Shown here: positions 1 to 64,000 of the stretch, piece after piece
Numbering within the stretch: position 1 is the stretch's first letter
How the letters are laid out: each line of letters opens with the position of its first letter
Source of the DNA: Solidesulfovibrio carbinolicus
Lineage (GTDB): Bacteria > Desulfobacterota > Desulfovibrionia > Desulfovibrionales > Desulfovibrionaceae
Assembly: GCF_004135975.1 (NCBI RefSeq)
Contig: NZ_CP026538.1
Span: 2,728,001 to 2,792,000 of the forward strand
Length of the DNA: 64,000 nt
Reading direction: 5' to 3'
Notes under the pieces: generated by a model
Database searches by the model: none
The model's input: the letters and a program-made list of their open reading frames with translations, nothing else
What the model was told of the DNA's origin: nothing
Translations under genes and position numbers: made by a program

Positions 1-1
1 C

Positions 2-1594
2 ACCCGCGCCCAGATCGACCGCGACCAGTACATGCGGGTGGTCAAGCGTGACGTCTTCGCCCAGGAAAACCTCACCGTGCGCCAGGACAGCGCCGAGGAC
101 ATCCTGGCCGAGGCCGGGCGCGTCAGCGGCCTGCGCGTCGCCTCGGGCGAGACGTTTGCCGCCCGGGCCGTCATCGTCACCACCGGCACCTTTCTGGGCG
201 GGCTTATCCACATCGGCCTGACCCAGCTGCGCGGCGGCCGTCTGGGCGATCCGCCCTCCGACGGCTTGCCCGCCAGCCTGCGCCGCCATGGGCTGACCCT
301 TGGCCGCCTCAAGACCGGCACCACGCCGCGCCTTCTGGCCAAGAGCATCGACTTTTCCGTGACCGTGCCCCAGCCCGGGGACACGCCACCGCCGGGGTTC
401 AGCTTCCACGGCCCCGGGCCGGTGCTGCCCCAGGTGCCCTGCTACCTCACCCACACCAACGCCCGCACCCACGAGGCCATCCGGGCCGGTTTCGAGCGGT
501 CGCCCCTGTTCACCGGCGTCATCCAGGGAACCGGCGCGCGCTACTGCCCCTCGGTGGAAGACAAGGTGGCCCGGTTTCCCGAGCGCGACCGCCATCATGT
601 GTTTCTGGAGCCCGAAGGCCTGGAAAGCCCGGAGATCTACCCCAACGGCATCTCCACCAGCCTGCCCATCGAGACCCAGAAGGCCATGATCGCCACCATC
701 CCGGGACTGGAAAATGCGGTCATCGTGCGCCCGGGCTACGCCATCGAATACGACTACGCCGACCCGGTGCAGCTGTCCCCGACCCTGGAAACCAAGGCTT
801 TGCCGGGGCTGTATCTGGCCGGCCAGATAAACGGCACCTCCGGCTACGAAGAGGCCGCCGCCCAGGGGCTTTGGGCCTCCCTCAACGCCTGTCTGGCGCT
901 TTCCGGCCGGCCGCCGTTTCTGCTGCGCCGCGATCAGGCCTATATGGCCGTCCTGGTCGATGACCTCGTCACCAAGGGGACCAGCGAACCCTACCGCATG
1001 TTCACCTCCCGGGCCGAGCATCGGCTGCTTCTTCGCGAGGGCAATGCCGACGCCCGGCTGACCGCCCTGGGTCGGGAGATCGGCCTTGTGGGCGAGGCCC
1101 AATGGGTGCGCTACGAGGCCAAGGAAGCGTCCATCAGCAAGGCCATGGCCGGTCTGGCCGAGCGCCGGGTGCGGCCCGGAGACTGCGACGACGCGGCCTG
1201 GGAGGCCCTTGGCGGCAAGCCGGCCGAGCGCAGCCTGCGCCTGGACGAACTCCTGCGCCGCCCGGCCGTCAGCCTGCCCGATCTTTTCCGTTTCTGGCCC
1301 GAACTGGCCGAAGTTCCGGCCGAGGCGGCCGTGGAAGCCGAAACCCGCGTCAAATATGACGGGTACTTGAAGCGCCAGGAAGAGCTGGCCGGCCGGGCCG
1401 GCCGCCACGAGAGCGTGGCGCTGCCGGAGGATCTCGACTACGCCGCCGTGGCCGGGCTGTCCCGGGAAGTGGTGGAAAAGCTCGTCCGGGTGGCCCCGCG
1501 CAGCCTGGGCCAGGCCTCGCGCATCTCGGGCGTCACCCCGGCGGCGGTGTCCTGCCTGGAAATCCATCTCAAAAAGCTGTCCAGACAGGCCTAA
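2..1594 (+). CDS. mnmG: tRNA uridine-34 carboxymethylaminomethyl modification enzyme MnmG (GidA), 5'-truncated by window edge
   Basis: This is the C-terminal ~530 residues of the FAD enzyme that, with MnmE, installs the carboxymethylaminomethyl group on the wobble uridine of certain tRNAs in the cytoplasm. The open frame enters from the window edge with [12 protein letters not shown], a typical MnmG stretch, so the start and the N-terminal FAD motif lie outside. Visible family blocks include the tRNA- and FAD-contacting LKTGTTPR, the GYEEAAAQG motif, [15 protein letters not shown], and the helical C-terminal domain ending in LEIHLKK. Full-length MnmG is usually about 620-630 residues, so roughly 95 are missing. 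The next gene begins 9 nt after the stop. Confidence 0.96.
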
Positions 1595-1603
1595 AAGCCC
1601 CTT

Positions 1604-2719
1604 GTGCCCGCCCGGACGATGGCTTATGACCGATTCATGGCGGAATTCTGGGGGTTTGCCCACCTTCCGGCTTTTTTAAGCCTTTTTGACCCCGGTTGGT
1701 GGGATCGGATGCTCGACGACACCAACACCGGCCATGCCTCGCCCGAGGCCCTGCTCATCATGGCCGGGACTTTCGCAATGTTTTTCACGATTATCGGCGT
1801 GGGCGCGTTCGTGAAGACCAAGTACCGGCCAACGGACGTGCGCCCCACCACCTGGATCACCAAGCCGGCCGAGGTCCGGGCCTTGGTGGAGACGGCCCTG
1901 ACCCAGCGCAGCAAGGTTCGGGTGAGCTTTGTGCGCGACGATCCCGGCGCGCGCATGACCGACGCCGCCATCGTCGCCGCCTCGCCGGGGCGCGGCATCG
2001 AACTTGAAATGACCTCGCTCGTGCGGGCCAACCCGACCTGGATCGGCAAGCTCGTGGCCTGCGATTTTCGCCTGCGCCTTGATCCCCACCGCGACCTGCA
2101 CAGTTTTTACAACTTCGTGGCCCCCATCCAGGCCATCGGCAAGGCCGGCGACAACTTCATCCACATGACCGTGGACTGGCCGACTCGCCTGGAGCTGGAG
2201 CAAAAGCGCGGGTTCTTGCGGGTGGAGCCGCCGCAAAACGTCATTCTCGAATTGGAATTGTGGCACGAGTCCACCATCAAGAACAACCGAGGCCGCTTTG
2301 CCGACCCGGCCACCTGGGGCGAGCCGCTTTTGCGCTTTGACCCCAAGTTCGACACCCCCGACATCGAACTGCGCAACATTTCCGGCGGCGGCCTGCGCCT
2401 GGAGGTCCAGCACGAGGCCTACCGCCGGGGGCATCGCCTGTTCGAGCCGACCTCGCGCTTCATCGCCCGGCTGCTTTTGGCCGAGCCGGAAATCGGCCAG
2501 CCCGTGGAGTTCAATCTGGCTCTGCGCCTGCAGAATATCTACGGCGATCCCAAGGCCCTGGGCATCGTCGGCGTGGGCTTTCACATCACGAGCTTTGCCG
2601 TGCCCGGCGACACGCCCGGCGAGCCGCTGTCCTGGAAAACCGCCGCCGCCGGCGTGCCGGCCCTGGACGACTGGGCCTACCGCCGCCATCTGGCCATCTA
2701 CCGCCAACGCGGCGAATAG
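1604..2719 (+). CDS. PilZ-domain membrane protein, probable c-di-GMP receptor
   Basis: This 371-residue protein has one N-terminal membrane segment (about residues 50-68, MAGTFAMFFTIIGVGAFV) followed by a YcgR-like region and a C-terminal PilZ domain. The PilZ signature is visible as the RxxxR motif in KRGFLRVEP (near residue 205) and the (D/N)xSxxG motif as NISGGGLRL (near residue 260). PilZ domains bind cyclic di-GMP, so this is likely an inner-membrane c-di-GMP receptor acting on motility or the envelope. The listed start is GTG 9 nt after mnmG. An in-frame ATG at 1619 is an equally plausible start. A broken diguanylate cyclase lies 4 kb downstream. Confidence 0.8.
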   Translation: MPARTMAYDRFMAEFWGFAHLPAFLSLFDPGWWDRMLDDTNTGHASPEALLIMAGTFAMFFTIIGVGAFVKTKYRPTDVRPTTWITKPAEVRALVETALTQRSKVRVSFVRDDPGARMTDAAIVAASPGRGIELEMTSLVRANPTWIGKLVACDFRLRLDPHRDLHSFYNFVAPIQAIGKAGDNFIHMTVDWPTRLELEQKRGFLRVEPPQNVILELELWHESTIKNNRGRFADPATWGEPLLRFDPKFDTPDIELRNISGGGLRLEVQHEAYRRGHRLFEPTSRFIARLLLAEPEIGQPVEFNLALRLQNIYGDPKALGIVGVGFHITSFAVPGDTPGEPLSWKTAAAGVPALDDWAYRRHLAIYRQRGE

Positions 2720-2854
2720 CCCCATGGACGAACGCCAAGATCGTTGTTAGTATTTTTGTTCAGCTATCCGGGCTTGTCACGGAAACGACGCAATTCCCGG
2801 AGTACTTCGCGGAAAAACGCCGCATGACGGCGCGCCCCGCTTAGGAGGATCAGG

Positions 2855-3673
2855 TTGGACGACGATTCCGATGGTCGGTTTTGGAATGCCCTGACCAAAT
2901 TTTTCCGCCAAAAAAGCATTTCCCTTGAAGAGTTGATCCTGGAAGCCCGGGCGGAGGGTTCCATCATCCCGGAAGACGCCTCCATGCTCCTCAACATCCT
3001 GCGGCTGGAAAGCAAGCAGGTGTCGGACATCATGGTGCCGCGCCCGGACATCGTCTGCGCCGAGATCGACGACGGCCTGGACGCCGTCTGCGCCCTGATC
3101 AAAACCCACGGCCACTCCCGCATCCCGGTCTACGAAGGCAACCGCGACAACATCCTGGGCGTGCTCTACGCCAAGGACATCCTCAGCAACATGCTGCCGG
3201 TCTGCGGCGAAACGCCCGACCTGCGCGCCATCATGCGCGAGGCGCTGTTTGTCCCGGAGACGCTGGACCTCAAGAAGATGCTCCTGGAATTTCGCAGCCA
3301 GAAAAAGCACATGGCCGTGGCTCTGGACGAATACGGCGGCACCTCGGGGCTGCTCACCCTGGAAGACGTGCTGGAAGAGATCGTCGGTGAGATCGAGGAC
3401 GAACATGATCCGAGCAAGCCCGAAGAGATCCGGGAACTGCGGCCCGGCGTCCATCAGGTTTCCGGACGGGCCATGCTCGAAGACATCAACGCTGCCCTGG
3501 GCCTGTCCCTGGAGTCGGAACAGGTGGAGACCATCGGCGGCTTCCTTACCGAACTGGCCGGCCGCGTGCCCCGGCAGGGCGACGCCTTCACCCTGGACGG
3601 ACGGCGCTTCACCGTCCGCGAGGCCGACCGCCGCCAGATCCGCTCCATCGTCATCGAGCCGGCCGAGGCCTAG
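2855..3673 (+). CDS. CorC/HlyC-type CBS-domain protein
   Basis: The 272-residue protein carries a tandem CBS pair (about residues 55-185, beginning [15 protein letters not shown]) and a C-terminal CorC_HlyC transporter-associated domain (about 195-270). This is the soluble CorC/TlyC architecture linked to magnesium and cobalt efflux or, in many genomes, encoded next to lnt. CDEYGG-like family blocks appear as [25 protein letters not shown]. The start is TTG at 2855, chosen because a perfect AGGAGG sits at 2843-2848 and no ATG or GTG is correctly spaced. The lnt gene follows, as in the common ybeX-lnt arrangement, but here a ~280-bp repeat-rich gap separates them. Confidence 0.87.
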
Positions 3674-3775
3674 TATCGCGTCCGCGAAAAGCGCATATGG
3701 TTTTTGATAGTCAACGAGCTAAAACCATTTATTTTTCTTAAAAAAACTAGCGTATTTTTTTAGGACGCGACACTA
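3671..3775. repeat. ~105-bp dispersed element with terminal inverted repeats, copy 1
   Basis: The 13-bp left end at 3671-3683 and the right end at 3763-3775 are inverted repeats of each other with one mismatch (the shared core reads TCGCGTCC). Inside lies an A/T stem, positions 3738-3766, of the form CTTAAAAAAA...TTTTTTTAGG. The whole unit aligns to copy 2 at 10603-10709. The left end overlaps the stop codon of the CBS gene. It could act as a transcription terminator or be a small non-autonomous mobile repeat. No coding capacity is seen. Confidence 0.7.
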
Positions 3776-3880
3776 GCTGCCGCTTGATAAAATTTTCAGG
3801 GGTTAGTCCCTTGGCCGCCGAAGCAACGGTGGTTTCCATCAAAGGCGAACCACCCTCAATCACTTTTCCCGTCGAGGGGG

Positions 3881-3913
3881 TCCGGGGGGATCATCCCCCC
3901 GGCCGCCGGAGGC
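3881..3913 (-). repeat. Arm-plus-hairpin repeat (GCCTCCGGCGGCC family), locus A
   Basis: Read on the minus strand this has the conserved arm GCCTCCGGCGGCC, then a G6/C6 hairpin with a GATGATC-type turn, then GGACCCC. It lies between the CBS gene and lnt. Unlike the other loci it is oriented against the flanking genes. Confidence 0.75.
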
Positions 3914-3955
3914 TTCCCCCCTGCCGCCTATCCTCAAATCCCCGGAAGTGACGCC

Positions 3956-5482
3956 GTGATCCTTGCCGCTTTTCTTGCCGTGTGCGGAGCCTGGTTCGGC
4001 CTGGCCAACCCCGTCGCCCGCCTGCCGCTGTTCATGCTGTTGCTGCCGGCCGGCTTGGCCTACCTCGCCTGCCGGGCCGAAACCACCCGGCAGGCCGCCA
4101 AATGGGCCTACTGGACCGGCGCGCTGACCGCCGCCGGCAATCTTTACTGGACCTGCCTGCCCGTCCACGACTTCGGGGGCATGCCCTGGGTGCTGGCCAC
4201 GCCCGTGCCGGTGCTCATGGGTCTGGTCCTTGGCGCGTACGCCGCCGCCCTGGCCCTGGCCTGGCGCTTTGGCGCGGCCAGGCTCCCGGCCTGGTTGTTT
4301 GTGCCCTACGCCGCCGCCGCCTGGACCGTCATGGAGATGCTGCGGGGCACGCTTTTCACCGGCTTTCCCTGGCTCACCCTGGCTGGAGCCTTTTCCCCCT
4401 GGCCCATGGCCATCCAGGGCGCGGCCTACCTCGGAGCCTACGGCCTCTCAGGCCTGCTCGCCGCCCTGGCTGCCGGCCCGGCCGTCTACGGGCTTTTCTC
4501 CCGTCCGACCCTGGCCGTTATCCTCATTGCGGCCGGACTGGCCTTTCTCGGCAACCGCCGGCTGGCCGACCCCGTGCCCAAGATCGCCGCCGCCCATGTG
4601 ACCATCGTCCAAGGCAACGTGGACCAAAGCCGCAAATGGGCCCCCGAGGCCGAGGAAGAAACGGTTGATAAGTACATTGACCTGTCCAAGCGCGCCCTGT
4701 CCGACGCGCCTTCGGACCTCCTCGTCTGGCCCGAGACTTCCATGCCCTTTTTCTATCAGGACGGCGGCCATCTGGCCCAGCGTGTGCGCGACTTCGTCGC
4801 CTCGGCCGGAGTGCCCCTGGTCTTTGGCGCGCCGGCCTACGAACGCACCCTGGGCGGGCACGTGCTCTACAACCGGGCCTTCCTGCTGGCCCCGGACGGC
4901 CGGGCCGCCGGCTACGACAAGGAACACCTCGTCCCCTTTGGCGAATACGTCCCCCTGGGGCAGTACCTGACCTTCATCGGCAAGCTGGTCGAGGGCGTGG
5001 GCGACTTCAAGCCCGGCGCGTCGGCCGCCCCTCTGCGCCAGGGCGACCTTGCCCTGGGAACGCTCATTTGCTATGAAGCGATCTTTCCCGAACTCGCTCA
5101 AAAACGGGTGGAAGCCGGGGCCAACGTCCTGGTCAACATCTCCAACGACGCCTGGTTCGGCGATACGGCGGCTCCCCGGCAGCATCTCGATCTGGCCTTG
5201 CTGCGGGCCGTCGAACAAGGACGGGCGCTCATCCGAGGCACCAACACGGGCATTTCCGCCGTGATCGACCCCCGGGGGCGCGTCATGGCCCAGGGCGGCC
5301 TTTTCACGGCCCTGGCCCTGCCATGCCCGGAGACGCCCATCGTGTCGGAAACGACCTGGTATCACCGCTACTACGGCCTGATCACCTGGGGCCTGCCGGC
5401 CCTGTTCGCGCTCCTGGGGCTGGCCGCTTGCTTAAGGCCTGTTCGGTCCCGCGACCGCCGCCCCGGCGGACTGACCCTTTAA
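3956..5482 (+). CDS. lnt: Apolipoprotein N-acyltransferase
   Basis: Lnt transfers an acyl chain from phospholipid to the N-terminal cysteine of apolipoproteins, the last step of bacterial lipoprotein maturation in the inner membrane. The 508-residue protein has about six N-terminal membrane helices (residues 1-195), a periplasmic nitrilase-type domain (about 215-470) and a final membrane helix. The catalytic triad is visible as Glu260 (WPETSMPF), Lys322 ([11 protein letters not shown]) and Cys372 (ICYEAIFPE). The start is GTG at 3956, which leaves the first helix nearly at the N terminus. An upstream GTG at 3948 is out of frame. Several putative lipoproteins in this window (41363, 55837, 58394, 61416) would be substrates. 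Confidence 0.95.
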
Positions 5483-5503
5483 CCCCAAGCGACTGCTCAC
5501 GAC

Positions 5504-6617
5504 ATGCTGCAATATTCGGAACTGCGCACCCAGGGCGCCGAGCTTTTGGAAAAATTCGAAGGATTCTGGAGGCGTCTTTGACCTGGATAAAAGCCGCCAG
5601 CGTCTGGAACTCATCGAAGCCGAGCTGTCCCAGCCCGGCGCCTGGGATAATCCCGAGCGTCTGACCCCGATCCTTCGGGAAAAAAGCGCCCTTGCCGCCA
5701 AGGTCGCCGACGGCGAGCGTCTGCTGGCCGCCCGGGCCGACCTTGAAGAGTGGCTCGGCATGGCCAAGGACGACGGCAGCCCGGAAATCCTCGACGCCCT
5801 GGCCGAACAGATCGGCACGCTTCGGATTGATCTGGCCGACGCCGAACTGGCCGCCTTTTTCGGCCCCGAGGACAACGCCGACGCGATCCTCGAAATCCAC
5901 CCCGGAGCCGGCGGCACCGAGGCCCAGGACTGGGCCGAGATGCTGCTGCGCATGTACCGCCGCTGGGCCGAGCGCAAGCGTTTCGACGTCAAGATGCTCG
6001 ACTTCCTGCCCGGCGACGAGGCCGGCGTCAAAAGCGTCACCCTGCAAATTTCCGGTCCCTATGCCTACGGCCTGCTGGCCGTGGAAAAAGGCATCCATCG
6101 ATTGATCCGCATCTCGCCCTTCGATTCCTCGGGCCGACGCCACACCTCCTTTGCTTCGGTGGACGTCTACCCCGACGCCGGCGTGGACATCGACATCGAG
6201 GTGAAGGAAGACGATCTGCGGGTGGACGTGTTTAGGGCTTCGGGGCCGGGCGGCCAGCACGTCAACAAGACGTCCTCGGCCATCCGCATCACCCACCTGC
6301 CCACCAACATCGTGGTGCAGTGCCAAAACGAGAAGTCGCAGCACCGCAACCGCGAGACGGCCATGAAGGTGCTCAAGGCCCGACTTTATGACCTGGAGCT
6401 CAAAAAGCTTGAGGCCGAGAAGCAGGAAAGCTACGAATCCAAAAACGCCATCGGTTTCGGATCCCAGATAAGGACCTACACCATGCAGCCATACCGACTG
6501 GTCAAGGACCATCGCACCGGCGTGGACGCCGGTGACGTTGAAGCGGTGCTGGACGGCGACCTGGACAAGTTCATTCGCGGCTTCCTCCTGGCGTCGGGCG
6601 ATGACTCCCGCAAATAA
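5504..6617 (+). CDS. prfB: Peptide chain release factor 2 with programmed +1 frameshift
   Basis: RF2 terminates translation at UGA and UAA. Zero frame runs from ATG 5504 for 25 codons to TGA at 5579-5581; skipping T5579 moves translation to the +1 frame at GAC 5580 and gives a 370-residue protein. The slip site CTT-TGA-C (5576-5582) follows a GGAGG Shine-Dalgarno-like element (5568-5572) with a 3-nt gap, the same geometry as in E. coli. The codon-recognition motif SPF is at residues 204-206 and the catalytic GGQ at 249-251, matching E. coli numbering to within one residue. Low RF2 favours frameshifting, so the gene is autoregulated. It follows lnt by 21 nt and its end overlaps the next gene by 17 nt. 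Confidence 0.97.
5568..5582 (+). promoter_or_regulatory. prfB programmed frameshift signal
   Basis: GGAGG at 5568-5572, a 3-nt spacer, CTT at 5576-5578, the TGA stop at 5579-5581 and a following C form the classic RF2 autoregulatory +1 recoding site. Confidence 0.95.
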
Positions 6618-7473
6618 CGGCGGCTGTTCGCCGGACTTCCCGGACGAGGCCCTGGCCGCCGAGCTAGACGAGCTGCGCCAGTTGCTCGACGGAACGGACA
6701 AGCCGGCCTGCGCCGAGGAAGGCGAAGGGCTGGTCATCATGCGCCTGTGCTCGGGGCTGACGCTTCAGGAATGGGAGGGGCTTGGCGCGCGGCGCGACCT
6801 GCGCGACTGGATGGCCCTGCCCATCACCGCCAACCCGTTCCCCTATCTTACGCGCATCCAGCAGACGCTTTAGGAACTGGTCTTTCTCTCCGAACACGAT
6901 CCCCTGACCAAGCTTCACAACCGGGGCGCGTTCGAGCGCATCCTGGCCGCCGAACTCATCCGCTCCTCGCGCTCGGGCCAGCCCCTGGCCCTGGCGTTGC
7001 TCGACCTCGACAATTTCAAAACGGTCAACGACACCTACGGCCACCCTTGCGGCGACCGGGTGCTGGAAACCATGGGCGCGCTTTTGGCCGCCGAAAAGCG
7101 CACCTACGACTACGCCGCCCGGGTCGGGGGCGAGGAATTCGCCCTGATCCTGCCGGGCGTCGGCATGGTCCGGGCCGAAGGCATCGTCGAGCGCCTCATC
7201 GAATCGGCCCGCACCCTTCGGGTGGTCTGCGAGGGCGTGGACACGCCCCTTTGCGTGACCCTCTCGGCCGGCATCGCCTGCACCAAGGGCAAGGTGGCCA
7301 TCAGCCGGGAGAAGCTCTACGCCATGGCCGACGAGGCCCTTTATATGGCCAAGGCCGAGGGCAAGGACCGCGTCCGCTGCGCCCCCATCGCCGACCTGAC
7401 CGGAACCCCTGAAAAAACCCTGGTGCGAGCCGATGAAAAGCGCTTTCTTTTCACCGGCACGACCAAAGGATGA
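6601..7473 (+). pseudogene. Diguanylate cyclase (GGDEF) interrupted by an in-frame TAG
   Basis: One reading frame runs from ATG 6601 to TGA 7471-7473 with a single TAG at 6871-6873. Before the stop are ~90 residues of a regulatory N-terminal region. After it comes a complete GGDEF domain: HDPLTKLHNRGAFE, LLDLDNFKTVNDTYGH, GGEEF (7126-7140) and ALYMAKAEGKDRV. GGEEF is an active-site variant compatible with making cyclic di-GMP. The stop sits in the linker helix (QQTL-stop-ELVFLSEHD), where Gln is usual, so CAG to TAG is the simplest explanation. The first start codon after it (TTG 6997) would lose the first ~35 residues of the GGDEF fold. The gene overlaps prfB by 17 nt and the next gene by 4 nt (ATGA), so it looks recently broken or misread. 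Confidence 0.8.
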
Positions 7474-8312
7474 TACGGCGTATGCCCGAAGCCTCAAATC
7501 CCAACGCCACCCTGTCGGTGGCCATCTTAAGCGGCAAGGGCGGGGTCGGGAAATCCAACCTGACCCTGAACCTGAGCTATGCCCTGTTTAGGGCCGGCCA
7601 CCGCGTGCTGCTCATGGACTTCGACGTGGGCCTGGCCAACGTCGACGTGCTGCTCGGCCTGTCGCCGGAAAAAAACCTCCAGGACCTGTTTCGCCCGGAA
7701 GTGACCGCCGCCGAGGTCATGCTGGCCGTCGAACCCGGCGGTTTCGACTTCCTGCCGGCGGCCAGCGGCGTGCCCGAACTGCTGGAGATGGACGACGACA
7801 TGCGCGAGGTGCTGTTCCAAAAGCTCAACGGCGTGTTTGCCGGCTACGACTACCTCATGCTCGACCTCGGAGCCGGCATCTCGCCCACGGTGTTGTCCGT
7901 GGCCGCCATGAGCCAGATGCGGGTGCTGGTCGTCACTCCGGAACCGACTTCGCTGACCGACTCCTACGCCGTCATCAAGGTGCTGCACACCCAATACGGG
8001 ATTTCGGACTTCCATGTGCTGGTCAATCAGGTGGAGCGGGTCTCGGACACCCAGGCCACCTTTGCCCGGCTGTCGGCGGCCTGCAGCCATTTCCTGGGCT
8101 TCGAACCCCAGCTCATCGGCGGCGTGCGCCATGACCAGGCCCTGCCCGACGCCGTGCGCCGCCAGATTCCCCTGCTGCGCCACGCCCCCAAAAGCCCCGC
8201 CGCCCTGGACATCGTCAGCGGCGCGGTGCGGCTGCACCGGGTGCGCCAGCAGCGCCACGACGAACTGCTCGGCGCGCCGGTGCTGGGAAAAATTCCAACG
8301 ATTCGCAAGTAG
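7470..8312 (+). CDS. MinD/ParA-family ATPase, FlhG (FleN)-like
   Basis: This 280-residue deviant-Walker ATPase has the P-loop AILSGKGGVGKSNLTLN near its N terminus, the Walker A' block LLMDFDVGLANVDVLLGL and a Walker B-like YLMLDLGAGIS. There is no N-terminal DNA-binding segment and no clear C-terminal amphipathic MinD helix. These features fit FlhG/FleN, which limits flagellar number and placement, better than MinD or ParA. ATG 7470 overlaps the cyclase stop as ATGA. ATG 7482, preceded by AAAGGA, is an alternative start. Its neighbours (PilZ, GGDEF) fit a motility or c-di-GMP theme, but no flagellar genes are in view. Confidence 0.8.
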   Translation: MIRRMPEASNPNATLSVAILSGKGGVGKSNLTLNLSYALFRAGHRVLLMDFDVGLANVDVLLGLSPEKNLQDLFRPEVTAAEVMLAVEPGGFDFLPAASGVPELLEMDDDMREVLFQKLNGVFAGYDYLMLDLGAGISPTVLSVAAMSQMRVLVVTPEPTSLTDSYAVIKVLHTQYGISDFHVLVNQVERVSDTQATFARLSAACSHFLGFEPQLIGGVRHDQALPDAVRRQIPLLRHAPKSPAALDIVSGAVRLHRVRQQRHDELLGAPVLGKIPTIRK

Positions 8313-8423
8313 GACTTGACGGGGGACCGTTGTTTTCGGCAATGGTATGAAATAGATGGACGATTGCACTCCGCCAGTTTGGGGAGGCGTCCGGCCAACC
8401 GTCAACAGCGCGAGGACCACGCG

Positions 8424-8699
8424 ATGAACAAAAGCGAACTCATCAAGACCCTGGCCGAGACCAAGGACCTGCACATCGACGAAGCCGCCGACATCGTCAA
8501 CGCCTTTGTCGATTCCGTCAAACAGGCGCTTATCAACGAAGACCGCGTGGAAATCCGCGGCTTCGGCAGCTTCAAGATCAAGGGCTACAAGGGCTACACC
8601 GGCCGCAACCCCAAGTCCGGCGACGTGGTCACCGTGGCCCCGAAAAAGCTCCCCTTCTTCCGCCCCGGCAAAGAACTCAAGGAATATCTCAACAAGTAG
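8424..8699 (+). CDS. HU/IHF-family DNA-binding protein
   Basis: This is a 91-residue bacterial histone-like protein that bends and compacts DNA as a dimer. It spans the full family length, with the N-terminal helices MNKSELIKTLAE, the beta-arm block EIRGFGSFKIKGYKGYTGRNPKSGD and the C-terminal FFRPGKELKEYLN. Start ATG 8424 was chosen because all family members begin MNKxEL and a GAGG lies at 8412-8415. An upstream in-frame extension is not conserved-looking. A TTGACG at 8316-8321 and the extended -10-like TGGTATGAAAT at 8343-8353 lie upstream, but their spacing is too long to call one promoter. Confidence 0.93.
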   Translation: MNKSELIKTLAETKDLHIDEAADIVNAFVDSVKQALINEDRVEIRGFGSFKIKGYKGYTGRNPKSGDVVTVAPKKLPFFRPGKELKEYLNK

Positions 8700-8704
8700 C
8701 CCCT

Positions 8705-9562
8705 ATGCGCACCCTGATCACCTTGCTGCTGGTCCTGGCCGTCACGGCCATGACCACGGCGGCGGCGTTGGCCGCCGAGCCGGCGTTGACCATCCTCTAC
8801 GCCGGCAATACCTACGGCTATTTCGACCCCTGCCCCACCTGCGGCCCGCAAAAGCTCGGCGGCCTGGCCCGGCGGGCCAGCGCCCTCGAAGCGGCCCGGG
8901 CTTCCGGCAAAACCCTGGCCGTGGCCGGCCCCTGGGAATTCGCCCCCGAGGTCTCGGCCGCCCCGCCCGAGCCGGCCAAGCTCCCGGCCGTGGCCAAGGC
9001 CCACGAAAAGCTTCGCTACGACGCCCTGGCCGTCACGCCCCAGGAAGCGGCCATCCTGTCGGCCAACAAGGCCGCCCTGCCCAAGGGGGCCGTGCTGCTT
9101 GGCGACACGCCGGCCACGGCCATCGTCAACGTCGGCGGCAAACAGGTCGGGCTGATCTTTTTCCCCATGCCCAAGGACATCAGCGCCGCCGTGCCCGACA
9201 AGCTGATGGACGCCGCGGCCAAGGCGGCCGGCGAATTGCGCGGCAAGGTCGCCCTGGTGGTGGGGATAAGCCCCTGGGGAGCCCTGGACGAAGAGGCCTT
9301 CATCAACGCCAAGTCCGGCGCGGTGGACGTGCTCTTGGGCAGCGGCGGCGGTTCGGGCTTTGCTTCGCGCACCTCCAAGGACGGCCGCACCCTGTGGACC
9401 CGGGCCTACATCAAGGGCAAGACCGTAAACCGCCTCGATCTGGCCGCCCTGCCGGGCGCGCCGGGGTTCGCCTGGAAGATCGGCGAGAACTTCACGGCCA
9501 AGGTCGATCCCCTGGACGAGAACTTCCCGCAAGATCCGGCTGTCGAGGTCATGCTCAAGTAA
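8705..9562 (+). CDS. Exported 5'-nucleotidase/UshA-like protein with CPTC motif (Cys paralog)
   Basis: This 285-residue protein has a Sec signal peptide (residues 1-24, ending ALAA) followed by LTILYAGNTYGYFDPC and GGLARRAS. That layout recalls the first strand and the GG(L/M)ARR block of UshA-type metallophosphoesterases. The metal ligands usually found in the NDxHG motif are replaced by GNTYG, so phosphatase activity is doubtful. Cys43 and Cys46 form CPTC, suggesting a thiol-disulfide or metal site in the periplasm. The tandem paralog at 9613 has Sec in place of Cys46. The gene begins 5 nt after the HU stop. Family assignment is inference; the real function is unknown. Confidence 0.7.
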   Translation: MRTLITLLLVLAVTAMTTAAALAAEPALTILYAGNTYGYFDPCPTCGPQKLGGLARRASALEAARASGKTLAVAGPWEFAPEVSAAPPEPAKLPAVAKAHEKLRYDALAVTPQEAAILSANKAALPKGAVLLGDTPATAIVNVGGKQVGLIFFPMPKDISAAVPDKLMDAAAKAAGELRGKVALVVGISPWGALDEEAFINAKSGAVDVLLGSGGGSGFASRTSKDGRTLWTRAYIKGKTVNRLDLAALPGAPGFAWKIGENFTAKVDPLDENFPQDPAVEVMLK

Positions 9563-9612
9563 TTTCGGCCGCCTCCCTTCGGGCGGCGACTTGCAACCTT
9601 TCGAGGCCCATC

Positions 9613-10500
9613 GTGCACACCGTTTTTCACCGCTTGCTGGCCGCGACGTTGTTCCTGGCCCTGACGGTCGTCTGCGGCCTTCCGCCCCAGGCCCAGGCCC
9701 AGGAACCGGCGCTGACCATCGTCCTGTCCGGCAACACCTACGGCAACTACGAGCCCTGCCCGTCCTGAGGCGGCAAACTCGTCGGCGGGCTGGCCCGGAG
9801 GGCCACCTTCATCGAATCGCTGCGTAGCGCCGCGCCTGGCCAGGAACGTACCCTGGTCATTGCCGCCCCTTTTGAAATCCTGTCCGACGGCCCGGAAAAA
9901 AAGCCCGAGCCGCGCCGCCTGCCGGCCATCAGCCAGGCCATGACGCGCCTTCGCTACGACGCCGGGGCGTTGCTGCCAAGCGAAGCCGCCTATCTCAAAA
10001 GCGCCGACGCGCCCATCCCGGCCGGCTTCACGGTCCTTGGCGACAAGCCGGTGACCGCCGTCCTCGACAAGGGCGGGATCAAGGTGGGCATCGTCTTTTT
10101 CCCGGCCCCGGCCGATCTGACCAAACCCACACCCCCGGCCGTGGGCGACGCCGTGGCCGAGGCGGCCAAAAAACTGCGGCCGTCGGTGGCGCTGGTCATC
10201 GGCGTCAGCGGCATCGGCATGATTGACGAGGAAGCCTTCCTGGCCGCCCATCCGGGCGTCCTGGACGTGCTGCTTGGCAGCGGCCTCAACGCCGGCACGG
10301 CCGGCCGGCCAGGCCCCGGCGGCAAGACGCTTTTCGCCCGGGCCTACACCCGGGGCAAGACCGTCAATCGCCTGGACCTGCTCCAACTGCCGCAGGGATC
10401 GGATTTCGCCTGGAAGCCGAACGAGAACTTCAAGGCCGAGGTGGTGAACCTTGACGAGGCCTATCCGGCTGATCCCGAGATCAAGAAGCTGTTCGAATAG
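9613..10500 (+). CDS. Candidate selenoprotein: exported UshA-like paralog with CPSU motif (UGA at codon 52)
   Basis: A single frame from GTG 9613 to TAG 10500 contains one internal TGA (9766-9768). The encoded 295-residue protein is a paralog of the gene at 8705 throughout: GNTYGNYEPCPS-U-GG...GGLARRAT aligns without gaps around the site to GNTYGYFDPCPTCGP...GGLARRAS, and both end with YxxGKTVNRLDL and FAWKxxENF. The UGA therefore stands exactly where the paralog has Cys46, making a CxxU motif (Cys49, Sec52). A signal peptide (residues 1-30, ending AQAQ) predicts export. A 6-bp stem with a GGA loop follows 28 nt after the UGA. No other stop or frameshift occurs in the remaining 243 codons. 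If UGA is not read as Sec, this is a pseudogene with a TGC to TGA change. Confidence 0.72.
9791..9805 (+). promoter_or_regulatory. Candidate bacterial SECIS hairpin
   Basis: TGGCCC (9791-9796), loop GGA (9797-9799) and GGGCCA (9800-9805) form a 6-bp stem. The loop starts with G and lies 28 nt after the UGA, within the range usually described for bacterial SECIS elements. The Cys paralog has the same stem at the same distance (8865-8879), because the codons for LARRA are shared, so the hairpin alone is weak evidence. Confidence 0.45.
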
Positions 10501-10534
10501 CCTGGCGTCGCCGCCGCGCGCCGCCTGGCAAGGC

Positions 10535-10585
10535 AAAACGCCCCGCTCTCCCCGCAGTCCGGCTGCGATGAGGGCGGGGCGTTTT
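10535..10585 (+). terminator. Intrinsic terminator after the CPSU gene
   Basis: A perfect 12-bp inverted repeat, AAAACGCCCCGC (10535-10546) with GCGGGGCGTTTT (10574-10585), ends in a T run 35 nt after the stop codon. The A/T ends make it usable in both directions, which suits the convergent glycosyltransferase gene. Confidence 0.85.
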
Positions 10586-10602
10586 GACGCCGTAGGGGAG
10601 GC

Positions 10603-10709
10603 CTCGTGTCACACGCCCACGAAAAGCCCATGGGAATTCCGCAGACAACAGGCTAAACCCCGTAATCTTTCTTAAAAAACCATCGTAGTTTTTAGGGACG
10701 CGACACGAG
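10603..10709. repeat. ~105-bp dispersed element with terminal inverted repeats, copy 2
   Basis: The element begins CTCGTGTC (10603-10610) and ends GACACGAG (10702-10709), the inverse. The interior shares GCGAAAAGC-like, TTTCTTAAAAAA and GGACGCGACAC blocks with copy 1 at 3671-3775, in the same order and spacing. It lies in the gap between two convergent transcription units. Confidence 0.7.
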
Positions 10710-10854
10710 AAGCGCCAACGGCTGGCTGGAGGGGCTGTCTCCTGTCCGTTATCTTGGGCACGGCGCAAGCATCCGAAATTGTGCCTGAAGACCGCCAAGG
10801 GCGTCACGGGTGCAGCGTATTCGTCCTCCACAGAAACCGCGACAACGAGGGGGG

Positions 10855-12009
10855 CTAGCCCCAGGCCGGCGGCAGGGCGACGACGCGCGCGTAGGCGTCA
10901 AGAACGATGCGTGCAGTCTTGTCCCAGGCAAAAAGCCCGGCCCGGGCCAGGGATTTTTCCCGCAGCGTCGCCGCCATTGCCGTATCAGCGCTCAACGCGG
11001 CCATGGCCCGGGCCAGACCGGCCACGTCCAGGGGATCGACCAGCACGGCCGCGTCACCGGCCACTTCCGGCAATGATGTGGCGTCGGCGCAGATGACCGC
11101 CGCGCCCAGGCTCATGGCCTCCAGCACCGGCAAGCCGAAGCCCTCGAACAGGGACGGATAGAGGAAGGCGTGGCACGAGGCATAGAGCCAGGCCAGTTCG
11201 GCGTCGGACACGTAGCCCGTGAAGACGAGATGCTCGGCAATGCCAAGCTCGGCCGCCGTGCGGGCCAGATCGTCCATGAGCCAGCCCTTGCCGCCGGCCA
11301 GCACCAGCGGCAGGCTTCCGCCGGTATCGCGCCGCCAGGCGGCGTAGGCGGCGAAAAGCCGCTCGTGGTTTTTTCGCGGCTCGATGGTGCCCACGCACAG
11401 CCAAAAGGAACCCGCTTCCATTCCGTCCAAGGCAGCCGGCCGGGCCTGGGGACTCGCCAAGTCAAAGCGACTGGCCAGCGGGGCCACCACCGTGCGTTCC
11501 CGGGGATAGCTCGGAAAAACCTTCAAAAAGTGCTTGAGGGAATATTCGGAGATGGAGACGATGCAATCCGCCCGGGTCGCCGCCCCAAAAACGCCGTCGA
11601 AGCAGCCGGTGCGGTTGCCCTCGGTGGTCCAGGCCGGCTCGACCAGAAACGACAGGTCGTACAGCGTATAGACCAACCGCGCCCGGGTCAGGCCTGTTGG
11701 GCAGAAAAAGTTGTTGGCGTGGACGATGTCTGGCCGGCCCAGACGGGCTTCGAAATCGGCCGGGGGCTGGCGGAAAAAGCGCTTCTGGTCCCAAAAGCGG
11801 CCAAAGGCCGGCCCCTGGCGGAATCGGCTGCCCTGCGGGCGCAGGCAGGCCCCGGGGCGCGGCTCGCGGAAAAAGTCGCCCCAGGCCGGATAGAGCACGT
11901 AGTCGTTGGCCGTGTCCACCCGGGCCAGGGCGGAGAGCAGCCCGGCGGCGAAATAGCCGCAACCGGCCTTGCCTGAGCCGGTCTGGGAGACGTCGAAGCC
12001 GATCCTCAT
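10855..12009 (-). CDS. GT4-family (GT-B) glycosyltransferase
   Basis: This 384-residue glycosyltransferase begins MRIGFDVSQTGSGKAG and carries the GT4 E-x7-E motif in SLFEGFGLPVLEA (Glu289 and Glu297), which binds the nucleotide-sugar donor. The block VGTIEPRKNHERL is also typical of this group. It probably adds one sugar to a growing lipid-linked glycan on the cytoplasmic face. ATG 12009 was chosen because it starts at the conserved N-terminal strand and overlaps the upstream GT2 gene by 4 nt (ATGA). It is the last gene of the minus-strand glycan operon. Confidence 0.9.
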   Translation of the reverse strand: MRIGFDVSQTGSGKAGCGYFAAGLLSALARVDTANDYVLYPAWGDFFREPRPGACLRPQGSRFRQGPAFGRFWDQKRFFRQPPADFEARLGRPDIVHANNFFCPTGLTRARLVYTLYDLSFLVEPAWTTEGNRTGCFDGVFGAATRADCIVSISEYSLKHFLKVFPSYPRERTVVAPLASRFDLASPQARPAALDGMEAGSFWLCVGTIEPRKNHERLFAAYAAWRRDTGGSLPLVLAGGKGWLMDDLARTAAELGIAEHLVFTGYVSDAELAWLYASCHAFLYPSLFEGFGLPVLEAMSLGAAVICADATSLPEVAGDAAVLVDPLDVAGLARAMAALSADTAMAATLREKSLARAGLFAWDKTARIVLDAYARVVALPPAWG

Positions 12010-12896
12010 GCCGGGCCGCCTCCGGGGCGAATAAGGCCCCGCGTCAGCCAGGATGCGGTGGTGCGCCACAACCCCGGCGAGATCGAGCGGTTCCAGCGCC
12101 AGGACGCCCCCAGCGAAGCCAGAGCCACGGCCGGGGTAAAGAGCCGGCTGCCCGTTAAACCCCACTGCTCTTCCACCAGGACATGGGCGTAGTTGCACAG
12201 CCAGCGGTCCGGGGTCGTGCCGAAGGTGTGGCGCAGCATGTCGTTGATTTCGGCGTGGACTTGCAGCCGTGCCCCGGAGGTCTTGGTCTGGGGGTAGAAC
12301 CGCGAGCCGGCCAGTTTGCGCGGCAGATAACGGAAGACCGCCCCGCCCTTGGCCAGGCGCAGCCAGAATTCGTAGTCCAGGGTATACTGCCAGCGCAGGT
12401 CCAGCGCGCCGAAGCGCTCCACGGCCCGGCGGCGCACGAAGGCGGCCGGCTGGCAGATGAGGCAGCGCTCCTTGAGCCGTTCCAAATCGAAAGGCTCCAC
12501 CGGGTAGGCCTCTATGAAGGCGTCGTTGACATCGATATGATCACCGTCGCCGTAAACCACATCCACATCAGGATGTTCTTCAAATACCTCAAGCACTGCT
12601 TGAAGCGCTCCGGGCATGTACACATCGTCGGAATTGAGCCAGGCGATGACCTCGCCGGTTGTCGCGGCGATGCCCTTGTTGACGGCGTCGGGCTGGCCCT
12701 TGTCGCGCTCCGACCGGAAGGTCAGGCGGTCGCCGTAGCTTTCCAGCACGGCCACGGTCTCGTCGGTGCTGCCGCCGTCCATGACCACGTATTCAAGGTC
12801 GGCCACGCCCTGGGACAGCACGCTGTCGATGGTGCGGCCGATGAACTGCCCCTGGTTGTAGGAGGGGGTGACGGCGGCGACGCTAAGCCTGGCCAT
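12006..12896 (-). CDS. GT2-family glycosyltransferase
   Basis: This 296-residue GT-A enzyme opens with VAAVTPSYNQGQFIGRTIDSV and has the first donor-binding acidic block DGGSTDET and the metal-binding SDD in AWLNSDDVYMPG. The later LDYEFWLRLAKGG is the usual acceptor and base region. It probably transfers a sugar during surface glycan assembly. GGAGG lies just before ATG 12896, and the start overlaps the end of the upstream gene by 14 nt. The donor sugar cannot be read from sequence. Confidence 0.9.
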   Translation of the reverse strand: MARLSVAAVTPSYNQGQFIGRTIDSVLSQGVADLEYVVMDGGSTDETVAVLESYGDRLTFRSERDKGQPDAVNKGIAATTGEVIAWLNSDDVYMPGALQAVLEVFEEHPDVDVVYGDGDHIDVNDAFIEAYPVEPFDLERLKERCLICQPAAFVRRRAVERFGALDLRWQYTLDYEFWLRLAKGGAVFRYLPRKLAGSRFYPQTKTSGARLQVHAEINDMLRHTFGTTPDRWLCNYAHVLVEEQWGLTGSRLFTPAVALASLGASWRWNRSISPGLWRTTASWLTRGLIRPGGGPA

Positions 12897-15474
12897 GGGA
12901 ACCTCCAGCGTAGCGCAAGTCCACGTCGCGCGCGCCGTCGGTCAGGCGCAGCTCCTCGCAGCGCGCCGACAGCCGCCGGCGGTCCGCGCCCGGTCCCTGG
13001 CCCTCGCCCCGGCGCGCGCCGTCGAAGAGAAACTCCACGCAGCCGCCGGCCGGCGGCAGATCCAGCGAAAACGCCGCCCGGCCGCCGGGTTTGAGCGTTT
13101 GCGCCTTGCCCACCGCCCGGCCGGCCACCAGGGCCGTCACCGTCACCCGGGCCGACGGGGCCTCGGCCGGCAAGGCGAACGTCGCCCGCAGCCACTGGCG
13201 ATGGGCTGCCGGGCCATAGGCCGCGAAAAGGCGCGTGCCGCACCAGCCGTCGGCCCACAGCCCGCGCACGGCCGTGCTCTGGGACACCGGCCGGGCCAGC
13301 ACCTCCTCGAAAACATCCAGGTACTTTCGGGCCATGTCCTCGGGGCCGCCAAAGGCGGCCAGCCGCTCCCGGCCCTTGGCCACAAGCCCCTCGGCCAGCC
13401 CGGGTTCGTCCAGAAGCCGGGCCAGGGCGGCGGCCATGGTGTCGGGCCGCTTGGGATCGAAATACAGCGCCGCCTCGCCTCCGACCTCGGGCAGGCTGGT
13501 CACGTCGGAACAGACAATGGGCGTGCCCACGGCCATGGCCTCGACCAGCGGCATCCCAAAGCCCTCGAAGAGCGAGGGGAAAACCAAGGCCGCCGCGCCG
13601 GTCATAAGCGCTGAAAGCTCCTCGTCGGACACGTAACCGGCAAAAGTCACCCGCTCGGCCAATCCCAGGCGCGCCGCCGCTTGGCCGAGTTCGGCCCGAA
13701 GCCCGGTGTCGGCCCCGGTCAAGACCAACCGGACGTCGTCGGTACGTCCGGCGGCCAACATGCCGAAAGCGGTCAGCAACATGCGGTGGTTTTTATGCGG
13801 CCAGTAATTGGCCGGATAGAGGAAATAGCGAGCGTCGCCCAGGCCCAGACGCGCCCGGGCGGCCGCCACGGCCTCGGGGGCGGCGCGCGAAAGCCGGCGC
13901 GGCAGGGAGATAGGCACCGTGGCCGTGCGCCCGGGCGGCACATTGCCCTGGGCCAACACGGACTGGCGGGTGAATTCCGAGATGCACACCAGCCGCTCGG
14001 CCAGCCGGGCGGCGGTGAGAAAGGTCCGCTCCCGCCCGGCTTCGTCGTCGGGCGCAAAAAACTGCGGATAGGCGGCGTACTGCAGGTCGTAGACCACGGA
14101 CACGGCCGGCACGTCGGGATGGTGGAAATAGGGCATGGTAAACGGGCAAAAATACAGGTCAACAGGCTGGCCGCGCCAGTGGGACAGGCCGCGCAGCCGC
14201 CCGAGCGTCGAGGCCCGGACCCGTTCGACGTTTGGCGCGTCGAGGTGGGCCAGCTCCTCATGGGCAGCGTCGGCGGTCAGGCACACGAAACGCCAGTCCG
14301 GCCGCATGTCGCGCAGAGCGTGGAGCAGCAGGATGGTCATGAGCTTGGCCCCGCCGTTGTCGCCCCCGGGCAACACCGGGGTGAGATCGACCAGCACGAG
14401 CGCCTTGTCCGTGGCCTTGGCGGCCGGGGCGGCCCGGCGGCCGCGCTCCTTGAGCACGTATTTGACGGCCTTGTTCCAGAACCAGGCCACCCGGCCGACT
14501 CGCAACAGCGCCTTGTTGACGAGCTGTGGCAGCCGCCCCTCGGACACCCAGCCCGAGGCCATCTCGCGCACTACGCCTTCCAGGCCGCCGATGACCGGAG
14601 CCTCGCCGCCGCACAGCCGATCCGCCTCGGCCTCGGCCGCCTCGGCCCGACGGACCAGATCGAGCATGGCCAGGGTCAGCCGGCCGTCCGGCCGGGCGCA
14701 CAGGGCATTTTCAAATGCCGCGTCGTCGTGGTCGGCCAGGGTTTCCTTGCCGGCCAGAAACAGCATGTCATAGGGAAATAGCGCGGCCCCGAAACGCAGA
14801 TGCGGCAACCCGGCGGCCGTGAAAAGCGCCCGCGCCGCTGACTGGCTGAAAAGATAGAGGTGCTCGGCCGGCAGCAACATGCGCGTAAACGGATCGGCTT
14901 CGGCCAAAAGCCGCTCGTGGCTGGCCCCGGCCGGAAAACGCGGGGTCTGCACCAGCACCACCCCGCCCGGGGCGAGCAGCTCGGCCACACGCCGCAGCAG
15001 ACCAACGGGATCGGGCAGATGCTCCAGCACGTCCATGAGGACCACGGCGGAAAGGCTCCCCGGAGCAATGGCCTGCTCCTCCAGCGGGCCGGCCAGGACT
15101 TCTATGCCGAAGGTCTCCCCGGCCAACCGGGCCACCGAACCGTCCAGCTCCAGCCCCCTGGCCCGAAACCCGGCCCGCGACAACAGCGCCGTGAAGCCGC
15201 CGTGGGCACAACCCAGCTCCAACGTCTCGCCCGGCGGCAGACAGGCCGAAAGCAGAAACTTGAGCCAGCCCAGGCAGCGCTCGGGCAAATCGCGCCGGGC
15301 CCGGACCTCAATGGACGGCTGGCCCAGGTCGGCCACCTGATGGTCGTACCAGTAGTCCCGGCCGTAGCGCTCGCCGTCCTCGACCCGCGACACCAAGGTG
15401 CCGCAGCCCGGGCACAGCATGTACTCGGCCCCAAACGGCTCCAACCCGCCCATCCCGCACCAACACTGCCGCAT
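12883..15474 (-). CDS. Three-part protein: zinc-ribbon SAM methyltransferase + GT4 glycosyltransferase + C-terminal beta domain
   Basis: This 863-residue protein starts with a Cys-rich knuckle (CWCG...CPGC, residues 4-33), then a class I methyltransferase with the SAM motif LELGCAHGGFTALL (about 95-110) and DVLEHLPDP. A helical linker (about 270-370) leads to a GT4 domain from LVLVDLTPVLPGGDNGGAKL (near 380) with Glu637-x7-Glu645 (FEGFGMPLVEA). The last ~130 residues are a separate beta-rich region (VTALVAGRAVGKAQTL...CVEFLFDG) that I do not recognise. Combining methylation and sugar transfer suggests chain capping or a methylated sugar. ATG 15474 begins the zinc ribbon; the extra upstream frame runs through a hairpin repeat and is not coding. 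Confidence 0.85.
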   Translation of the reverse strand: MRQCWCGMGGLEPFGAEYMLCPGCGTLVSRVEDGERYGRDYWYDHQVADLGQPSIEVRARRDLPERCLGWLKFLLSACLPPGETLELGCAHGGFTALLSRAGFRARGLELDGSVARLAGETFGIEVLAGPLEEQAIAPGSLSAVVLMDVLEHLPDPVGLLRRVAELLAPGGVVLVQTPRFPAGASHERLLAEADPFTRMLLPAEHLYLFSQSAARALFTAAGLPHLRFGAALFPYDMLFLAGKETLADHDDAAFENALCARPDGRLTLAMLDLVRRAEAAEAEADRLCGGEAPVIGGLEGVVREMASGWVSEGRLPQLVNKALLRVGRVAWFWNKAVKYVLKERGRRAAPAAKATDKALVLVDLTPVLPGGDNGGAKLMTILLLHALRDMRPDWRFVCLTADAAHEELAHLDAPNVERVRASTLGRLRGLSHWRGQPVDLYFCPFTMPYFHHPDVPAVSVVYDLQYAAYPQFFAPDDEAGRERTFLTAARLAERLVCISEFTRQSVLAQGNVPPGRTATVPISLPRRLSRAAPEAVAAARARLGLGDARYFLYPANYWPHKNHRMLLTAFGMLAAGRTDDVRLVLTGADTGLRAELGQAAARLGLAERVTFAGYVSDEELSALMTGAAALVFPSLFEGFGMPLVEAMAVGTPIVCSDVTSLPEVGGEAALYFDPKRPDTMAAALARLLDEPGLAEGLVAKGRERLAAFGGPEDMARKYLDVFEEVLARPVSQSTAVRGLWADGWCGTRLFAAYGPAAHRQWLRATFALPAEAPSARVTVTALVAGRAVGKAQTLKPGGRAAFSLDLPPAGGCVEFLFDGARRGEGQGPGADRRRLSARCEELRLTDGARDVDLRYAGGSHGQA

Positions 15475-15489
15475 ATGAAAACTCCCAAA

Positions 15490-15575
15490 CTGGGGGAGGA
15501 AACCCCTTTTTGAAAAAAGGGGTTTCCTCCCCCAGACCCCCACCTTCCCCCAAAACTTTCCAAAGGGGGTGGGTT
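15490..15575 (-). repeat. Long-hairpin repeat family, copy 1 (22-bp perfect stem plus tail)
   Basis: Positions 15490-15511 and 15514-15535 are perfect inverted repeats with a 2-nt loop, including a C4T5/A5G4 tip. A G/C-rich tail to about 15575 aligns with copy 2 at 53057-53140. It lies just upstream of the methyltransferase-glycosyltransferase gene and after the ABC ATPase gene, so it may attenuate transcription or cut the message between them. Confidence 0.75.
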
Positions 15576-15615
15576 AACTATTGTCCGTGTTCGCTGGTCC
15601 CGTCGCGCTGGGGAA

Positions 15616-16995
15616 TTACGGGGCGGCCTCGCCGCCATACAGGCGCAGGGTCGCCTGGCCGGGCAGATTGGCCACGCCGTGATGGGTGAGCTGCACGGGC
15701 GTGGTGTCGCGGCTGCGAAACGTCACCAGGAAATCCCCGGCCCGGGTCACGATGGAGATGACCGTGGCCCGGCTCTCCAGTTCTTCGTGGGGCAGGCTGG
15801 CCCGGCGCTCGAAATCGCTCACGGACAGGGCCGAAAAGCCGAGATTGAAGGTGTACTCGCCCGGCGCCAGATCGAGCTTAAGATCGAAACGCGCCCGCAG
15901 CGCCGTGCCGGCCGGCGTGGCCAGGGCATGGTCGCAGTCGAATTGCAGGGTGTTCTTGCCAAAGACAATGACGCGCTTGTCGTTTATGAGCTCCACCCCG
16001 GCCACGGCCACTTCCAGGTCGTGGCGCACGGCGTAGCGGCAAAAAATCGAGACCGTCTCGCCCTGCTCGAAGCTGCGGCAAGGCCGGCCCGAGGCGTCGC
16101 ACACGGCCACATGGGTGCAACCGGCCCAATCGTTTTCGGCCACCGCCGCGCCGGAGAGGTCCAGGAAGGCCTCCTCGGCCGGCCAGCCGTCGCCGTCGGG
16201 GCCTTCGGACGGCAGATTGAGATCCCGGGCCGTCTGGCCCAGGGACGTCGGCACGTAGTCGCCGCCGCCGACCATGTAGCGCTTGACCGCCGCCGCCGCG
16301 TCGCCCAGATAGCCCACCCGCCCGTGTTCGAGGAGCAGTCCCCGGCGGCAGAACTGGGCCACGTCGTTCATGGCGTGGGAAACCAGCACCACCACCGTGC
16401 CCCGGGAAAGAAGCCCTTCCAGGCGCTTGTAGCACTTCTGGCGGAAAAAGACGTCGCCCACGGCCAAGGCCTCGTCGATGATAAGGACGTCCGGGGTGAG
16501 GCTCGTGGTCACGGCAAAGGCCAGGCGCAAGAACATGCCGCTGGAATAGGTGCGCACCGGCTGGTCGAAATGCGGCCCGATGTCCGCAAAGGCCGCGATG
16601 TCGTCCATGCGGGCCAGGGCCTCGGCCCGGGGGATGCCCAGCACGGCGGCGTTGACGAAAACGTTTTGCCGGCCGGTGAATTCCGGCTTGAAGCCCGACC
16701 CCAGTTCCAACAGCGCCGTGGTGCGCTCAGGCAGGATGGCCTCGCCGCCGGTAGGCTCCAGTACGCCGGCCAAAATTTGCAGCAGGGTCGATTTGCCGGC
16801 CCCGTTCTTGCCGATAATGCCGAAGGATTCGCCGGGCGAGACGGTAAACGACACGTCGCGAAGGGCCCAATGCTCGCGGTAGAGCTTTTTGCCGCCGGGC
16901 ACGAGCATCTGGCGCAGCCGGTCCTGGGGCCGGGCGTAGAGTTCGTACATCTTGGAGACGTTTCGTACGTCGATGACCGGGGTCTCAGACGACAT
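15616..16995 (-). CDS. ABC exporter ATPase, Wzt-type, with C-terminal glycan-binding domain
   Basis: This 459-residue ATPase powers polysaccharide export with the permease encoded just upstream. Residues 1-240 form the nucleotide-binding domain: Walker A GKNGAGKST, signature YSSGMFLRLAFA, Walker B VLIIDEALAVGD and H-loop VSHAMND. Residues ~275-455 are a Wzt_C-like beta-sandwich (CDASGRPCRSFEQGETVSI, GEYTFNLGFSAL) that in O-antigen systems recognises the chain-terminating group. Its presence suggests export of a finished, capped chain, which fits the methyltransferase encoded downstream. ATG 16995 overlaps the permease stop; a TTG at 17001 is an alternative. Confidence 0.92.
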   Translation of the reverse strand: MSSETPVIDVRNVSKMYELYARPQDRLRQMLVPGGKKLYREHWALRDVSFTVSPGESFGIIGKNGAGKSTLLQILAGVLEPTGGEAILPERTTALLELGSGFKPEFTGRQNVFVNAAVLGIPRAEALARMDDIAAFADIGPHFDQPVRTYSSGMFLRLAFAVTTSLTPDVLIIDEALAVGDVFFRQKCYKRLEGLLSRGTVVVLVSHAMNDVAQFCRRGLLLEHGRVGYLGDAAAAVKRYMVGGGDYVPTSLGQTARDLNLPSEGPDGDGWPAEEAFLDLSGAAVAENDWAGCTHVAVCDASGRPCRSFEQGETVSIFCRYAVRHDLEVAVAGVELINDKRVIVFGKNTLQFDCDHALATPAGTALRARFDLKLDLAPGEYTFNLGFSALSVSDFERRASLPHEELESRATVISIVTRAGDFLVTFRSRDTTPVQLTHHGVANLPGQATLRLYGGEAAP

Positions 16996-17863
16996 CGGCA
17001 AAAAGCCTCTTCACATTGGTAAAAAAGGAGTACCCGGCCAGCATGACCACGGCGCAAATGACGGTGGTCAGCCCCAGGGCCGGCCAGTCCGGCATCTGAC
17101 CATAAATGATGGTCCGGCGCAGGTGGTCCACCACGGGATACAGCGGATTAAGCGCCAAAAGGCCCCGGTACGGCTCGGGCACGGCCGAGAGCGGATAGAG
17201 GATGGGGGTGGCGAAAAAAAGGAGCTGCACGGCCACGCCAATGATGTTGCCCAGGTCCTTGAGAAACACCCCCACCGGGGCCAGCAGCCAGCACAGCCCC
17301 AGGGTCAGCATGGCCAGGGGGATGTAGGCCAGGGGGGCCAGCAGCGCGGTCGGGTGCAGGCTTCCGGTGGTGACGAGTACTCCCAGGACCACCAGGGACA
17401 AGGCGGCCAGGGATTCCAGGCAGGCGGCCAACACCAGCCCCACGGGCAGGATCTCCAGGGGAAACTGGACTTTTTTAATGAAATTGACGTTTTCCGAAAG
17501 AAGTCTGGGCGCGCGGTTCACGCTGCCCGAAAAGACCTCGAAGGCCGTCAGCCCGGCGAACAGGATCAGGGCGTAGCCGGCCACGCCCCCGTCGGCCCCG
17601 GCCCAGGAGGGCTTGAAGACCACTGAAAAGACAAATGTATAGACAGCCAGCGTCACCAAGGGCGAAACAAGGCTCCACAACGCCCCGAGCTGGGCGCCAT
17701 GGTAGCGCGAGGCGAACTCGATGCGGGTGAAGGCGGCCAACAGCTCGCGGCGACGCCAAAAGGCCCGGGCAAAGGCCACGGGACCGAGGTTCGCGGCAAG
17801 GCCGGCCCACAAGGAGCCGCCCCGGGGCCGCCGCACGACCATGACCTTGGATTGCGTACGCAT
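16985..17863 (-). CDS. ABC-2 polysaccharide export permease, Wzm-type
   Basis: This 292-residue inner-membrane protein has about six hydrophobic helices and the family blocks RIEFASRYHGAQLGALWSLVSPL, RAPRLLSENVNFIKKVQFPLE and NPLYPVVDHLRRTIIYG. Such permeases translocate lipid-linked glycans. ATG 17863 (MRTQSKVMV) fits the usual length; longer in-frame starts would run into the divergent control region. It heads the minus-strand operon permease-ATPase-MT/GT4-GT2-GT4. Confidence 0.92.
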   Translation of the reverse strand: MRTQSKVMVVRRPRGGSLWAGLAANLGPVAFARAFWRRRELLAAFTRIEFASRYHGAQLGALWSLVSPLVTLAVYTFVFSVVFKPSWAGADGGVAGYALILFAGLTAFEVFSGSVNRAPRLLSENVNFIKKVQFPLEILPVGLVLAACLESLAALSLVVLGVLVTTGSLHPTALLAPLAYIPLAMLTLGLCWLLAPVGVFLKDLGNIIGVAVQLLFFATPILYPLSAVPEPYRGLLALNPLYPVVDHLRRTIIYGQMPDWPALGLTTVICAVVMLAGYSFFTNVKRLFADVV

Positions 17864-17888
17864 GGAGCCGGTTGCATATTCGATGGAA

Positions 17889-17902
17889 TTGACGCATGTC
17901 AA
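17889..17902. promoter_or_regulatory. Palindromic control site between divergent glycan operons
   Basis: TTGAC (17889-17893) and GTCAA (17898-17902) face each other across GCAT. On the minus strand this gives a perfect TTGACA -35 with TATGCA about 18 nt away (17873-17878). The site sits in the ~83-bp gap between the permease gene and the GT4-GT2 gene and could be a promoter, an operator or both. Confidence 0.35.
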
Positions 17903-17946
17903 CGCATCCGACGCGCCCCGCAACCTCCCAAGCCAAGCGATCCTTC

Positions 17947-19935
17947 ATGCGCATCACCATTGACGCCAGTTCCTTGTCCTATCCCAAACGCACCGGCATC
18001 GGCCGCTGCCTGGAATCCATCCTGCCCCATCTGGCGTCCCTGGCCCAGGCGCGCGGCGACAGCCTCACCCTGGTATCGGGCCAGCCCGTGGTCAACGCCG
18101 CCGCCCTGGCCCTGCTTGAGGCCGGTGCCATTCAGGCCGCCACGGTCAAGGTTCCCTCGCTCTACGCCTGGCAGCAGGCCGGTATGGCCTGGCAGGCCAA
18201 GGAAGTCGGCAGCGACGTGCACTACGCCCCGGACGGGCTGCTGCCCATCGGGTTCACGGGCCGCAGCCTTGGCGTCATAAACGACGTCCTGTGGAAGCGC
18301 ATCCCCGAGACCCTGCCGCGCCACATCCGCTGGGTGTTCGCCCTGCGCCAGCGGGCGAGCCTGGAAAGCCTCACCATCCCGCTTTCGCTTTCGGCCTTCA
18401 CCCGGGCCGAGGCCCTGGCCCTGTACGGCGAGGGGGCGGCCCGCATCCGCCCGACGAGCCTGTGCGCCGTGGACCACCACCGCTTCCGCCCGATCCGGCC
18501 CGATGACGGCGGTGAGGCCGCTGCCCTGGCCGATTTCCGCGCCCGCCACGGCCTGCCTGAGGCCTTTTTCCTGTGCGTGGGCAACCTCATGGCCCACAAA
18601 AATCTCGCCGTGGCCCTGCGGGCCATGGCCCGGCTCCCCGAGGACGCCGTCCTGGCCGTGGTCGGCCATGGCGACCCGGGGGCGCTTTCCGTGGCCGCCC
18701 TAGCCGCCGGGCTGGGCCCGGGCCGGGTGCGCTGCCTGGGCTATCTACCCGACGACGACCTGCCGCTCGTCTACCGGGCCGCCGCCGCTTTCGTCTTTCC
18801 CTCGCGCTACGAGGGGTTCGGGCTGCCGCTGCTCGAAGCCATGGCCAGCGGCACGCCCGTGGCCTACGCCAAGGCCGCCTCCCTGCCCGAAGCGGCCGGC
18901 ACGGCCGGCCTGCCCTTTGCCCCGGACGACGACGCCGCCCTGGCCGCCGTCCTGGCCCGGCTGACGGCCGAGCCTGGCCTTGGCCGGGAACAGATCGCCC
19001 TGGGCCTGGCCCGTGCCGCCACGTTCTCCTGGCAGGACTGCGCCCAAAACGTCTTCGACGCCCTCATCGAGGCGGCCGGGGAAAGCGACAAGCGGCCCAA
19101 GATCACCATCGTCACCCCGTCGTTCAATCAGGCCGCCTACCTGGAACAGACCCTGACTTCCGTGGCCGGCCAGCAAAACGCGGCCGTGGAGCACATCGTC
19201 CTTGACGGCGGCTCCAGCGACGCCACGCCCGACATCTTGCTGGCCTGGGACGGCCGGCTGGCGTTCTCGCGCTCGGCCAAGGACGACGGCCAGACCGCCG
19301 CCCTGGCAGAAGGTTTCGCCATGGCCACGGGCGAAGTCCTGGGCTGGCTCAATTCCGACGACTGGCTGTGGTCCGACGACGCGCTTAACGCCGTGGCCGA
19401 GGCCTTCGCCAAGCACCCCGACGCGGTCATGGTCACTGGCGACACGGTGCTGACCGACGCCGACGGCAAACCCGTCATGATCGACATGGTGCTGCCCTCC
19501 TCGCGCCAGATGCGCTACACCATGGCCGTGCCCCAGCAATCGACCTTTTTCCGCAAATCCGCCTACGAGGCGGCCGGCGGCATGGACACCGCCTTTGCCT
19601 ACTGCATGGACTTCGATCTGTTCGAGCGGATAAGCCGTCAAGGCCGCATCGTGCGCCTGCCCAAGGTGCTGGCCGCCTTCCGCCTGCACCCCTCGGCCAA
19701 GACCGCCACCTGGCAGGAGGTCTTTCGCCGCGACCTGGCCGCCTGCCAGCATCGCCACGGCTCCGGACTCCTGCATGAGATCATGATCAAGCTCGTGTCC
19801 CTGGAAGTGCGCCTGGGCTCGGTCCTGGCCCAGCTTGGGGCCATCGTCAAAGGCCGGCGGCTGCCCAGCCACGTCAACTGCCGCCTGGAACCCCTGCGCG
19901 CCTATGCCCGCAAAAAGCACGGCCTGGCCGGATAG
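17947..19935 (+). CDS. GT4-GT2 bifunctional glycosyltransferase fusion
   Basis: This 662-residue protein joins two unlike transferases. Residues 1-375 are a GT-B GT4 domain (MRITIDASSLSYPKRTGIGR; VGNLMAHKNLAVAL; Glu289-x7-Glu297 in RYEGFGLPLLEA). Residues 385-662 are a GT-A GT2 domain (KITIVTPSFNQAAYLEQ; DGGSSDATPD; WLNSDDW; CMDFDLFERISR). One polypeptide could add two successive sugars. ATG 17947 was chosen because the GT4 fold begins there; the 17 codons before it run into the control region. The next gene starts 3 nt after the stop. Confidence 0.9.
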   Translation: MRITIDASSLSYPKRTGIGRCLESILPHLASLAQARGDSLTLVSGQPVVNAAALALLEAGAIQAATVKVPSLYAWQQAGMAWQAKEVGSDVHYAPDGLLPIGFTGRSLGVINDVLWKRIPETLPRHIRWVFALRQRASLESLTIPLSLSAFTRAEALALYGEGAARIRPTSLCAVDHHRFRPIRPDDGGEAAALADFRARHGLPEAFFLCVGNLMAHKNLAVALRAMARLPEDAVLAVVGHGDPGALSVAALAAGLGPGRVRCLGYLPDDDLPLVYRAAAAFVFPSRYEGFGLPLLEAMASGTPVAYAKAASLPEAAGTAGLPFAPDDDAALAAVLARLTAEPGLGREQIALGLARAATFSWQDCAQNVFDALIEAAGESDKRPKITIVTPSFNQAAYLEQTLTSVAGQQNAAVEHIVLDGGSSDATPDILLAWDGRLAFSRSAKDDGQTAALAEGFAMATGEVLGWLNSDDWLWSDDALNAVAEAFAKHPDAVMVTGDTVLTDADGKPVMIDMVLPSSRQMRYTMAVPQQSTFFRKSAYEAAGGMDTAFAYCMDFDLFERISRQGRIVRLPKVLAAFRLHPSAKTATWQEVFRRDLAACQHRHGSGLLHEIMIKLVSLEVRLGSVLAQLGAIVKGRRLPSHVNCRLEPLRAYARKKHGLAG

Positions 19936-19938
19936 CCC

Positions 19939-21042
19939 ATGCGCATCGCCGTCAACGCCCGCACCCTTGCCTATGCCTCCGGCGGCCCCAAGGAATACCT
20001 CCTCAGCCTCATGCGGGCCATGCTCGACCTCCGCGCCGGCCACGACTTCACGCTGTTTTACTCCGACGCCAAGGACGTGGGCACATTCCCCGAGGCCGAG
20101 GAAATCGTCCTGCCCACGGCCAACCGGCTGGCCTTCGACTGGCTGGCCCTGCCCCTGGCCCTGCGCCGTGGCCGCTTCGACGCCGCTTTTTTCCCCTCGT
20201 CCAACATGCCGCCCGGCATCCCCTGCCCGGCCGTGGTGGCCATGCTCGACCTCGGCTATTTCCACCCGACGCTGGCCATGTACCGGGCCGCCGACACCTG
20301 CTACATGAAGTTCGCCATCCGCTACAGCGCCAGGCGGGCCGAACGTCTTGTCGCCATCTCCGAATACACCCGCCGCGACGTCCTGCGCCTGACCCGGGCC
20401 AAGCCTGAACACGTCGCCGTCACCCACCTCGCCTGCGACCCCATGTACAAGGCCCCGGTGGATGACGCCGCCCTGGCCCGCTTCCGCCGCGACCGGGACC
20501 TGCCCAACGAGTTCATTCTCTACAGCGGCAACGTCTCGCCGCGAAAAAACCTCCCCGTGCTCCTTGCCGCCTACGCCCGACTGGCCGACGCCGCCGCCTG
20601 CGATCTGGTCCTCACCGGCGGCCTGGCCTGGAGCGAAGACTTTGACGCGCTCACCCGCCGGCTTGGCCTGGGGTCCCGGGTGCGCCGCCTGGGCCACGTG
20701 CCGCGCGAGCACATGCCGCTGCTCTACCGCTGCGCCAAGGTCCTGGCCTTCCCTTCGCTTTTCGAAGGCTTCGGCCTGCCCATCCTCGAAGCCCAGGCCT
20801 GCGGCACACCCGTGGTCTGCGCCGACGCCACTGCCCTGCCCGAAGTGGCCGGACGCGGCGCGCTGCTGGTCGATCCCGCCTCCGTCGATGCCTGGACCGA
20901 CGCCCTTGCCCGCGTCATTAGCGACGACGCCCTGCGCCGTACGCTCATCACCGAAGGCCACGCCAACGAAGCCCGCTTCACCTGGGACCGCACCGCCCAC
21001 CAAACCCTCGCCGCCCTCGAAGCCGCCGCTTACGCGAAGTAA
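19939..21042 (+). CDS. GT4-family glycosyltransferase
   Basis: This 367-residue GT-B transferase starts MRIAVNARTLAYASGGPKEYL and has YSGNVSPRKNLPVLL and the donor-binding Glu276-x7-Glu284 (LFEGFGLPILEA). Its N-terminal layout closely resembles the GT4 half of the upstream fusion, suggesting duplication within the locus. It is the second and last gene of the plus-strand arm of the glycan cluster. A hairpin repeat follows 5 nt after the stop and may end the transcript. Confidence 0.9.
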   Translation: MRIAVNARTLAYASGGPKEYLLSLMRAMLDLRAGHDFTLFYSDAKDVGTFPEAEEIVLPTANRLAFDWLALPLALRRGRFDAAFFPSSNMPPGIPCPAVVAMLDLGYFHPTLAMYRAADTCYMKFAIRYSARRAERLVAISEYTRRDVLRLTRAKPEHVAVTHLACDPMYKAPVDDAALARFRRDRDLPNEFILYSGNVSPRKNLPVLLAAYARLADAAACDLVLTGGLAWSEDFDALTRRLGLGSRVRRLGHVPREHMPLLYRCAKVLAFPSLFEGFGLPILEAQACGTPVVCADATALPEVAGRGALLVDPASVDAWTDALARVISDDALRRTLITEGHANEARFTWDRTAHQTLAALEAAAYAK

Positions 21043-21047
21043 GGCAT

Positions 21048-21086
21048 GCCTCCGGCGGCCGGGGGCCTGAGGCCCCCGGACCCCCC
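21048..21086 (+). repeat. Arm-plus-hairpin repeat (GCCTCCGGCGGCC family), locus B
   Basis: Arm GCCTCCGGCGGCC (21048-21060), stem-loop 21061-21077 (GGGGGCCT against AGGCCCCC) and GGACCCCCC. It lies 3' of the glycosyltransferase gene in the direction of transcription. Confidence 0.8.
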
Positions 21087-21174
21087 GAATGGTTTCAGGG
21101 GGATAGCGGGATTGCAAGAGCGGGCGGAGTCACGGCAGGTTTGACCCCAGAGACATGTGGGGGCGCCAACGGTC

Positions 21175-21203
21175 TTGCGGGCCTTTTTGATTTACGGTAT
21201 GAA
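21175..21203 (+). promoter_or_regulatory. Possible sigma-70 promoter for the CoADR-rhodanese gene
   Basis: TTGCGG (21175-21180), a 17-nt spacer and TATGAA (21198-21203) lie about 70 nt before the start codon. Both boxes are imperfect. Confidence 0.35.
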
Positions 21204-21275
21204 CAGTATCGGAATTAGCGCGCCTCCGGCCGCGGCAGCGGCCATACCATAGCGTCACCCAAAGGAGAACGCCCC

Positions 21276-22970
21276 ATGAGCAGAAAACGTATCGTCGTCA
21301 TTGGCGGCACCGCCGCCGGACCCAAAGCCGCCGCCCGGGCCAAACGCCTGGACGAAAATGCCGAAGTCACCCTGCTGCAAAAAGCCCCCAACCTCTCCAT
21401 GGCCTCCTGCGGCTACCCGTATTACGTCGCCGGCAGCGTCAAGGAGCGCGACATGCTCCTGTGCACCCCGGCCGGCGTGGTGCGCGACCCGGCCTTTTTC
21501 GCCGGAGCCAAGGGAGTGGCCGCCCTGACCGGCACGGAAGTCACGGCCATCGACCGCGCCGCCCATACCGTGGCCTGGAAACGGACCGCCACCGGCGAGA
21601 TCGGCCATCTGCCCTACGACAAGCTCATCATCGCCACCGGCTCCAGTCCCAAGGTGCCGCCCATCCCGGGCCGCGAACTGGCCGGCGTCACGACCCTGGC
21701 GACTCTGGAGGACGCCGACGGCCTGCGCGAAAAAGCCAAGGCCATGCAGGGCGGCAAAGCCGTCATCGTCGGCGGCGGGCTGATTGGCATGGAAACCTGC
21801 GAGGCCCTGACCGACGCGGGCATGGCCGTCACCGTGGTCGAAGCCCTGCCCCAGATTCTCGGGTTTCTCGATCCCGAACTGGCGCTGCTCGTTGAAAACC
21901 ACGCCAAGGCCAAGGGCGCGGCCGTGCTGACTGGTGTGGGCATAAGCGAAATCCTGGGCGCAAACGGCGCGGTTACGGGCGTGCGGCTGGCCGACGGCCG
22001 CGAATTACCCTGCTCGCTGGTGGTGCTGGCCATCGGCGTGGCCCCCAATGTTGCCCTGGCCAAGGCCGCCGGCCTGGAACTCGGAACCACCGGCGGCATC
22101 AAGACCGACGCCCACATGCGCACCTCCGACCCGGACATCTACGCCGCCGGCGACTGCGTGGAAGTGACCAATCGCCTGACCGGCAAGCCCATGCTCGCGC
22201 CCTACGGCGATCTGGCCAACCTCGAAGGCCGGGTGGCCGGCGAAAACGCGGTCCTCGGCGATACGGCGACCTTCCCCGGAACCATCGGCAGCGGCATCTG
22301 CAAGGTGTTCGATTTCGCAGCCGGCGCAACCGGCCTGTCCGAACGCCGGGCCAGGGAAGCCGGCATCGACGTGGTCACGGCCCTAAACGCCAGCCCGGAC
22401 ATCCCGGGCTTCATGGGGGCCAAGCCCATCGTCTCCAAGATCGTGGTCGAGGCCGCCACCGGCCGCATCCTCGGGTTTGCCTGCGTCGGCGCGGGCAACG
22501 TCAACCGCCAGGTGGCCGAAATGGCCATGGCCATCCTCGGCGGCCTCACCGTGGACGACGTGTCCATGGCCGATCTGCCCTACGCCCCGCCCTACTCCCT
22601 GGCCATCGACCACGCCATCGCCACGGCCCACATCGTCCAGAACAAGCTGCGTGGGCTGATGCGCGGCCAGTCTCCCCTGGCGGTCAAGGACCGGCTGGAC
22701 AACGGCGAAAAACCGCTTCTGCTCGATGTTCGCGGCCCCAAGGAATACGAGGAAATGCGCCTGGGCCTGGGCGAAAAGCTCGTTCCCCTGGGCCAGCTCC
22801 GCAAACGCCTGGGCGAGTTGCCCGAAGACAAACACGCCCCCATTGTGGCCTACTGCAAGGTGTCCATGCGCGGCTACGAAGCCCAGCGGGTTCTTGAGGC
22901 CGCCGGCTACGACAACGTCACGGTCATGGAAGGCGGCCTGGCCGCCTGGCCGTTCGCGCGCGAGAAATAG
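21276..22970 (+). CDS. CoA-disulfide reductase / NADH persulfide-type oxidoreductase fused to rhodanese
   Basis: This 564-residue flavoprotein has an N-terminal FAD motif (VVIGGTAAGPKAAARA), active Cys45 in SMASCGYPYYV, an NAD(P)-binding GGGLIGMET block and the second FAD motif IYAAGDCVEV. Residues ~465-562 are a rhodanese domain with active-site loop CKVSMRG (Cys527). This is the CoADR-rhodanese architecture known to reduce CoA disulfide, CoA persulfide or polysulfide, so a role in cytoplasmic sulfane-sulfur handling is likely. GGAG precedes ATG 21276. It appears monocistronic and is followed by a hairpin repeat. Confidence 0.92.
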   Translation: MSRKRIVVIGGTAAGPKAAARAKRLDENAEVTLLQKAPNLSMASCGYPYYVAGSVKERDMLLCTPAGVVRDPAFFAGAKGVAALTGTEVTAIDRAAHTVAWKRTATGEIGHLPYDKLIIATGSSPKVPPIPGRELAGVTTLATLEDADGLREKAKAMQGGKAVIVGGGLIGMETCEALTDAGMAVTVVEALPQILGFLDPELALLVENHAKAKGAAVLTGVGISEILGANGAVTGVRLADGRELPCSLVVLAIGVAPNVALAKAAGLELGTTGGIKTDAHMRTSDPDIYAAGDCVEVTNRLTGKPMLAPYGDLANLEGRVAGENAVLGDTATFPGTIGSGICKVFDFAAGATGLSERRAREAGIDVVTALNASPDIPGFMGAKPIVSKIVVEAATGRILGFACVGAGNVNRQVAEMAMAILGGLTVDDVSMADLPYAPPYSLAIDHAIATAHIVQNKLRGLMRGQSPLAVKDRLDNGEKPLLLDVRGPKEYEEMRLGLGEKLVPLGQLRKRLGELPEDKHAPIVAYCKVSMRGYEAQRVLEAAGYDNVTVMEGGLAAWPFAREK

Positions 22971-23003
22971 GCAAGAATAAAAAAGAAAGACAAAGAGGAA
23001 GAT

Positions 23004-23042
23004 GCCTCCGGCGGCCGGGGGCCTGAGGCCCCCGGACCCCCC
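23004..23042 (+). repeat. Arm-plus-hairpin repeat (GCCTCCGGCGGCC family), locus C
   Basis: Arm at 23004-23016, stem-loop at 23017-23033 and GGACCCCCC at 23034-23042, identical to locus B. It lies 34 nt 3' of the CoADR-rhodanese gene. The rest of the gap to 23261 holds no gene; CGAAGC/GCTTCG around 23236-23252 forms a small hairpin before the next gene. Confidence 0.8.
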
Positions 23043-23261
23043 ACTTGGAGAAATAGTTTAAGGGGGATCGACGCGGGTTGGTTCTCTGGCCGGTCGGCAC
23101 GCTAAAAAGGCTGTCGCTTGAATCTGGCAGGTTCAGCGTTACTCAAGGGGCCGGGGAGGGAAAAAACCCCTTCCCGGACCGCTTTTGGGGACTAAGGGTG
23201 CTGGGCGGGACAAGTAAGGCTGTTTCGGCTATACGAAGCAAAACGCTTCGGAGCCGCGCCC

Positions 23262-23678
23262 ATGAAAAGCTTTCGCAAGGAACTGTGGTTCAATGTCCCC
23301 GGCCGCCGGGGATTTGTGAACATCACCCGCGACGTGGAGGCCTGCCTCAAGGAATCCGGCGTCACCGAAGGCCTGTGTCTGGTCAACGCCATGCACATCA
23401 CGGCTTCGGTATTTATCAACGACGATGAATCTGGCCTGCACCACGATTACGAAGTCTGGCTGGAAAAGCTCGCCCCCCACGAACCCGTGTCCGGCTACCG
23501 CCACAACGTCGGCGAGGACAATGTCGACGCCCACATGAAGCGCCAGATCATGGGCCGCGAGGTCGTGGTGGCCATAACCGAAGGCCGCCTGGACTTCGGA
23601 ACCTGGGAGCGCATCTTCTACGGCGAGTTCGACGGCCGGCGTAAAAAGCGCGTGCTGGTCAAAATCATCGGGGAATAG
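23262..23678 (+). CDS. YjbQ-family protein (UPF0047)
   Basis: This 138-residue single-domain protein matches the YjbQ/UPF0047 family across its full length, with [22 protein letters not shown], the central [15 protein letters not shown] and the His-rich [11 protein letters not shown], and a C-terminal [13 protein letters not shown]. Some members show weak thiamine-phosphate synthase activity and bind metal through the conserved histidines; the cellular role is unsettled. It stands alone between two plus-strand genes. Confidence 0.88.
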
Positions 23679-23736
23679 TCCCGCCCACCTGCAGCGACAT
23701 TGCGCCTATGCTCCTTCGCCCGCTTTCGTTTGCCCT

Positions 23737-24807
23737 ATGAACGCCCGCCACTCCTCTCCGGCGCACGCCTCTCGGCCCAATCCCGACCGCAAGCCCTGGA
23801 TCGACTGGCTGCGGGCCGTGGCCGCCTTTGCCGTGGTGGTCATCCATGTCACCGCGCCGCTCTACGCCCAAATCGCGACCCTGCACCGCACCGACTGGTG
23901 GATCGCCAACGTCGTCAACTGCGCCATGCGCTTTGCCGTACCGCTTTTCGTCATGCTGGCCGGCGCGCTGCTGCTCGGCCATAACGAGGACGCCGCCGCC
24001 TTCTACGGCAAACGCGCCGCCCGCCTGCTGCCCGCGTTCATCTTCTGGAGCGTGTTCTATCTGCTCTTTGCCTGGGCCACGGGCGGCGACGGCCTGGATA
24101 TGCAGGAGCGCTTCGTCAATGCCGTGCTGGTCACCGGCGCGACCTATTATCACTTGTGGTATCTGCCCATGTTTTTCGGGCTGATGCTCGTCCATCCCTT
24201 TTTAAACGCCTGGCTCCTCGGCCGACGGCCCGAACGGGCCGATCTGGTCGCCTTTTTCGCGGTGGTCGCCTTTTTCGCGGCCCTGCATCAGGCGGCGGAA
24301 CTCATCGAGGCCGTTAAGGGCCTGCGCCTGGAATGGGCCGGGGCCTTTGCCTGGTTCGTGGGCTGCTACGCGGCCGGCTACGTGCTCGAAACGCGCCTGA
24401 ACCGGCGGTTGCCCAATCTGTTGCTGGGCGGCGTTTTTGTGGCCGTCGTGGCCGCCGGGGCGCTGGGCAATTTCGCCCTGGTCATGGCCACGGGACTGGT
24501 CCAGCGGCAGTATCTGCTGCCGGATTCCGGCGTTGCCGTCCTGGCCATGACCGCGGCGCTGTTCTGCCTATTCCGGCAAAACGCCGCTTCGTTGCCCCAA
24601 AGCCGGTTCGTTGCCGCGACGGCCGAGGCGAGCTTTGGCGTCTACCTCATCCATCCGATCTTTTTGTACGTCCTCGACCACGCCCTGCCCCTGCCCCAGC
24701 GGGCGGCTGGCTGGTACGTGCCGTTGGCGGCGCTAGGCGTCTTCCTCGCCTCCCTCGGCACCATTACGGCCCTGCGCCGCATCCCGCTTTTCCGGTCCAT
24801 CTGCTGA
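23737..24807 (+). CDS. Acyltransferase 3-family membrane protein (OafA/WecH-like)
   Basis: This 356-residue protein has about ten membrane helices and the family opening PWIDWLRAVAAFAVVVIHVTAP, whose His in VVIHV is the usual catalytic residue. LWYLPMFFGLMLVHPFL and FGVYLIHPIFLYVLDH are further family blocks. Members O-acetylate or otherwise acylate extracellular sugars. It may modify the surface glycan made by the cluster 3 kb upstream, but the gene is not part of that operon. No strong ribosome binding site precedes ATG 23737, so the start is uncertain. Confidence 0.85.
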   Translation: MNARHSSPAHASRPNPDRKPWIDWLRAVAAFAVVVIHVTAPLYAQIATLHRTDWWIANVVNCAMRFAVPLFVMLAGALLLGHNEDAAAFYGKRAARLLPAFIFWSVFYLLFAWATGGDGLDMQERFVNAVLVTGATYYHLWYLPMFFGLMLVHPFLNAWLLGRRPERADLVAFFAVVAFFAALHQAAELIEAVKGLRLEWAGAFAWFVGCYAAGYVLETRLNRRLPNLLLGGVFVAVVAAGALGNFALVMATGLVQRQYLLPDSGVAVLAMTAALFCLFRQNAASLPQSRFVAATAEASFGVYLIHPIFLYVLDHALPLPQRAAGWYVPLAALGVFLASLGTITALRRIPLFRSIC

Positions 24808-24937
24808 CGCGGCAAGCCACGCGCCCACGTCGCCGCGCCCGAAACACCGCCCCCGCGCTCCAAACGACAAAGCCCCGGCAGCGGCGCGCCAACGCCGCTG
24901 CCAGGACTTGACCAGGGACCCCAAAGGCCGAACGCCG

Positions 24938-26590
24938 TTATTTGGCGCTGGCGTAGAGCGTCTTGATGGACTCCCCGAGCTTCTGGGCCAGGGGCGAGGC
25001 GGCCATGCGGTCCATGACCACTTCGATGTAGGCTCCCGTGCCGCAGGTTTCAGCCTTGGCCATGGCCGCTTCCAACTCGGCGTTGGTCGTGACCTTGGCG
25101 CAAAACCAGTCCGACAACCCAAAGGCGGCCGGAAGCTCGGCGTACTTCCAGGGAGCCAGGTCGTTGTAGGAACTCATGGGGTTCTTGCACAGCAGGCGCT
25201 CAATCAGATAGCCGTCGTTGTTGAGGCAAAAGACGATGGGCTTAAGCCCATGCAGGCCGAATTGCCCCAGCTCCTGCACGGTCATCTGGTGCGCGCCTTC
25301 GCCGGTGAAAAGCAGCGTACGGCGCTGCGGCGCGCCAAGGGCCGCGCCAAAGGCGGCCGGCGTGGCCCAGCCGATGGCCCCCCACAAGGTCTGGTTGAAA
25401 AATTCCGCCCCCTCGGGCATCAGCGCAAACCCCAGCCCCATGGACACCGTGCCGGTCTCGGCCATGACGATGTCGCCCGGGCGCAGGAATTTTTCCCAGC
25501 GCGGATAGAGGTAATCCGGGGTGATGGGATCATTCGGAGCGCCCTTGGGTTCGCCCAGGCCCTTGGCCCGGGGGTGGCTAATAGTCTTGGCCGGCAAAAG
25601 GCGGTCCAGCCCGGCCAGGACATCGCGCATTTCGACGTTGGGGAAGGTGGCGTAGCCCACCCGCACCTCGTGCTGCATGACGGCGATCATGCGGCTTTGG
25701 TCGATGTGGGCGGTAAAGGCTCCGGTGTTGAAATCGCTCCAGTGCGCCCCGAGGTTGAGCACCAGGTCGCAGCTCTCAACGAAATCGCGCACTTCCGGGT
25801 TCATGATGCGCCCGTCGTAGAGTCCGACATAGCCGGGCAGCGTCTCGTCCAGGGCCGTTTTGTCCATGAACATGGTGGCAAAAGGCAACCCGGTCCGCTC
25901 CAGCAGCTCCCGGGCGGTCTGGCGTAGCCCCAGCCGGGCGATGAGGTAACCGGCCAGGACCACGGCCGTGCCGGCCCCGGCGAATTTCTCGGCCATGGCC
26001 TCCAGGCAGGCGGCCAGAACGGCCGGATCGCTTACCGGTGCTTCCGGGGCGCAGACGTACTCCCCTGGCAAGGCCTTGTTGGCCTGATCCTGGGGCAGGG
26101 CCATGTAGACCGGCCGGTTGCGGGTCAGTCCCGCCTCGATGCAGCGTTCGATCTGGCAGGCGGCGTTTTCGGCGGTCAAAATGGCGCTGGCGCAGGCCAC
26201 GGGCTTGGCCATGGCGGCAAAGGCGTCGAACTGGCCGTCGCCCAGAGTGTGGTGGACCACCCGGCCCAGGCGCTGGGTGGAGATGCTGGGCATCCCGACC
26301 AGATGGAACACGGGCAGATGTTCGGTGTAGGAGCCGGCCACGCCGCAGATGGCCGACAGCTCGCCCACGCCGTAGGTGGTGCACAGCGCGGCCTTGCCGC
26401 GTACCCGGGCATAGCCGTCGGCGGCGTAGGCGGCGTTGAGTTCGTTGGTGCAGCCGATCCAGCGCATGTCCGGATCGTCGTCAATGGCGTCGTTTAAGGC
26501 AAAGGAGAAATCGCCGGGCACGCCGAAGACGTCGGTGACGCCGATGGCCTTGAGGCGCGACATGAGCAGTTCGATGACGGTCTGGGGCAT
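24938..26590 (-). CDS. Thiamine-diphosphate-dependent 2-keto acid decarboxylase (pyruvate/indolepyruvate type)
   Basis: This 550-residue enzyme matches the pyruvate decarboxylase family. Asp27 (VPGDFSF), Glu50 (CTNELNAAYAADGYAR) and the double histidine His113-His114 (RVVHHTLGDG) fall at the same positions as in Zymomonas PDC. The ThDP/Mg motif reads GEGAHQMTVQELG...NNDGYLIE, with Glu464 corresponding to the catalytic Glu473 of Zymomonas. It therefore should convert a 2-keto acid to an aldehyde and CO2. Pyruvate, indolepyruvate and phenylpyruvate are all possible substrates. It is monocistronic; a GGAG-like site precedes ATG 26590. Confidence 0.88.
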   Translation of the reverse strand: MPQTVIELLMSRLKAIGVTDVFGVPGDFSFALNDAIDDDPDMRWIGCTNELNAAYAADGYARVRGKAALCTTYGVGELSAICGVAGSYTEHLPVFHLVGMPSISTQRLGRVVHHTLGDGQFDAFAAMAKPVACASAILTAENAACQIERCIEAGLTRNRPVYMALPQDQANKALPGEYVCAPEAPVSDPAVLAACLEAMAEKFAGAGTAVVLAGYLIARLGLRQTARELLERTGLPFATMFMDKTALDETLPGYVGLYDGRIMNPEVRDFVESCDLVLNLGAHWSDFNTGAFTAHIDQSRMIAVMQHEVRVGYATFPNVEMRDVLAGLDRLLPAKTISHPRAKGLGEPKGAPNDPITPDYLYPRWEKFLRPGDIVMAETGTVSMGLGFALMPEGAEFFNQTLWGAIGWATPAAFGAALGAPQRRTLLFTGEGAHQMTVQELGQFGLHGLKPIVFCLNNDGYLIERLLCKNPMSSYNDLAPWKYAELPAAFGLSDWFCAKVTTNAELEAAMAKAETCGTGAYIEVVMDRMAASPLAQKLGESIKTLYASAK

Positions 26591-26635
26591 GGAAATCCTC
26601 CGCTGGATACGGCTTAAAGTGATCGGCGCCGGGCC

Positions 26636-29245
26636 TCAGGCTACACCAATTCCCGTGCGGCCGGCCAGGGCCCGGCCCACGGCCTCGCGCAAGAGATTCA
26701 CGTCCACGGGCTTGGACAGGTAATCGTTCATGCCGCAGGCGAGATAGCGTTCCTTGTCGCCCTCCAGGGCATGGGCGGTGACGGCGATGACGGGCACATG
26801 CCGGTCAACGCCCGGATGCGCGCCTTGCCGGATGCGCCGGGCCGCCTCGTCGCCGCTTAGGCGCGGCATCTGGATATCCATGAGCACCACATCGAAGGAA
26901 CGCGCGGCCAGGACGTCCAGAGCCAGATCGCCGTCTTCCACGGCCTCGACCGTATAGCCCATTTTGCCGAGCATGGCGACCGTGGCCAGACGGTTGACGG
27001 CGTCGTCCTCGACCACCAGCACCCGGGCTGGGCCTTCCGGCGTTTTCGCCTGCCGCGCCTTGACCACCGCATCCTTCGAGGCTTGCTCCAGTTTGCATGG
27101 CAGGGAAAAATCGATGCGGGTGCCTACGCCCACCCGGCTTTCCACGGCGAGAAAACCGCCAAGCAGCGTCAGCAGGCGCTTGACGATGCCAAGCCCCAGG
27201 CCCGTGCCGCCAAATTGCCGGGTCAAGGAACCGTCAACCTGGGTGAACGGCTCGAACACGTCGTCGAGCTTGTCCTCGGGCATGCCGATGCCAGTGTCGG
27301 CCACGGTGAAAAGGAGCACCACCGCCTGGCCGCGCCGCGAAGCCAGGGCGATGTCCAGGCGCACCGAACCGGCCTGGGTGAATTTGATTGCGTTGCCGAC
27401 CAGATTGAACAGTATCTGGCGCAGCCGCGCGCCGTCGGTCAGCACTCGGGCCGGCACATCCGGGGCCACGACCAGCCCGGCCTCAATCCCCCTGGCCCGA
27501 CATTCGATGGATAGCGCCCCAAGCACATCGGCCGCCACGTCGCGCACGTCCACAGGCGTGGCTTTGATGACCATGGCTCCGGCTTCCAGCAGGCTGAAAT
27601 CGAGGATGTCGCCGAGCACCCGGGTCAGCCCCCGGCCGCTTTTCAGGGCCGTGGCCACATAGCCGGCCTCCTCGCGGCCGAGGTCGGCGGTTTCGAGGAG
27701 TTGGAGCATGCCGAGCACCCCGTTAAGCGGTGTTCGGATCTCGTGGCTGATGTTGGCGAGAAACTCGCTTTTGGATTGGCTGGCCGTCTCGGCCACGACC
27801 ATGGCCCGGCGCAGGTCGTCCTCGATGCGCTTCAGCGCGCTGACATCGAAGTAAAAGCCGTCAAAGAGCACCACCCGGCCGCTTCCCGGGCGCGGCGCGG
27901 CCCGGAACTGCCCCCAGATCACGCCGCCGTCCGGAGCCAGGACGCGGGCCTGAACGTCGAACGGCTCGCCCGTGGCCATGCTCTGGCTCTCGGCCTGGCG
28001 CAGACGCTCGCGGTCGTCTTCGACGATTCGGGCAAAGACCAGCTCGGCGTCGGCCAGGGCCAGGGCCACGGACAGCCCCAGGACGCGTTCCAGGCCCTGG
28101 CTCACGTAGAGGAAGCGGTGGTTGCCGGCCGTGTCCACTTCCAGGGTGTAGATGACGCCGTCGGGGAGATTGTCGCCCAGGCTTCGCAGCATGGCCTCGC
28201 GGCCGCGAAGCGCCTCCTCTTCGCGGCGCAGGTCGGTGATGTCCCGAAAGATGTCCAGGCGCACCTCGGCCTCGCCCAAGCGAAACCGCCCGGACTTGAC
28301 GGATACCAGGCGCTCGTCGCCGGCGGCCGTGCGCATCCGGGTTTCCCGGATGGTGGTGAGGCTGCCGTTTTGGCCAAGCACCGAGGCCGGGGCGTCGTCG
28401 TCGGCCGGGTTGGTCAGGCCCAGGGCCTCGGTGGTGCGGCCGATGAGGGTTTCCGGCGGGTAGCCCCATTCGGTGGCCAAGGCCCGGTTGCAGTCGAGGA
28501 TGCGTCCCGTGTCGTCATCGACGACCAGGATGGCGTCGCGAGCCTGATCGAACAGGCTGCGGTATTTGTCTTCGCTGGCCAGCATGGCCTGTTCGGCCTT
28601 GCGGCGGCGGGAGCCGGCGATGGCCAGACTGCCGGCCAGAAAGGCCAGGAAGGAGATCCAGGCGAAAAAGAGGATGTTGTTGAGGCGGGTTTGCCGGCTG
28701 GCGCCGGCGTCCATGCGCCGGCGCACGGTTTCGCTCAGGGCGTCGGCCTGTTTTTCCAGGGCGGCGAAGGCGGCCTGACGCTCGACGCCAAGCCGCGCCC
28801 GCATATCGGGCAAGGCCCCTATACCGCCCATGGACAGCTCGCGAAAGGCGGCAATGGCGGCGGCATACCGGTCCAGGCTTTCGAAAAACGCCTGAAAACC
28901 GGCCTGCCCCTCGCCCCCGGGCTCGGCCTGGCCCATGGCCCTGGCGATGTCGCGGCACCCCTGGGCGGCTTGTTCGAAAAACGCGTCCACGTCGGGCAGG
29001 CGAACATGCTGCTCCCCGGCCATGCGCCGCTCCACGGCCAGATAGGCTTTGACCGTATCGACCCGCACCTGCTGCAGTTCTTCCAGCACCGGAGGAAAGG
29101 CTTCGAAGTTCTCCCGCCAGGAAACATTGGTCCACCACAACAGCAGGCCGGTCAGCAGGGCGGCCATGGCCATGGCATACAGGTGCAGATCAATCCAGCC
29201 ACGTACGCCAGCGCGACGACCGGGGGGGATGCCGTTGCGGCTCAT
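26636..29245 (-). CDS. Hybrid sensor histidine kinase with two PAS domains and receiver
   Basis: The 869-residue protein has two membrane helices (about residues 21-40 and 190-212) enclosing a helical periplasmic region, a PAS domain (about 222-340), a second PAS (about 350-475), HisKA with His501 in [10 protein letters not shown], an HATPase with NAIKF, DTGIGMP and GGTGLGLGI motifs, and a C-terminal receiver with phospho-acceptor Asp790 (LMDIQMP). No output domain is attached, so phosphate presumably moves to a separate phosphotransfer protein or regulator that is not in this window. It overlaps the upstream binding-protein gene by 4 nt (ATGA), suggesting the two sense a ligand together. Confidence 0.92.
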
Positions 29246-30084
29246 CGGGACAGGCTCCAGAGCGGCTGGTTTTGCCGTTCAAAGCCCAGGGGCTTGATGC
29301 GGGCGGCCAGGGCGTCGGAGCCGACCACTTCCCGCAGGGCGACGTCCATGCCCTCGGCCAGGCGGGCGTCGGCCTTGCGCAGGGCAAAGGCGCTCTCCCC
29401 GGCCGGCAGGGCCGCTGGCTGGGCAAAGGGCTGGGCTTCTTCGGCCTCGCCCTGGCTCTCGCCGGCCAGCCAGCGCACGGTGGGACCGGACAGGGCCAGG
29501 CAGTCGGCCCGGCCCGAACGCACGGCGGCCAGTCCCGCGCCAGGGTCGGGGACCACGAACAGGCGCTGTCTGGGCAGGCCCATGGCGAGCAAGGCGGTTT
29601 CTTCCACGGAGCCGTCGAGAACGGCGGCGACGGCGTCCGGGGCCGCCGCGACGTCTTCGTAGGAGGCCAACTTCCGGGGATTGCCCTGCCGTACCAAAAG
29701 GCCCTGGCCGACCCGGGCGTAGGGCAGGCTGAAGAGCACGCGCGCGGCCCGTTCCGGGGTGATGAAAAGTCCGTTGGCGAGCAGATCGATTTGTCCGGCT
29801 TCCAGGGCGGCCAGGGCCTGGCCGAAATCCAGCAGCACCCAGCGGATGCGCGGGGCGCCAAGCCGGGCCAGCACGGCCTTGGCGGTCTCCGGCCCGACGC
29901 CCGTGACCTCGCCAGCCGGCGTTCGGAAGGCGTAGGGCGGCTCGCTGGAATACCCCACCCGGATCTCCCCGCCGGCCCAGGGCGGCGATGGCTGGACGGA
30001 ACCGGAACGGAGATAGGCCAGAGCCAGGAGCGTGCCCGCGGCGAAAAACAGCGTTACGGCGATGTAGCCCCAGATTTTGTTCAT
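29242..30084 (-). CDS. Periplasmic substrate-binding protein (SBP family 3)
   Basis: This 280-residue protein has an N-terminal hydrophobic helix (IWGYIAVTLFFAAGTLLALAYL) acting as signal or anchor, then a bacterial extracellular solute-binding family 3 fold (EIRVGYSSEPPYAFRTPAGEVTGVGPETAKAVL; IDLLANGLFITPERA). Such proteins bind polar amino acids or related ligands. There is no ABC permease or ATPase nearby. Instead the stop overlaps the hybrid kinase start, so it probably serves as a ligand sensor. ATG 30084 was preferred because upstream codons lack signal-peptide character. Confidence 0.85.
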   Translation of the reverse strand: MNKIWGYIAVTLFFAAGTLLALAYLRSGSVQPSPPWAGGEIRVGYSSEPPYAFRTPAGEVTGVGPETAKAVLARLGAPRIRWVLLDFGQALAALEAGQIDLLANGLFITPERAARVLFSLPYARVGQGLLVRQGNPRKLASYEDVAAAPDAVAAVLDGSVEETALLAMGLPRQRLFVVPDPGAGLAAVRSGRADCLALSGPTVRWLAGESQGEAEEAQPFAQPAALPAGESAFALRKADARLAEGMDVALREVVGSDALAARIKPLGFERQNQPLWSLSR

Positions 30085-30296
30085 GCGCCCGCCAGGGTGA
30101 CGGTTGGGACATGCCGACCCGCCAACGACAAGCGGGCCTTTGCTATCCTCCACCCTATACACGGCAGGCGTATCCGAGGCAACGCCTCCCTGGCCAACCA
30201 GCGGCAGTGACCAACCAACAACGATGGACAACCGGGCCTTGCAACGCTTAAATGAACATAAAAAGGCCGCGCCATCGGCCCCACAAGGAGACGGCC

Positions 30297-30524
30297 ATGC
30301 CCATCGACCTGCGCTGTTTCGCCACCCTGGCCCCGCTCATGCCGGCCAATGCCGGCGCGTTTCCCATCGCCCCCGGGGAGACCGCCCTGGAACTGGTCCG
30401 ACGTCTGGACATTCCCCTGGAAGAAATCAAGCTCGTGTTCGTCAACGGCGCGGCCGCGTCCCTGGACACCGTGCTGGCCGACGGCGACCGGGTCGGCATC
30501 TTTCCGCCCGTGGGCGGCGGCTGA
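30297..30524 (+). CDS. MoaD/ThiS-family small sulfur-carrier protein
   Basis: This 75-residue ubiquitin-like protein ends in PPVGGG; the C-terminal Gly-Gly is the thiocarboxylation site of MoaD/ThiS carriers. Start ATG 30297 is set by AAGGAG at 30285-30290. Sulfur carriers feed molybdopterin, thiamine or other thiolation pathways, and in sulfate reducers stand-alone copies often accompany tungsten or molybdenum oxidoreductases. No partner E1-like enzyme or cofactor gene is nearby, so its pathway is open. Confidence 0.82.
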   Translation: MPIDLRCFATLAPLMPANAGAFPIAPGETALELVRRLDIPLEEIKLVFVNGAAASLDTVLADGDRVGIFPPVGGG

Positions 30525-30556
30525 GCCGCGCCGCCCTCCCGAGCCTTGGGCCGGCC

Positions 30557-31003
30557 TCAGTAACGCGGACGGCCGGCCTGCCAGGCGCAATAGGCGGCCA
30601 GCCCCATTGCGGCCATGCGCCGGTTGTTGTCGCGCCAACGTTCGGCCAGTCCCGGCGGCAACCCCGGGTCGCAGCCGTCAAAATCCGGGCACTGAAAACA
30701 ATAGCCCACGCCCCGCTCCCGGGTGCAGTCCTTGACCCGGCAGTCGCCCAGCAGACAGTTGCCCGTGCGGCAGCCCGAGCAGCCGCCCTTGCCCAGGCGT
30801 TCAAGGACCCCCTCGAAAGCGGCGTAGGCGTTAAACACCGGATCGAGCCGGGCAAAAAAGGCCGCCCGCTGGCCAAAGCCGCCCAGTTCCCGGGCCAGCT
30901 CCCGGGACAGCCGGCCGATGGGGCTGTCCGGGTTGTCCAGGCAACGGCCGCAGTCCAGGCCGCACGGGGCGATGCGCTCTTGCAACGCGGCTTCTTCGGT
31001 CAT
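30557..31003 (-). CDS. Cysteine-rich DUF3795-like protein
   Basis: This 148-residue cytoplasmic protein has three Cys clusters (APCGLDCGRC; GGCSGCRTGNCLLGDCRVKDC; YCFQCPDFDGC), the pattern of the DUF3795 family of presumed zinc- or iron-sulfur-binding proteins. Function is unknown. AAGGAG lies about 7 nt before ATG 31003, which sets the start over three upstream in-frame ATGs. It converges with the MoaD-like gene. Confidence 0.75.
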   Translation of the reverse strand: MTEEAALQERIAPCGLDCGRCLDNPDSPIGRLSRELARELGGFGQRAAFFARLDPVFNAYAAFEGVLERLGKGGCSGCRTGNCLLGDCRVKDCTRERGVGYCFQCPDFDGCDPGLPPGLAERWRDNNRRMAAMGLAAYCAWQAGRPRY

Positions 31004-31108
31004 GTCCATACTCCTTCGGTCTTGATTCATCCTCACGGCCACGCCGGCCCGAGGCGCTTTGCCCCAGTGCGTGCGCCGGCATCCCGGTCCAGGGTCGCCG
31101 ACGCGCCT

Positions 31109-32338
31109 TTATCCCCAAAATACGGCGCAGCCCACAAACGCCAGCCCGATCAGGGCCGGCCGGGTCCAGGCCCGGCGACCGCACAGCCGGGTTGTCCCCA
31201 GGCAGACGAGAATCGGCAGGGCGCTGCAGACGGCGATCTTGGCCACTACCGGCACGGCCGTGCCGCACAGCCCGTACTGCAGCACCACCACCGGCGGGAA
31301 GTGGTACAGGTACAAATCAAACGACGTCCGTGACAAGCCCGGCCGCCGCCAGACCGACCCGGCCCTGGCCCGGCCGACAAGGGCCACGGCCAGGGCCGTG
31401 GCGGCCAGGGCGAAAGCGGTGCGAGCCAGGCCATGGGCCAGGGATAGCGGGACTGAAGGCGCGCCGGAAGCCCAGGCCTGCATGGCCTCACCGCCGGTCC
31501 TGGCCATGGCGGCCAGGGTGAAAACAAACGCCAGCCCCCAGACCCAGGTCCGGCCGGGCAGGCCATAATCGGCCGACCAGCCGCGCTTCCAGAAAGACGC
31601 GCCGAGCAGGAAGAATCCGGCATAGAGCGGCAGCCTCGTGGGCTGGAACACCAGAAACGGCCCGAGTCTGGCCCAGGCCGCGTCCGGGCAGGCCAGCTGC
31701 CCGACTCCGGCCGCCAGCCCAACGCCCAGGGCCAGCAGGCCAATGCGGCCCAAGCTCCATGCCCCCCAACTTCCACGACGGGTCAGCCCGGGACCGGCCG
31801 CCAGCCGCGCCGCTGCCAGAACCAGGCAAAAGACGAACAACATGGCCAAAAACCACAGGTGAAACGACCACAGAAGCGTCTGGGACACCTTGGCCGCGTC
31901 GGCGCTGGCGAACAGCATGAACCGCCAATCCAAGGCCGTTGGCACGATGGCCAGCCAGTGGACCCAAAAGCCGTCCAGGCCGCCTTTGTCGCGATAGTCG
32001 ATGTAGGCGATGATCGGGCAGAAAAAGAGCGTCAGCCCAACCAGCGGCACGACGAGCCGCCTGGCCCGGCCGGCCAGAAAGCCGCCCAGGCCGCGCCGGC
32101 CAAGGGACGGCAGGGCGAAATACCCGGCCACGCCGAAAAGCAGCGGCATGGTCGCGCCGTCGCAGACCAGCAAAAGGAGGTCCGCCAGGGCGCTCTTGGC
32201 CGGATCGCGCACATACCACCAGGGCACGTAGGCGCTGTAGGCCACGGCGGCGTGCTGGACCACCACGGCCAGGACCCCGGCCAACCGCAGGGCATCAAGC
32301 TGCCAAGACCGAGCAGGTGTTTCCTGGCCCAAGTTCAT
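31109..32338 (-). CDS. Acyltransferase 3-family membrane protein
   Basis: This 409-residue, roughly ten-helix protein opens with WQLDALRLAGVLAVVVQHAAVAY and has the family blocks LWFLAMLFVFCLVLAAARL and FDLYLYHFPPVVVLQYG. It belongs to the OafA/EpsH-like acyltransferase 3 group, with Gln-His in place of the usual Ile-His before the catalytic His. ATG 32338 overlaps the stop of the TetR gene by 4 nt, so the two are co-transcribed and the TetR protein probably controls it. Confidence 0.82.
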   Translation of the reverse strand: MNLGQETPARSWQLDALRLAGVLAVVVQHAAVAYSAYVPWWYVRDPAKSALADLLLLVCDGATMPLLFGVAGYFALPSLGRRGLGGFLAGRARRLVVPLVGLTLFFCPIIAYIDYRDKGGLDGFWVHWLAIVPTALDWRFMLFASADAAKVSQTLLWSFHLWFLAMLFVFCLVLAAARLAAGPGLTRRGSWGAWSLGRIGLLALGVGLAAGVGQLACPDAAWARLGPFLVFQPTRLPLYAGFFLLGASFWKRGWSADYGLPGRTWVWGLAFVFTLAAMARTGGEAMQAWASGAPSVPLSLAHGLARTAFALAATALAVALVGRARAGSVWRRPGLSRTSFDLYLYHFPPVVVLQYGLCGTAVPVVAKIAVCSALPILVCLGTTRLCGRRAWTRPALIGLAFVGCAVFWG

Positions 32339-32994
32339 GACGCGCCTCCTTGGCGGTTTTGGCCAACGGCCCGCAAGCCGGCCAGGGCGTGGCGGAAGCA
32401 CTGCTCGGCAAACACCGGCCAATGCTCGGCCATGGGCGGATGTTCGGGCACGATGCGCTGATGGTTTTGCCACAAAAGGGCCTGATACAGGCAGGGTCCC
32501 AGGACGCAGGACATCATGGCCACCAGGGTCGTGACGGGCGCGTCCGGGCCGGCGAATTCGGCCATGAGCCCCAGCATGGCCAGGGTCTGGGGCCGGCTGT
32601 GGCGCTCGGCCATGTCGCCGAGAAAAGGCGTGGGATTGGCCAGTTCCATGGCCCACAGGCGCAGGAAGGCGTCGCCGACCTCGCCGTGGGCAAATAGCAC
32701 CTGGCAATAGACCTCAATAAGCAGCCGCAAACGCTCCTCGGGTTCGGCTCCGGCCTTGGCCTCGTCCAGCAGGCGCTGGCGGAAACGCTGGTCGGCGGCG
32801 GTAAAAAGCACCTCCAGCACGGCCTGATACAGCTTGTCCTTGCCGCCGTAATAATACTGCACGGCGCTGACGTTGACGCCGCCGGCCTCCTGGCACACGG
32901 CCCGCACGGTGGCCCCCTTGTAGCCCTTGGCGGCAAAGGTCCGCAGGGCGGCCCAAAAGAGTTTGTCCTTGACCCCGGCCTCGCTGGCGTCCAT
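32335..32994 (-). CDS. TetR-family regulator (CerR/DUF1956-like C-terminal domain)
   Basis: This 219-residue repressor has an N-terminal helix-turn-helix (TFAAKGYKGATVRAVCQEAGGVNVSAVQYYYGGKDKLYQAV) and a ligand-binding C-terminal region like that of CerR/YbiH. It is co-transcribed with the membrane acyltransferase gene. Two inverted copies of a TGTTTCAAA-type sequence lie upstream at 33012-33023 and 33143-33154 and are the likely operators, so it should repress its own operon. Confidence 0.88.
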   Translation of the reverse strand: MDASEAGVKDKLFWAALRTFAAKGYKGATVRAVCQEAGGVNVSAVQYYYGGKDKLYQAVLEVLFTAADQRFRQRLLDEAKAGAEPEERLRLLIEVYCQVLFAHGEVGDAFLRLWAMELANPTPFLGDMAERHSRPQTLAMLGLMAEFAGPDAPVTTLVAMMSCVLGPCLYQALLWQNHQRIVPEHPPMAEHWPVFAEQCFRHALAGLRAVGQNRQGGAS

Positions 32995-33010
32995 GGCTCC
33001 TCCAAAACAG

Positions 33011-33030
33011 TTGTTTCAAACAATTGTTTG
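33011..33030. promoter_or_regulatory. Likely TetR operator O1 (nested palindromes)
   Basis: TTGTTTCAAACAA (33011-33023) is a perfect palindrome around C33017, and CAAACAATTGTTTG (33017-33030) is a second perfect palindrome overlapping it. The site begins 17 bp upstream of the TetR start codon. Confidence 0.65.
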
Positions 33031-33142
33031 CAACCAGTGCCCCAATGCCGCGACCTCGTCAAGGGGGGGGAAGCCATCCCGCATCGCCAGACCCCAAGCC
33101 CCGGGTCGGGCCGCTTTTTCTTGCCAAGAGCCGATCCGTCAC

Positions 33143-33154
33143 TTATTTGAAACA
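33143..33154. promoter_or_regulatory. Second TetR-type half operator O2
   Basis: TTATTTGAAACA is the inverse of the O1 sequence TGTTTCAAACAA with one mismatch. It lies ~90 bp upstream of the beta-helix gene, so the regulator may also affect that divergent gene. Confidence 0.45.
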
Positions 33155-33245
33155 CTAGCAGCACTGTGTGGAATGTGGTTTGGCGCGCGGCGCGCCTTGG
33201 AGAGTTTGTGATCGCGGAACGAGACTTGCTTCCACAGGGGGAAAC

Positions 33246-34781
33246 ATGGACAAATTGACACCCCCCATCACCAGCCCGAATGCGGCGCGAGGCAGCGTCA
33301 TGGTAGCCGTCATCGGCACGCTGATCCTTTTGGGCGTGCTGGCGGCGGCCATCCAGAAGCAGTTTGGCGCGTCGTCGAGTTCCATGGTGACGGAAAACCG
33401 CACCGACAGCGCCGGCTATGCCGCCTCTTCCGGCCTCGCGTTCGCGGCAGTGCAAAAAGACAGCGCCCTCGCGGCCATGCACACGGCCGGGGCCACCACC
33501 TACACCCTGGGCACCGGCCTCACCTTCACCCTGACCGTGGGCGCGAAAAACACCGGGACCGGAAAGTATCCGGTCACCGTGGTCGGCACGTCCAGCCCCG
33601 GCACGGGCCTTGAAGCCAACGCCTACATGTCGGCTTCCATCACGCCGGCGGCGTCGAGCAACACCAACACCGGAGGCGTGTCGGATTACGTCATGTCGAC
33701 AGGCGGCACGGCCAAGGTGGCCGGCTATGTGGCCGGCGACGTCCTGGCCGACACCGTCACCCTGCAAGGCGGCTCCACGGTCGCCGGTTCCCTCACCACG
33801 ACCTCGACCACCACGCCGCTGGTCATCAGCGGCGGCGTCACCGTGGGCGGCACGGGCGAGGTCATCTGTTCCAATTCGAGCATCACGGTAAGCGGCGGCT
33901 CCCAAGTGGTCAACGGCACGCTCTATTCCCAGGGCGACGTGACCATCGACGGCGGGGCCACGGTCAACGGCGACATCTACGCCAAGGGCAGCGTGACCGT
34001 CAGCGGCGGTTCCACCGTCAACGGCAACATCCACAGCCAAGCCTCGGTCAGCCTGACCAGCGCCAAGATTGGTTCTTCCACGGTCAAGCGCTACATCTAC
34101 GCCGGGGGCACGGTGACCGCCACCGGCGGCTCGACCATCTATGTGGACATCCACAGCCAGACCAACATCGCCCTGCAAAACATCACCGTCTACGGCAACA
34201 TGTACGCCAAGACCGGGGTCACCACTGATAAGAATAAAACAAAATTCACCGGCAACACCTACACCAACCCGACCGCGCCCACGGCTCCCGTGGCCTGCGC
34301 CACCTACACCGCGCCCACGGCGCCGATATTCACGGCGACGACAACACTCCCTTCTAATGGAGACATTTTGTTGTCCGCAGGAAATCACTACTACAAATCG
34401 TTCACGAGAAGCAATTGGACAAGATATTGTCTCGATGTCTCATCAGGCGACATCAATATATTTGTCTCAGGAGATGCCAAAATTACTGGCGAAATCTACA
34501 TAAAGACAGCAAGCAGCAATAATTGCTACACCAACAGAATGAGCAACATTAACGAGGCATACGCTTCTGAAGCTGCGAAAGTCTTCCTCTACACAGGAGG
34601 AGAGTTCACATTAAGCGGTGGGACAAATTGGTTCGGCACGGTGCTGGCAAACGGCAACATCCAACCCGCCGGCGGTTCGTCCATCATCGGTTCGCTGCAC
34701 AGCATCAACGGCTCGGTCAACCCCAACAGCAGTTGGTACGAGATCAAGTACGTCAAGTCGAACTACCTGAGCAGCCACTAA
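33246..34781 (+). CDS. PilX-like N-terminus with bactofilin-like beta-helix surface protein
   Basis: This 511-residue protein begins with a short cytoplasmic tail and a membrane helix of pilin-assembly (PilX_N) type: ARGSVMVAVIGTLILLGVLAAAI. The following TENRTDSAGYAASSGLAFA resembles the amphipathic pilin alpha-1 helix. Residues ~190-335 repeat GGxxVNGxIxxxGxVTxxGG units, giving a parallel beta-helix like bactofilins or polymer-forming proteins; the motif returns at the C terminus (GTVLANGNIQPAGGSSIIGSL). It is probably exported by a type IV pilus or type II system. Codons from ~34225 to ~34635 are much richer in A/T than the rest. AGGGGG precedes ATG 33246; a strong terminator follows. Confidence 0.75.
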   Translation: MDKLTPPITSPNAARGSVMVAVIGTLILLGVLAAAIQKQFGASSSSMVTENRTDSAGYAASSGLAFAAVQKDSALAAMHTAGATTYTLGTGLTFTLTVGAKNTGTGKYPVTVVGTSSPGTGLEANAYMSASITPAASSNTNTGGVSDYVMSTGGTAKVAGYVAGDVLADTVTLQGGSTVAGSLTTTSTTTPLVISGGVTVGGTGEVICSNSSITVSGGSQVVNGTLYSQGDVTIDGGATVNGDIYAKGSVTVSGGSTVNGNIHSQASVSLTSAKIGSSTVKRYIYAGGTVTATGGSTIYVDIHSQTNIALQNITVYGNMYAKTGVTTDKNKTKFTGNTYTNPTAPTAPVACATYTAPTAPIFTATTTLPSNGDILLSAGNHYYKSFTRSNWTRYCLDVSSGDINIFVSGDAKITGEIYIKTASSNNCYTNRMSNINEAYASEAAKVFLYTGGEFTLSGGTNWFGTVLANGNIQPAGGSSIIGSLHSINGSVNPNSSWYEIKYVKSNYLSSH

Positions 34782-34800
34782 GGCTTGCCCGCGACATCCA

Positions 34801-34834
34801 ATGAAAAAGGCCGGGGGAACCCGGCCTTTTTCAT
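34801..34834 (+). terminator. Intrinsic terminator after the beta-helix gene
   Basis: A 15-bp perfect stem (34801-34815 with 34820-34834), with A5 and T5 next to a GGCCGGG/CCCGGCC core and a GGAA loop, lies 19 nt after the stop. Confidence 0.9.
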
Positions 34835-35008
34835 GAGAAGCCACTTTGCGTTAGCGATTGAGGATGTTTGCGGCCCTGGTGTTTGCCCTCGGGAGGCAAC
34901 GAACAATGGCGGCACGCCCTTTTACCGGCTGCCCGGCCCGAGGCCGCGCTTCTTGGAGTCCCTTTGGCTTCAAGGCTCTTTCAAGCCGAAACCGCGCGCC
35001 TGACTGGC

Positions 35009-35773
35009 CTACACGCCCATGATGTTGTAGCCGGAATCGACGAAAATCACCTCGCCCGTGGTGCCCGACGACAGGTCCGAGGCCAGGTAGAGAGCACAGC
35101 GGCCGATGTCCTCCAAGGTGATGTTGCGGCCCAGCGGAGAACGGTTCTCGATGGTTTCCAGGATGGTGCGGAAACCGTGGATGGCCGAGGCGGCCATGGT
35201 CTTGACCGGGCCGGCGCTGATGGCGTTGATGCGCACGCCGCGCTTGCCAAGGTCCACGGCCAGATAGCGTACGCTGGCCTCCAGGGCCGACTTGGCCACG
35301 CCCATGGCGTTGTAGTTGGCCACGACCCGGCCCGAGCCGTAGTAGCTCAGCGTCATGACCGAGGAACCGGGGGTAAAAAGCGGCTCGAAGGCCCGGCACA
35401 AGGCGACCAGGGAAAAGGCCGAAACATCCAATGCCACGCGGAAGCCTTCGCGGCTGGTGTCGATGAACCGGCCGGCCAGGTCCTCGCGGTTGGCGTAGGC
35501 GATGGAATGGACCAGACAGTCCACGCCGCCGAGCTTTTCGCCGACAAACCGGGCCGCTTCGGCGATTTCCTCGTCGCTGGAGACATTGCACTGGAAGATG
35601 CACTCGGCCCCGAGTTCGGCGGCGATGGGTTCGATGCGCTTGCGGATGGGTTCGGCGGCGTAGCCCAGTGCCAGCCTGGCCCCCTGCTCGCGCAGGACCT
35701 TGGCGATGCCGTAGGCGATGCTGCGTTCATTGACCACGCCGAAAATCACGACTTTTTTATCCCGCATCAGCAT
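35009..35773 (-). CDS. fabI: Enoyl-[acyl-carrier-protein] reductase (NADH)
   Basis: FabI reduces trans-2-enoyl-ACP in the last step of each fatty-acid elongation cycle. The 254-residue protein has the atypical SDR cofactor start VVIFGVVNERSIAYGIAKVL, the SIAY block (HSIAYANRED) and the active-site Tyr-x6-Lys in YNAMGVAKSALEAS. The substrate loop reads ISAGPVKTMAASAIHGF. GGAG precedes the start; M3 at 35767 is an alternative. The gene appears monocistronic. Confidence 0.95.
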   Translation of the reverse strand: MLMRDKKVVIFGVVNERSIAYGIAKVLREQGARLALGYAAEPIRKRIEPIAAELGAECIFQCNVSSDEEIAEAARFVGEKLGGVDCLVHSIAYANREDLAGRFIDTSREGFRVALDVSAFSLVALCRAFEPLFTPGSSVMTLSYYGSGRVVANYNAMGVAKSALEASVRYLAVDLGKRGVRINAISAGPVKTMAASAIHGFRTILETIENRSPLGRNITLEDIGRCALYLASDLSSGTTGEVIFVDSGYNIMGV

Positions 35774-35915
35774 GGGTTTCTCCTTGCCGGGACGCCCGGC
35801 GTTATGCCTCTGGGGCGGCTGGGGCCGCCCACATGCGGCGTTTCACCCCAGGCTCCAGGAACTAACTTTGCTCTATTCCCGCTCACCGCCCCAGCAACGC
35901 CCCCTTGCCCCAGGA

Positions 35916-35956
35916 GGGGTTTCCAAAGGGGCTCAGCCCCTTTGGCCGCCGGAGGC
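35916..35956 (-). repeat. Arm-plus-hairpin repeat (GCCTCCGGCGGCC family), locus D
   Basis: On the minus strand: arm GCCTCCGGCGGCC (35956-35944), stem AAAGGGGCT/AGCCCCTTT (35943-35925), then GGAAACCCC. It lies 20 nt 3' of the TetR-like gene at 35976 in its direction of transcription. Its stem differs completely from those of loci B and C while pairing perfectly. Confidence 0.78.
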
Positions 35957-35975
35957 ATTCCCCTCTTCCCTCCCC

Positions 35976-36614
35976 CTAACCCCTTGTCTCGGCCTCACGG
36001 ATAAGCCCGGACAGCAGCAGTTCCAGGGCGCGGTCCACGCGTTCGCGGTCGGCGTCGTCGTAGAGGTTGAGGCCGCCGAAGACGCCGCTTTGGCGGGAGC
36101 GCACGGTCAGAAAGATGGCCGCGCCGCCAAGCACGGCCACGATGGCCGTCAGGTCCAGGCTTTCGGGCACGTCCCCGGTGACGGACTCGAAAAATTCCAG
36201 GGCCGAGCGCACGCGGGGATATTCCAGCAGCCGGGTGTAGCGGTTGCGCGACATGAGTTCCCAGGCCAGGATGTCCAGGGTACGCGGCCGGGCTAAAAGG
36301 CCCCGGATGGTGGCCTTGAAGAAATGGGCCAGTTGGGCGCGCGGCGGCATGGCGGCGAAGCGTTCGGCCACGTCTTCGCGCAGTTCGTCCACGGTGGGCC
36401 AGAAGGCCGAGGACTGGCCAAAGGCCGTGACCACGTCGTCGAAGTCCTGGAAGTGGCGCAGGATGACGCCCCGCTCCAGGCCGGCCGTCCGGGCCAGGAG
36501 GTCGAGGGAGAGTCCGTCGAACCCTTGTTTGGCGAGCAAGTCGCCCAGGGACTCCAGAATGCGCTGGCGCACCGTGCGCGGTGCGCCGATGGGAATGATC
36601 TTGACGCCGGACAT
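35976..36614 (-). CDS. TetR-family transcriptional regulator
   Basis: This 212-residue protein has the helix-turn-helix RQRILESLGDLLAKQGFDGLSLDLLARTAGLERGVILRHF at residues 16-55 and a hydrophobic C-terminal ligand domain. The usual Tyr-F at the end of the recognition helix (YxxF) is LRHF here. The effector is unknown. It lies 68 nt downstream of the MauE-like gene and may share its transcript. Confidence 0.82.
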   Translation of the reverse strand: MSGVKIIPIGAPRTVRQRILESLGDLLAKQGFDGLSLDLLARTAGLERGVILRHFQDFDDVVTAFGQSSAFWPTVDELREDVAERFAAMPPRAQLAHFFKATIRGLLARPRTLDILAWELMSRNRYTRLLEYPRVRSALEFFESVTGDVPESLDLTAIVAVLGGAAIFLTVRSRQSGVFGGLNLYDDADRERVDRALELLLSGLIREAETRG

Positions 36615-36682
36615 GGTCCCCCTAGGGTCGCGTCCTTGATAAGAACGTATCGCGTTTCACAGGAACCATCGAAAGCCCTTTG

Positions 36683-37105
36683 TCATAGGGCGCGTCTGGC
36701 CCGGATGAAGACGTCCAGGGTCACGAGCAGGCACACGGCCATGATGGAGCCGTCGCGGATGAAGGTGGCCTGGGAGATGGCGTCATCGGCCTTGGTGGTG
36801 AAACAGCCGCACTGGGTGGCGATGCCCTTGTGCCAGGCCCAGGCCATGGCCGCGAGAAAGACGGCCATCATGAGGCTGGCCGAAAGCGACGCGCCCCGGG
36901 CCACGAAGCCGGTGAGAAGGCACATGCCGACCACGACCTCGATCCAGGGCAGAACGAGCGCCACGGCGGACACGGCCATGTCGGGCAATATCTGGTAATT
37001 GCGGATGATCTTGGCAAAGGCCATGGGGTCGACGATCTTGTCCCAGGCGGCGAAAAGAAACACCAGACCAAGGGCCATGCGCAGCAGTACGAAGAACACC
37101 CTCAT
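36683..37105 (-). CDS. MauE/DoxX-family membrane protein
   Basis: This 140-residue protein has four hydrophobic helices (MRVFFVLLRMALGLVFLFAAWDKI; VALVLPWIEVVVGMCLLTGF; LSASLMMAVFLAAMAWAWHKG; MAVCLLVTLDVFI) and a Cys pair in TQCGCFT. MauE-type proteins support disulfide formation or redox maturation of periplasmic proteins. It overlaps the rhodanese gene by 4 nt, a pairing that suggests sulfur or thiol chemistry at the membrane. ATG 37105 fits the family length. Confidence 0.82.
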   Translation of the reverse strand: MRVFFVLLRMALGLVFLFAAWDKIVDPMAFAKIIRNYQILPDMAVSAVALVLPWIEVVVGMCLLTGFVARGASLSASLMMAVFLAAMAWAWHKGIATQCGCFTTKADDAISQATFIRDGSIMAVCLLVTLDVFIRARRAL

Positions 37106-37608
37106 GCCCCGCCCTCCGTGGGTCCGCCGACGGCCAGCCAGCCGTCGAAGCCTTCCGGCATCACCGTGACGAAGGTGAAACCGGCCGTGCGCAACGCTTC
37201 GCCGAGTTCCTTGCTCTTGTCGCACAGCAGATTGCCGCAGTAGACGACGATGCGGTCCTCGGCCCTCAGGCCAAGGCTGCCGGCGGCGGCGTCGAGATCG
37301 CCGTACATGGCCTCCTGGGGCAGGTTCTTGGCCCCGGCCACCCGGTGCATGGAAAATTCCTCGGCCGTGCGGGCATCGACAAACACCACCCCGGGCTTGC
37401 CGAGCATGGTCACGGCTGCGTGGGGATCGATGGTCTCCAGGCCGCGCCGCAGGGCGTCGCGCTTGTCCAGGGCGGCAAAATCCACGATCCAGGGCACGGG
37501 CTCCTGCCGGGCCATGTTCATGGCCACGGACAGGCCGACGCCCAGGATCCCAATGACCGCCAACTCCAACCAAAGCGGCGCAAGCCGCCGCGTCCCTACC
37601 CCCGCCAT
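37102..37608 (-). CDS. Membrane-anchored periplasmic rhodanese
   Basis: This 168-residue protein has one N-terminal helix (APLWLELAVIGILGVGLSVAM) and a rhodanese domain (about residues 60-160: VVFVDARTAEEFSMHRVAGA) with active-site Cys in VVYCGNLLCDKSKEL. A second Cys sits five residues later in the loop, an unusual sequence compared with the common CxxGxR/S loop. It probably handles persulfide sulfur on the outer face of the membrane with the MauE-like partner that follows. ATG 37608 leaves a short tail before the helix. Confidence 0.83.
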   Translation of the reverse strand: MAGVGTRRLAPLWLELAVIGILGVGLSVAMNMARQEPVPWIVDFAALDKRDALRRGLETIDPHAAVTMLGKPGVVFVDARTAEEFSMHRVAGAKNLPQEAMYGDLDAAAGSLGLRAEDRIVVYCGNLLCDKSKELGEALRTAGFTFVTVMPEGFDGWLAVGGPTEGGA

Positions 37609-37619
37609 ACCATCCCGCC

Positions 37620-37651
37620 TTGACAAGGTTTCCCGCCCACGAGCATATATT
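37620..37651 (+). promoter_or_regulatory. Possible promoter for the rhodanese-ferritin gene
   Basis: A perfect TTGACA (37620-37625) is followed 18-20 nt later by CATATATT (37644-37651). Spacing is slightly long. It lies ~65 nt before the plus-strand start. Confidence 0.4.
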
Positions 37652-37714
37652 CCGTCGTAAGGGCTTGCTATCCTACACGCAGCCCCATGCGCAACCCGCA
37701 ACACGGAGCCAGTC

Positions 37715-38548
37715 ATGTCAACCGACGCCGTCCCGGCCATCCAAAACGTCTCGGCCGACGAGGCGCGGCGTCTTCTCGACGCCGCCCGACCGGGCGAGAT
37801 CACCCTTCTCGACGTGCGCATGGAGCCGGAATACGAAGAATTCCATCTGCCTGGCGCAAAGCTTGTGCCCCTGCCCGAGCTGCCCGACCGCCTCGGGGAA
37901 ATCGACAAGGCAAAGCCCGTTGCCGTGTATTGCCGCTCGGGGATGCGCAGCGCCGCCGCCGCGAAACTCTTGGCCGGGGCGGGCTTTCCCCGCATCGTCA
38001 ACCTGCTCGGCGGAGCCATGGCCTGGCAGGGCGCGGCGGCGGTCGGCGCGCCGGACGCCGGCATGACGCTTTTATCCGGGGCCGAGACCCCGCGCCAGAT
38101 TCTCCTGGCCGCCCTGGGCATGGAAGCGGCGCTGGGCGGCTTTTACCAGAAGCTGGCCGAGGCGGCCGGGGACGCCGAAACCGCCGCCACGTTTTCCCGG
38201 CTGGCCGGCTTCGAGGAACGCCACTTGCGCCATGTCCATAGCCTGTATGAAAAGCAGACCGGCCAGACAGCCGATCTGGCCGCGCTTTTGGCCGGAACCG
38301 GGCCGGAACTCGAAGGCGGCTTGCCGGCCTCGCAGTTTCTGGAAATGCTCGGCGGCGAGCCGGCCTCGGCCCGGGAGGCCCTGGAACTGGCCGTCTCGGT
38401 GGAAGCCCAGGCCCTGGATCTGTACACCCGCCTGGCCCGGCAGACCGGCGACAAGACGGCCAAAACCTTGTATGAAACCCTGTCCCTGGAAGAAAAGGCG
38501 CACTTGAAGGCCGTGGCCAACCTGCTGGCCCGGCTGCCCGAGGCCTAA
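37715..38548 (+). CDS. Rhodanese-ferritin-like (rubrerythrin-type) fusion
   Basis: This 277-residue cytoplasmic protein joins a rhodanese domain (residues 12-110, LLDVRMEPEYEEFHLPGA, active Cys73 in VYCRSGMRS) to a four-helix ferritin-like domain (about 125-275). The latter shows diiron-type Glu/His blocks: GMEAALGGFY, FEERHLRH, VSVEAQALDLY and LEEKAHLK. The fusion suggests coupling of persulfide transfer with peroxide or iron chemistry. It is divergent from the rhodanese/MauE pair, across a ~106-bp control region. Confidence 0.85.
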   Translation: MSTDAVPAIQNVSADEARRLLDAARPGEITLLDVRMEPEYEEFHLPGAKLVPLPELPDRLGEIDKAKPVAVYCRSGMRSAAAAKLLAGAGFPRIVNLLGGAMAWQGAAAVGAPDAGMTLLSGAETPRQILLAALGMEAALGGFYQKLAEAAGDAETAATFSRLAGFEERHLRHVHSLYEKQTGQTADLAALLAGTGPELEGGLPASQFLEMLGGEPASAREALELAVSVEAQALDLYTRLARQTGDKTAKTLYETLSLEEKAHLKAVANLLARLPEA

Positions 38549-38596
38549 GCCGACGCGCCTTTCTTGATTCACGATCAACCGCTCAAGGAGCACTCC

Positions 38597-39004
38597 ATGG
38601 CCCCGGTCAATTTCTTCATGAACATCCTGTGGCTTATTCTCGGCGGCTTGTGGCTTGGCATCGGCTGGTATCTGGCCGGCGTGGTCATGGCCATCACCAT
38701 CATCGGCATTCCCTGGGCCCGGGCCTGCTTCGTCATGGGCAACCTGGCGTTTTGGCCCTTTGGCAAGGAAGTGGTGGACCGCCGCGACGTGTCCGGCCCG
38801 GACCTCGGCACCGGAACCTTCGGCTTCATCGGCAACGTCATCTGGTTCGTGCTGGCCGGGGTGTGGCTGGCCATCGGCCATCTGCTGGCGGCGGTGGCCA
38901 ACTTCGTGACCATCATCGGCATCCCGTTCGCGTTGCAGCACCTCAAGCTGGCCGGCCTGGCCCTGGCCCCCATCGGCAAGACGGTCATCGACAAACGCTA
39001 CTAG
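38597..39004 (+). CDS. YccF-domain inner membrane protein
   Basis: This 135-residue protein contains two tandem YccF (DUF307-type) repeats: ILWLILGGLWLGIGWYLAGVVMAITIIGIPWARACF and VIWFVLAGVWLAIGHLLAAVANFVTIIGIPFALQHL. Each repeat has two helices with a conserved IIGIP turn. Function is unknown. AAGGAG at 38584-38589 sets ATG 38597 over an upstream in-frame ATG at 38564. Confidence 0.85.
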   Translation: MAPVNFFMNILWLILGGLWLGIGWYLAGVVMAITIIGIPWARACFVMGNLAFWPFGKEVVDRRDVSGPDLGTGTFGFIGNVIWFVLAGVWLAIGHLLAAVANFVTIIGIPFALQHLKLAGLALAPIGKTVIDKRY

Positions 39005-39115
39005 ATTCACCTTGTCAACCGGGCGCGGCCAGCGCAGCAGCCAACCCGGCGGCCGCGCCCACCACAACGCCGGCCAGCTTTCCACAAGAACCGGCCCTTG
39101 GCCATCGGAGCCGTC

Positions 39116-39556
39116 ATGCAGTACATTCTCTTGGCCCTGGCCCTGGCGGCCGGGGCGTTCATGCCCATCCAGGCCGGGGTCAACACCAAGCTGGCCGGAG
39201 TGGTCGGCGGGGCCATCCCTTCGGCCTTCGTCTCGTTTTTGGTCGGGACCCTGGCCTTGGGCGTCATCTTGGGCGTCACGGGCCAGGGCGTGCCCTTTAC
39301 GGCCGCCTACAAGGCTTCGCCGTGGTGGTACTGGATCGGCGGGACCATGGGGGCGTTTTTTGTCACGGCCACGGTGATCCTGGCCCCGCGCATCGGCGGC
39401 GGGGCCATGATCGCCCTGACCCTGGCCGGCCAGGTGGCGGCCTCCATGGCGCTGGATCATTTCGGGCTGCTCGGCTTTCCGCACATCCCCTTCGACCTCA
39501 AGCGCCTGATCGGGTCCGTCCTGCTCCTGGCCGGCGTCTATCTCATCCGATTTTAA
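39116..39556 (+). CDS. DMT-type small transporter (YdcZ/DUF606 family)
   Basis: This 146-residue protein has five hydrophobic helices and the family start ALAAGAFMPIQAGVNTKLAG, then ASPWWYWIGGTMGAFFVTATVILAPRIGGGAMIALTLAGQ. It belongs to the single-domain drug/metabolite transporter relatives; the substrate is unknown. ATG 39116 is used; an in-frame TTG at 39098 would add six residues. Two hairpins (39583-39603 and 39610-39626) follow the stop. Confidence 0.85.
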   Translation: MQYILLALALAAGAFMPIQAGVNTKLAGVVGGAIPSAFVSFLVGTLALGVILGVTGQGVPFTAAYKASPWWYWIGGTMGAFFVTATVILAPRIGGGAMIALTLAGQVAASMALDHFGLLGFPHIPFDLKRLIGSVLLLAGVYLIRF

Positions 39557-39582
39557 ACGCTTGTCATCCCCAGTTTGGGGGT

Positions 39583-39626
39583 CTGGGGGCCTTAGGCCCC
39601 CAGCGGGGCGTGGGGCAGCGCCCCAC
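39583..39626. terminator. Double hairpin after the YdcZ-like gene
   Basis: CTGGGGGCCT/AGGCCCCCAG (39583-39603) and GTGGGGC/GCCCCAC (39610-39626) stand side by side, the first flanked by GGGGGTCT as in other repeats of this window. There is no T tract except TCTTCTCTTTT downstream. Confidence 0.5.
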
Positions 39627-39705
39627 TCTTCTCTTTTCCCTTATTCCAATTCCATTTCTCAAGCGAAAGCACATTGCAAACAATATATTGATTTAAATTT
39701 TATAC

Positions 39706-39737
39706 TTATAAAACATAACTGTCGTTATGTTTTATAA
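39706..39737. terminator. A/T-rich perfect hairpin between convergent genes
   Basis: A 14-bp stem (39706-39719 with 39724-39737) and TGTC loop consist mostly of A and T, inside a ~100-bp A/T-rich island in an otherwise GC-rich sequence. It sits just 3' of the tautomerase gene and may end that transcript. Confidence 0.5.
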
Positions 39738-39743
39738 TGGGCA

Positions 39744-39944
39744 TTAGCCCCGCGCCCGGCGCACGGCCACGGTCTCGCCGCCGATGCCCCAGCTGTCGCA
39801 GTCGACTTCCTCAATGATGACAAAGGTGGTTTGGGGGTTCTTGCCCATGACGTCGCGCAGGACGTTGGTGACGCCTTCGATGACCTTGGCTTTCTGCTCG
39901 GCGGTGGCGCCGTCGCGGGTGATCTTGATATTGACCAGGGGCAT
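39744..39944 (-). CDS. 4-oxalocrotonate tautomerase family enzyme
   Basis: This 66-residue protein starts MPLVNIKITRDGATAEQKAKVI; the Pro after the initiator Met is the catalytic base of the family once Met is removed. The C-terminal beta hairpin GIGGETVAVRRA is also typical. It works as an oligomer on keto-enol substrates; the physiological one is unknown. It follows the quinone-reductase gene by 18 nt in the same direction. Confidence 0.9.
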   Translation of the reverse strand: MPLVNIKITRDGATAEQKAKVIEGVTNVLRDVMGKNPQTTFVIIEEVDCDSWGIGGETVAVRRARG

Positions 39945-39962
39945 GGGGTTCTCCTTTTGGGG

Positions 39963-40559
39963 TCAGGCCGGGCCGAACGCGGCAGCCGTCAGGGCCGAGG
40001 CCTCTTCAAGCCAGCCTCGGCGCTGTCCCGAACTGCTCGTGACAAGGGTTTCGAACATGCGGCGGCGCACATCGGCCACGCCGCACAGGCCAAAGACGCA
40101 GTCCTTCCAGATGCGTTCCAGGGGATCGCCAAAGACCTCGCGTTCCCTCTGGGCCGCCGTGTTGGACGTGTTGAGGACCACGGCCGCGCGGGCGGCCAGC
40201 AAGCCGCGCGGCACGCCTTCGCCGCCGTCGCCTTCCAGGAACTCGTAGGCCAGGCCGGGCCGCATGACCCGGTCCACCCAGCCGACCAGCACGGCCGGCG
40301 GCATGCCCCACCAGTTGGGATGGACGATGACGAAGCCCTCGGCCGCGGCCGCCTCCCGGCAATGGCTGGCAATAAGCGGCGGCAGGGACGCGTCGCGTGG
40401 AATCTCGGCAGCCGGCAAAAGCGCCTCGAAGCCCTCGGCGCAGAGGTCGTGGAACCAGACCTCGACGCCAAGGTCGGCCAGCGTTTCGCAGACGACCCCA
40501 GCCAGGGCGTGGTTGAAGCTGCCGGGACGGGGATGGGCCAGGATAACGCTGACCGCCAT
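39963..40559 (-). CDS. NAD(P)H:quinone oxidoreductase-like flavodoxin-fold protein
   Basis: This 198-residue protein has the flavodoxin_2 fold: SVILAHPRPGSFNHAL (FMN/FAD phosphate loop), HPNWWGMPPAVLVGWVDRVMRPGLAYEF and LNTSNTAAQRE. The family reduces quinones or other electrophiles with NAD(P)H. The start lies 4 nt downstream of the XRE gene stop, and the tautomerase follows, so these form one operon. Confidence 0.88.
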   Translation of the reverse strand: MAVSVILAHPRPGSFNHALAGVVCETLADLGVEVWFHDLCAEGFEALLPAAEIPRDASLPPLIASHCREAAAAEGFVIVHPNWWGMPPAVLVGWVDRVMRPGLAYEFLEGDGGEGVPRGLLAARAAVVLNTSNTAAQREREVFGDPLERIWKDCVFGLCGVADVRRRMFETLVTSSSGQRRGWLEEASALTAAAFGPA

Positions 40560-40562
40560 GGG

Positions 40563-40796
40563 TTACGCTCCTTCGCCGGGCAGGCCGGCGGTGTCCGGGC
40601 GATATTCCAGAATGTCGCCCGGCTGGCAGCCAAGAAAGGCGCAGATGGCCTCCAGGGTGGAGAAACGCACGGCCTTGGCCTTGCCGGTTTTGAGGATGGA
40701 CAGGTTTTGGGCGGTGATGCCCACGGCTTCGGCCAGCTCCTTGGAGCTGACTTTGCGCCGGGCCAACATGACGTCGAGGTTGACGATGATCGCCAT
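40563..40796 (-). CDS. Small XRE/Cro-type regulator (YozG-like)
   Basis: This 77-residue helix-turn-helix protein reads MAIIVNLDVMLARRKVSSKELAEAVGITAQNLSIL, then LEAICAFLGCQPGDILEYR, the standard short Cro/C1 form that often partners a DUF2975 membrane protein. It is located 10 nt after the DUF2975 gene, so the pair is probably a membrane-sensor and regulator unit. Confidence 0.88.
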   Translation of the reverse strand: MAIIVNLDVMLARRKVSSKELAEAVGITAQNLSILKTGKAKAVRFSTLEAICAFLGCQPGDILEYRPDTAGLPGEGA

Positions 40797-40805
40797 ATGG
40801 CCGGC

Positions 40806-41351
40806 CTATACCGTCAGGGCCGCTTCCTCGTCCAGTCGCCGGGCCTCGTCCATGACCCTGGCCATGACCAGGGCGAGACTGGCCAGAAAGACCAACTCCA
40901 ATTCAGTGGTCCCCACGCCCAGGTTCAGCATATGACGTCCAGGCGGATTGGCGGCGGTGACGGCCATGGAATGCAAAGGGGTGGCGAGCACGGAGCACAC
41001 CGCCCATATCCACAGCGCCCGGGCCAGGTCCCGAAAAGCCAGCACATTGGCCAGGGAGAAGATGCTGCCTTCCTTGTAGAGGCCAAAAAGCCGGCGCAGC
41101 CGCAACAGCGCCAGCATGAGCGCCCCGCCCGGAACCATGGCGGCGGCAAAGCAGAGGACTCTCACCCAGCCCGGCAACTCGGGCGAAACGGCCAGTGCAG
41201 CCGCCTCCCGAGTCAAATCGGCAGGCAGGACGTTGAAGGCAGCCCAATACAGGGCAGTCAGCGGAGCAACAACCAAGGCGGCGACGAGGCAAACGGTTTC
41301 CAGCAGTCTGCCTAAACGGCTGATGCTTTCCAGATTGGTCTTGGGATCCAT
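40806..41351 (-). CDS. DUF2975-family membrane protein
   Basis: This 181-residue protein has four hydrophobic helices (VCLVAALVVAPLTALYWAAF; VLCFAAAMVPGGALMLALL; ALWIWAVCSVLATPLHSMAV; ELVFLASLALVMARVM) and the block LFGLYKEGSIFSLANVLAFRDLARAL typical of DUF2975. Function is unknown, but pairing with a small XRE regulator is widespread. GGAG lies 6-7 nt before ATG 41351; ATG 41363 overlaps the upstream stop by one base and is an alternative. Confidence 0.82.
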   Translation of the reverse strand: MDPKTNLESISRLGRLLETVCLVAALVVAPLTALYWAAFNVLPADLTREAAALAVSPELPGWVRVLCFAAAMVPGGALMLALLRLRRLFGLYKEGSIFSLANVLAFRDLARALWIWAVCSVLATPLHSMAVTAANPPGRHMLNLGVGTTELELVFLASLALVMARVMDEARRLDEEAALTV

Positions 41352-41362
41352 GACAAACTCCA

Positions 41363-41959
41363 TTAGTTGGCGGCTTGTTGGGCAAGGGGTTGGATCAGTT
41401 CAGCCAAATCCTTTTCGAACTCTTGGTAGAGCGTCTCCCGGCCGCGCATGGCAAATGGCCTGTCGGCCTCGTGAGCGCGCATGGCCGAGAGGATCAGGGA
41501 ACCGGACCGGACGTCAAGCAGCCGTACCCGATATGCAAAAGCGGTCTCCACATTCCAATACGGCGGCAGCGGCAGATTCACGTTCAATGCACCGCGGCAG
41601 ACCGCCACTTCCACCAAGGCGACGCTGTCGGCCCCGACACAGCGTGCGGCTGCGGTCAATTCCATGTCAGAGGCGTCGCGCCAGTTGTCGGAACCAAGGG
41701 CTGCCGTCAACGCCCCCGCCTGGGCGAGTTCGGTCCCGGGCAGTCCGCCAATGCGCTTTTCGATGAAGCCCCGCAGCCGAGCCGCCTTATCGTTTCCAGC
41801 CTTGTCGGTCGCCTCGAACTCAAACCAGGTCAGTACGACGGTCTTGCCCAGGCCCTGGTTTCTGTCGGCCTGTTTCCCGGCCACAAGGCTCGTGGTCGTG
41901 GTCCTGGCGCAGCCGCCGGCCAGAACGGCAAGCAACAACAGCGTCCAAATCATTTTCAT
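41363..41959 (-). CDS. Putative lipoprotein of unknown function
   Basis: This 198-residue protein has a lipoprotein signal peptide (MKMIWTLLLLAVLAGGC, lipobox LAGGC, Cys17). The mature part has LTAAARCVGADSVALVEV and AYRVRLLDVRSGSLIL, a layout like outer-membrane-associated proteins of the CsgG/GNA1162 kind, but I cannot assign it firmly. It is the first gene of the operon lipoprotein-DUF2975-XRE-quinone reductase-tautomerase and is divergent from the AraC gene. Confidence 0.72.
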   Translation of the reverse strand: MKMIWTLLLLAVLAGGCARTTTTSLVAGKQADRNQGLGKTVVLTWFEFEATDKAGNDKAARLRGFIEKRIGGLPGTELAQAGALTAALGSDNWRDASDMELTAAARCVGADSVALVEVAVCRGALNVNLPLPPYWNVETAFAYRVRLLDVRSGSLILSAMRAHEADRPFAMRGRETLYQEFEKDLAELIQPLAQQAAN

Positions 41960-42062
41960 GGCGTCTCTCCAAACAAATTACGGGTTGGGTGCGGGGCAAA
42001 CGCCGGCCGACGTCGCCCCGGGTTTCCGTCAGTCCGGACAAGACTCGATAAACAAGCTTGAA

Positions 42063-42079
42063 TTATTGTTCAACGATAA
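42063..42079. promoter_or_regulatory. Imperfect palindrome in the lipoprotein/AraC divergent gap
   Basis: TTATTGTTCAACGATAA is a 17-bp palindrome with one mismatched pair in an A/T-rich stretch between the two divergent genes. It is a good candidate operator or promoter element for either. Confidence 0.45.
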
Positions 42080-42190
42080 TTTTTGATTGTTTTTTAACGG
42101 ATAGCAGACAAATGCCGTCGCCCATGAAAAAAGCAAAAAATATCAGGCGAACACCTCATGGAACGCGTAGTTCCCAGGCAGGAAACGGAC

Positions 42191-43069
42191 ATGAGCGAGG
42201 AAACGCGAAAAGACTGGCGCCGGCGGGTTCTGGCCGCCATGCGGCTGATGGAAGCCCGGCTCGACGAGGAATTGTCCCTTGGCGACATCGCCGGGGCGGC
42301 CCATTTCTCGCCGTACCACTTCCACCGCATCTTTGTCGGCATGACCGGCGAGACAGTGGGGGCCTATCTGCGCCGGCTGCGCCTGGAGCGGGCCGCCCAG
42401 CGCCTGTGCTACGGCGACCAGCCGGTGACCGCCGTGGCCCTGGAAGCCGGCTTCGAGTCGCCCGAAGCCTTTGCCCGGGCCTTTCGCGCCGCCTACGCCA
42501 CGACCCCCTCGGCCTGGCGGCAAGCCAGCCGGGAGCGCAAGGGGCCGCCCGAAACCCCCAAACACCTGCCCCCTAGAAAGGAGTTCGTCATCATGGAACT
42601 GGACGTCGTCATCAAAACCCTGCCGGTCATGAAGGTGGCCTGCGTGCGCCACGTCGGCCCCTACGACCAGTGCGAGCCGGCCTGGACCGCCCTTTGCGCC
42701 AAGGCCGGGTCGCTGGGCCTTTTCGGACCGGACACGAAGTTCATCGGCATCGGCCATGACGATCCGCAGATCACGCCGCCGGAAAAAATCCGCTACGACG
42801 CCTGCATGACCGTGCCCGACAGTTTCACCGGCACGCCCGATCTGCCGGTAGCCACCATCGGCGGCCGGGACTACGCCAGCGCCGTGGTCAAAGGGCCGTA
42901 CACGAACCTGGCCCCGGCCTACGCTTGGCTGTGCGGCGTCTGGGGACCGGACTGCGGCCGGGAATTCGCCATGGAGCCGAGCATGGAAATCTACCTCAAT
43001 GATCCCAAAACCACCCCGCCCGACCAACTGCTCACCGAAATCCTCGTCCCGATCGGCCCGGCGCGGTAG
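42191..43069 (+). CDS. AraC-family regulator with GyrI-like effector domain
   Basis: This 292-residue protein combines an N-terminal AraC DNA-binding domain (LGDIAGAAHFSPYHFHRIFVGMTGETVGAYLRRLRLERAA; ALEAGFESPEAFARAFRAAYATTPSAWR) with a C-terminal GyrI-like (AraC_E_bind) domain from ~MELDVVIKTLPVMKVACVRHVGPYDQ to the end. This is the Rob/SoxS-like order reversed from classical AraC and usually senses toxic amphipathic compounds. ATG 42191 (MSEETRKDW) with AGGAAAC upstream is preferred over ATG 42158. Confidence 0.9.
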   Translation: MSEETRKDWRRRVLAAMRLMEARLDEELSLGDIAGAAHFSPYHFHRIFVGMTGETVGAYLRRLRLERAAQRLCYGDQPVTAVALEAGFESPEAFARAFRAAYATTPSAWRQASRERKGPPETPKHLPPRKEFVIMELDVVIKTLPVMKVACVRHVGPYDQCEPAWTALCAKAGSLGLFGPDTKFIGIGHDDPQITPPEKIRYDACMTVPDSFTGTPDLPVATIGGRDYASAVVKGPYTNLAPAYAWLCGVWGPDCGREFAMEPSMEIYLNDPKTTPPDQLLTEILVPIGPAR

Positions 43070-43081
43070 CGCGCGGGGAGT

Positions 43082-43154
43082 GCCTCCGGCGGCCAGGAGA
43101 GGCTCTGCCTCTCCTGGACCTCTCCGCCGGGGGCCTGAGGCCCCCGGACCCCCC
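43082..43154 (+). repeat. Arm-plus-hairpin repeat (GCCTCCGGCGGCC family), locus E, double copy
   Basis: Arm 43082-43094, a first stem AGGAGAGGC/GCCTCTCCT (43095-43115), GGACC, a short CTCCGCC link, a second stem GGGGGCCT/AGGCCCCC (43129-43145) and GGACCCCCC. The two hairpins have different stems but the same flanking frame. It lies 3' of the AraC gene. Confidence 0.78.
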
Positions 43155-43158
43155 ATCC

Positions 43159-43202
43159 AAAGAAACGGCCCGGGACGCACGCGCGTCCCGGGCCGTTTCT
43201 TT
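43159..43202. terminator. Bidirectional intrinsic terminator
   Basis: A perfect 20-bp stem (43159-43178 with 43183-43202), A-rich on the left and T-rich on the right, lies between the convergent AraC and hydrolase genes. Confidence 0.88.
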
Positions 43203-43221
43203 GGGGGGAGAAAAATGACGA

Positions 43222-44247
43222 TCAGCCGCCGCCGAAGCCGGCCAGCCCCACGCCCGTGCGCGGCAGGATCAACTCGCCCTTGCCCATCTGGGAAAACATG
43301 GCCCGGGTGAGCTTGCCGGCCGGATCAAGATAGGCCGTCAGCGTAAACGGCACCATAGGGCCGCGCACCTTCTCCACCAGCGGATTGACGGCGATAAACC
43401 GCAGGTCCTGAAAGGCCAGGGCCGTGCCGTCAGGCGTGGCGGAAGCCGATTTGACCGGAAAATCCGTGAACCAGACATAATAGGAGAACACCGGAGCCTG
43501 CTTGCCCAGCCGCTCCAGCTCGTCGCGCCCGGCCCGCTCGAAACGCCGCTCGGGAAGCAGGGTATCGGGAGCGGCCAGGGTCAGACCCGTCAGTACATAG
43601 TCGTTGCCTTCCTCGGCGATGATCTTCCACCACAAGGGCGCGAAGGCGTCGGGCTGGGCCGTCACGCGCGTGGGCTTCTCGCCCCGGGCCACGAGCAGCT
43701 CCCGGGCATGGGCGGACACGGCCTGGCCCACGCCAAAGCCGATGGCTGGCCAGGCCAGCATGACGGCCAGCCCGGCCACGGCCAGCTTCTTGCCCGCCGC
43801 CGGGCGCAGGACAGCGGCCACGGCCAAGCCGATCAGGGCCAGGCTGTAGATTGGATCAATGATGAAGACCGAGGGCACGGACACCCGAACATCGGAAAAA
43901 GGCAGAAAAACGCCTGTTCCGTAGGAAGTGATGCAGTCGAGAAAGAGGTGGGAGAGCACGCCTAAATAAAAAAGCACAAAGAGCCTCGAGGCCTTCGCCC
44001 CCCCGGCGAATCGGGAAACGACAAGGGCCAACAGCCAGGCCATAAGCGCCCCGCCAAGCAGCGAATGGGTGTAGCCCCGGTGGTGGCGCATGTAGGCTTC
44101 AGCGCCAAAAAACGTAACGATATTATCAATATCCGGCATCCAGGCAGCCAGTGCCGAAAGGGGGACAAGGGCTCTTACGCCCGGGAAACGATCCTTGGCC
44201 GCCTGGCCTAAAAGTACGCCCGCCGTGATGTGGGTAACTGGATCCAT
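43222..44247 (-). CDS. YbcI/YdjM-type membrane-bound metal-dependent hydrolase (DUF457)
   Basis: This 341-residue protein starts MDPVTHITAGVLLGQAA and has the metal-ligand blocks MPDIDN, HHRGYTHSLLGG and HLFLDCITSYGTG, then at least four membrane helices and a C-terminal soluble part (residues ~190-335). The HxxxTHS and HxxxD residues are those of the DUF457 family, some of which act in membrane stress or LexA-regulated responses. Substrate is unknown. It is monocistronic and divergent from the S1-like gene. Confidence 0.85.
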   Translation of the reverse strand: MDPVTHITAGVLLGQAAKDRFPGVRALVPLSALAAWMPDIDNIVTFFGAEAYMRHHRGYTHSLLGGALMAWLLALVVSRFAGGAKASRLFVLFYLGVLSHLFLDCITSYGTGVFLPFSDVRVSVPSVFIIDPIYSLALIGLAVAAVLRPAAGKKLAVAGLAVMLAWPAIGFGVGQAVSAHARELLVARGEKPTRVTAQPDAFAPLWWKIIAEEGNDYVLTGLTLAAPDTLLPERRFERAGRDELERLGKQAPVFSYYVWFTDFPVKSASATPDGTALAFQDLRFIAVNPLVEKVRGPMVPFTLTAYLDPAGKLTRAMFSQMGKGELILPRTGVGLAGFGGG

Positions 44248-44305
44248 GCGACAACTTCCTCACGTTTCAAAGACGGATTTGGGGAGGATAGGGCTTTTTT
44301 CGCAT

Positions 44306-44333
44306 TTGACAAGGATAGCCGCTGCGCTACAGT
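44306..44333 (+). promoter_or_regulatory. Sigma-70-type promoter for the S1-like gene
   Basis: TTGACA (44306-44311), a 16-nt spacer and TACAGT (44328-44333) lie about 50 nt before the start codon, an unusually good match for this window. Confidence 0.55.
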
Positions 44334-44381
44334 GCGCCCCGGCGCATTCGCGCCCAAATCACCCTTTTTTTCGGAGCGATC

Positions 44382-45860
44382 ATGGCAGACAAGTCGCCGG
44401 ACACCAAGGAATTGCCGGCCGAGGGCGAATTCGCCGCGCTCATGGAGGCCTCTTTGGCCGAGCGCGGCGGTGAGATCCATGTTGGAGACCGCATCACCGG
44501 ACCCGTCATCGCCGTCACCGAGACCACGCTTGTGGTCGACACCGGCACCAAACTCGACGGCGTGGCCGACAAGTCGGAATTTCTCGACGACAACGGCCAA
44601 CTGACGGTGGGCGAAGGCGACGAGGTCACCCTCTACGTCGTCTCGGTGCGGGGCGACGAAGTGGCCCTGTCCAAAGCCCTCTCCGGCCAGGGCGGCGCGG
44701 AAGCGTTGCGCGAAGCCTACGAGAACAATGTCCCGGTGGAAGGCAAGGTGACGGCGGCCCGCAAAGGCGGCTTCGACGTCGAGATCGTCCACCGCCGGGC
44801 CTTCTGTCCGGTCAGCCAGATCGATCTGGCCTTTACCGACAATCCCGAAGCCCACGTGGGCCAGACCTACCAGTTCGCCATCATCACTTTCGAGCGTGAC
44901 GGCAAGAACATCGTGGTGTCGCGCCGCAAGCTCCTGGAGCAGGCCCGGGTCGAGTCCGAGCTGCGCTTCATGGAGACGGTCCAGCCCGGCGACGTGGTGC
45001 CGGCCGTCATCAGCCGTCTGGTGGCCTTTGGCGCGTTCGCCGAGGTGGCTCCGGGGCTGGAAGGCCTCATCCATTTGTCCGAGCTGTCCTGGTCCCGGGC
45101 CGAAAAGGCCGAGGACGCCGTGACGCCGGGCGAAGCCGTCACCGTCAAGGTGCTGGCCTTTGACCGCGACAAGAAAGGCCGTCCGCGCATTTCCTTGTCC
45201 ATCAAGCAGGCCGGGGCCGATCCCTGGGACAGCGTCGGCGACCAGTTCACTGTCGGCGACAAGGTCGAGGGCAAGGTGGTGCGTCTGGCCGACTTTGGCG
45301 CGTTCGTGGAAATCGCCCCGGGCATCGAGGGCCTTATCCACGTCAGTGAGATGAGCCATGTCCGCCGGGTGGCCAAGCCGGGCGACGTGGTCGCCGTGGG
45401 CGACGCCGTCACCGTGGCCGTCAAGGACATCGACCTGACCAAGCGCCGCATTGGCCTTAGCCTCAAGGAAGCCGCCGGCGACCCCTGGCAGGGCGTGGCC
45501 GAGACCTTCCCCATCGGTGCCACCGTCACCGGCACGGTGGAAAACCGCCAGCAGTTCGGCATCTTCGTCAATCTGGCCCCCGGCGTCACCGGACTTCTGC
45601 CGGCTTCCAAGCTGCGCGACGCCCTGGAACCCCAGACCTACGAACGCCTGAAAATCGGCGACGAGACCACGGTCATCGTCTCCGAGATCGACAGCGACAA
45701 GCGCAAGATGACCCTGTCCCCGATCGGCGGGCAGAAGGAACGGGAAAATCCCGACGAATGGAAGCGCTTCGTCAAGAAGGAAAAGGCGGCGGCCCCCAGC
45801 GGCGGCCTTGGGCTTCTGGGCGAAAAGCTCCAAGAGGCCATGTCTCGCAAGAAGAAGTAA
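44382..45860 (+). CDS. Ribosomal protein S1-like RNA-binding protein
   Basis: This 492-residue protein has five S1 OB-fold domains (about residues 34-98, 115-182, 203-273, 288-357 and 376-443). The best preserved are VVPAVISRLVAFGAFAEVAPGLEGLIHLSELSW and VEGKVVRLADFGAFVEIAPGIEGLIHVSEMS. E. coli S1 has six domains in 557 residues, so this is either a short S1 or an S1 paralog acting in mRNA binding at the ribosome. TCGGAG precedes ATG 44382. A C-terminal Lys-rich tail (MSRKKK) ends it. Confidence 0.88.
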   Translation: MADKSPDTKELPAEGEFAALMEASLAERGGEIHVGDRITGPVIAVTETTLVVDTGTKLDGVADKSEFLDDNGQLTVGEGDEVTLYVVSVRGDEVALSKALSGQGGAEALREAYENNVPVEGKVTAARKGGFDVEIVHRRAFCPVSQIDLAFTDNPEAHVGQTYQFAIITFERDGKNIVVSRRKLLEQARVESELRFMETVQPGDVVPAVISRLVAFGAFAEVAPGLEGLIHLSELSWSRAEKAEDAVTPGEAVTVKVLAFDRDKKGRPRISLSIKQAGADPWDSVGDQFTVGDKVEGKVVRLADFGAFVEIAPGIEGLIHVSEMSHVRRVAKPGDVVAVGDAVTVAVKDIDLTKRRIGLSLKEAAGDPWQGVAETFPIGATVTGTVENRQQFGIFVNLAPGVTGLLPASKLRDALEPQTYERLKIGDETTVIVSEIDSDKRKMTLSPIGGQKERENPDEWKRFVKKEKAAAPSGGLGLLGEKLQEAMSRKKK

Positions 45861-45863
45861 GGC

Positions 45864-45898
45864 CATCCCCGCGCCGGCAAAACGTCGGCGCGGGGATG
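45864..45898 (+). terminator. Hairpin after the S1-like gene
   Basis: CATCCCCGCGCCG (45864-45876) pairs with CGGCGCGGGGATG (45886-45898). The 13-bp stem lies 3 nt after the stop; the T tract is poor. Confidence 0.65.
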
Positions 45899-46114
45899 CT
45901 GTTCCGTAACGTCCAGGCCGCAAGTCTAGGGCGTTGCGGGAAGCCACGAAACGAGGCCAAGCCGAGTCCCGGCCCTGCCGGGTTCATGTTCAGGCGGCCC
46001 TCACTCCGTTCTTCGGGCGGAGCGCAGGGCCGCTTGCATTGTCGCCCCTTGTCCTGCATGTAAGCGCCAATTGACGCGCGCGCCCGATTTGGGCGGCGCT
46101 TGTGGAGGAAGGAT

Positions 46115-47800
46115 ATGGCCGTAGAGCCCAATAAGATCATCTATTCGATGATCCGCGTCAGCAAGTTCCACGACAAAAAACCCATCATCAAGGACATCTC
46201 GCTGTCCTATTTCTACGGCGCCAAGATCGGCGTGCTGGGCCTCAACGGCTCGGGCAAATCCACCCTGCTCAAGATCCTGGCTGGCGTGGACAAGGATTTC
46301 CAGGGCGAGACCGTGCTCACCCCGGGCCATACCATCGGCTACCTGGAACAGGACCCGCTGGTGGACGTCACCAAGACCGTGCGCGAGGTGGTCGAGGAAG
46401 GCGTGGCCGAGACCGTGGCTTTGCTCAAGGAATTCGAGGACATCAACGCCGCCTTTGCCGAGCCCATGGACGACGACGCCATGAATAAGCTCATCGAGCG
46501 CCAGGGCGAGGTGCAGGAAAAGCTCGACGCCTGCGACGCCTGGGATCTCGACAGCCGCCTGGACATGGCCATGGACGCCCTGCGCTGCCCGCCGGCCGAC
46601 ACGCCTTGCAACGTGCTCTCCGGCGGCGAACGCCGCCGCGTGGCCCTGTGCCGGCTGTTCCTGCAAAAGCCCGACATCATGCTCCTCGACGAACCCACCA
46701 ACCACCTGGACGCCGAGTCCGTGGCCTGGATGGAGCATTTCCTGCACGGCTACCCCGGCACGGTCATTGCCGTCACTCACGACCGCTACTTCCTGGACAA
46801 CGTGGCCGGCTGGATTCTGGAACTCGACCGGGGCCGGGGCATCCCCTGGAAGGGCAACTACACCTCGTGGCTGGAGCAGAAGCAGGAGCGTCTGCGCCAA
46901 GAGGAAAAAAGCGAGAGCGAACGGTCCAAGACCCTGGCCCGGGAACTGGAATGGGTGCGCATGTCGCCGCGCGGCCGCCACGCCAAATCCAAGGCCCGTA
47001 TCGCCGCTTACGAATCCCTGGCCTCCCAGGAATCCGACCGTCTGGCCAAGGAACTGGAAATCTTCATCCCGCCCGGACCGCGCCTGGGCAAGAACGTCAT
47101 CGAGGCCGAGGGCGTGTCCAAGGGCTTCGACGACCGCCTGCTCTTTGAGAATCTGACCTTCACCGTGCCGCGCGGCGCCATCGTCGGCATCATCGGCCCC
47201 AACGGCGCGGGCAAGACCACCATGTTCCGCCTCATCACCGGCCAGGAAACCGTGGACAGCGGAGCCTTCAAGCTCGGCGACACCGTGCAGCTGGCCCACG
47301 TGGACCAGAGCCGCGAGGCGCTCGATCCCGAGAAGTCGGTCTTCGAGGTGGTGGGCGAAGGCTATGACACCATCCGGCTGGGCAACAAGGACGTCAACGC
47401 CCGGGCCTACATCGCCCGCTTCAACTTCACCGGCGGCGACCAGCAAAAAAAGGTCAAGGTGCTCTCCGGCGGCGAGAAAAACCGCCTGCACCTGGCCCTT
47501 ATGCTCAAAAGCGGCGCCAACGTCCTGCTTTTGGACGAACCGACCAACGATCTCGACGTCAACACCCTGCGCGCCCTGGAAGAAGCCCTGCTCTCCTTTG
47601 CCGGCTCGGCCCTGGTCATCAGCCACGACCGCTGGTTCCTGGATCGCGTGGCCACCCACATTCTGGCCTTCGAAGGTGAGAGCCAGGCCGTCTTTTTCGA
47701 CGGCAACTTCACCGAGTACGAGGCCGACCGCAAAGCACGCCTGGGAGCCGACGCCGATATCCCCCACCGTATCAAATACCGCCATTTCAGCCGCGCCTAG
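46115..47800 (+). CDS. ettA: Energy-dependent translational throttle protein EttA (ABC-F)
   Basis: This 561-residue ABC-F protein gates the first elongation cycle on the ribosome according to ADP/ATP ratio. Two ATPase domains are seen: Walker A GLNGSGKST and GPNGAGKTT, signatures LSGGERRRVALC and LSGGEKNRLHLAL, Walker B IMLLDEPTNHLD and VLLLDEPTNDLD. The inter-domain linker with RGRHAKSKARIAAYE and the arm in domain 1 match EttA rather than Uup. Near-identical neighbours in other bacteria end in similar HFSRA-like tails. AGGAAGGA sets ATG 46115 over an upstream in-frame start. Confidence 0.94.
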   Translation: MAVEPNKIIYSMIRVSKFHDKKPIIKDISLSYFYGAKIGVLGLNGSGKSTLLKILAGVDKDFQGETVLTPGHTIGYLEQDPLVDVTKTVREVVEEGVAETVALLKEFEDINAAFAEPMDDDAMNKLIERQGEVQEKLDACDAWDLDSRLDMAMDALRCPPADTPCNVLSGGERRRVALCRLFLQKPDIMLLDEPTNHLDAESVAWMEHFLHGYPGTVIAVTHDRYFLDNVAGWILELDRGRGIPWKGNYTSWLEQKQERLRQEEKSESERSKTLARELEWVRMSPRGRHAKSKARIAAYESLASQESDRLAKELEIFIPPGPRLGKNVIEAEGVSKGFDDRLLFENLTFTVPRGAIVGIIGPNGAGKTTMFRLITGQETVDSGAFKLGDTVQLAHVDQSREALDPEKSVFEVVGEGYDTIRLGNKDVNARAYIARFNFTGGDQQKKVKVLSGGEKNRLHLALMLKSGANVLLLDEPTNDLDVNTLRALEEALLSFAGSALVISHDRWFLDRVATHILAFEGESQAVFFDGNFTEYEADRKARLGADADIPHRIKYRHFSRA

Positions 47801-47825
47801 TTCGCGCCGCGGATAAAGCCCTTCA

Positions 47826-47865
47826 GCCGCCCGCCCTGCAACAGGGGCGGGCGGCTTTTTTGTTG
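47826..47865 (+). terminator. Intrinsic terminator after ettA
   Basis: GCCGCCCGCCC pairs with GGGCGGGCGGC and is followed by six T residues, 26 nt after the stop. Confidence 0.88.
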
Positions 47866-48195
47866 CCAGATCACGGCCAAGTCTTGTGACAGATCGCCCA
47901 ATCTAACGCCATTGCCTCCTCATTGAAGACACGACCTCCCAGCACAAGCTTTTTGGTGCGATAGTGCAAAAATACTCTTGTACTTCATGAAAGTGACAAA
48001 AAGAACAAATACAACAATATTGACACCAAACAATCATTTCTCTATCGAATTTACTAGTAGAGAAGAGTATGAGCACCATGTTGATTCCTTCAACCTTGCC
48101 AAAGGCTTACCATATGCACTCTTGCAAATCGTAAAACTGATTTCGGTGTTGTTGTCGTCGTTGTGCTGTCTTCGCCACACTGCAAGGAGTTGTCG
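47866..48195 (+). other. A/T-rich leader of the chemoreceptor gene, no convincing gene
   Basis: About 330 nt with much lower GC than the surroundings (especially 47950-48140). TTGACA at 48020-48025 with TATCGA at 48043-48048 (17-nt spacer) is a candidate promoter. An open frame from ATG 47987 has no ribosome binding site and runs out of frame into the chemoreceptor gene, so I do not call it. The A/T content is typical of a silenced or newly acquired segment. Confidence 0.45.
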
Positions 48196-49959
48196 ATGTC
48201 TCACCCGACCCGCGACGTTATCGGGCCGATCCAATCCGCCGCCCTGGCCGCCCTGGCCGCCGCCAACCTGAGCCTTGCCGTAGCCCTGTCCCTGTCCCCC
48301 GATTGGCTCCAAACCACGCCCGCCCTGCTCCCCCTGTCCGCCGTGGGCTGGAGCGTGCTGGCCGTCTGGGGCGCGACGGTTTACGCGCGCCTGTCCAGAC
48401 TGGCCCGAACCGCCGTTGCCGCCACGGGCACGCTGGACGCCCTGGCCGCCGGCAATCTGGCCGCCACGCCGCCGCCCGTGGGCCTGGCCGCCCGCAACCG
48501 CTTCCGCGACTTTTGCGTGAGTGACAAAAACGCCGTCACCACCATCGCCGCCTATTCCCGGGAGTTCGAGTCCAGCTCCAGCGCGGCCAGCGCCATGGCC
48601 GCAGCTTCCAAGGACGACGCCGCCGCCATCGACGCCAGGGCCCGCCAACTCGCCCGGGACATGGAAACCATGGACGCCGCCGCCGACGATACCGCCGCCC
48701 ACATCGCCTCGGTGGCCGCATCGGTGGAGCAGACGCGCCAAGCCAGCGACGAGATCGCCGCCAGCGTGGATCGGGCCAGGGAGGCTGTGGAACGCGCCGC
48801 CGAGGCGGCCCGTCGCAACGCCGTGGAAATCGCCGGCCTTGGAGAGCGCGCCGCGACAGGCGCAACCGGCCTGCGCCAGGTGGCCGACTCCATTGTCGGC
48901 GTGCGCGACCAGGCGTCCAATCTCCAACGCGACATGGCGGCGCTAGGGCGCGACAGCCAATCCATCGGCGAAGTGCTCGGCGTTATCGCCGACATCGCCG
49001 ACCAGACCAACCTGCTCGCCCTCAATGCCGCCATCGAGGCGGCCCGGGCCGGCGAGTCCGGCCGGGGGTTCGCCGTAGTGGCCGACGAGGTCCGCAAACT
49101 GGCCGAAAAGACCATGACCGCCACCCGGGACGTGGGCGCGGCCATCACCTCTATCCAGGCCATGGCCAAGGGCAACGTGGCGGCGACGGAGCAGGCCGTG
49201 GCCGCCGTGGAAGCCAGCGCCCGGCTGGCCGAGGAACAGATCGCCGGAGCCGAGGGGCTCATGCGGGCCATGGGCGACGTCGGCGGCGAGGTCGGAGCCA
49301 TCGCCGAAACCGTGGACAGCCTGCGGGATATGATCTTCACCAGCTCCAACGCCACGGAAGAGCATTCCCAGGCCACGGCCGCCATTGCCGAAAGCCTCTC
49401 CGGCGCGGCGCGCATCGCCGAGAACATGCGCGAACAAGCCCGCCACGGCCTGGACGCGGCCCGGGACATCTCCGGCCGAGCGGCCGGCGTGGCCGAGTCC
49501 GTAGCCGGCATGGCCGCCGCCTCCCAGCAGGTCAATTCCTCGTCCCGGGAGCTGACGCGCTTAACCGGCTTGCTGACCGACCAGATCGGCCAGTTCGACC
49601 TTGGCAAGCCGCCCTTTGACATTGCCGCCGTCAAGACGGCCCACCTGGCCTGGCGGGCCAGGCTGGAGTCGATCCTGCTCGGGCACATCCGCCTTGATCC
49701 CTCGGAGGTGGCCGACCACCACCAGTGCCAGTTCGGCAAGTGGTACGACGCCGACGGCCGCCGTTCCTTCGCCGGCCAGCCGATTTTCGACGAGATCGGC
49801 CGCCATCACGAGCAGGTCCACGCCCTGGCCCGCCGCATTGCCGGGCTCGTCAGCCGGGGCCAAAGCGGCGAAGCCTCGGCCCTCATGGAGCAATTCGAGA
49901 CCGTTCGCGTCCAGCTGTTCGACGCCCTCAATCGGTTGTATCTGGAAAAGACGGCCTAA
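48196..49959 (+). CDS. Methyl-accepting chemotaxis protein with C-terminal CZB zinc-binding domain
   Basis: This 587-residue receptor has two N-terminal membrane helices close together (about 11-34 and 41-62), hence almost no periplasmic sensor. A long coiled coil follows, with the signalling tip [43 protein letters not shown] near residues 272-312. The C-terminal ~75 residues form a CZB domain with its zinc ligands: [26 protein letters not shown] and [12 protein letters not shown] receptors sense zinc or hypochlorite-type oxidants in the cytoplasm. CAAGGAG precedes ATG 48196. Confidence 0.93.
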
Positions 49960-50049
49960 AGCTTTGGCCTGCCGGCTGCGGCCGGAGTGTAGAAGAGGGG
50001 AAGGCGCGTGAGACGGCCAGTCAACAGGCCTTGCACCTCCCCAAAATGA

Positions 50050-50082
50050 CAACGGCCGCCTCCGATTACGGGGCGGCCGTTG
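50050..50082. terminator. Bidirectional hairpin between chemoreceptor and NifA-like genes
   Basis: CAACGGCCGCC (50050-50060) pairs with GGCGGCCGTTG (50072-50082), followed by TTTG, between two convergent genes. Confidence 0.78.
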
Positions 50083-50106
50083 TTTGATGCGTCCGAGGGC
50101 TGGTGA

Positions 50107-51666
50107 TCAGCGGTTTTTCACCCGCTGCACGGCCACCATGGATTCCAGATTGAATTTCTTCACCCGATAGCCCATCTGCCGGGGCGTGATGCCGAGTTCC
50201 CTGGCCGCTTTGTGCTGGATGCCGCCATGGCGGCGCAGGGCGTCGATGATGACGGACTTTTCCAGGCTTTTGAGCGACGGCGCGCCTTCGCCTTCGCTGC
50301 CGTACTCGGCTTCGTAACTGTCGTCGCGGCTGGGGATGGTGAGATAGGGCCGGATGAGGTCGGCGTCGATACGCTCGTTTTCCGCCAGGATAACCAGCCG
50401 CTCCACCAGATTCTCCATCTCGCGCACGTTGCCCGGCCAGTCGTACTCCTTGAGCACGGCCAGGGCCTCGGTGGAAAAGGTCAGGTTGCGGGCGTATTCC
50501 TTGGAAACCTTGTTGAGGAAATGGATGATGAGGCTTTGGATGTCCTCCTTGCGCTCCCGAAGCGGCGGGGTCTGCAAGGGAAAGACGTTTAAGCGGTAAT
50601 AGAGGTCCGGCCGGAACGCGCCGACCTCGGCCAGAGCGGCCAGATCCTTGTTGGTGGCGGCCAGGATGCGCACGTCCACCTGCCGGGTCTTGTTGCTGCC
50701 AAGGCGCTCGAATTCCTTGTCCTGCAGCACACGCAGGAGCTTGGCCTGAAGCCCCAGGGGCAGTTCGCCGATCTCGTCGAGAAAGATGGTCCCCTTGTTG
50801 GCTTCCTCGAAACGGCCGGGCTTGGTCTGGTCCGCGCCGGTGAACGCGCCCTTTTCGTAGCCGAACAGTTCCGATTCCAGCAGGTTTTCCGGGATCGAGG
50901 CGCAGTTTACCTTGATGAAGGGATAGTCCTTGCGTTCGGAGAGGTCGTGGATGATGCGGCCGATGAGCGTCTTGCCGGTGCCGGATTCGCCAAGCAGCAG
51001 CACCGTGGCCCGGGTCGGGGCGACCTTTTCGATCTGGCGCTGGACATCCTGCATGGCCAGGCTGCGCCCGACGATGTACAGCCCCCGGGATTCCTGGGAG
51101 AGCTTGAACTTCAGCGAAACGTTCTCGCGCTTGAGGACTTCGACCTTGGCCTCGTACTTCTCGTTGAGGCTCATGAACTGGCCAATCAGCGTGGCCACGA
51201 CGGTGAGAAAGGCCACGTCCTCGTTGAAGTCCACCTCGTCGCCAAAAAGCCGGTCCACATTGAGCACGCCGATGGGCTGGCCGTGGAGGATGATGGGCAC
51301 GCCGACAAAGGAGATGCGGTCGCGTTCGATCTTGCGCGACTGGGTCTTGTTGAGAAACAGCGGCTCGTGGCGGATGTCCGGCACCACGTACGGCTCGGCG
51401 GTCTGGAAAATAAGTCCGGTGACGCCCTCGCTTAAGCCGTAGACCCCGCGCCGCTTCTCCTCGGGAGACAACCCCTGGGAAACGCTGATGACCAGCTTGC
51501 CCGTGGAGCGGTCCACCAAAGTGATGGTGGCCCGCTTCATGGAAAGCGTCTCGGCCAGGATGCGCAGGATGTCCTGGAGCGACTGCTCCAGGTCCAGGGC
51601 CTGGTCGATGATGCCGCTTATTGCCTGGAGGCAATGCAGCTGGAGATTCAGGGTCTTTGAAGCCAT
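50107..51666 (-). CDS. NifA-like sigma-54-dependent activator (GAF-AAA-HTH)
   Basis: This 519-residue activator has an N-terminal GAF domain (about 20-170), a sigma-54 AAA+ domain (about 200-430: Walker A GESGTGKT, sigma-54 loop GAFTGA, Walker [12 protein letters not shown], arginine-finger region) and a C-terminal Fis-type helix-turn-helix ([33 protein letters not shown]). The layout is that of NifA, but no nitrogen-fixation gene is in view, so the target is unknown. Its start overlaps the end of argH by 19 nt; it is thus probably the last gene of the arginine transcript. Confidence 0.9.
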
Positions 51667-53030
51667 CGGGAAAGTTCCGCCATCTGGTTGGTCACGGATT
51701 GAGGACCTGTGCCGCCGGGTCCGTTGCGCCTGGCCACGGCGGTTTCATACCGTAGCGCCTCGAAAACATCCGACTCTATGGCCGGGGAAAATACACGCAA
51801 TTGCTCCAAGGTCAATTGCTCCAGGCCGATGCCCAGGGCCTCGGCCTGGGCCACGGCCCGGCCGGTGATGTGGTGGGCTTCCCGGAAGGGCACGCCTTTG
51901 GCGGCCAAGTAGTCGGCCAGCTCGGTGGCGTTGAGAAACCCCTGCCCCAGCGCCTCGCGCATCCGCTCGGGGCGGAAGCGCAGCTCGGCGAGCATCCCGG
52001 CCATGACCCGAAGCGAGGCCCGCACCGTGTCGTCGGCATCGAAAAAGGGTTCCTTGTCTTCCTGGAGATCGCGGTTGTAGGTCAGCGGCAGGCCCTTGAG
52101 CACGGTCAAAAGCCCCATGAGCGAGCCGTAGACCCGCCCCACCCGGCCGCGCATGAGTTCGGCGGCGTCGGGATTTTTCTTCTGGGGCATGATGCTCGAC
52201 CCGGTGGCGTAGGCGTCGGGCAGGGCGACGTAGCCGAAACGCGGGTTGGCCCAGAGGATGATTTCTTCGCAAAAGCGGCTTAAGTGCGCCATGATGACCG
52301 AGGCGCAAAATAGCGACTCCAGGGCGAAATCCCGATCGGACACGGCGTCCATGCTGTTGCCGAAGGCGTGGGAAAAGCCCACCGAGCGCGCCACCATGGA
52401 CGGGTCCAGGGGATAGGTGGTGCCGGCCAGGGCGGCCGCGCCAAGCGGCGAGACGCGAACGCGCTTCAAGGCGTCCTCGGCCCGCTCGCAGTCGCGCCTG
52501 AGCATCCAGGCGTAGGCCAAAAGATGCTGGGCCAGGCTCACCGGCTGGGCCGGCTGGAGATGGGTGCAGCCAGGCAAGAGCGTGTCCTTATGCTCGGCGG
52601 CGCGGTCGACAAACACCCCGGCCAGCTCGCGCAAAAGCCTCGTCCACACCTCCAGGCTCTCGGCCACGTAAAGGCGGAAATCCAGGCAGACCTGATCGTT
52701 GCGGCTGCGCCCGGTGTGGAGCTTGCCGCCCAAGGGGCCAATGAGCTCGGTCAGGCGCTGCTCGATGTTCATGTGAACGTCTTCCAGCTCCAGCCGCCAG
52801 GGAAAGACCCCGGACTCGATCTCTTCCAGCACCAGATCCAGACCGGCCACGATGCGCTCGGCCTCTTCGCCGGCAAGCACGCCGCGCTTGGCCAACATGC
52901 GCGCATGGGCCTTGGAGCCGGCAATGTCCTGACGGTACATGCGCCGGTCATAGGAAACGGATTCGCTGTAGGCCTCCATCAAGGCCCCGGTGCCCTCGCC
53001 AAACCGCCCGCCCCACATTTTCGTGGACAT
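51648..53030 (-). CDS. argH: Argininosuccinate lyase
   Basis: ArgH splits argininosuccinate into arginine and fumarate, the last step of arginine synthesis. The 460-residue protein has the fumarase/aspartase signature [12 protein letters not shown], plus TGRSRNDQV and [21 protein letters not shown] 53030 ([13 protein letters not shown]) is the universal ArgH start and is preceded by GGAAAG. The frame continues upstream through a hairpin repeat, which is not part of the protein. It is separated from argG by 358 nt full of inverted repeats. Confidence 0.96.
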
Positions 53031-53056
53031 GTCGCTTTCCTCCGGAAAGAACGAAG

Positions 53057-53140
53057 CCCGGGGGAGGGAACCCCTTTTTTGCAAAAAAGGGGTTCCCTCC
53101 CCCGGGCCCCCTCCCTCCCCAAAAAACTCCAAAGGGGATT
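53057..53140 (-). repeat. Long-hairpin repeat family, copy 2 (24-bp perfect stem plus tail)
   Basis: Positions 53057-53080 and 53083-53106 are perfect inverted repeats separated by GC, with C4T6/A6G4 near the tip. The stem and the tail to ~53140 align with copy 1 at 15490-15575. It lies 27 nt upstream of argH. Confidence 0.78.
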
Positions 53141-53185
53141 GCCGCCCCCCTCTTCCAATGCGGCGCTTCGCCGCTGGCGCACCTT

Positions 53186-53253
53186 GGGGGCGCAATTTCG
53201 GGCAACGTGTCGGCCGGCTTTGCGGCCGGCGCGTTGCCCGAAATTGCGCCCCC
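53186..53253. repeat. 68-nt hairpin in the argG-argH gap
   Basis: Perfect 22-bp arms at 53186-53207 and 53232-53253 enclose a second stem of GCCGGC pairs (53213-53218 with 53224-53229). No coding capacity is seen. Confidence 0.75.
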
Positions 53254-53310
53254 AAACGTTCGGCGTCCCGCCGTCCGACGTTCCCGACCGAGCCGCCGCA
53301 CGCCCTGTCG

Positions 53311-53354
53311 GGGAGGGTCCGGGAGGGGGTCACCCCCTCCCGGCCGCCGGAGGC
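53311..53354 (-). repeat. Arm-plus-hairpin repeat (GCCTCCGGCGGCC family), locus F
   Basis: On the minus strand: arm (53354-53342), stem GGGAGGGGGT/ACCCCCTCCC (53341-53321), then GGACCCTCCC. It lies 35 nt 3' of argG in the direction of transcription. Confidence 0.78.
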
Positions 53355-53388
53355 ATCTTCCTCTTCTCTTCGCTTCTCTACTCGCCCG

Positions 53389-54582
<1,194 letters not shown>

Positions 54583-54689
54583 GGCGCTTTCCTTGGATCG
54601 GCCGGCCGGCGAGCCGCCAGGAGATCAGGCGGCGGCGACGGGCGGGCCGGAATATTGCTGGATACGGGGCGAACCTTGGCGCGCGGGGG

Positions 54690-55598
54690 CTAGCCGGCCG
54701 CCGTAAAAACCCATTCGAGGATGGCCTTTTGGACGTGGAGCCGGTTTTCGGCCTCGTCCCACACGATGGAGGCCGGGCCTTCCATGACGGCGTCGGTGAT
54801 CTCCTCGCCCCGGTGGGCGGGGAGACAATGGAGCACCTTGGCCCCGGGCGCGGCCTTGGCCAGCAGGGCGTCGTTGATCTGATAGCCGGCGAAAATCTTC
54901 ACGCGCGCGGCGTGTTCGGCTTCCTGGCCCATGGAGGCCCAGACGTCGGTATAAAGGTAATCGGCTCCGGCGGCGGCCTCGGCCGGATCGGTGGTAATGG
55001 TGACGTCGGCTCCCTGTCCCTGGGCTTTGGCCACCACGGCCGGGTCGGGCTTGTAGCCGTCGGGCGAGGCGATAGCCACGCGGATGGGGAAGCGGGCGGC
55101 GGCGTTCACGATGGAATGGGCGATGTTGTTGCCGTCGCCGACGTAGGCCAGTTTCAGGCCGTCGAGGCGGCCGGAGTGCTCGCGCATGGTGAGCAGGTCG
55201 GCCATGATCTGGCAAGGATGGTAGGCGTCGGACAGGGCGTTGACCACGGGGATGGAGCCGTAGCCGGCCAGGTCGACCAGCTTGTCGTGGCCGAAGGTGC
55301 GCACGATCAGGCAATCGGCGTAGCGCGACAGCACGCGGGCGGTGTCGCGGATGGGCTCATCGCGGCCGAGTTGGGAATCGTTTTGGGTCATGAAGATGGG
55401 CCAGCCGCCGAGGTGGCGCACGGCGACCTCGAAGGACACCCGGGTGCGGGTGGAGGCTTTTTCGAAAATGAGAATGCAGGTCTTGCCGGCCAGCAGATCG
55501 CTGCGGTGGTCGGCGGCCTTCATGGCAGCGGCCCGGTCGAGGATGCGGGCGGCCTCGTCGCGGCTGAAATCGAGGATGGTCAAAAAATGTCGGGGCAT
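54690..55598 (-). CDS. argF: Ornithine carbamoyltransferase
   Basis: ArgF makes citrulline from ornithine and carbamoyl phosphate. The 302-residue enzyme has the carbamoyl-phosphate motif STRTR (FEKASTRTRVSFE), the His-Pro-Cys-type loop HPCQIMADLLT and the ornithine-binding HCLPAHRGEE. AAAGGAT lies 6 nt before ATG 55598. It opens the minus-strand group argF-argG-argH-nifA-like. Confidence 0.95.
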   Translation of the reverse strand: MPRHFLTILDFSRDEAARILDRAAAMKAADHRSDLLAGKTCILIFEKASTRTRVSFEVAVRHLGGWPIFMTQNDSQLGRDEPIRDTARVLSRYADCLIVRTFGHDKLVDLAGYGSIPVVNALSDAYHPCQIMADLLTMREHSGRLDGLKLAYVGDGNNIAHSIVNAAARFPIRVAIASPDGYKPDPAVVAKAQGQGADVTITTDPAEAAAGADYLYTDVWASMGQEAEHAARVKIFAGYQINDALLAKAAPGAKVLHCLPAHRGEEITDAVMEGPASIVWDEAENRLHVQKAILEWVFTAAG

Positions 55599-55836
55599 TG
55601 CGATATCCTTTCGGAGCGACTTCCCAGAATTGGTAAAAAAGAAATCGTTACCCTTCAACCGCGACGTTTGTAAAGCGCTGTCATGGCCGCCGTGGCCTGC
55701 CGCCTTGTCGCCGCGTTGACCGGGGCCAGGGCCGGTGCTAGAAGCGGCAGATGGGAAAACCTCCCCGTCTGCCGGCCAGAACGAGGCAGGGGCGGAGGCG
55801 ACAGGCCGGCATGTGTTCCCGGCCCAGGAGGCTTGC

Positions 55837-56202
55837 ATGAAGACGATCTGGAATCTCTTGGCATTGTTGGGATTGGTCGCGGCGCTTTCGGGCTGCACGG
55901 TCACGGCCGCGCCCATGGTCTACGTGCCGCCGCCGGCCTGCCCCGAAGGCTACTACTACGCTTCGGGCTACGGCTGTATCCCCTTGCCGGCCGGCGTGGT
56001 CGTGCCGCCGGACGCGGTCTACGCCGTGGTCAACACTCAGGGGTTGAGCCTTCGCAGCTGCGGTTCCACGCGTTGCGACATCATCAACTCCCTCAATGTC
56101 GGCGAACAGGTGCAGGTGCTCAGCCACCAAGGGGACTGGACCCATGTCTGGGCCTTTACCCGAGGCCAGGAAGGCTGGGTGGCCAGCCGCTACCTCAACT
56201 AG
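55837..56202 (+). CDS. SH3-domain lipoprotein
   Basis: This 121-residue protein has a lipoprotein signal (MKTIWNLLALLGLVAALSGC, Cys20) and a C-terminal bacterial SH3 domain (about residues 65-121: VVNTQGLSLRSCGSTRCDIINSLNVGEQVQVLSHQGDWTHV...GWVASRYL). SH3b domains often bind peptidoglycan. The linker carries YVPPPACPEGYYYASGYGC. AGGAGG (55826-55831) sets the start. It leads a plus-strand group of secreted envelope proteins. Confidence 0.85.
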   Translation: MKTIWNLLALLGLVAALSGCTVTAAPMVYVPPPACPEGYYYASGYGCIPLPAGVVVPPDAVYAVVNTQGLSLRSCGSTRCDIINSLNVGEQVQVLSHQGDWTHVWAFTRGQEGWVASRYLN

Positions 56203-56369
56203 CTGGGCCATGGGCGGCGACCCGCCCGACACGGTCTTTTTCCGAAACAAACGTCCTTGTTCCCCGAGGCCGCCAATCAGGCGACCTCGGGGACATGACG
56301 ACGCCCCAGCCAGGTTGGCCGCCCCTTCGCTTCTGGACAAAGCGCCATGCCGCGTCTATACGCCAGCGG

Positions 56370-57167
56370 ATGCGAAATGTTTTGGACCGCCCTTGTCCTG
56401 GGCGCACCTCCCCTTTCCTGTCCCGAGTTTTCACGGCGGCGCTTCTGGCTGCCTGCCTTGGCGCGGCGGTTTTCGCCCCCGAAGCCTGGGCAAAAAAACA
56501 GCCCAAGGACCAGCCGGCCCAGGCCGAGCCGGCCACGGCACAATCCCTGGCCGCCGCGGCCCAACCGGCCTGCTCTCCCAAAAAAATCCTCATCGTCGGC
56601 GACTCCTTCGCCGTGGGCCTGGGCATGACCCTTGAGCAATCCCTCAAGCCCCGGGGGCCGGTGGCCCTGGCCAGCAAGGGCAAGGTTTCCAGCGGTCTCA
56701 ATAGCCCGAAATTCTATGACTGGGAAAAGGCCCTGGGCGAATTTCTGGACGCCGAGAAGCCCGACGCCCTGGTGGTCATGCTCGGCGGCAACGACGCCAA
56801 AAACGGCAAGGGCACGCCGGAGTGGTCCCGGGATTTCCAGGCCAAGGCCGAGCGGTTTCTGTCCATCGCCGCCGGACGGGGCGTGCCCGTGGCCTGGGTG
56901 GGGCTGCCGCCCATGCGCGAGAAGACCTTCAGCCAGAAGGCCTGGACCGCCAACGAAGCCATGCGGGCCGCCTGCGCCACCTCCAAGGGCTGCCGTTTCA
57001 TCGACTCATGGGATCTTTTCGCCGACAATTCCGGCAACTTCTCGGCCAAAAAGCCGGTGGCCGGCAAGGCCGTTTCTCTTCGCGGCAAGGACGGGGTCCA
57101 CTTCAGCCCGGCCGGCTGCAAGCTCCTCACCGACCGCATCGCCACCGGCCTGCCCGTGGCGCCCTGA
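56370..57167 (+). CDS. Secreted SGNH-hydrolase-like protein (DUF459 type), paralog 1
   Basis: This 265-residue protein has a signal peptide (residues ~1-41, ending AWA) and an SGNH hydrolase fold. Block I is GDSFAVGLG with nucleophile Ser79, block III is GGNDAK with Asn141, and the catalytic Asp241 and His244 lie in DGVHFSPAG. KVSSGLNSPKFYDWEKAL between blocks I and III is characteristic of this subfamily. Likely action is esterase or acetyltransferase chemistry on an envelope glycan. ATG 56370 gives a clean signal peptide; ATG 56295 in frame is an alternative. Confidence 0.8.
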   Translation: MRNVLDRPCPGRTSPFLSRVFTAALLAACLGAAVFAPEAWAKKQPKDQPAQAEPATAQSLAAAAQPACSPKKILIVGDSFAVGLGMTLEQSLKPRGPVALASKGKVSSGLNSPKFYDWEKALGEFLDAEKPDALVVMLGGNDAKNGKGTPEWSRDFQAKAERFLSIAAGRGVPVAWVGLPPMREKTFSQKAWTANEAMRAACATSKGCRFIDSWDLFADNSGNFSAKKPVAGKAVSLRGKDGVHFSPAGCKLLTDRIATGLPVAP

Positions 57168-57211
57168 CGCCGCCAACCCGCGCGCCAAACGTCGACACCC
57201 CAGTAACATCC

Positions 57212-58378
57212 ATGAGTTGGAAAAAAGCCTGCCTCGTATACTGCATCGCCCTGGTCGTCGCCATATTGGCCAACATCGAAAAGGTGTCGGTCTGGGTGGA
57301 CGACCGTATGGGCGACGGCCCGGCCTCGGAAGCGGCCCGGCAGGTGCGCCGGGTACGCAACCTCTGGCGCGAGACCCAGCTGGCCGCCCACTGGCGGCAA
57401 CTTGACTGCGAAATAGCTGCCTATTTCGACGAGACGTATAAAAACAACCTGGCCTGCCGCGAGGAGCCGACCTCCGACGCCGCCGCCCAGGCCCTACGCG
57501 AACGCCTGGACCCCAACCAGCCTCTGCTTAAGCCCGACGAGCCCATCGACGCCGACAATCTGCTGGCCGCCTTGTCGCCCCCCAAACCGGGCGCGGCCGA
57601 GGGCGAGGGAGCCGGGCCGGCCGTGGCCCACCCGCCCCTTTCCGGCCAGCCCGGCTCCGGGGAACAAGCCCTAACCCAGGGCAAGGGACCGGCTCCGCGC
57701 AAGCTGCTGGTGGTCGGCGATTCCCTGGCCATCGGCCTGTCCCTGTCGCTGCGACGCAGCGTGGCCGAAATCGAGGGTCTGGAACTCATCGAGGAAGGCA
57801 AGGTCTCAAGCGGCCTGGCCAATCCCAAATACTATGACTGGAGCCGGGCGTTGCGGGTCTTTCTCGACAAGTACAAGCCCGATCTGGTCGTGGTCATGAT
57901 GGGGGCCAACGACGCCAAGTACATCAACGTCAATGAAAAGCCCCGCTCGCCCGGCAATCCCAACAAGACCTGGCCGGAAGTCTTTTCCATGCGCGTGGAG
58001 GATTTCCTTTCCGCCATGCAGGAAAAAAACATCCGCAACTACTGGATCGGCCTGCCCGTCATGGGCGACGCGCCCTACGCCAAGCAGGTCGAGATCATGA
58101 ACGACATCGTCAAAACCGAGGCAGCCAAGTTCCGCAACAGCACCTACTTGGACACCTGGACGCTGCTGGCCGACGATCAGGGCAATTATTCGACGTTTTT
58201 GCCCAACGACAAAGGGGTCAAGATCAAGGTGCGGGCCAACGACAAGGTCCACTTCACCGTGGCCGGCGGCGATGTCCTGGCCCAGGCCTTCCTGGCCGCC
58301 CTGGCCAAGGATGTGGAGATCGTGGCCAAGAAACCGGCCGCCGCCGCGCCCCAGGCCGCCCAGACAGCCCCCAAATAG
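57212..58378 (+). CDS. Membrane-anchored SGNH-hydrolase-like protein (DUF459 type), paralog 2
   Basis: This 388-residue protein starts with one hydrophobic helix (ACLVYCIALVVAILANI) acting as signal anchor, followed by a ~140-residue charged and Pro-rich stalk. The SGNH domain has GDSLAIGL (Ser171), KVSSGLANPKYYDWSRAL, GANDAK (Asn233) and DKVHFTVAG (Asp344, His347). Compared with paralog 1 the domain has a longer insertion after GANDAK (KPRSPGNPNKTW). It begins 44 nt after paralog 1. Confidence 0.8.
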   Translation: MSWKKACLVYCIALVVAILANIEKVSVWVDDRMGDGPASEAARQVRRVRNLWRETQLAAHWRQLDCEIAAYFDETYKNNLACREEPTSDAAAQALRERLDPNQPLLKPDEPIDADNLLAALSPPKPGAAEGEGAGPAVAHPPLSGQPGSGEQALTQGKGPAPRKLLVVGDSLAIGLSLSLRRSVAEIEGLELIEEGKVSSGLANPKYYDWSRALRVFLDKYKPDLVVVMMGANDAKYINVNEKPRSPGNPNKTWPEVFSMRVEDFLSAMQEKNIRNYWIGLPVMGDAPYAKQVEIMNDIVKTEAAKFRNSTYLDTWTLLADDQGNYSTFLPNDKGVKIKVRANDKVHFTVAGGDVLAQAFLAALAKDVEIVAKKPAAAAPQAAQTAPK

Positions 58379-58393
58379 GCGGCTGGAGACCAC

Positions 58394-59584
58394 GTGCCCA
58401 ATCCGACCGCCAAGGACGCCGCCCCCGGGCCGCAACGCCGAACGCCAGCCTGTCAGCCGGCCGCGACCGTTCGCCGAGAGCAGGCCGCCCGGCGGGCCGC
58501 CCCTGGCCCGGCCCGCCGCATCCTGGCCGCCCTGGCCTGCCTGGCCTGTTTGCTCGGCACGGCCTGCGGCCAGGACGAAGCGCCCAAATCCGCTGACGCG
58601 CCCAAAACGGCGACCCAGGCCTCACCTTTGGCCAAGACCGCGTCACCGCCCCAGTCGTCCCAGACACGGGCCAAACGCCTGCTCGTGATCGGCGATTCCC
58701 TGTCCATCAGCCTTGGCGAACAGCTCGAACACGCCCTGGCCGGCGCGCCCGGCCTGGATTTTTCCCGCGACGGTCAGCGCTCCACGGGCTTAAGCCGCCC
58801 GGAGCTTCTGGACTGGCCGGCCCGGTTGCGGGAGCTCGTAGGCAAATCCGCGCCCGATATCGTGGTCATCATGATCGGGGCCAACGACGTCATGCCGCTG
58901 ACCGCCGCCGACGGCGGCCGGGTCTATTTCGACCAGCCGGCCTGGGATGACACCTACGCCGCCAAGGCCCGGGAACTTGTCGCCATCTGCCGCCAAGCCA
59001 ACCCCGACGTCGCCGTCAGCTGGGTGGCCGCGCCGCCCATGGGCGACGCGGCCCTAAACGCCGGCGTAAAACGCATCAACGCCGTGCTGGCCAGGATGTG
59101 CGCCGAGGCGGGCTGCCGGTTCATCGACGCCGAAGCCGCTTTTTCCGACCCCGAAGGCCGCTACGCCCGCCACGCCAAGGATGCGGCCACGGCCGAGGCC
59201 ACGGCCATCCGCACCGCCGACGGCGTGCACTTGACCGAGGCCGGGGCCAGACTCCTGGCTGGCCTGGTCGCCGCCTCCCTGGCCGGCAAGGAACAACTGC
59301 CGCCCGCGGCCGGCCTCGACGAACTGTGCGCCCAGGCCCGGGACCTGCGCCCCGTGGCCGATCCCGCCCCCCAGGCCCAGCGCGAGGCCTCCGGCAAAAC
59401 CAAAGTCCAGGCCAAGGCCCGCCCCAGCGGCAAGGTCTACAGCGTGCGCGACGGCGACACCTTTCGCCTGATCGCCAAACGCATGGGGGTGTCCGAAGAC
59501 GATCTTGTCGCGCTCAATCCCGATGCCGACCCAAGGCGTCTGTCCATCGGCCAACCCCTGCGCCTGCCCGTGCGCCGCCGCTAG
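58394..59584 (+). CDS. SGNH-hydrolase-like putative lipoprotein with C-terminal LysM, paralog 3
   Basis: This 396-residue protein begins at GTG 58394, has a hydrophobic segment ending in LLGTACGQD (a near-lipobox), then an SGNH domain with GDSLSISLG (Ser102), GANDVM (Asn164) and DGVHLTEAG (Asp276, His279). The usual KVSSGL block is QRSTGLSRPELLDW. Residues ~345-392 form a LysM domain (YSVRDGDTFRLIAKRMGVSEDDLVALNPDADPRRLSIGQPLRLP) that would bind peptidoglycan or chitin-like glycans. It starts 15 nt after paralog 2. Confidence 0.8.
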   Translation: MPNPTAKDAAPGPQRRTPACQPAATVRREQAARRAAPGPARRILAALACLACLLGTACGQDEAPKSADAPKTATQASPLAKTASPPQSSQTRAKRLLVIGDSLSISLGEQLEHALAGAPGLDFSRDGQRSTGLSRPELLDWPARLRELVGKSAPDIVVIMIGANDVMPLTAADGGRVYFDQPAWDDTYAAKARELVAICRQANPDVAVSWVAAPPMGDAALNAGVKRINAVLARMCAEAGCRFIDAEAAFSDPEGRYARHAKDAATAEATAIRTADGVHLTEAGARLLAGLVAASLAGKEQLPPAAGLDELCAQARDLRPVADPAPQAQREASGKTKVQAKARPSGKVYSVRDGDTFRLIAKRMGVSEDDLVALNPDADPRRLSIGQPLRLPVRRR

Positions 59585-59999
59585 GGTCACGTCCCGCAAA
59601 CAACGAAAGTCTTTACAATCGCTCATTTTCGTTCGTTGCCTAAAAAACGCCCTCTGCGCTTTTGGGAACGCGGCTCTTGCGTGACATCGCGACATCCCTC
59701 GCCTCGTGCCCTCGTCCTTGCCCTTGCTGCGGCTACGCCTTGCGCCGTGCCCAAGTCTCGCCCGCGTTGCCGCCGTTGCCCCGGTCGCGGCCGTAGCCGC
59801 CGGGACTGGAACCTTCGCCACGATCCCATCCAAACTTCCTGCCCGTTTTTTTGCTTTCCCGGAAAAAAACTCCGCCGTTGATGTCGATCAATGCGTTTTG
59901 GCAGTGATGCGCCCATGATCCGTTCACAGGGAGTCGGCCCGGCCACGCCACATCGCCCGGACCGCGTTCCAACACGGACCATCCCATGGAGGAAACATC
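59585..59999 (+). other. Gene-free gap before the SBF-like permease
   Basis: GGGTCACGTCCC at 59584-59595 resembles the terminal repeat of the ~105-bp element. A loose hairpin follows (AACGAAA near 59602 with TTTCGTT near 59628) and may end the upstream transcript. Open frames here are on both strands, lack ribosome binding sites and have unconvincing composition, so none is called. GGAGGAAA lies before the permease start. Confidence 0.4.
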
Positions 60000-61013
60000 A
60001 TGTGGACAACGTTGCAACGCATTTCCAAGAATCTGATTATCGCCATCCCCACGGCCATGGCCATTGGATTTGTCTGGGGCCTGTCTGGCGACGTTTCGTG
60101 GATGCAATCCCTTATTTTGCCCTTCACCTTCCTCATGGTCTACCCCATGATGGTGACGCTTAAGATCAAGGAAGTCCTTTCCGGCGGCGACGGCAAAGCG
60201 CAGTTGCTGGCCCAATGCGTCAATTTCGGTCTCATTCCCTTCGTCGCCTATGGCCTGGCCCAGTTTTTCTTCCCACACCAGCCGACCCTGGCCCTGGGCC
60301 TGCTCCTGGCCGGGCTTGTGCCGACAAGCGGCATGACCATTTCCTGGACGGGCTTTGCCGGGGGCAAGGTGGCGGCGGCGGTGAAGATGACGGTCATCGG
60401 CCTCGTTCTCGGGTCCCTGGCCACGCCGTTTTACGTCAAGCTCCTGCTTGGCGAAGCCATTGCCGTAGACGTTTCCGGCGTCATGAAGCAGATCGGGCTC
60501 ATCGTCTTTTTGCCCATGGCCGCCGGCTACGCCACTCAGCGGTTTCTGGTGCGACGCTACGGCCAAAAGGCCTTTGCTACGGGCATAGGCCCCCGTTTTC
60601 CGGCCCTATCCACCATCGGGGTGCTGGGCATCGTGCTCATCGCCCTGGCCCTGAAGGCGAAGACCATTGTAGCCACGCCGGGCGTGCTGGCCGAAATCCT
60701 GCTGCCCCTTTGCCTGCTCTACGGGGCCAACTACGCCGTTTCCACGGCGGCAGCCCGGCTGTTTTTGCCGCGTGGCGAAGGCATCGCCCTGGTCTACGGC
60801 ACCGTCATGCGAAATCTCTCCATCGCCCTGGCCGTGGCCATGAACGCCTTCGGAACCAGCGGTTCCGAAGCGGCCCTGGTCGTGGCCCTGGCCTATGTCA
60901 TCCAGGTCCAGTCGGCGGCCTGGTACGTGAAGCTGACCGACCGCGTCTTCGGCCAGCCCTTGGCCGCCTCGCCGGATTTCTCCACCGCCCCGCAAGCGGT
61001 CGGCCGGCCCTGA
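60000..61013 (+). CDS. Bile acid:sodium symporter superfamily (SBF-like) permease
   Basis: This 337-residue protein has about ten membrane helices and the SBF-like blocks PFTFLMVYPMMVTLKIKEVL, GLVPTSGMTISWTGFAGG and YGTVMRNLSIALAVAMNAFG. It resembles COG0385 and Acr3-type transporters, but the Acr3 APCT cysteine is replaced by VPTSG, so arsenite efflux is not supported. Substrate is unknown; organic anions are usual for the superfamily. GGAGG precedes ATG 60000. It separates SGNH paralogs 3 and 4. Confidence 0.83.
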   Translation: MWTTLQRISKNLIIAIPTAMAIGFVWGLSGDVSWMQSLILPFTFLMVYPMMVTLKIKEVLSGGDGKAQLLAQCVNFGLIPFVAYGLAQFFFPHQPTLALGLLLAGLVPTSGMTISWTGFAGGKVAAAVKMTVIGLVLGSLATPFYVKLLLGEAIAVDVSGVMKQIGLIVFLPMAAGYATQRFLVRRYGQKAFATGIGPRFPALSTIGVLGIVLIALALKAKTIVATPGVLAEILLPLCLLYGANYAVSTAAARLFLPRGEGIALVYGTVMRNLSIALAVAMNAFGTSGSEAALVVALAYVIQVQSAAWYVKLTDRVFGQPLAASPDFSTAPQAVGRP

Positions 61014-61415
61014 AGCCGCAAGGACAGGCTCCAACCGTCGTTCCCCCCGGGCGTCTTGCCGGCCGCCTCCGGCAAGACGCCGTCTTCCCCGCCTCCCGCG
61101 CGCCTCGCTCCCGCGCGGGAGGGCCGGGGACGGCATTTCCCCAACGCCTTGTCCGCCCATTCTTTTCCCCGCAACCTCGCATTGACCCGGCCACCCGCCA
61201 TGGGCCATACTCCCGCCCGGGGAGCAATGCGTTCCGGATGACATCAGTGGACGTACGCTGTGTCCTGGGGACGGTTCGTTATGCCGGTGTTAGACCGGGC
61301 ACGGCCTGCCGCTTCGAGCCAACTCCCTGTCCACCGCCCCGGCCGGACCGACTCGCGCTCCGAAACGCCCCAACACAACGCCACATGGGCTCGCCTGCCC
61401 TCACGGAGATGCGCC
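61014..61415 (+). other. Gap with terminator-like hairpin and possible promoter
   Basis: A 13-bp stem (61050-61062 with 61069-61081) follows the permease gene and is probably its terminator. TTGACC (61182-61187) with CATACT (61206-61211, 18-nt spacer) is a possible promoter for paralog 4. The in-frame codons before ATG 61416 show no signal peptide and are not included in that gene. Confidence 0.45.
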
Positions 61416-62411
61416 ATGCGCCCTTTTGCTCGATTTGCCGCACCACTGCTCGCCGCCGCCCTGATGCTGCCGGGTTGCGCCAAACGCCCGCCGGCTCCCG
61501 CGCCGACCGGCGAAGAAACGGTCACCTCGGCCGAAGCCGAGGTCAAACCCGAGCCGGTCGATACCCTGCCCACGGCCGTGCCCCCGGCCGTGCCGCCGGC
61601 GCCCAAGGCGGCCGTCGCCGTGGAGCCGGCCGTTCCCGAACAGGCCACCAAGCAGGCCCTGGAACCCAAACCGGCCGTCAACGCCGCCATCAAGCCCCCC
61701 CGTTCCGAACCGGCCGCGCCCGCCTCCGAGTCCGGCCAAGCCCCCAGATCGGCCGAGGCCCAGGCCGCCGAGCCCAAAGCGAAAAAAGCCGACGGGCCGG
61801 TGGTGGCCGTGGTCGGCGATTCCCTGGCCGTGGGCGTGGGCATGACCATGGAGCAACGCCTGGCCAAAACCGGCGGGCCGGGCTGTCTGGCCATGGGCAA
61901 GGTTTCGACAGGACTCATTTCCAAGAAGTACGACTGGGAAAAGGCGCTGGCCGAGACCCTGGCCCGCCAGCCCGTCTCGGCCGTGGTGGTGGTCCTTGGC
62001 GGCAACGACGCCAACAACGCCATCGCCGGCAAGGGCGCGGGCACGCCGGAATGGCACGAGGCCTACACGGCCAAGGTGGAGCGTTTTCTGGCCATCGCCG
62101 CCAAGGCCGGTGTCCAGGTCATGTGGGTCGGGCTGCCGGCCATGAAGGACCCGGCCTACGGCCAGCGCGTGGCGGCGGTCAACGCCGCGGCCCGGGCCGG
62201 CTGCGCCAAGACGACCGGCTGCCGTTATCTCGAACCCGGCGACGTCTTTACCGACGCCTCGGGCAATTATGTCCAGGCCAAGGACATCGGCGGCAAGACC
62301 GTCACCCTGCGGGCCGGCGACGGCGTCCACATGACCATGACCGGCTACGACCTGCTCTGTCGCCGGGTTCTTGATGTCCTTGGCCCGACCGCAAGCCCGG
62401 CCAAACCGTAA
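61416..62411 (+). CDS. SGNH-hydrolase-like lipoprotein (DUF459 type), paralog 4
   Basis: This 331-residue protein has a clear lipobox (LLAAALMLPGC, Cys22), an Ala/Pro/Glu-rich linker of ~105 residues and an SGNH domain with GDSLAVGVG (Ser136), KVSTGLISKKYDWEKAL, GGNDAN (Asn197) and DGVHMTMTG (Asp302, His305). It is closest to paralog 1 in the catalytic domain (YDWEKAL, TPEW, VGLPxM). GGAG is 7 nt before ATG 61416. The next gene follows 11 nt after the stop. Confidence 0.82.
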   Translation: MRPFARFAAPLLAAALMLPGCAKRPPAPAPTGEETVTSAEAEVKPEPVDTLPTAVPPAVPPAPKAAVAVEPAVPEQATKQALEPKPAVNAAIKPPRSEPAAPASESGQAPRSAEAQAAEPKAKKADGPVVAVVGDSLAVGVGMTMEQRLAKTGGPGCLAMGKVSTGLISKKYDWEKALAETLARQPVSAVVVVLGGNDANNAIAGKGAGTPEWHEAYTAKVERFLAIAAKAGVQVMWVGLPAMKDPAYGQRVAAVNAAARAGCAKTTGCRYLEPGDVFTDASGNYVQAKDIGGKTVTLRAGDGVHMTMTGYDLLCRRVLDVLGPTASPAKP

Positions 62412-62422
62412 GGAGCTTGTCC

Positions 62423-63181
62423 ATGCGCCGCCAACTGTCCCAGGCCGAGGTGCTGGCCGCCGTGGTCGATGACGTGCTGGCCCTGCCCGACCGGCCCATC
62501 GATTCCCTGACCATGGGCACGTGTCTGGCCGCCGTGGCCTCGCACGGCCTGGGGCTGGCCTCGCTGGTCTCCCACATCGTCCCGGGGCTGGCCCCGGCCC
62601 GGCCCAAAAACGTGCCGGCCACGGTTCACGAGGCGTTACGGTTGCTCGCTGACCCGGCCACGGACGGGACCGATCTGGCCTCGGTGGCCATGGCTGCGGC
62701 CAATTCCCTGCTGCCGCTTCCCGAAGACGTCCGCGACGGCGCGGGCCAGGACCTGCTGACGTCCCTGGGCCGGGGCAAGGACGTGGCCGTGGTCGGGCAT
62801 TTTCCCTTCACGGCCAGCCTGCGCGAAGCCTGCCGCACGCTGTGGGTCCTGGAAAAACGGCCGCGCCCGGGCGATCTGCCGGCCGAGATGGCCGGCGAGA
62901 TCCTGCCCCGGGCCGACATGGTGGCCGTCACCGGCACGACGCTTTTAAACGGCAGCCTGGCCGGGCTGCTTTCCGCCTGTCGGGAGGACGCCGTGGTCAT
63001 CATGCTCGGCCCCACCACGCCCTTTGCCCCGGGCCTTGTGCGCTGCGGCATCGACGTTCTGGCCGGCTGCGTCGTGCCCGACCCCGAGGCGGCCCTGGCC
63101 GGCATCCGGGCCGGCAGCTGCTTCAAGGGGCTTTCCGGGGTGCGCCAGTGCTCCTGGCCGCGGCCGGGGCTGACCGTTTAG
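62423..63181 (+). CDS. DUF364/DUF4213-like protein
   Basis: This 252-residue cytoplasmic protein has an N-terminal region like DUF4213 (ending SLVSHIVPG...ALRLL) and a C-terminal DUF364-like Rossmann region (VAVVGHFPFTASLREAC; VAVTGTTLLNGSL; VIMLGPTTPFAPGL). The family has been linked to heavy-metal chelation from structure, but no activity is settled. AAGGAG (62410-62415) sets ATG 62423. Confidence 0.75.
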   Translation: MRRQLSQAEVLAAVVDDVLALPDRPIDSLTMGTCLAAVASHGLGLASLVSHIVPGLAPARPKNVPATVHEALRLLADPATDGTDLASVAMAAANSLLPLPEDVRDGAGQDLLTSLGRGKDVAVVGHFPFTASLREACRTLWVLEKRPRPGDLPAEMAGEILPRADMVAVTGTTLLNGSLAGLLSACREDAVVIMLGPTTPFAPGLVRCGIDVLAGCVVPDPEAALAGIRAGSCFKGLSGVRQCSWPRPGLTV

Positions 63182-63343
63182 GGCGGCTTCCCGGCCCTCC
63201 CGCCCGGCCGCCGTATGACGGCTAAACGCCGCGTCGCGTTCCCGAGACGCTTAGGCCCCGAACAAGCGGCGCGCCCTTGACGGCGATTTTGTTCCGGCTC
63301 CCGTCGCTCCCGTCAGGACGCCCCACAACGAGGCGACGCCCCC

Positions 63344-64000
63344 TCAATGGCGGCCGCCGCTCCCGGGACAGCCAGGGGGCGACCCCGGGCAAACCGTTTC
63401 GTCGTCGTCTTGTTCCCGGCAGGCCGGATCATCCACTGCTTCGCCGCGCCGCAACACGGCAAAACCATAGACTCCGGCCAGGGCCGAGGCCACGAGGATG
63501 GACACCTTGGCCTGATCGGCCACGGCTGCGCCGTCGCCAAAGGCCAGACCGGCGATGAAAATCGACATGGTAAACCCGATGCCGGCCAGCACCGAGGCCC
63601 CATAATAATGGGAGAGCCGCATTCCCTCCGGCATGGACGCCAGCCCCAGGCGGAACAGCCCCAGGCAGGTCAGGAAGATGCCGAGCTGCTTGCCAATGAA
63701 AAGCCCCAGGAAGATGCCCAGGGACACCGGCTCGGCCAGGGACTGCCCGGCCTGGCCAAAGAGCGGCACTCCGGCGTTGGCCAGGGCGAACAGCGGCATG
63801 ATGCCGTAGGCGACCCATGGATGCAAAGCGTGCTCCAGGCGGGGCAAGGGGGCGCTGGCGCGCTGACAGGCGGACTCAAGGTTTTCCAACGTCCCTTGCA
63901 TGGTTTTGTTGGCCAAGAGCACCTGGCCCGGTTCCATGGACGCGGCGAAACAATCAAGGAGCCGACGCGCTTTGTGCAGGAACGCCCCGGCCGAAATGCG
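63344..64000 (-). CDS. nhaA: Na+/H+ antiporter NhaA, C-terminal part (5' end outside window)
   Basis: The last ~218 residues of an NhaA-type sodium/proton antiporter are present. The frame is open to the window edge (RISAGAFLHKARRLLDC...), so the start lies beyond 64000. Typical blocks are RLEHALHPWVAYGIMPLFALANAGV, GIFLGLFIGKQLGIF and GASVLAGIGFTMSIFIAGLAF. The tail after the last helix is Asp/Cys/Gly-rich and ends beside the gap to the DUF364-like gene. Confidence 0.9.
   Translation of the reverse strand, partial: RISAGAFLHKARRLLDCFAASMEPGQVLLANKTMQGTLENLESACQRASAPLPRLEHALHPWVAYGIMPLFALANAGVPLFGQAGQSLAEPVSLGIFLGLFIGKQLGIFLTCLGLFRLGLASMPEGMRLSHYYGASVLAGIGFTMSIFIAGLAFGDGAAVADQAKVSILVASALAGVYGFAVLRRGEAVDDPACREQDDDETVCPGSPPGCPGSGGRH

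Follow-up and report, generated by a model that had tools for sequence, protein, structure and literature searches.

Adjacent cysteine and putative selenocysteine versions of a predicted exported UshA-like protein in Solidesulfovibrio carbinolicus

UshA-like proteins are represented by two listed selenoprotein families. UshA-like (seleno)protein family 2, with the motif CxxU, is annotated in GenBank (for example WP_420705249.1) and is listed in a 2026 review (PMC13188914). Its sister family, COG0737 UshA-like with the motif CxU, was included in a 2008 ocean-metagenome survey (PMC2398784) and in a 2022 review (PMC9312934). Here, we analyze a 64,000-nucleotide stretch of the genome of Solidesulfovibrio carbinolicus (the window), in which two UshA-like genes lie in tandem, the second with an in-frame UGA at the place where the first encodes a cysteine (Table 1). 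Both genes match the NCBIfam model NF049981, 'UshA-like (seleno)protein family 2', over its full length and with about 280 bits, i.e., twice the cut-off of 140; the UGA-containing gene (Sec gene) scores 285.7 bits (3.2e-85, model positions 1-262). Both also carry the family motif, as CPSU in the Sec gene and as CPTC in its paralog. Given this match and the literature listings cited above, the selenoprotein family is already known, and an earlier note on this DNA erred in announcing a new selenoprotein from a family with no described selenoprotein. Beyond the cited reviews, a search of the literature on selenoproteins and Desulfovibrio retrieved nothing on family 2. The headline claim is thus not a discovery; the remaining interest lies in the function of the protein and in a Sec/Cys pair that is stable throughout the genus.

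The Sec gene opens with a GTG, as judged by eye, and closes with a TAG at 10498-10500. Its sole internal stop is the TGA at codon 52, which bears out the earlier description of a frame of 295 codons that is intact but for this codon. With TGA translated as a residue, the CPSU motif lies within GNTYGNYEPCPSUGGKLVGGLARRA. The tandem paralog is intact, encodes 285 aa and aligns with the Sec gene across 260 aa; the alignment confirmed that Cys46 of its CPTC motif shares a column with the TGA, as the earlier note had also proposed. By eye, both proteins have signal-peptide-like N-termini, that of the Sec gene ending in AQA.

Table 1 Features of the UshA-like tandem locus in the window
Feature	Position	Strand	Details
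FleN/MinD-like ATPase, conserved upstream neighbour	7470..8312	+	name by eye from sequence; upstream on same strand in 65/71 loci
HU-type DNA-binding protein, conserved upstream neighbour	8424..8699	+	PF00216; directly upstream in 66/71 loci
Tandem paralog, Cys46 where neighbour has Sec	8705..9562	+	48% identity; NF049981 5.5e-84
Sec gene, UshA-like (seleno)protein family 2, putative exported	9613..10500	+	295 aa with Sec52
UGA codon, CPSU motif	9766..9768	+	TGA 64 / TGC 20 / TGT 1 in 85 homologs
Putative bacterial SECIS hairpin	9788..9808	+	loop GGA 9797-9799, 28 nt after UGA; -12.9 kcal/mol
Probable terminator, strong hairpin ending TTTT	10534..10586	+	-43.4 kcal/mol, z -6.4

A frame that is good except for a lone stop is what a young pseudogene looks like, and a working Cys paralog adjoins; the TGA could hence be a true premature stop, or a sequencing error, with the tandem Cys copy doing the work. 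The homologs argue strongly against this. We searched genomes of the same family by tblastn and aligned the homologs (85 sequences), thereby running the comparison that the earlier note had suggested. The column of codon 52 holds TGA or a cysteine codon and no other (Table 1), and each of the 64 TGA homologs, which are spread across the family, has exactly one in-frame TGA and no further in-frame stop. On the 3' side of the TGA, the Sec gene and its six nearest orthologs differ with a dN/dS of 0.18-0.30, as compared to 0.16-0.21 for the Cys copy in the same comparison. Purifying selection thus still acts on the protein past the UGA. Pseudogenization or sequencing error was rejected on the grounds of TGA conservation and dN/dS, to which the occurrence of TGC in genomes that lack Sec genes can be added, and we regard it as most improbable.

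The genome of S. carbinolicus (4.69 Mb, rated 100% complete) encodes selA (606 bits), selB (361 bits, above the curated cut-off) and selD (332 bits), as well as a tRNA-Sec with the anticodon tca, so that the machinery to be expected from the earlier note is all present in the same genome. Its selD (L017, C1:2303906-2304832) itself has one in-frame UGA near the start (MSIELVKTVKAAGU) and resembles the Sec-containing SelD proteins that are already known. A selA match is present in 230 of the 288 family genomes, and 153 match NF049981 (150 above its cut-off). The gene is present without a selA hit in 19 genomes. Ten of these have TGC at the site, no TGA and no selB above the cut-off. The other nine have a TGA copy; in seven of them the missing selA is probably due to assembly gaps, because selB is still found over the cut-off, and in the remaining two (G269, G169), whose assemblies are fragmented, SelB-like hits stay below the cut-off. 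None of the outcomes that the earlier note had named as speaking against Sec (no Sec machinery, sense codons other than Cys, extra disabling mutations) occurred. Members of one genus (G005-G007) carry the Cys version of the gene (L071-L073) at the same place between the HU gene and dapA despite encoding selA and selB. This is a case of Sec/Cys exchange in which the Sec system was kept, and Sec is therefore not obligatory.

The bacterial SECIS model, as given in the 2026 review (PMC13188914), is a hairpin whose apical loop comprises 3-9 nt and carries a G within the first two positions; it usually lies 16-37 nt past the UGA. The hairpin downstream of codon 52 has this spacing and such a G; it is supported across genes and weak if taken alone. 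Loops in the Sec genes read GGC, GGA or GUC and lie 28 nt after the UGA. Of 56 unique Sec sequences, 52-56 form each of the six core pairs of the hairpin, and the loop is always GG or GU; of 19 Cys sequences, 10-18 form these pairs and 12 have the GG loop. The Cys gene of the window retains a similar stem. Against a synonymous-codon null, in which codons were redrawn with each gene's own usage, folding energy was lower by a mean of 2.18 sd in Sec genes versus 0.70 in Cys genes, and a stricter count of consecutive pairs yielded P<0.05 in 18/64 Sec genes and 0/20 Cys genes; these statistics derive from related sequences and from a GC-rich region that encodes the conserved GGLARRA. Compared to dinucleotide shuffles of 48 nt, the window's own hairpin has a z of -1.0, which is not significant for a single gene, and the hairpin core is absent in four Sec genes belonging to two small groups (L078-L081).

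Bacteria are known to read through UGA without Sec as well, and a near-cognate tRNA could in principle place another amino acid, e.g., Trp or Cys, at codon 52. Yet the sense codons at this site all encode Cys and never Trp or Arg, and the full Sec machinery is accompanied by a SECIS-like hairpin, so that we give such a decoding almost no credence. That the UGA is instead a Sec codon in an exported UshA-like protein is strongly supported by sequence, with Sec insertion and export as predictions. The Sec reading of the earlier note is thus sustained by the machinery, the codon across homologs, the SECIS-like hairpin, selection, and the presence of Cys where Sec genes are missing. SelA, SelB, SelD and tRNA-Sec of the genome would read the UGA of codon 52 as Sec, and the hairpin just 3' of it would guide the insertion. 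Taken as a whole, the explanation that 9613-10500 encodes an exported member of NF049981 with a UGA read as Sec under guidance of the hairpin is very probably correct.

In the genus, each of the 14 tandem loci (from 12 other genomes and S. carbinolicus) has the Cys copy first and the Sec copy second, and each has exactly one TGA, always at the equivalent of codon 52. The tandem is thus found in every one of the 12 sampled congeneric relatives with the gene, and the sole member that lacks the gene is represented by an assembly that is 69% complete. One genome (G264) has two tandem loci, one of which clusters with that of another genome, and contamination is possible there. In the phylogenetic tree, the 14 Cys and 14 Sec copies of the genus form two well-supported groups that are sisters (SH-aLRT 93), and the duplication is therefore older than the diversification of the genus. 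Birth of the Cys paralog by duplication before this diversification is the best explanation. Three Sec/Cys changes suffice for all 85 sequences. The simplest reading of the tree, which has long branches and whose root was not inferred, would be an ancestral Sec with repeated switches to Cys, given that the Cys groups lie among Sec copies. Cys second copies in other genera are unlinked (L074-L077) and lack this synteny. The 50-bp gap between the two genes (9563-9612) is filled by a small hairpin, GCCGCC...GGCGGC, which lacks a U run and whose folding energy is not better than chance.

It is tempting to propose that the tandem copies form a working pair, either as a selenium-dependent switch, with the Cys protein as a backup when selenium is scarce, or as partners that exchange electrons, although we consider this rather doubtful. 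If true, the pair would amount to a natural experiment on what Sec contributes in a non-thioredoxin-like fold, with the two versions side by side. The genus holds Sec and Cys versions next to each other in one genome, and other relatives, which have kept their Sec genes, carry the Cys version at the matching syntenic position; the cost and benefit of Sec are therefore testable.

Of the conserved surroundings, dapA lies downstream in 51/71 loci and has mostly moved away in the genus of the window. The setting of FleN/MinD-like and HU genes upstream and dapA downstream looks like old synteny and not like a functional clue. No gene for a redox partner is linked to the Sec gene, a plasmid search gave no match, and the probable terminator (Table 1) was not flagged by a simple promoter/terminator scan.

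AlphaFold2, supplied with 58 window and locus sequences, gave a confident model (pLDDT 94.6, pTM 0.93), whose best matches among solved folds are 5'-nucleotidases (Foldseek E ~5e-15, TM ~0.7). The predicted protein shares the fold of the phosphoesterase domain with UshA, CD73 and the Thermus 5'-nucleotidase (2z1a), and could on account of this resemblance still be a nucleotidase or phosphoesterase whose CPxU pair serves structure or regulation alone. Catalytic 5'-nucleotidases, however, have a second, C-terminal substrate-binding domain and about 500-560 aa in the solved relatives, whereas the window protein has 295 aa and is without that domain. They also keep their metal-site signatures (DxH, D, GNHE, GH, GGH), which are not conserved in family 2, as judged for the alignable signatures from the family alignment and from profile alignments to solved chains. 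In these alignments, DAGD is replaced by an AGAYE-like sequence, GNHE by APEE, GHSG by SPWG and GGHT by GSGP, and the first metal-site motif, which we take to be DxH in nucleotidases, reads NTYG. A search of the window protein for a Pfam metallophosphatase match was likewise negative. With the signatures lost, a nucleotidase function is not favoured and appears improbable to us.

The only invariant cysteines of the family are those of the CPxC/U pair, located between NTYG and GGLARR. The protein would accordingly consist of a single 5'-nucleotidase-type phosphoesterase domain with replaced catalytic signatures, and its CPxC/U pair would adjoin what was once the active site. Because the signatures are replaced and this pair provides the sole invariant cysteines, hydrolysis is unlikely and a thiol/selenol role is likely; redox chemistry at the CPSU pair is thus the likelier activity compared to phosphate hydrolysis. 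Judging from the motif and by analogy, we see about an even chance that the product acts in redox reactions as a soluble protein of the periplasm, its selenenylsulfide couple cycling between selenenylsulfide and thiol/selenol. The main rival to this redox role is a periplasmic sensor, carrier or detoxification protein whose CPxC/U pair binds a soft metal, a metalloid or reactive sulfur species and shuttles no electrons. Adjacent thiol and selenol groups in a protein without other conserved cysteines would suit such binding, and SoxB, which handles sulfur compounds, has the same fold, but metal, arsenic or sulfur genes are not linked to the locus, whose conserved neighbours are HU, FleN/MinD-like and DapA. 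We hold the binding role to be possible, if less probable than the redox role. In either case, Sec would be used in a non-thioredoxin-like fold whose original chemistry has apparently been lost.

In comparison with the described families, nothing sets the Sec gene apart from NF049981, and both window genes have CxxU or CxxC at the same place; the consulted part of the 2026 review makes no mention of a tandem Cys/Sec arrangement (PMC13188914). With NF041198, the model of the COG0737 family (PCGU), the window proteins share an N-terminal UshA-like domain in which Cys and Sec immediately precede GGLAR. They differ from it in having CxxU and not CxU, and they reach 40-47 bits (Sec gene 39.7) versus a cut-off of 275 for this model of about 520 aa. 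A PCGU UshA-like protein with one in-frame TGA (L114, 1027-2466 on the minus strand) has a cytochrome-type C-terminal part, being fused to a cytochrome c554-type multiheme domain; by analogy, this fusion is a hint that UshA-like Sec domains may take part in electron transfer. Seven loci from other families of the phylum (L103, L104, L105, L106, L109, L111, L113) encode distant UshA-like proteins with one in-frame TGA and a CPxU-type motif (CHTU in L103). They score below both NCBIfam cut-offs (83-111 bits versus 140 for NF049981 and 135-237 versus 275 for NF041198) and appear to be selenoproteins, as yet unnamed, that are intermediate between these two families.
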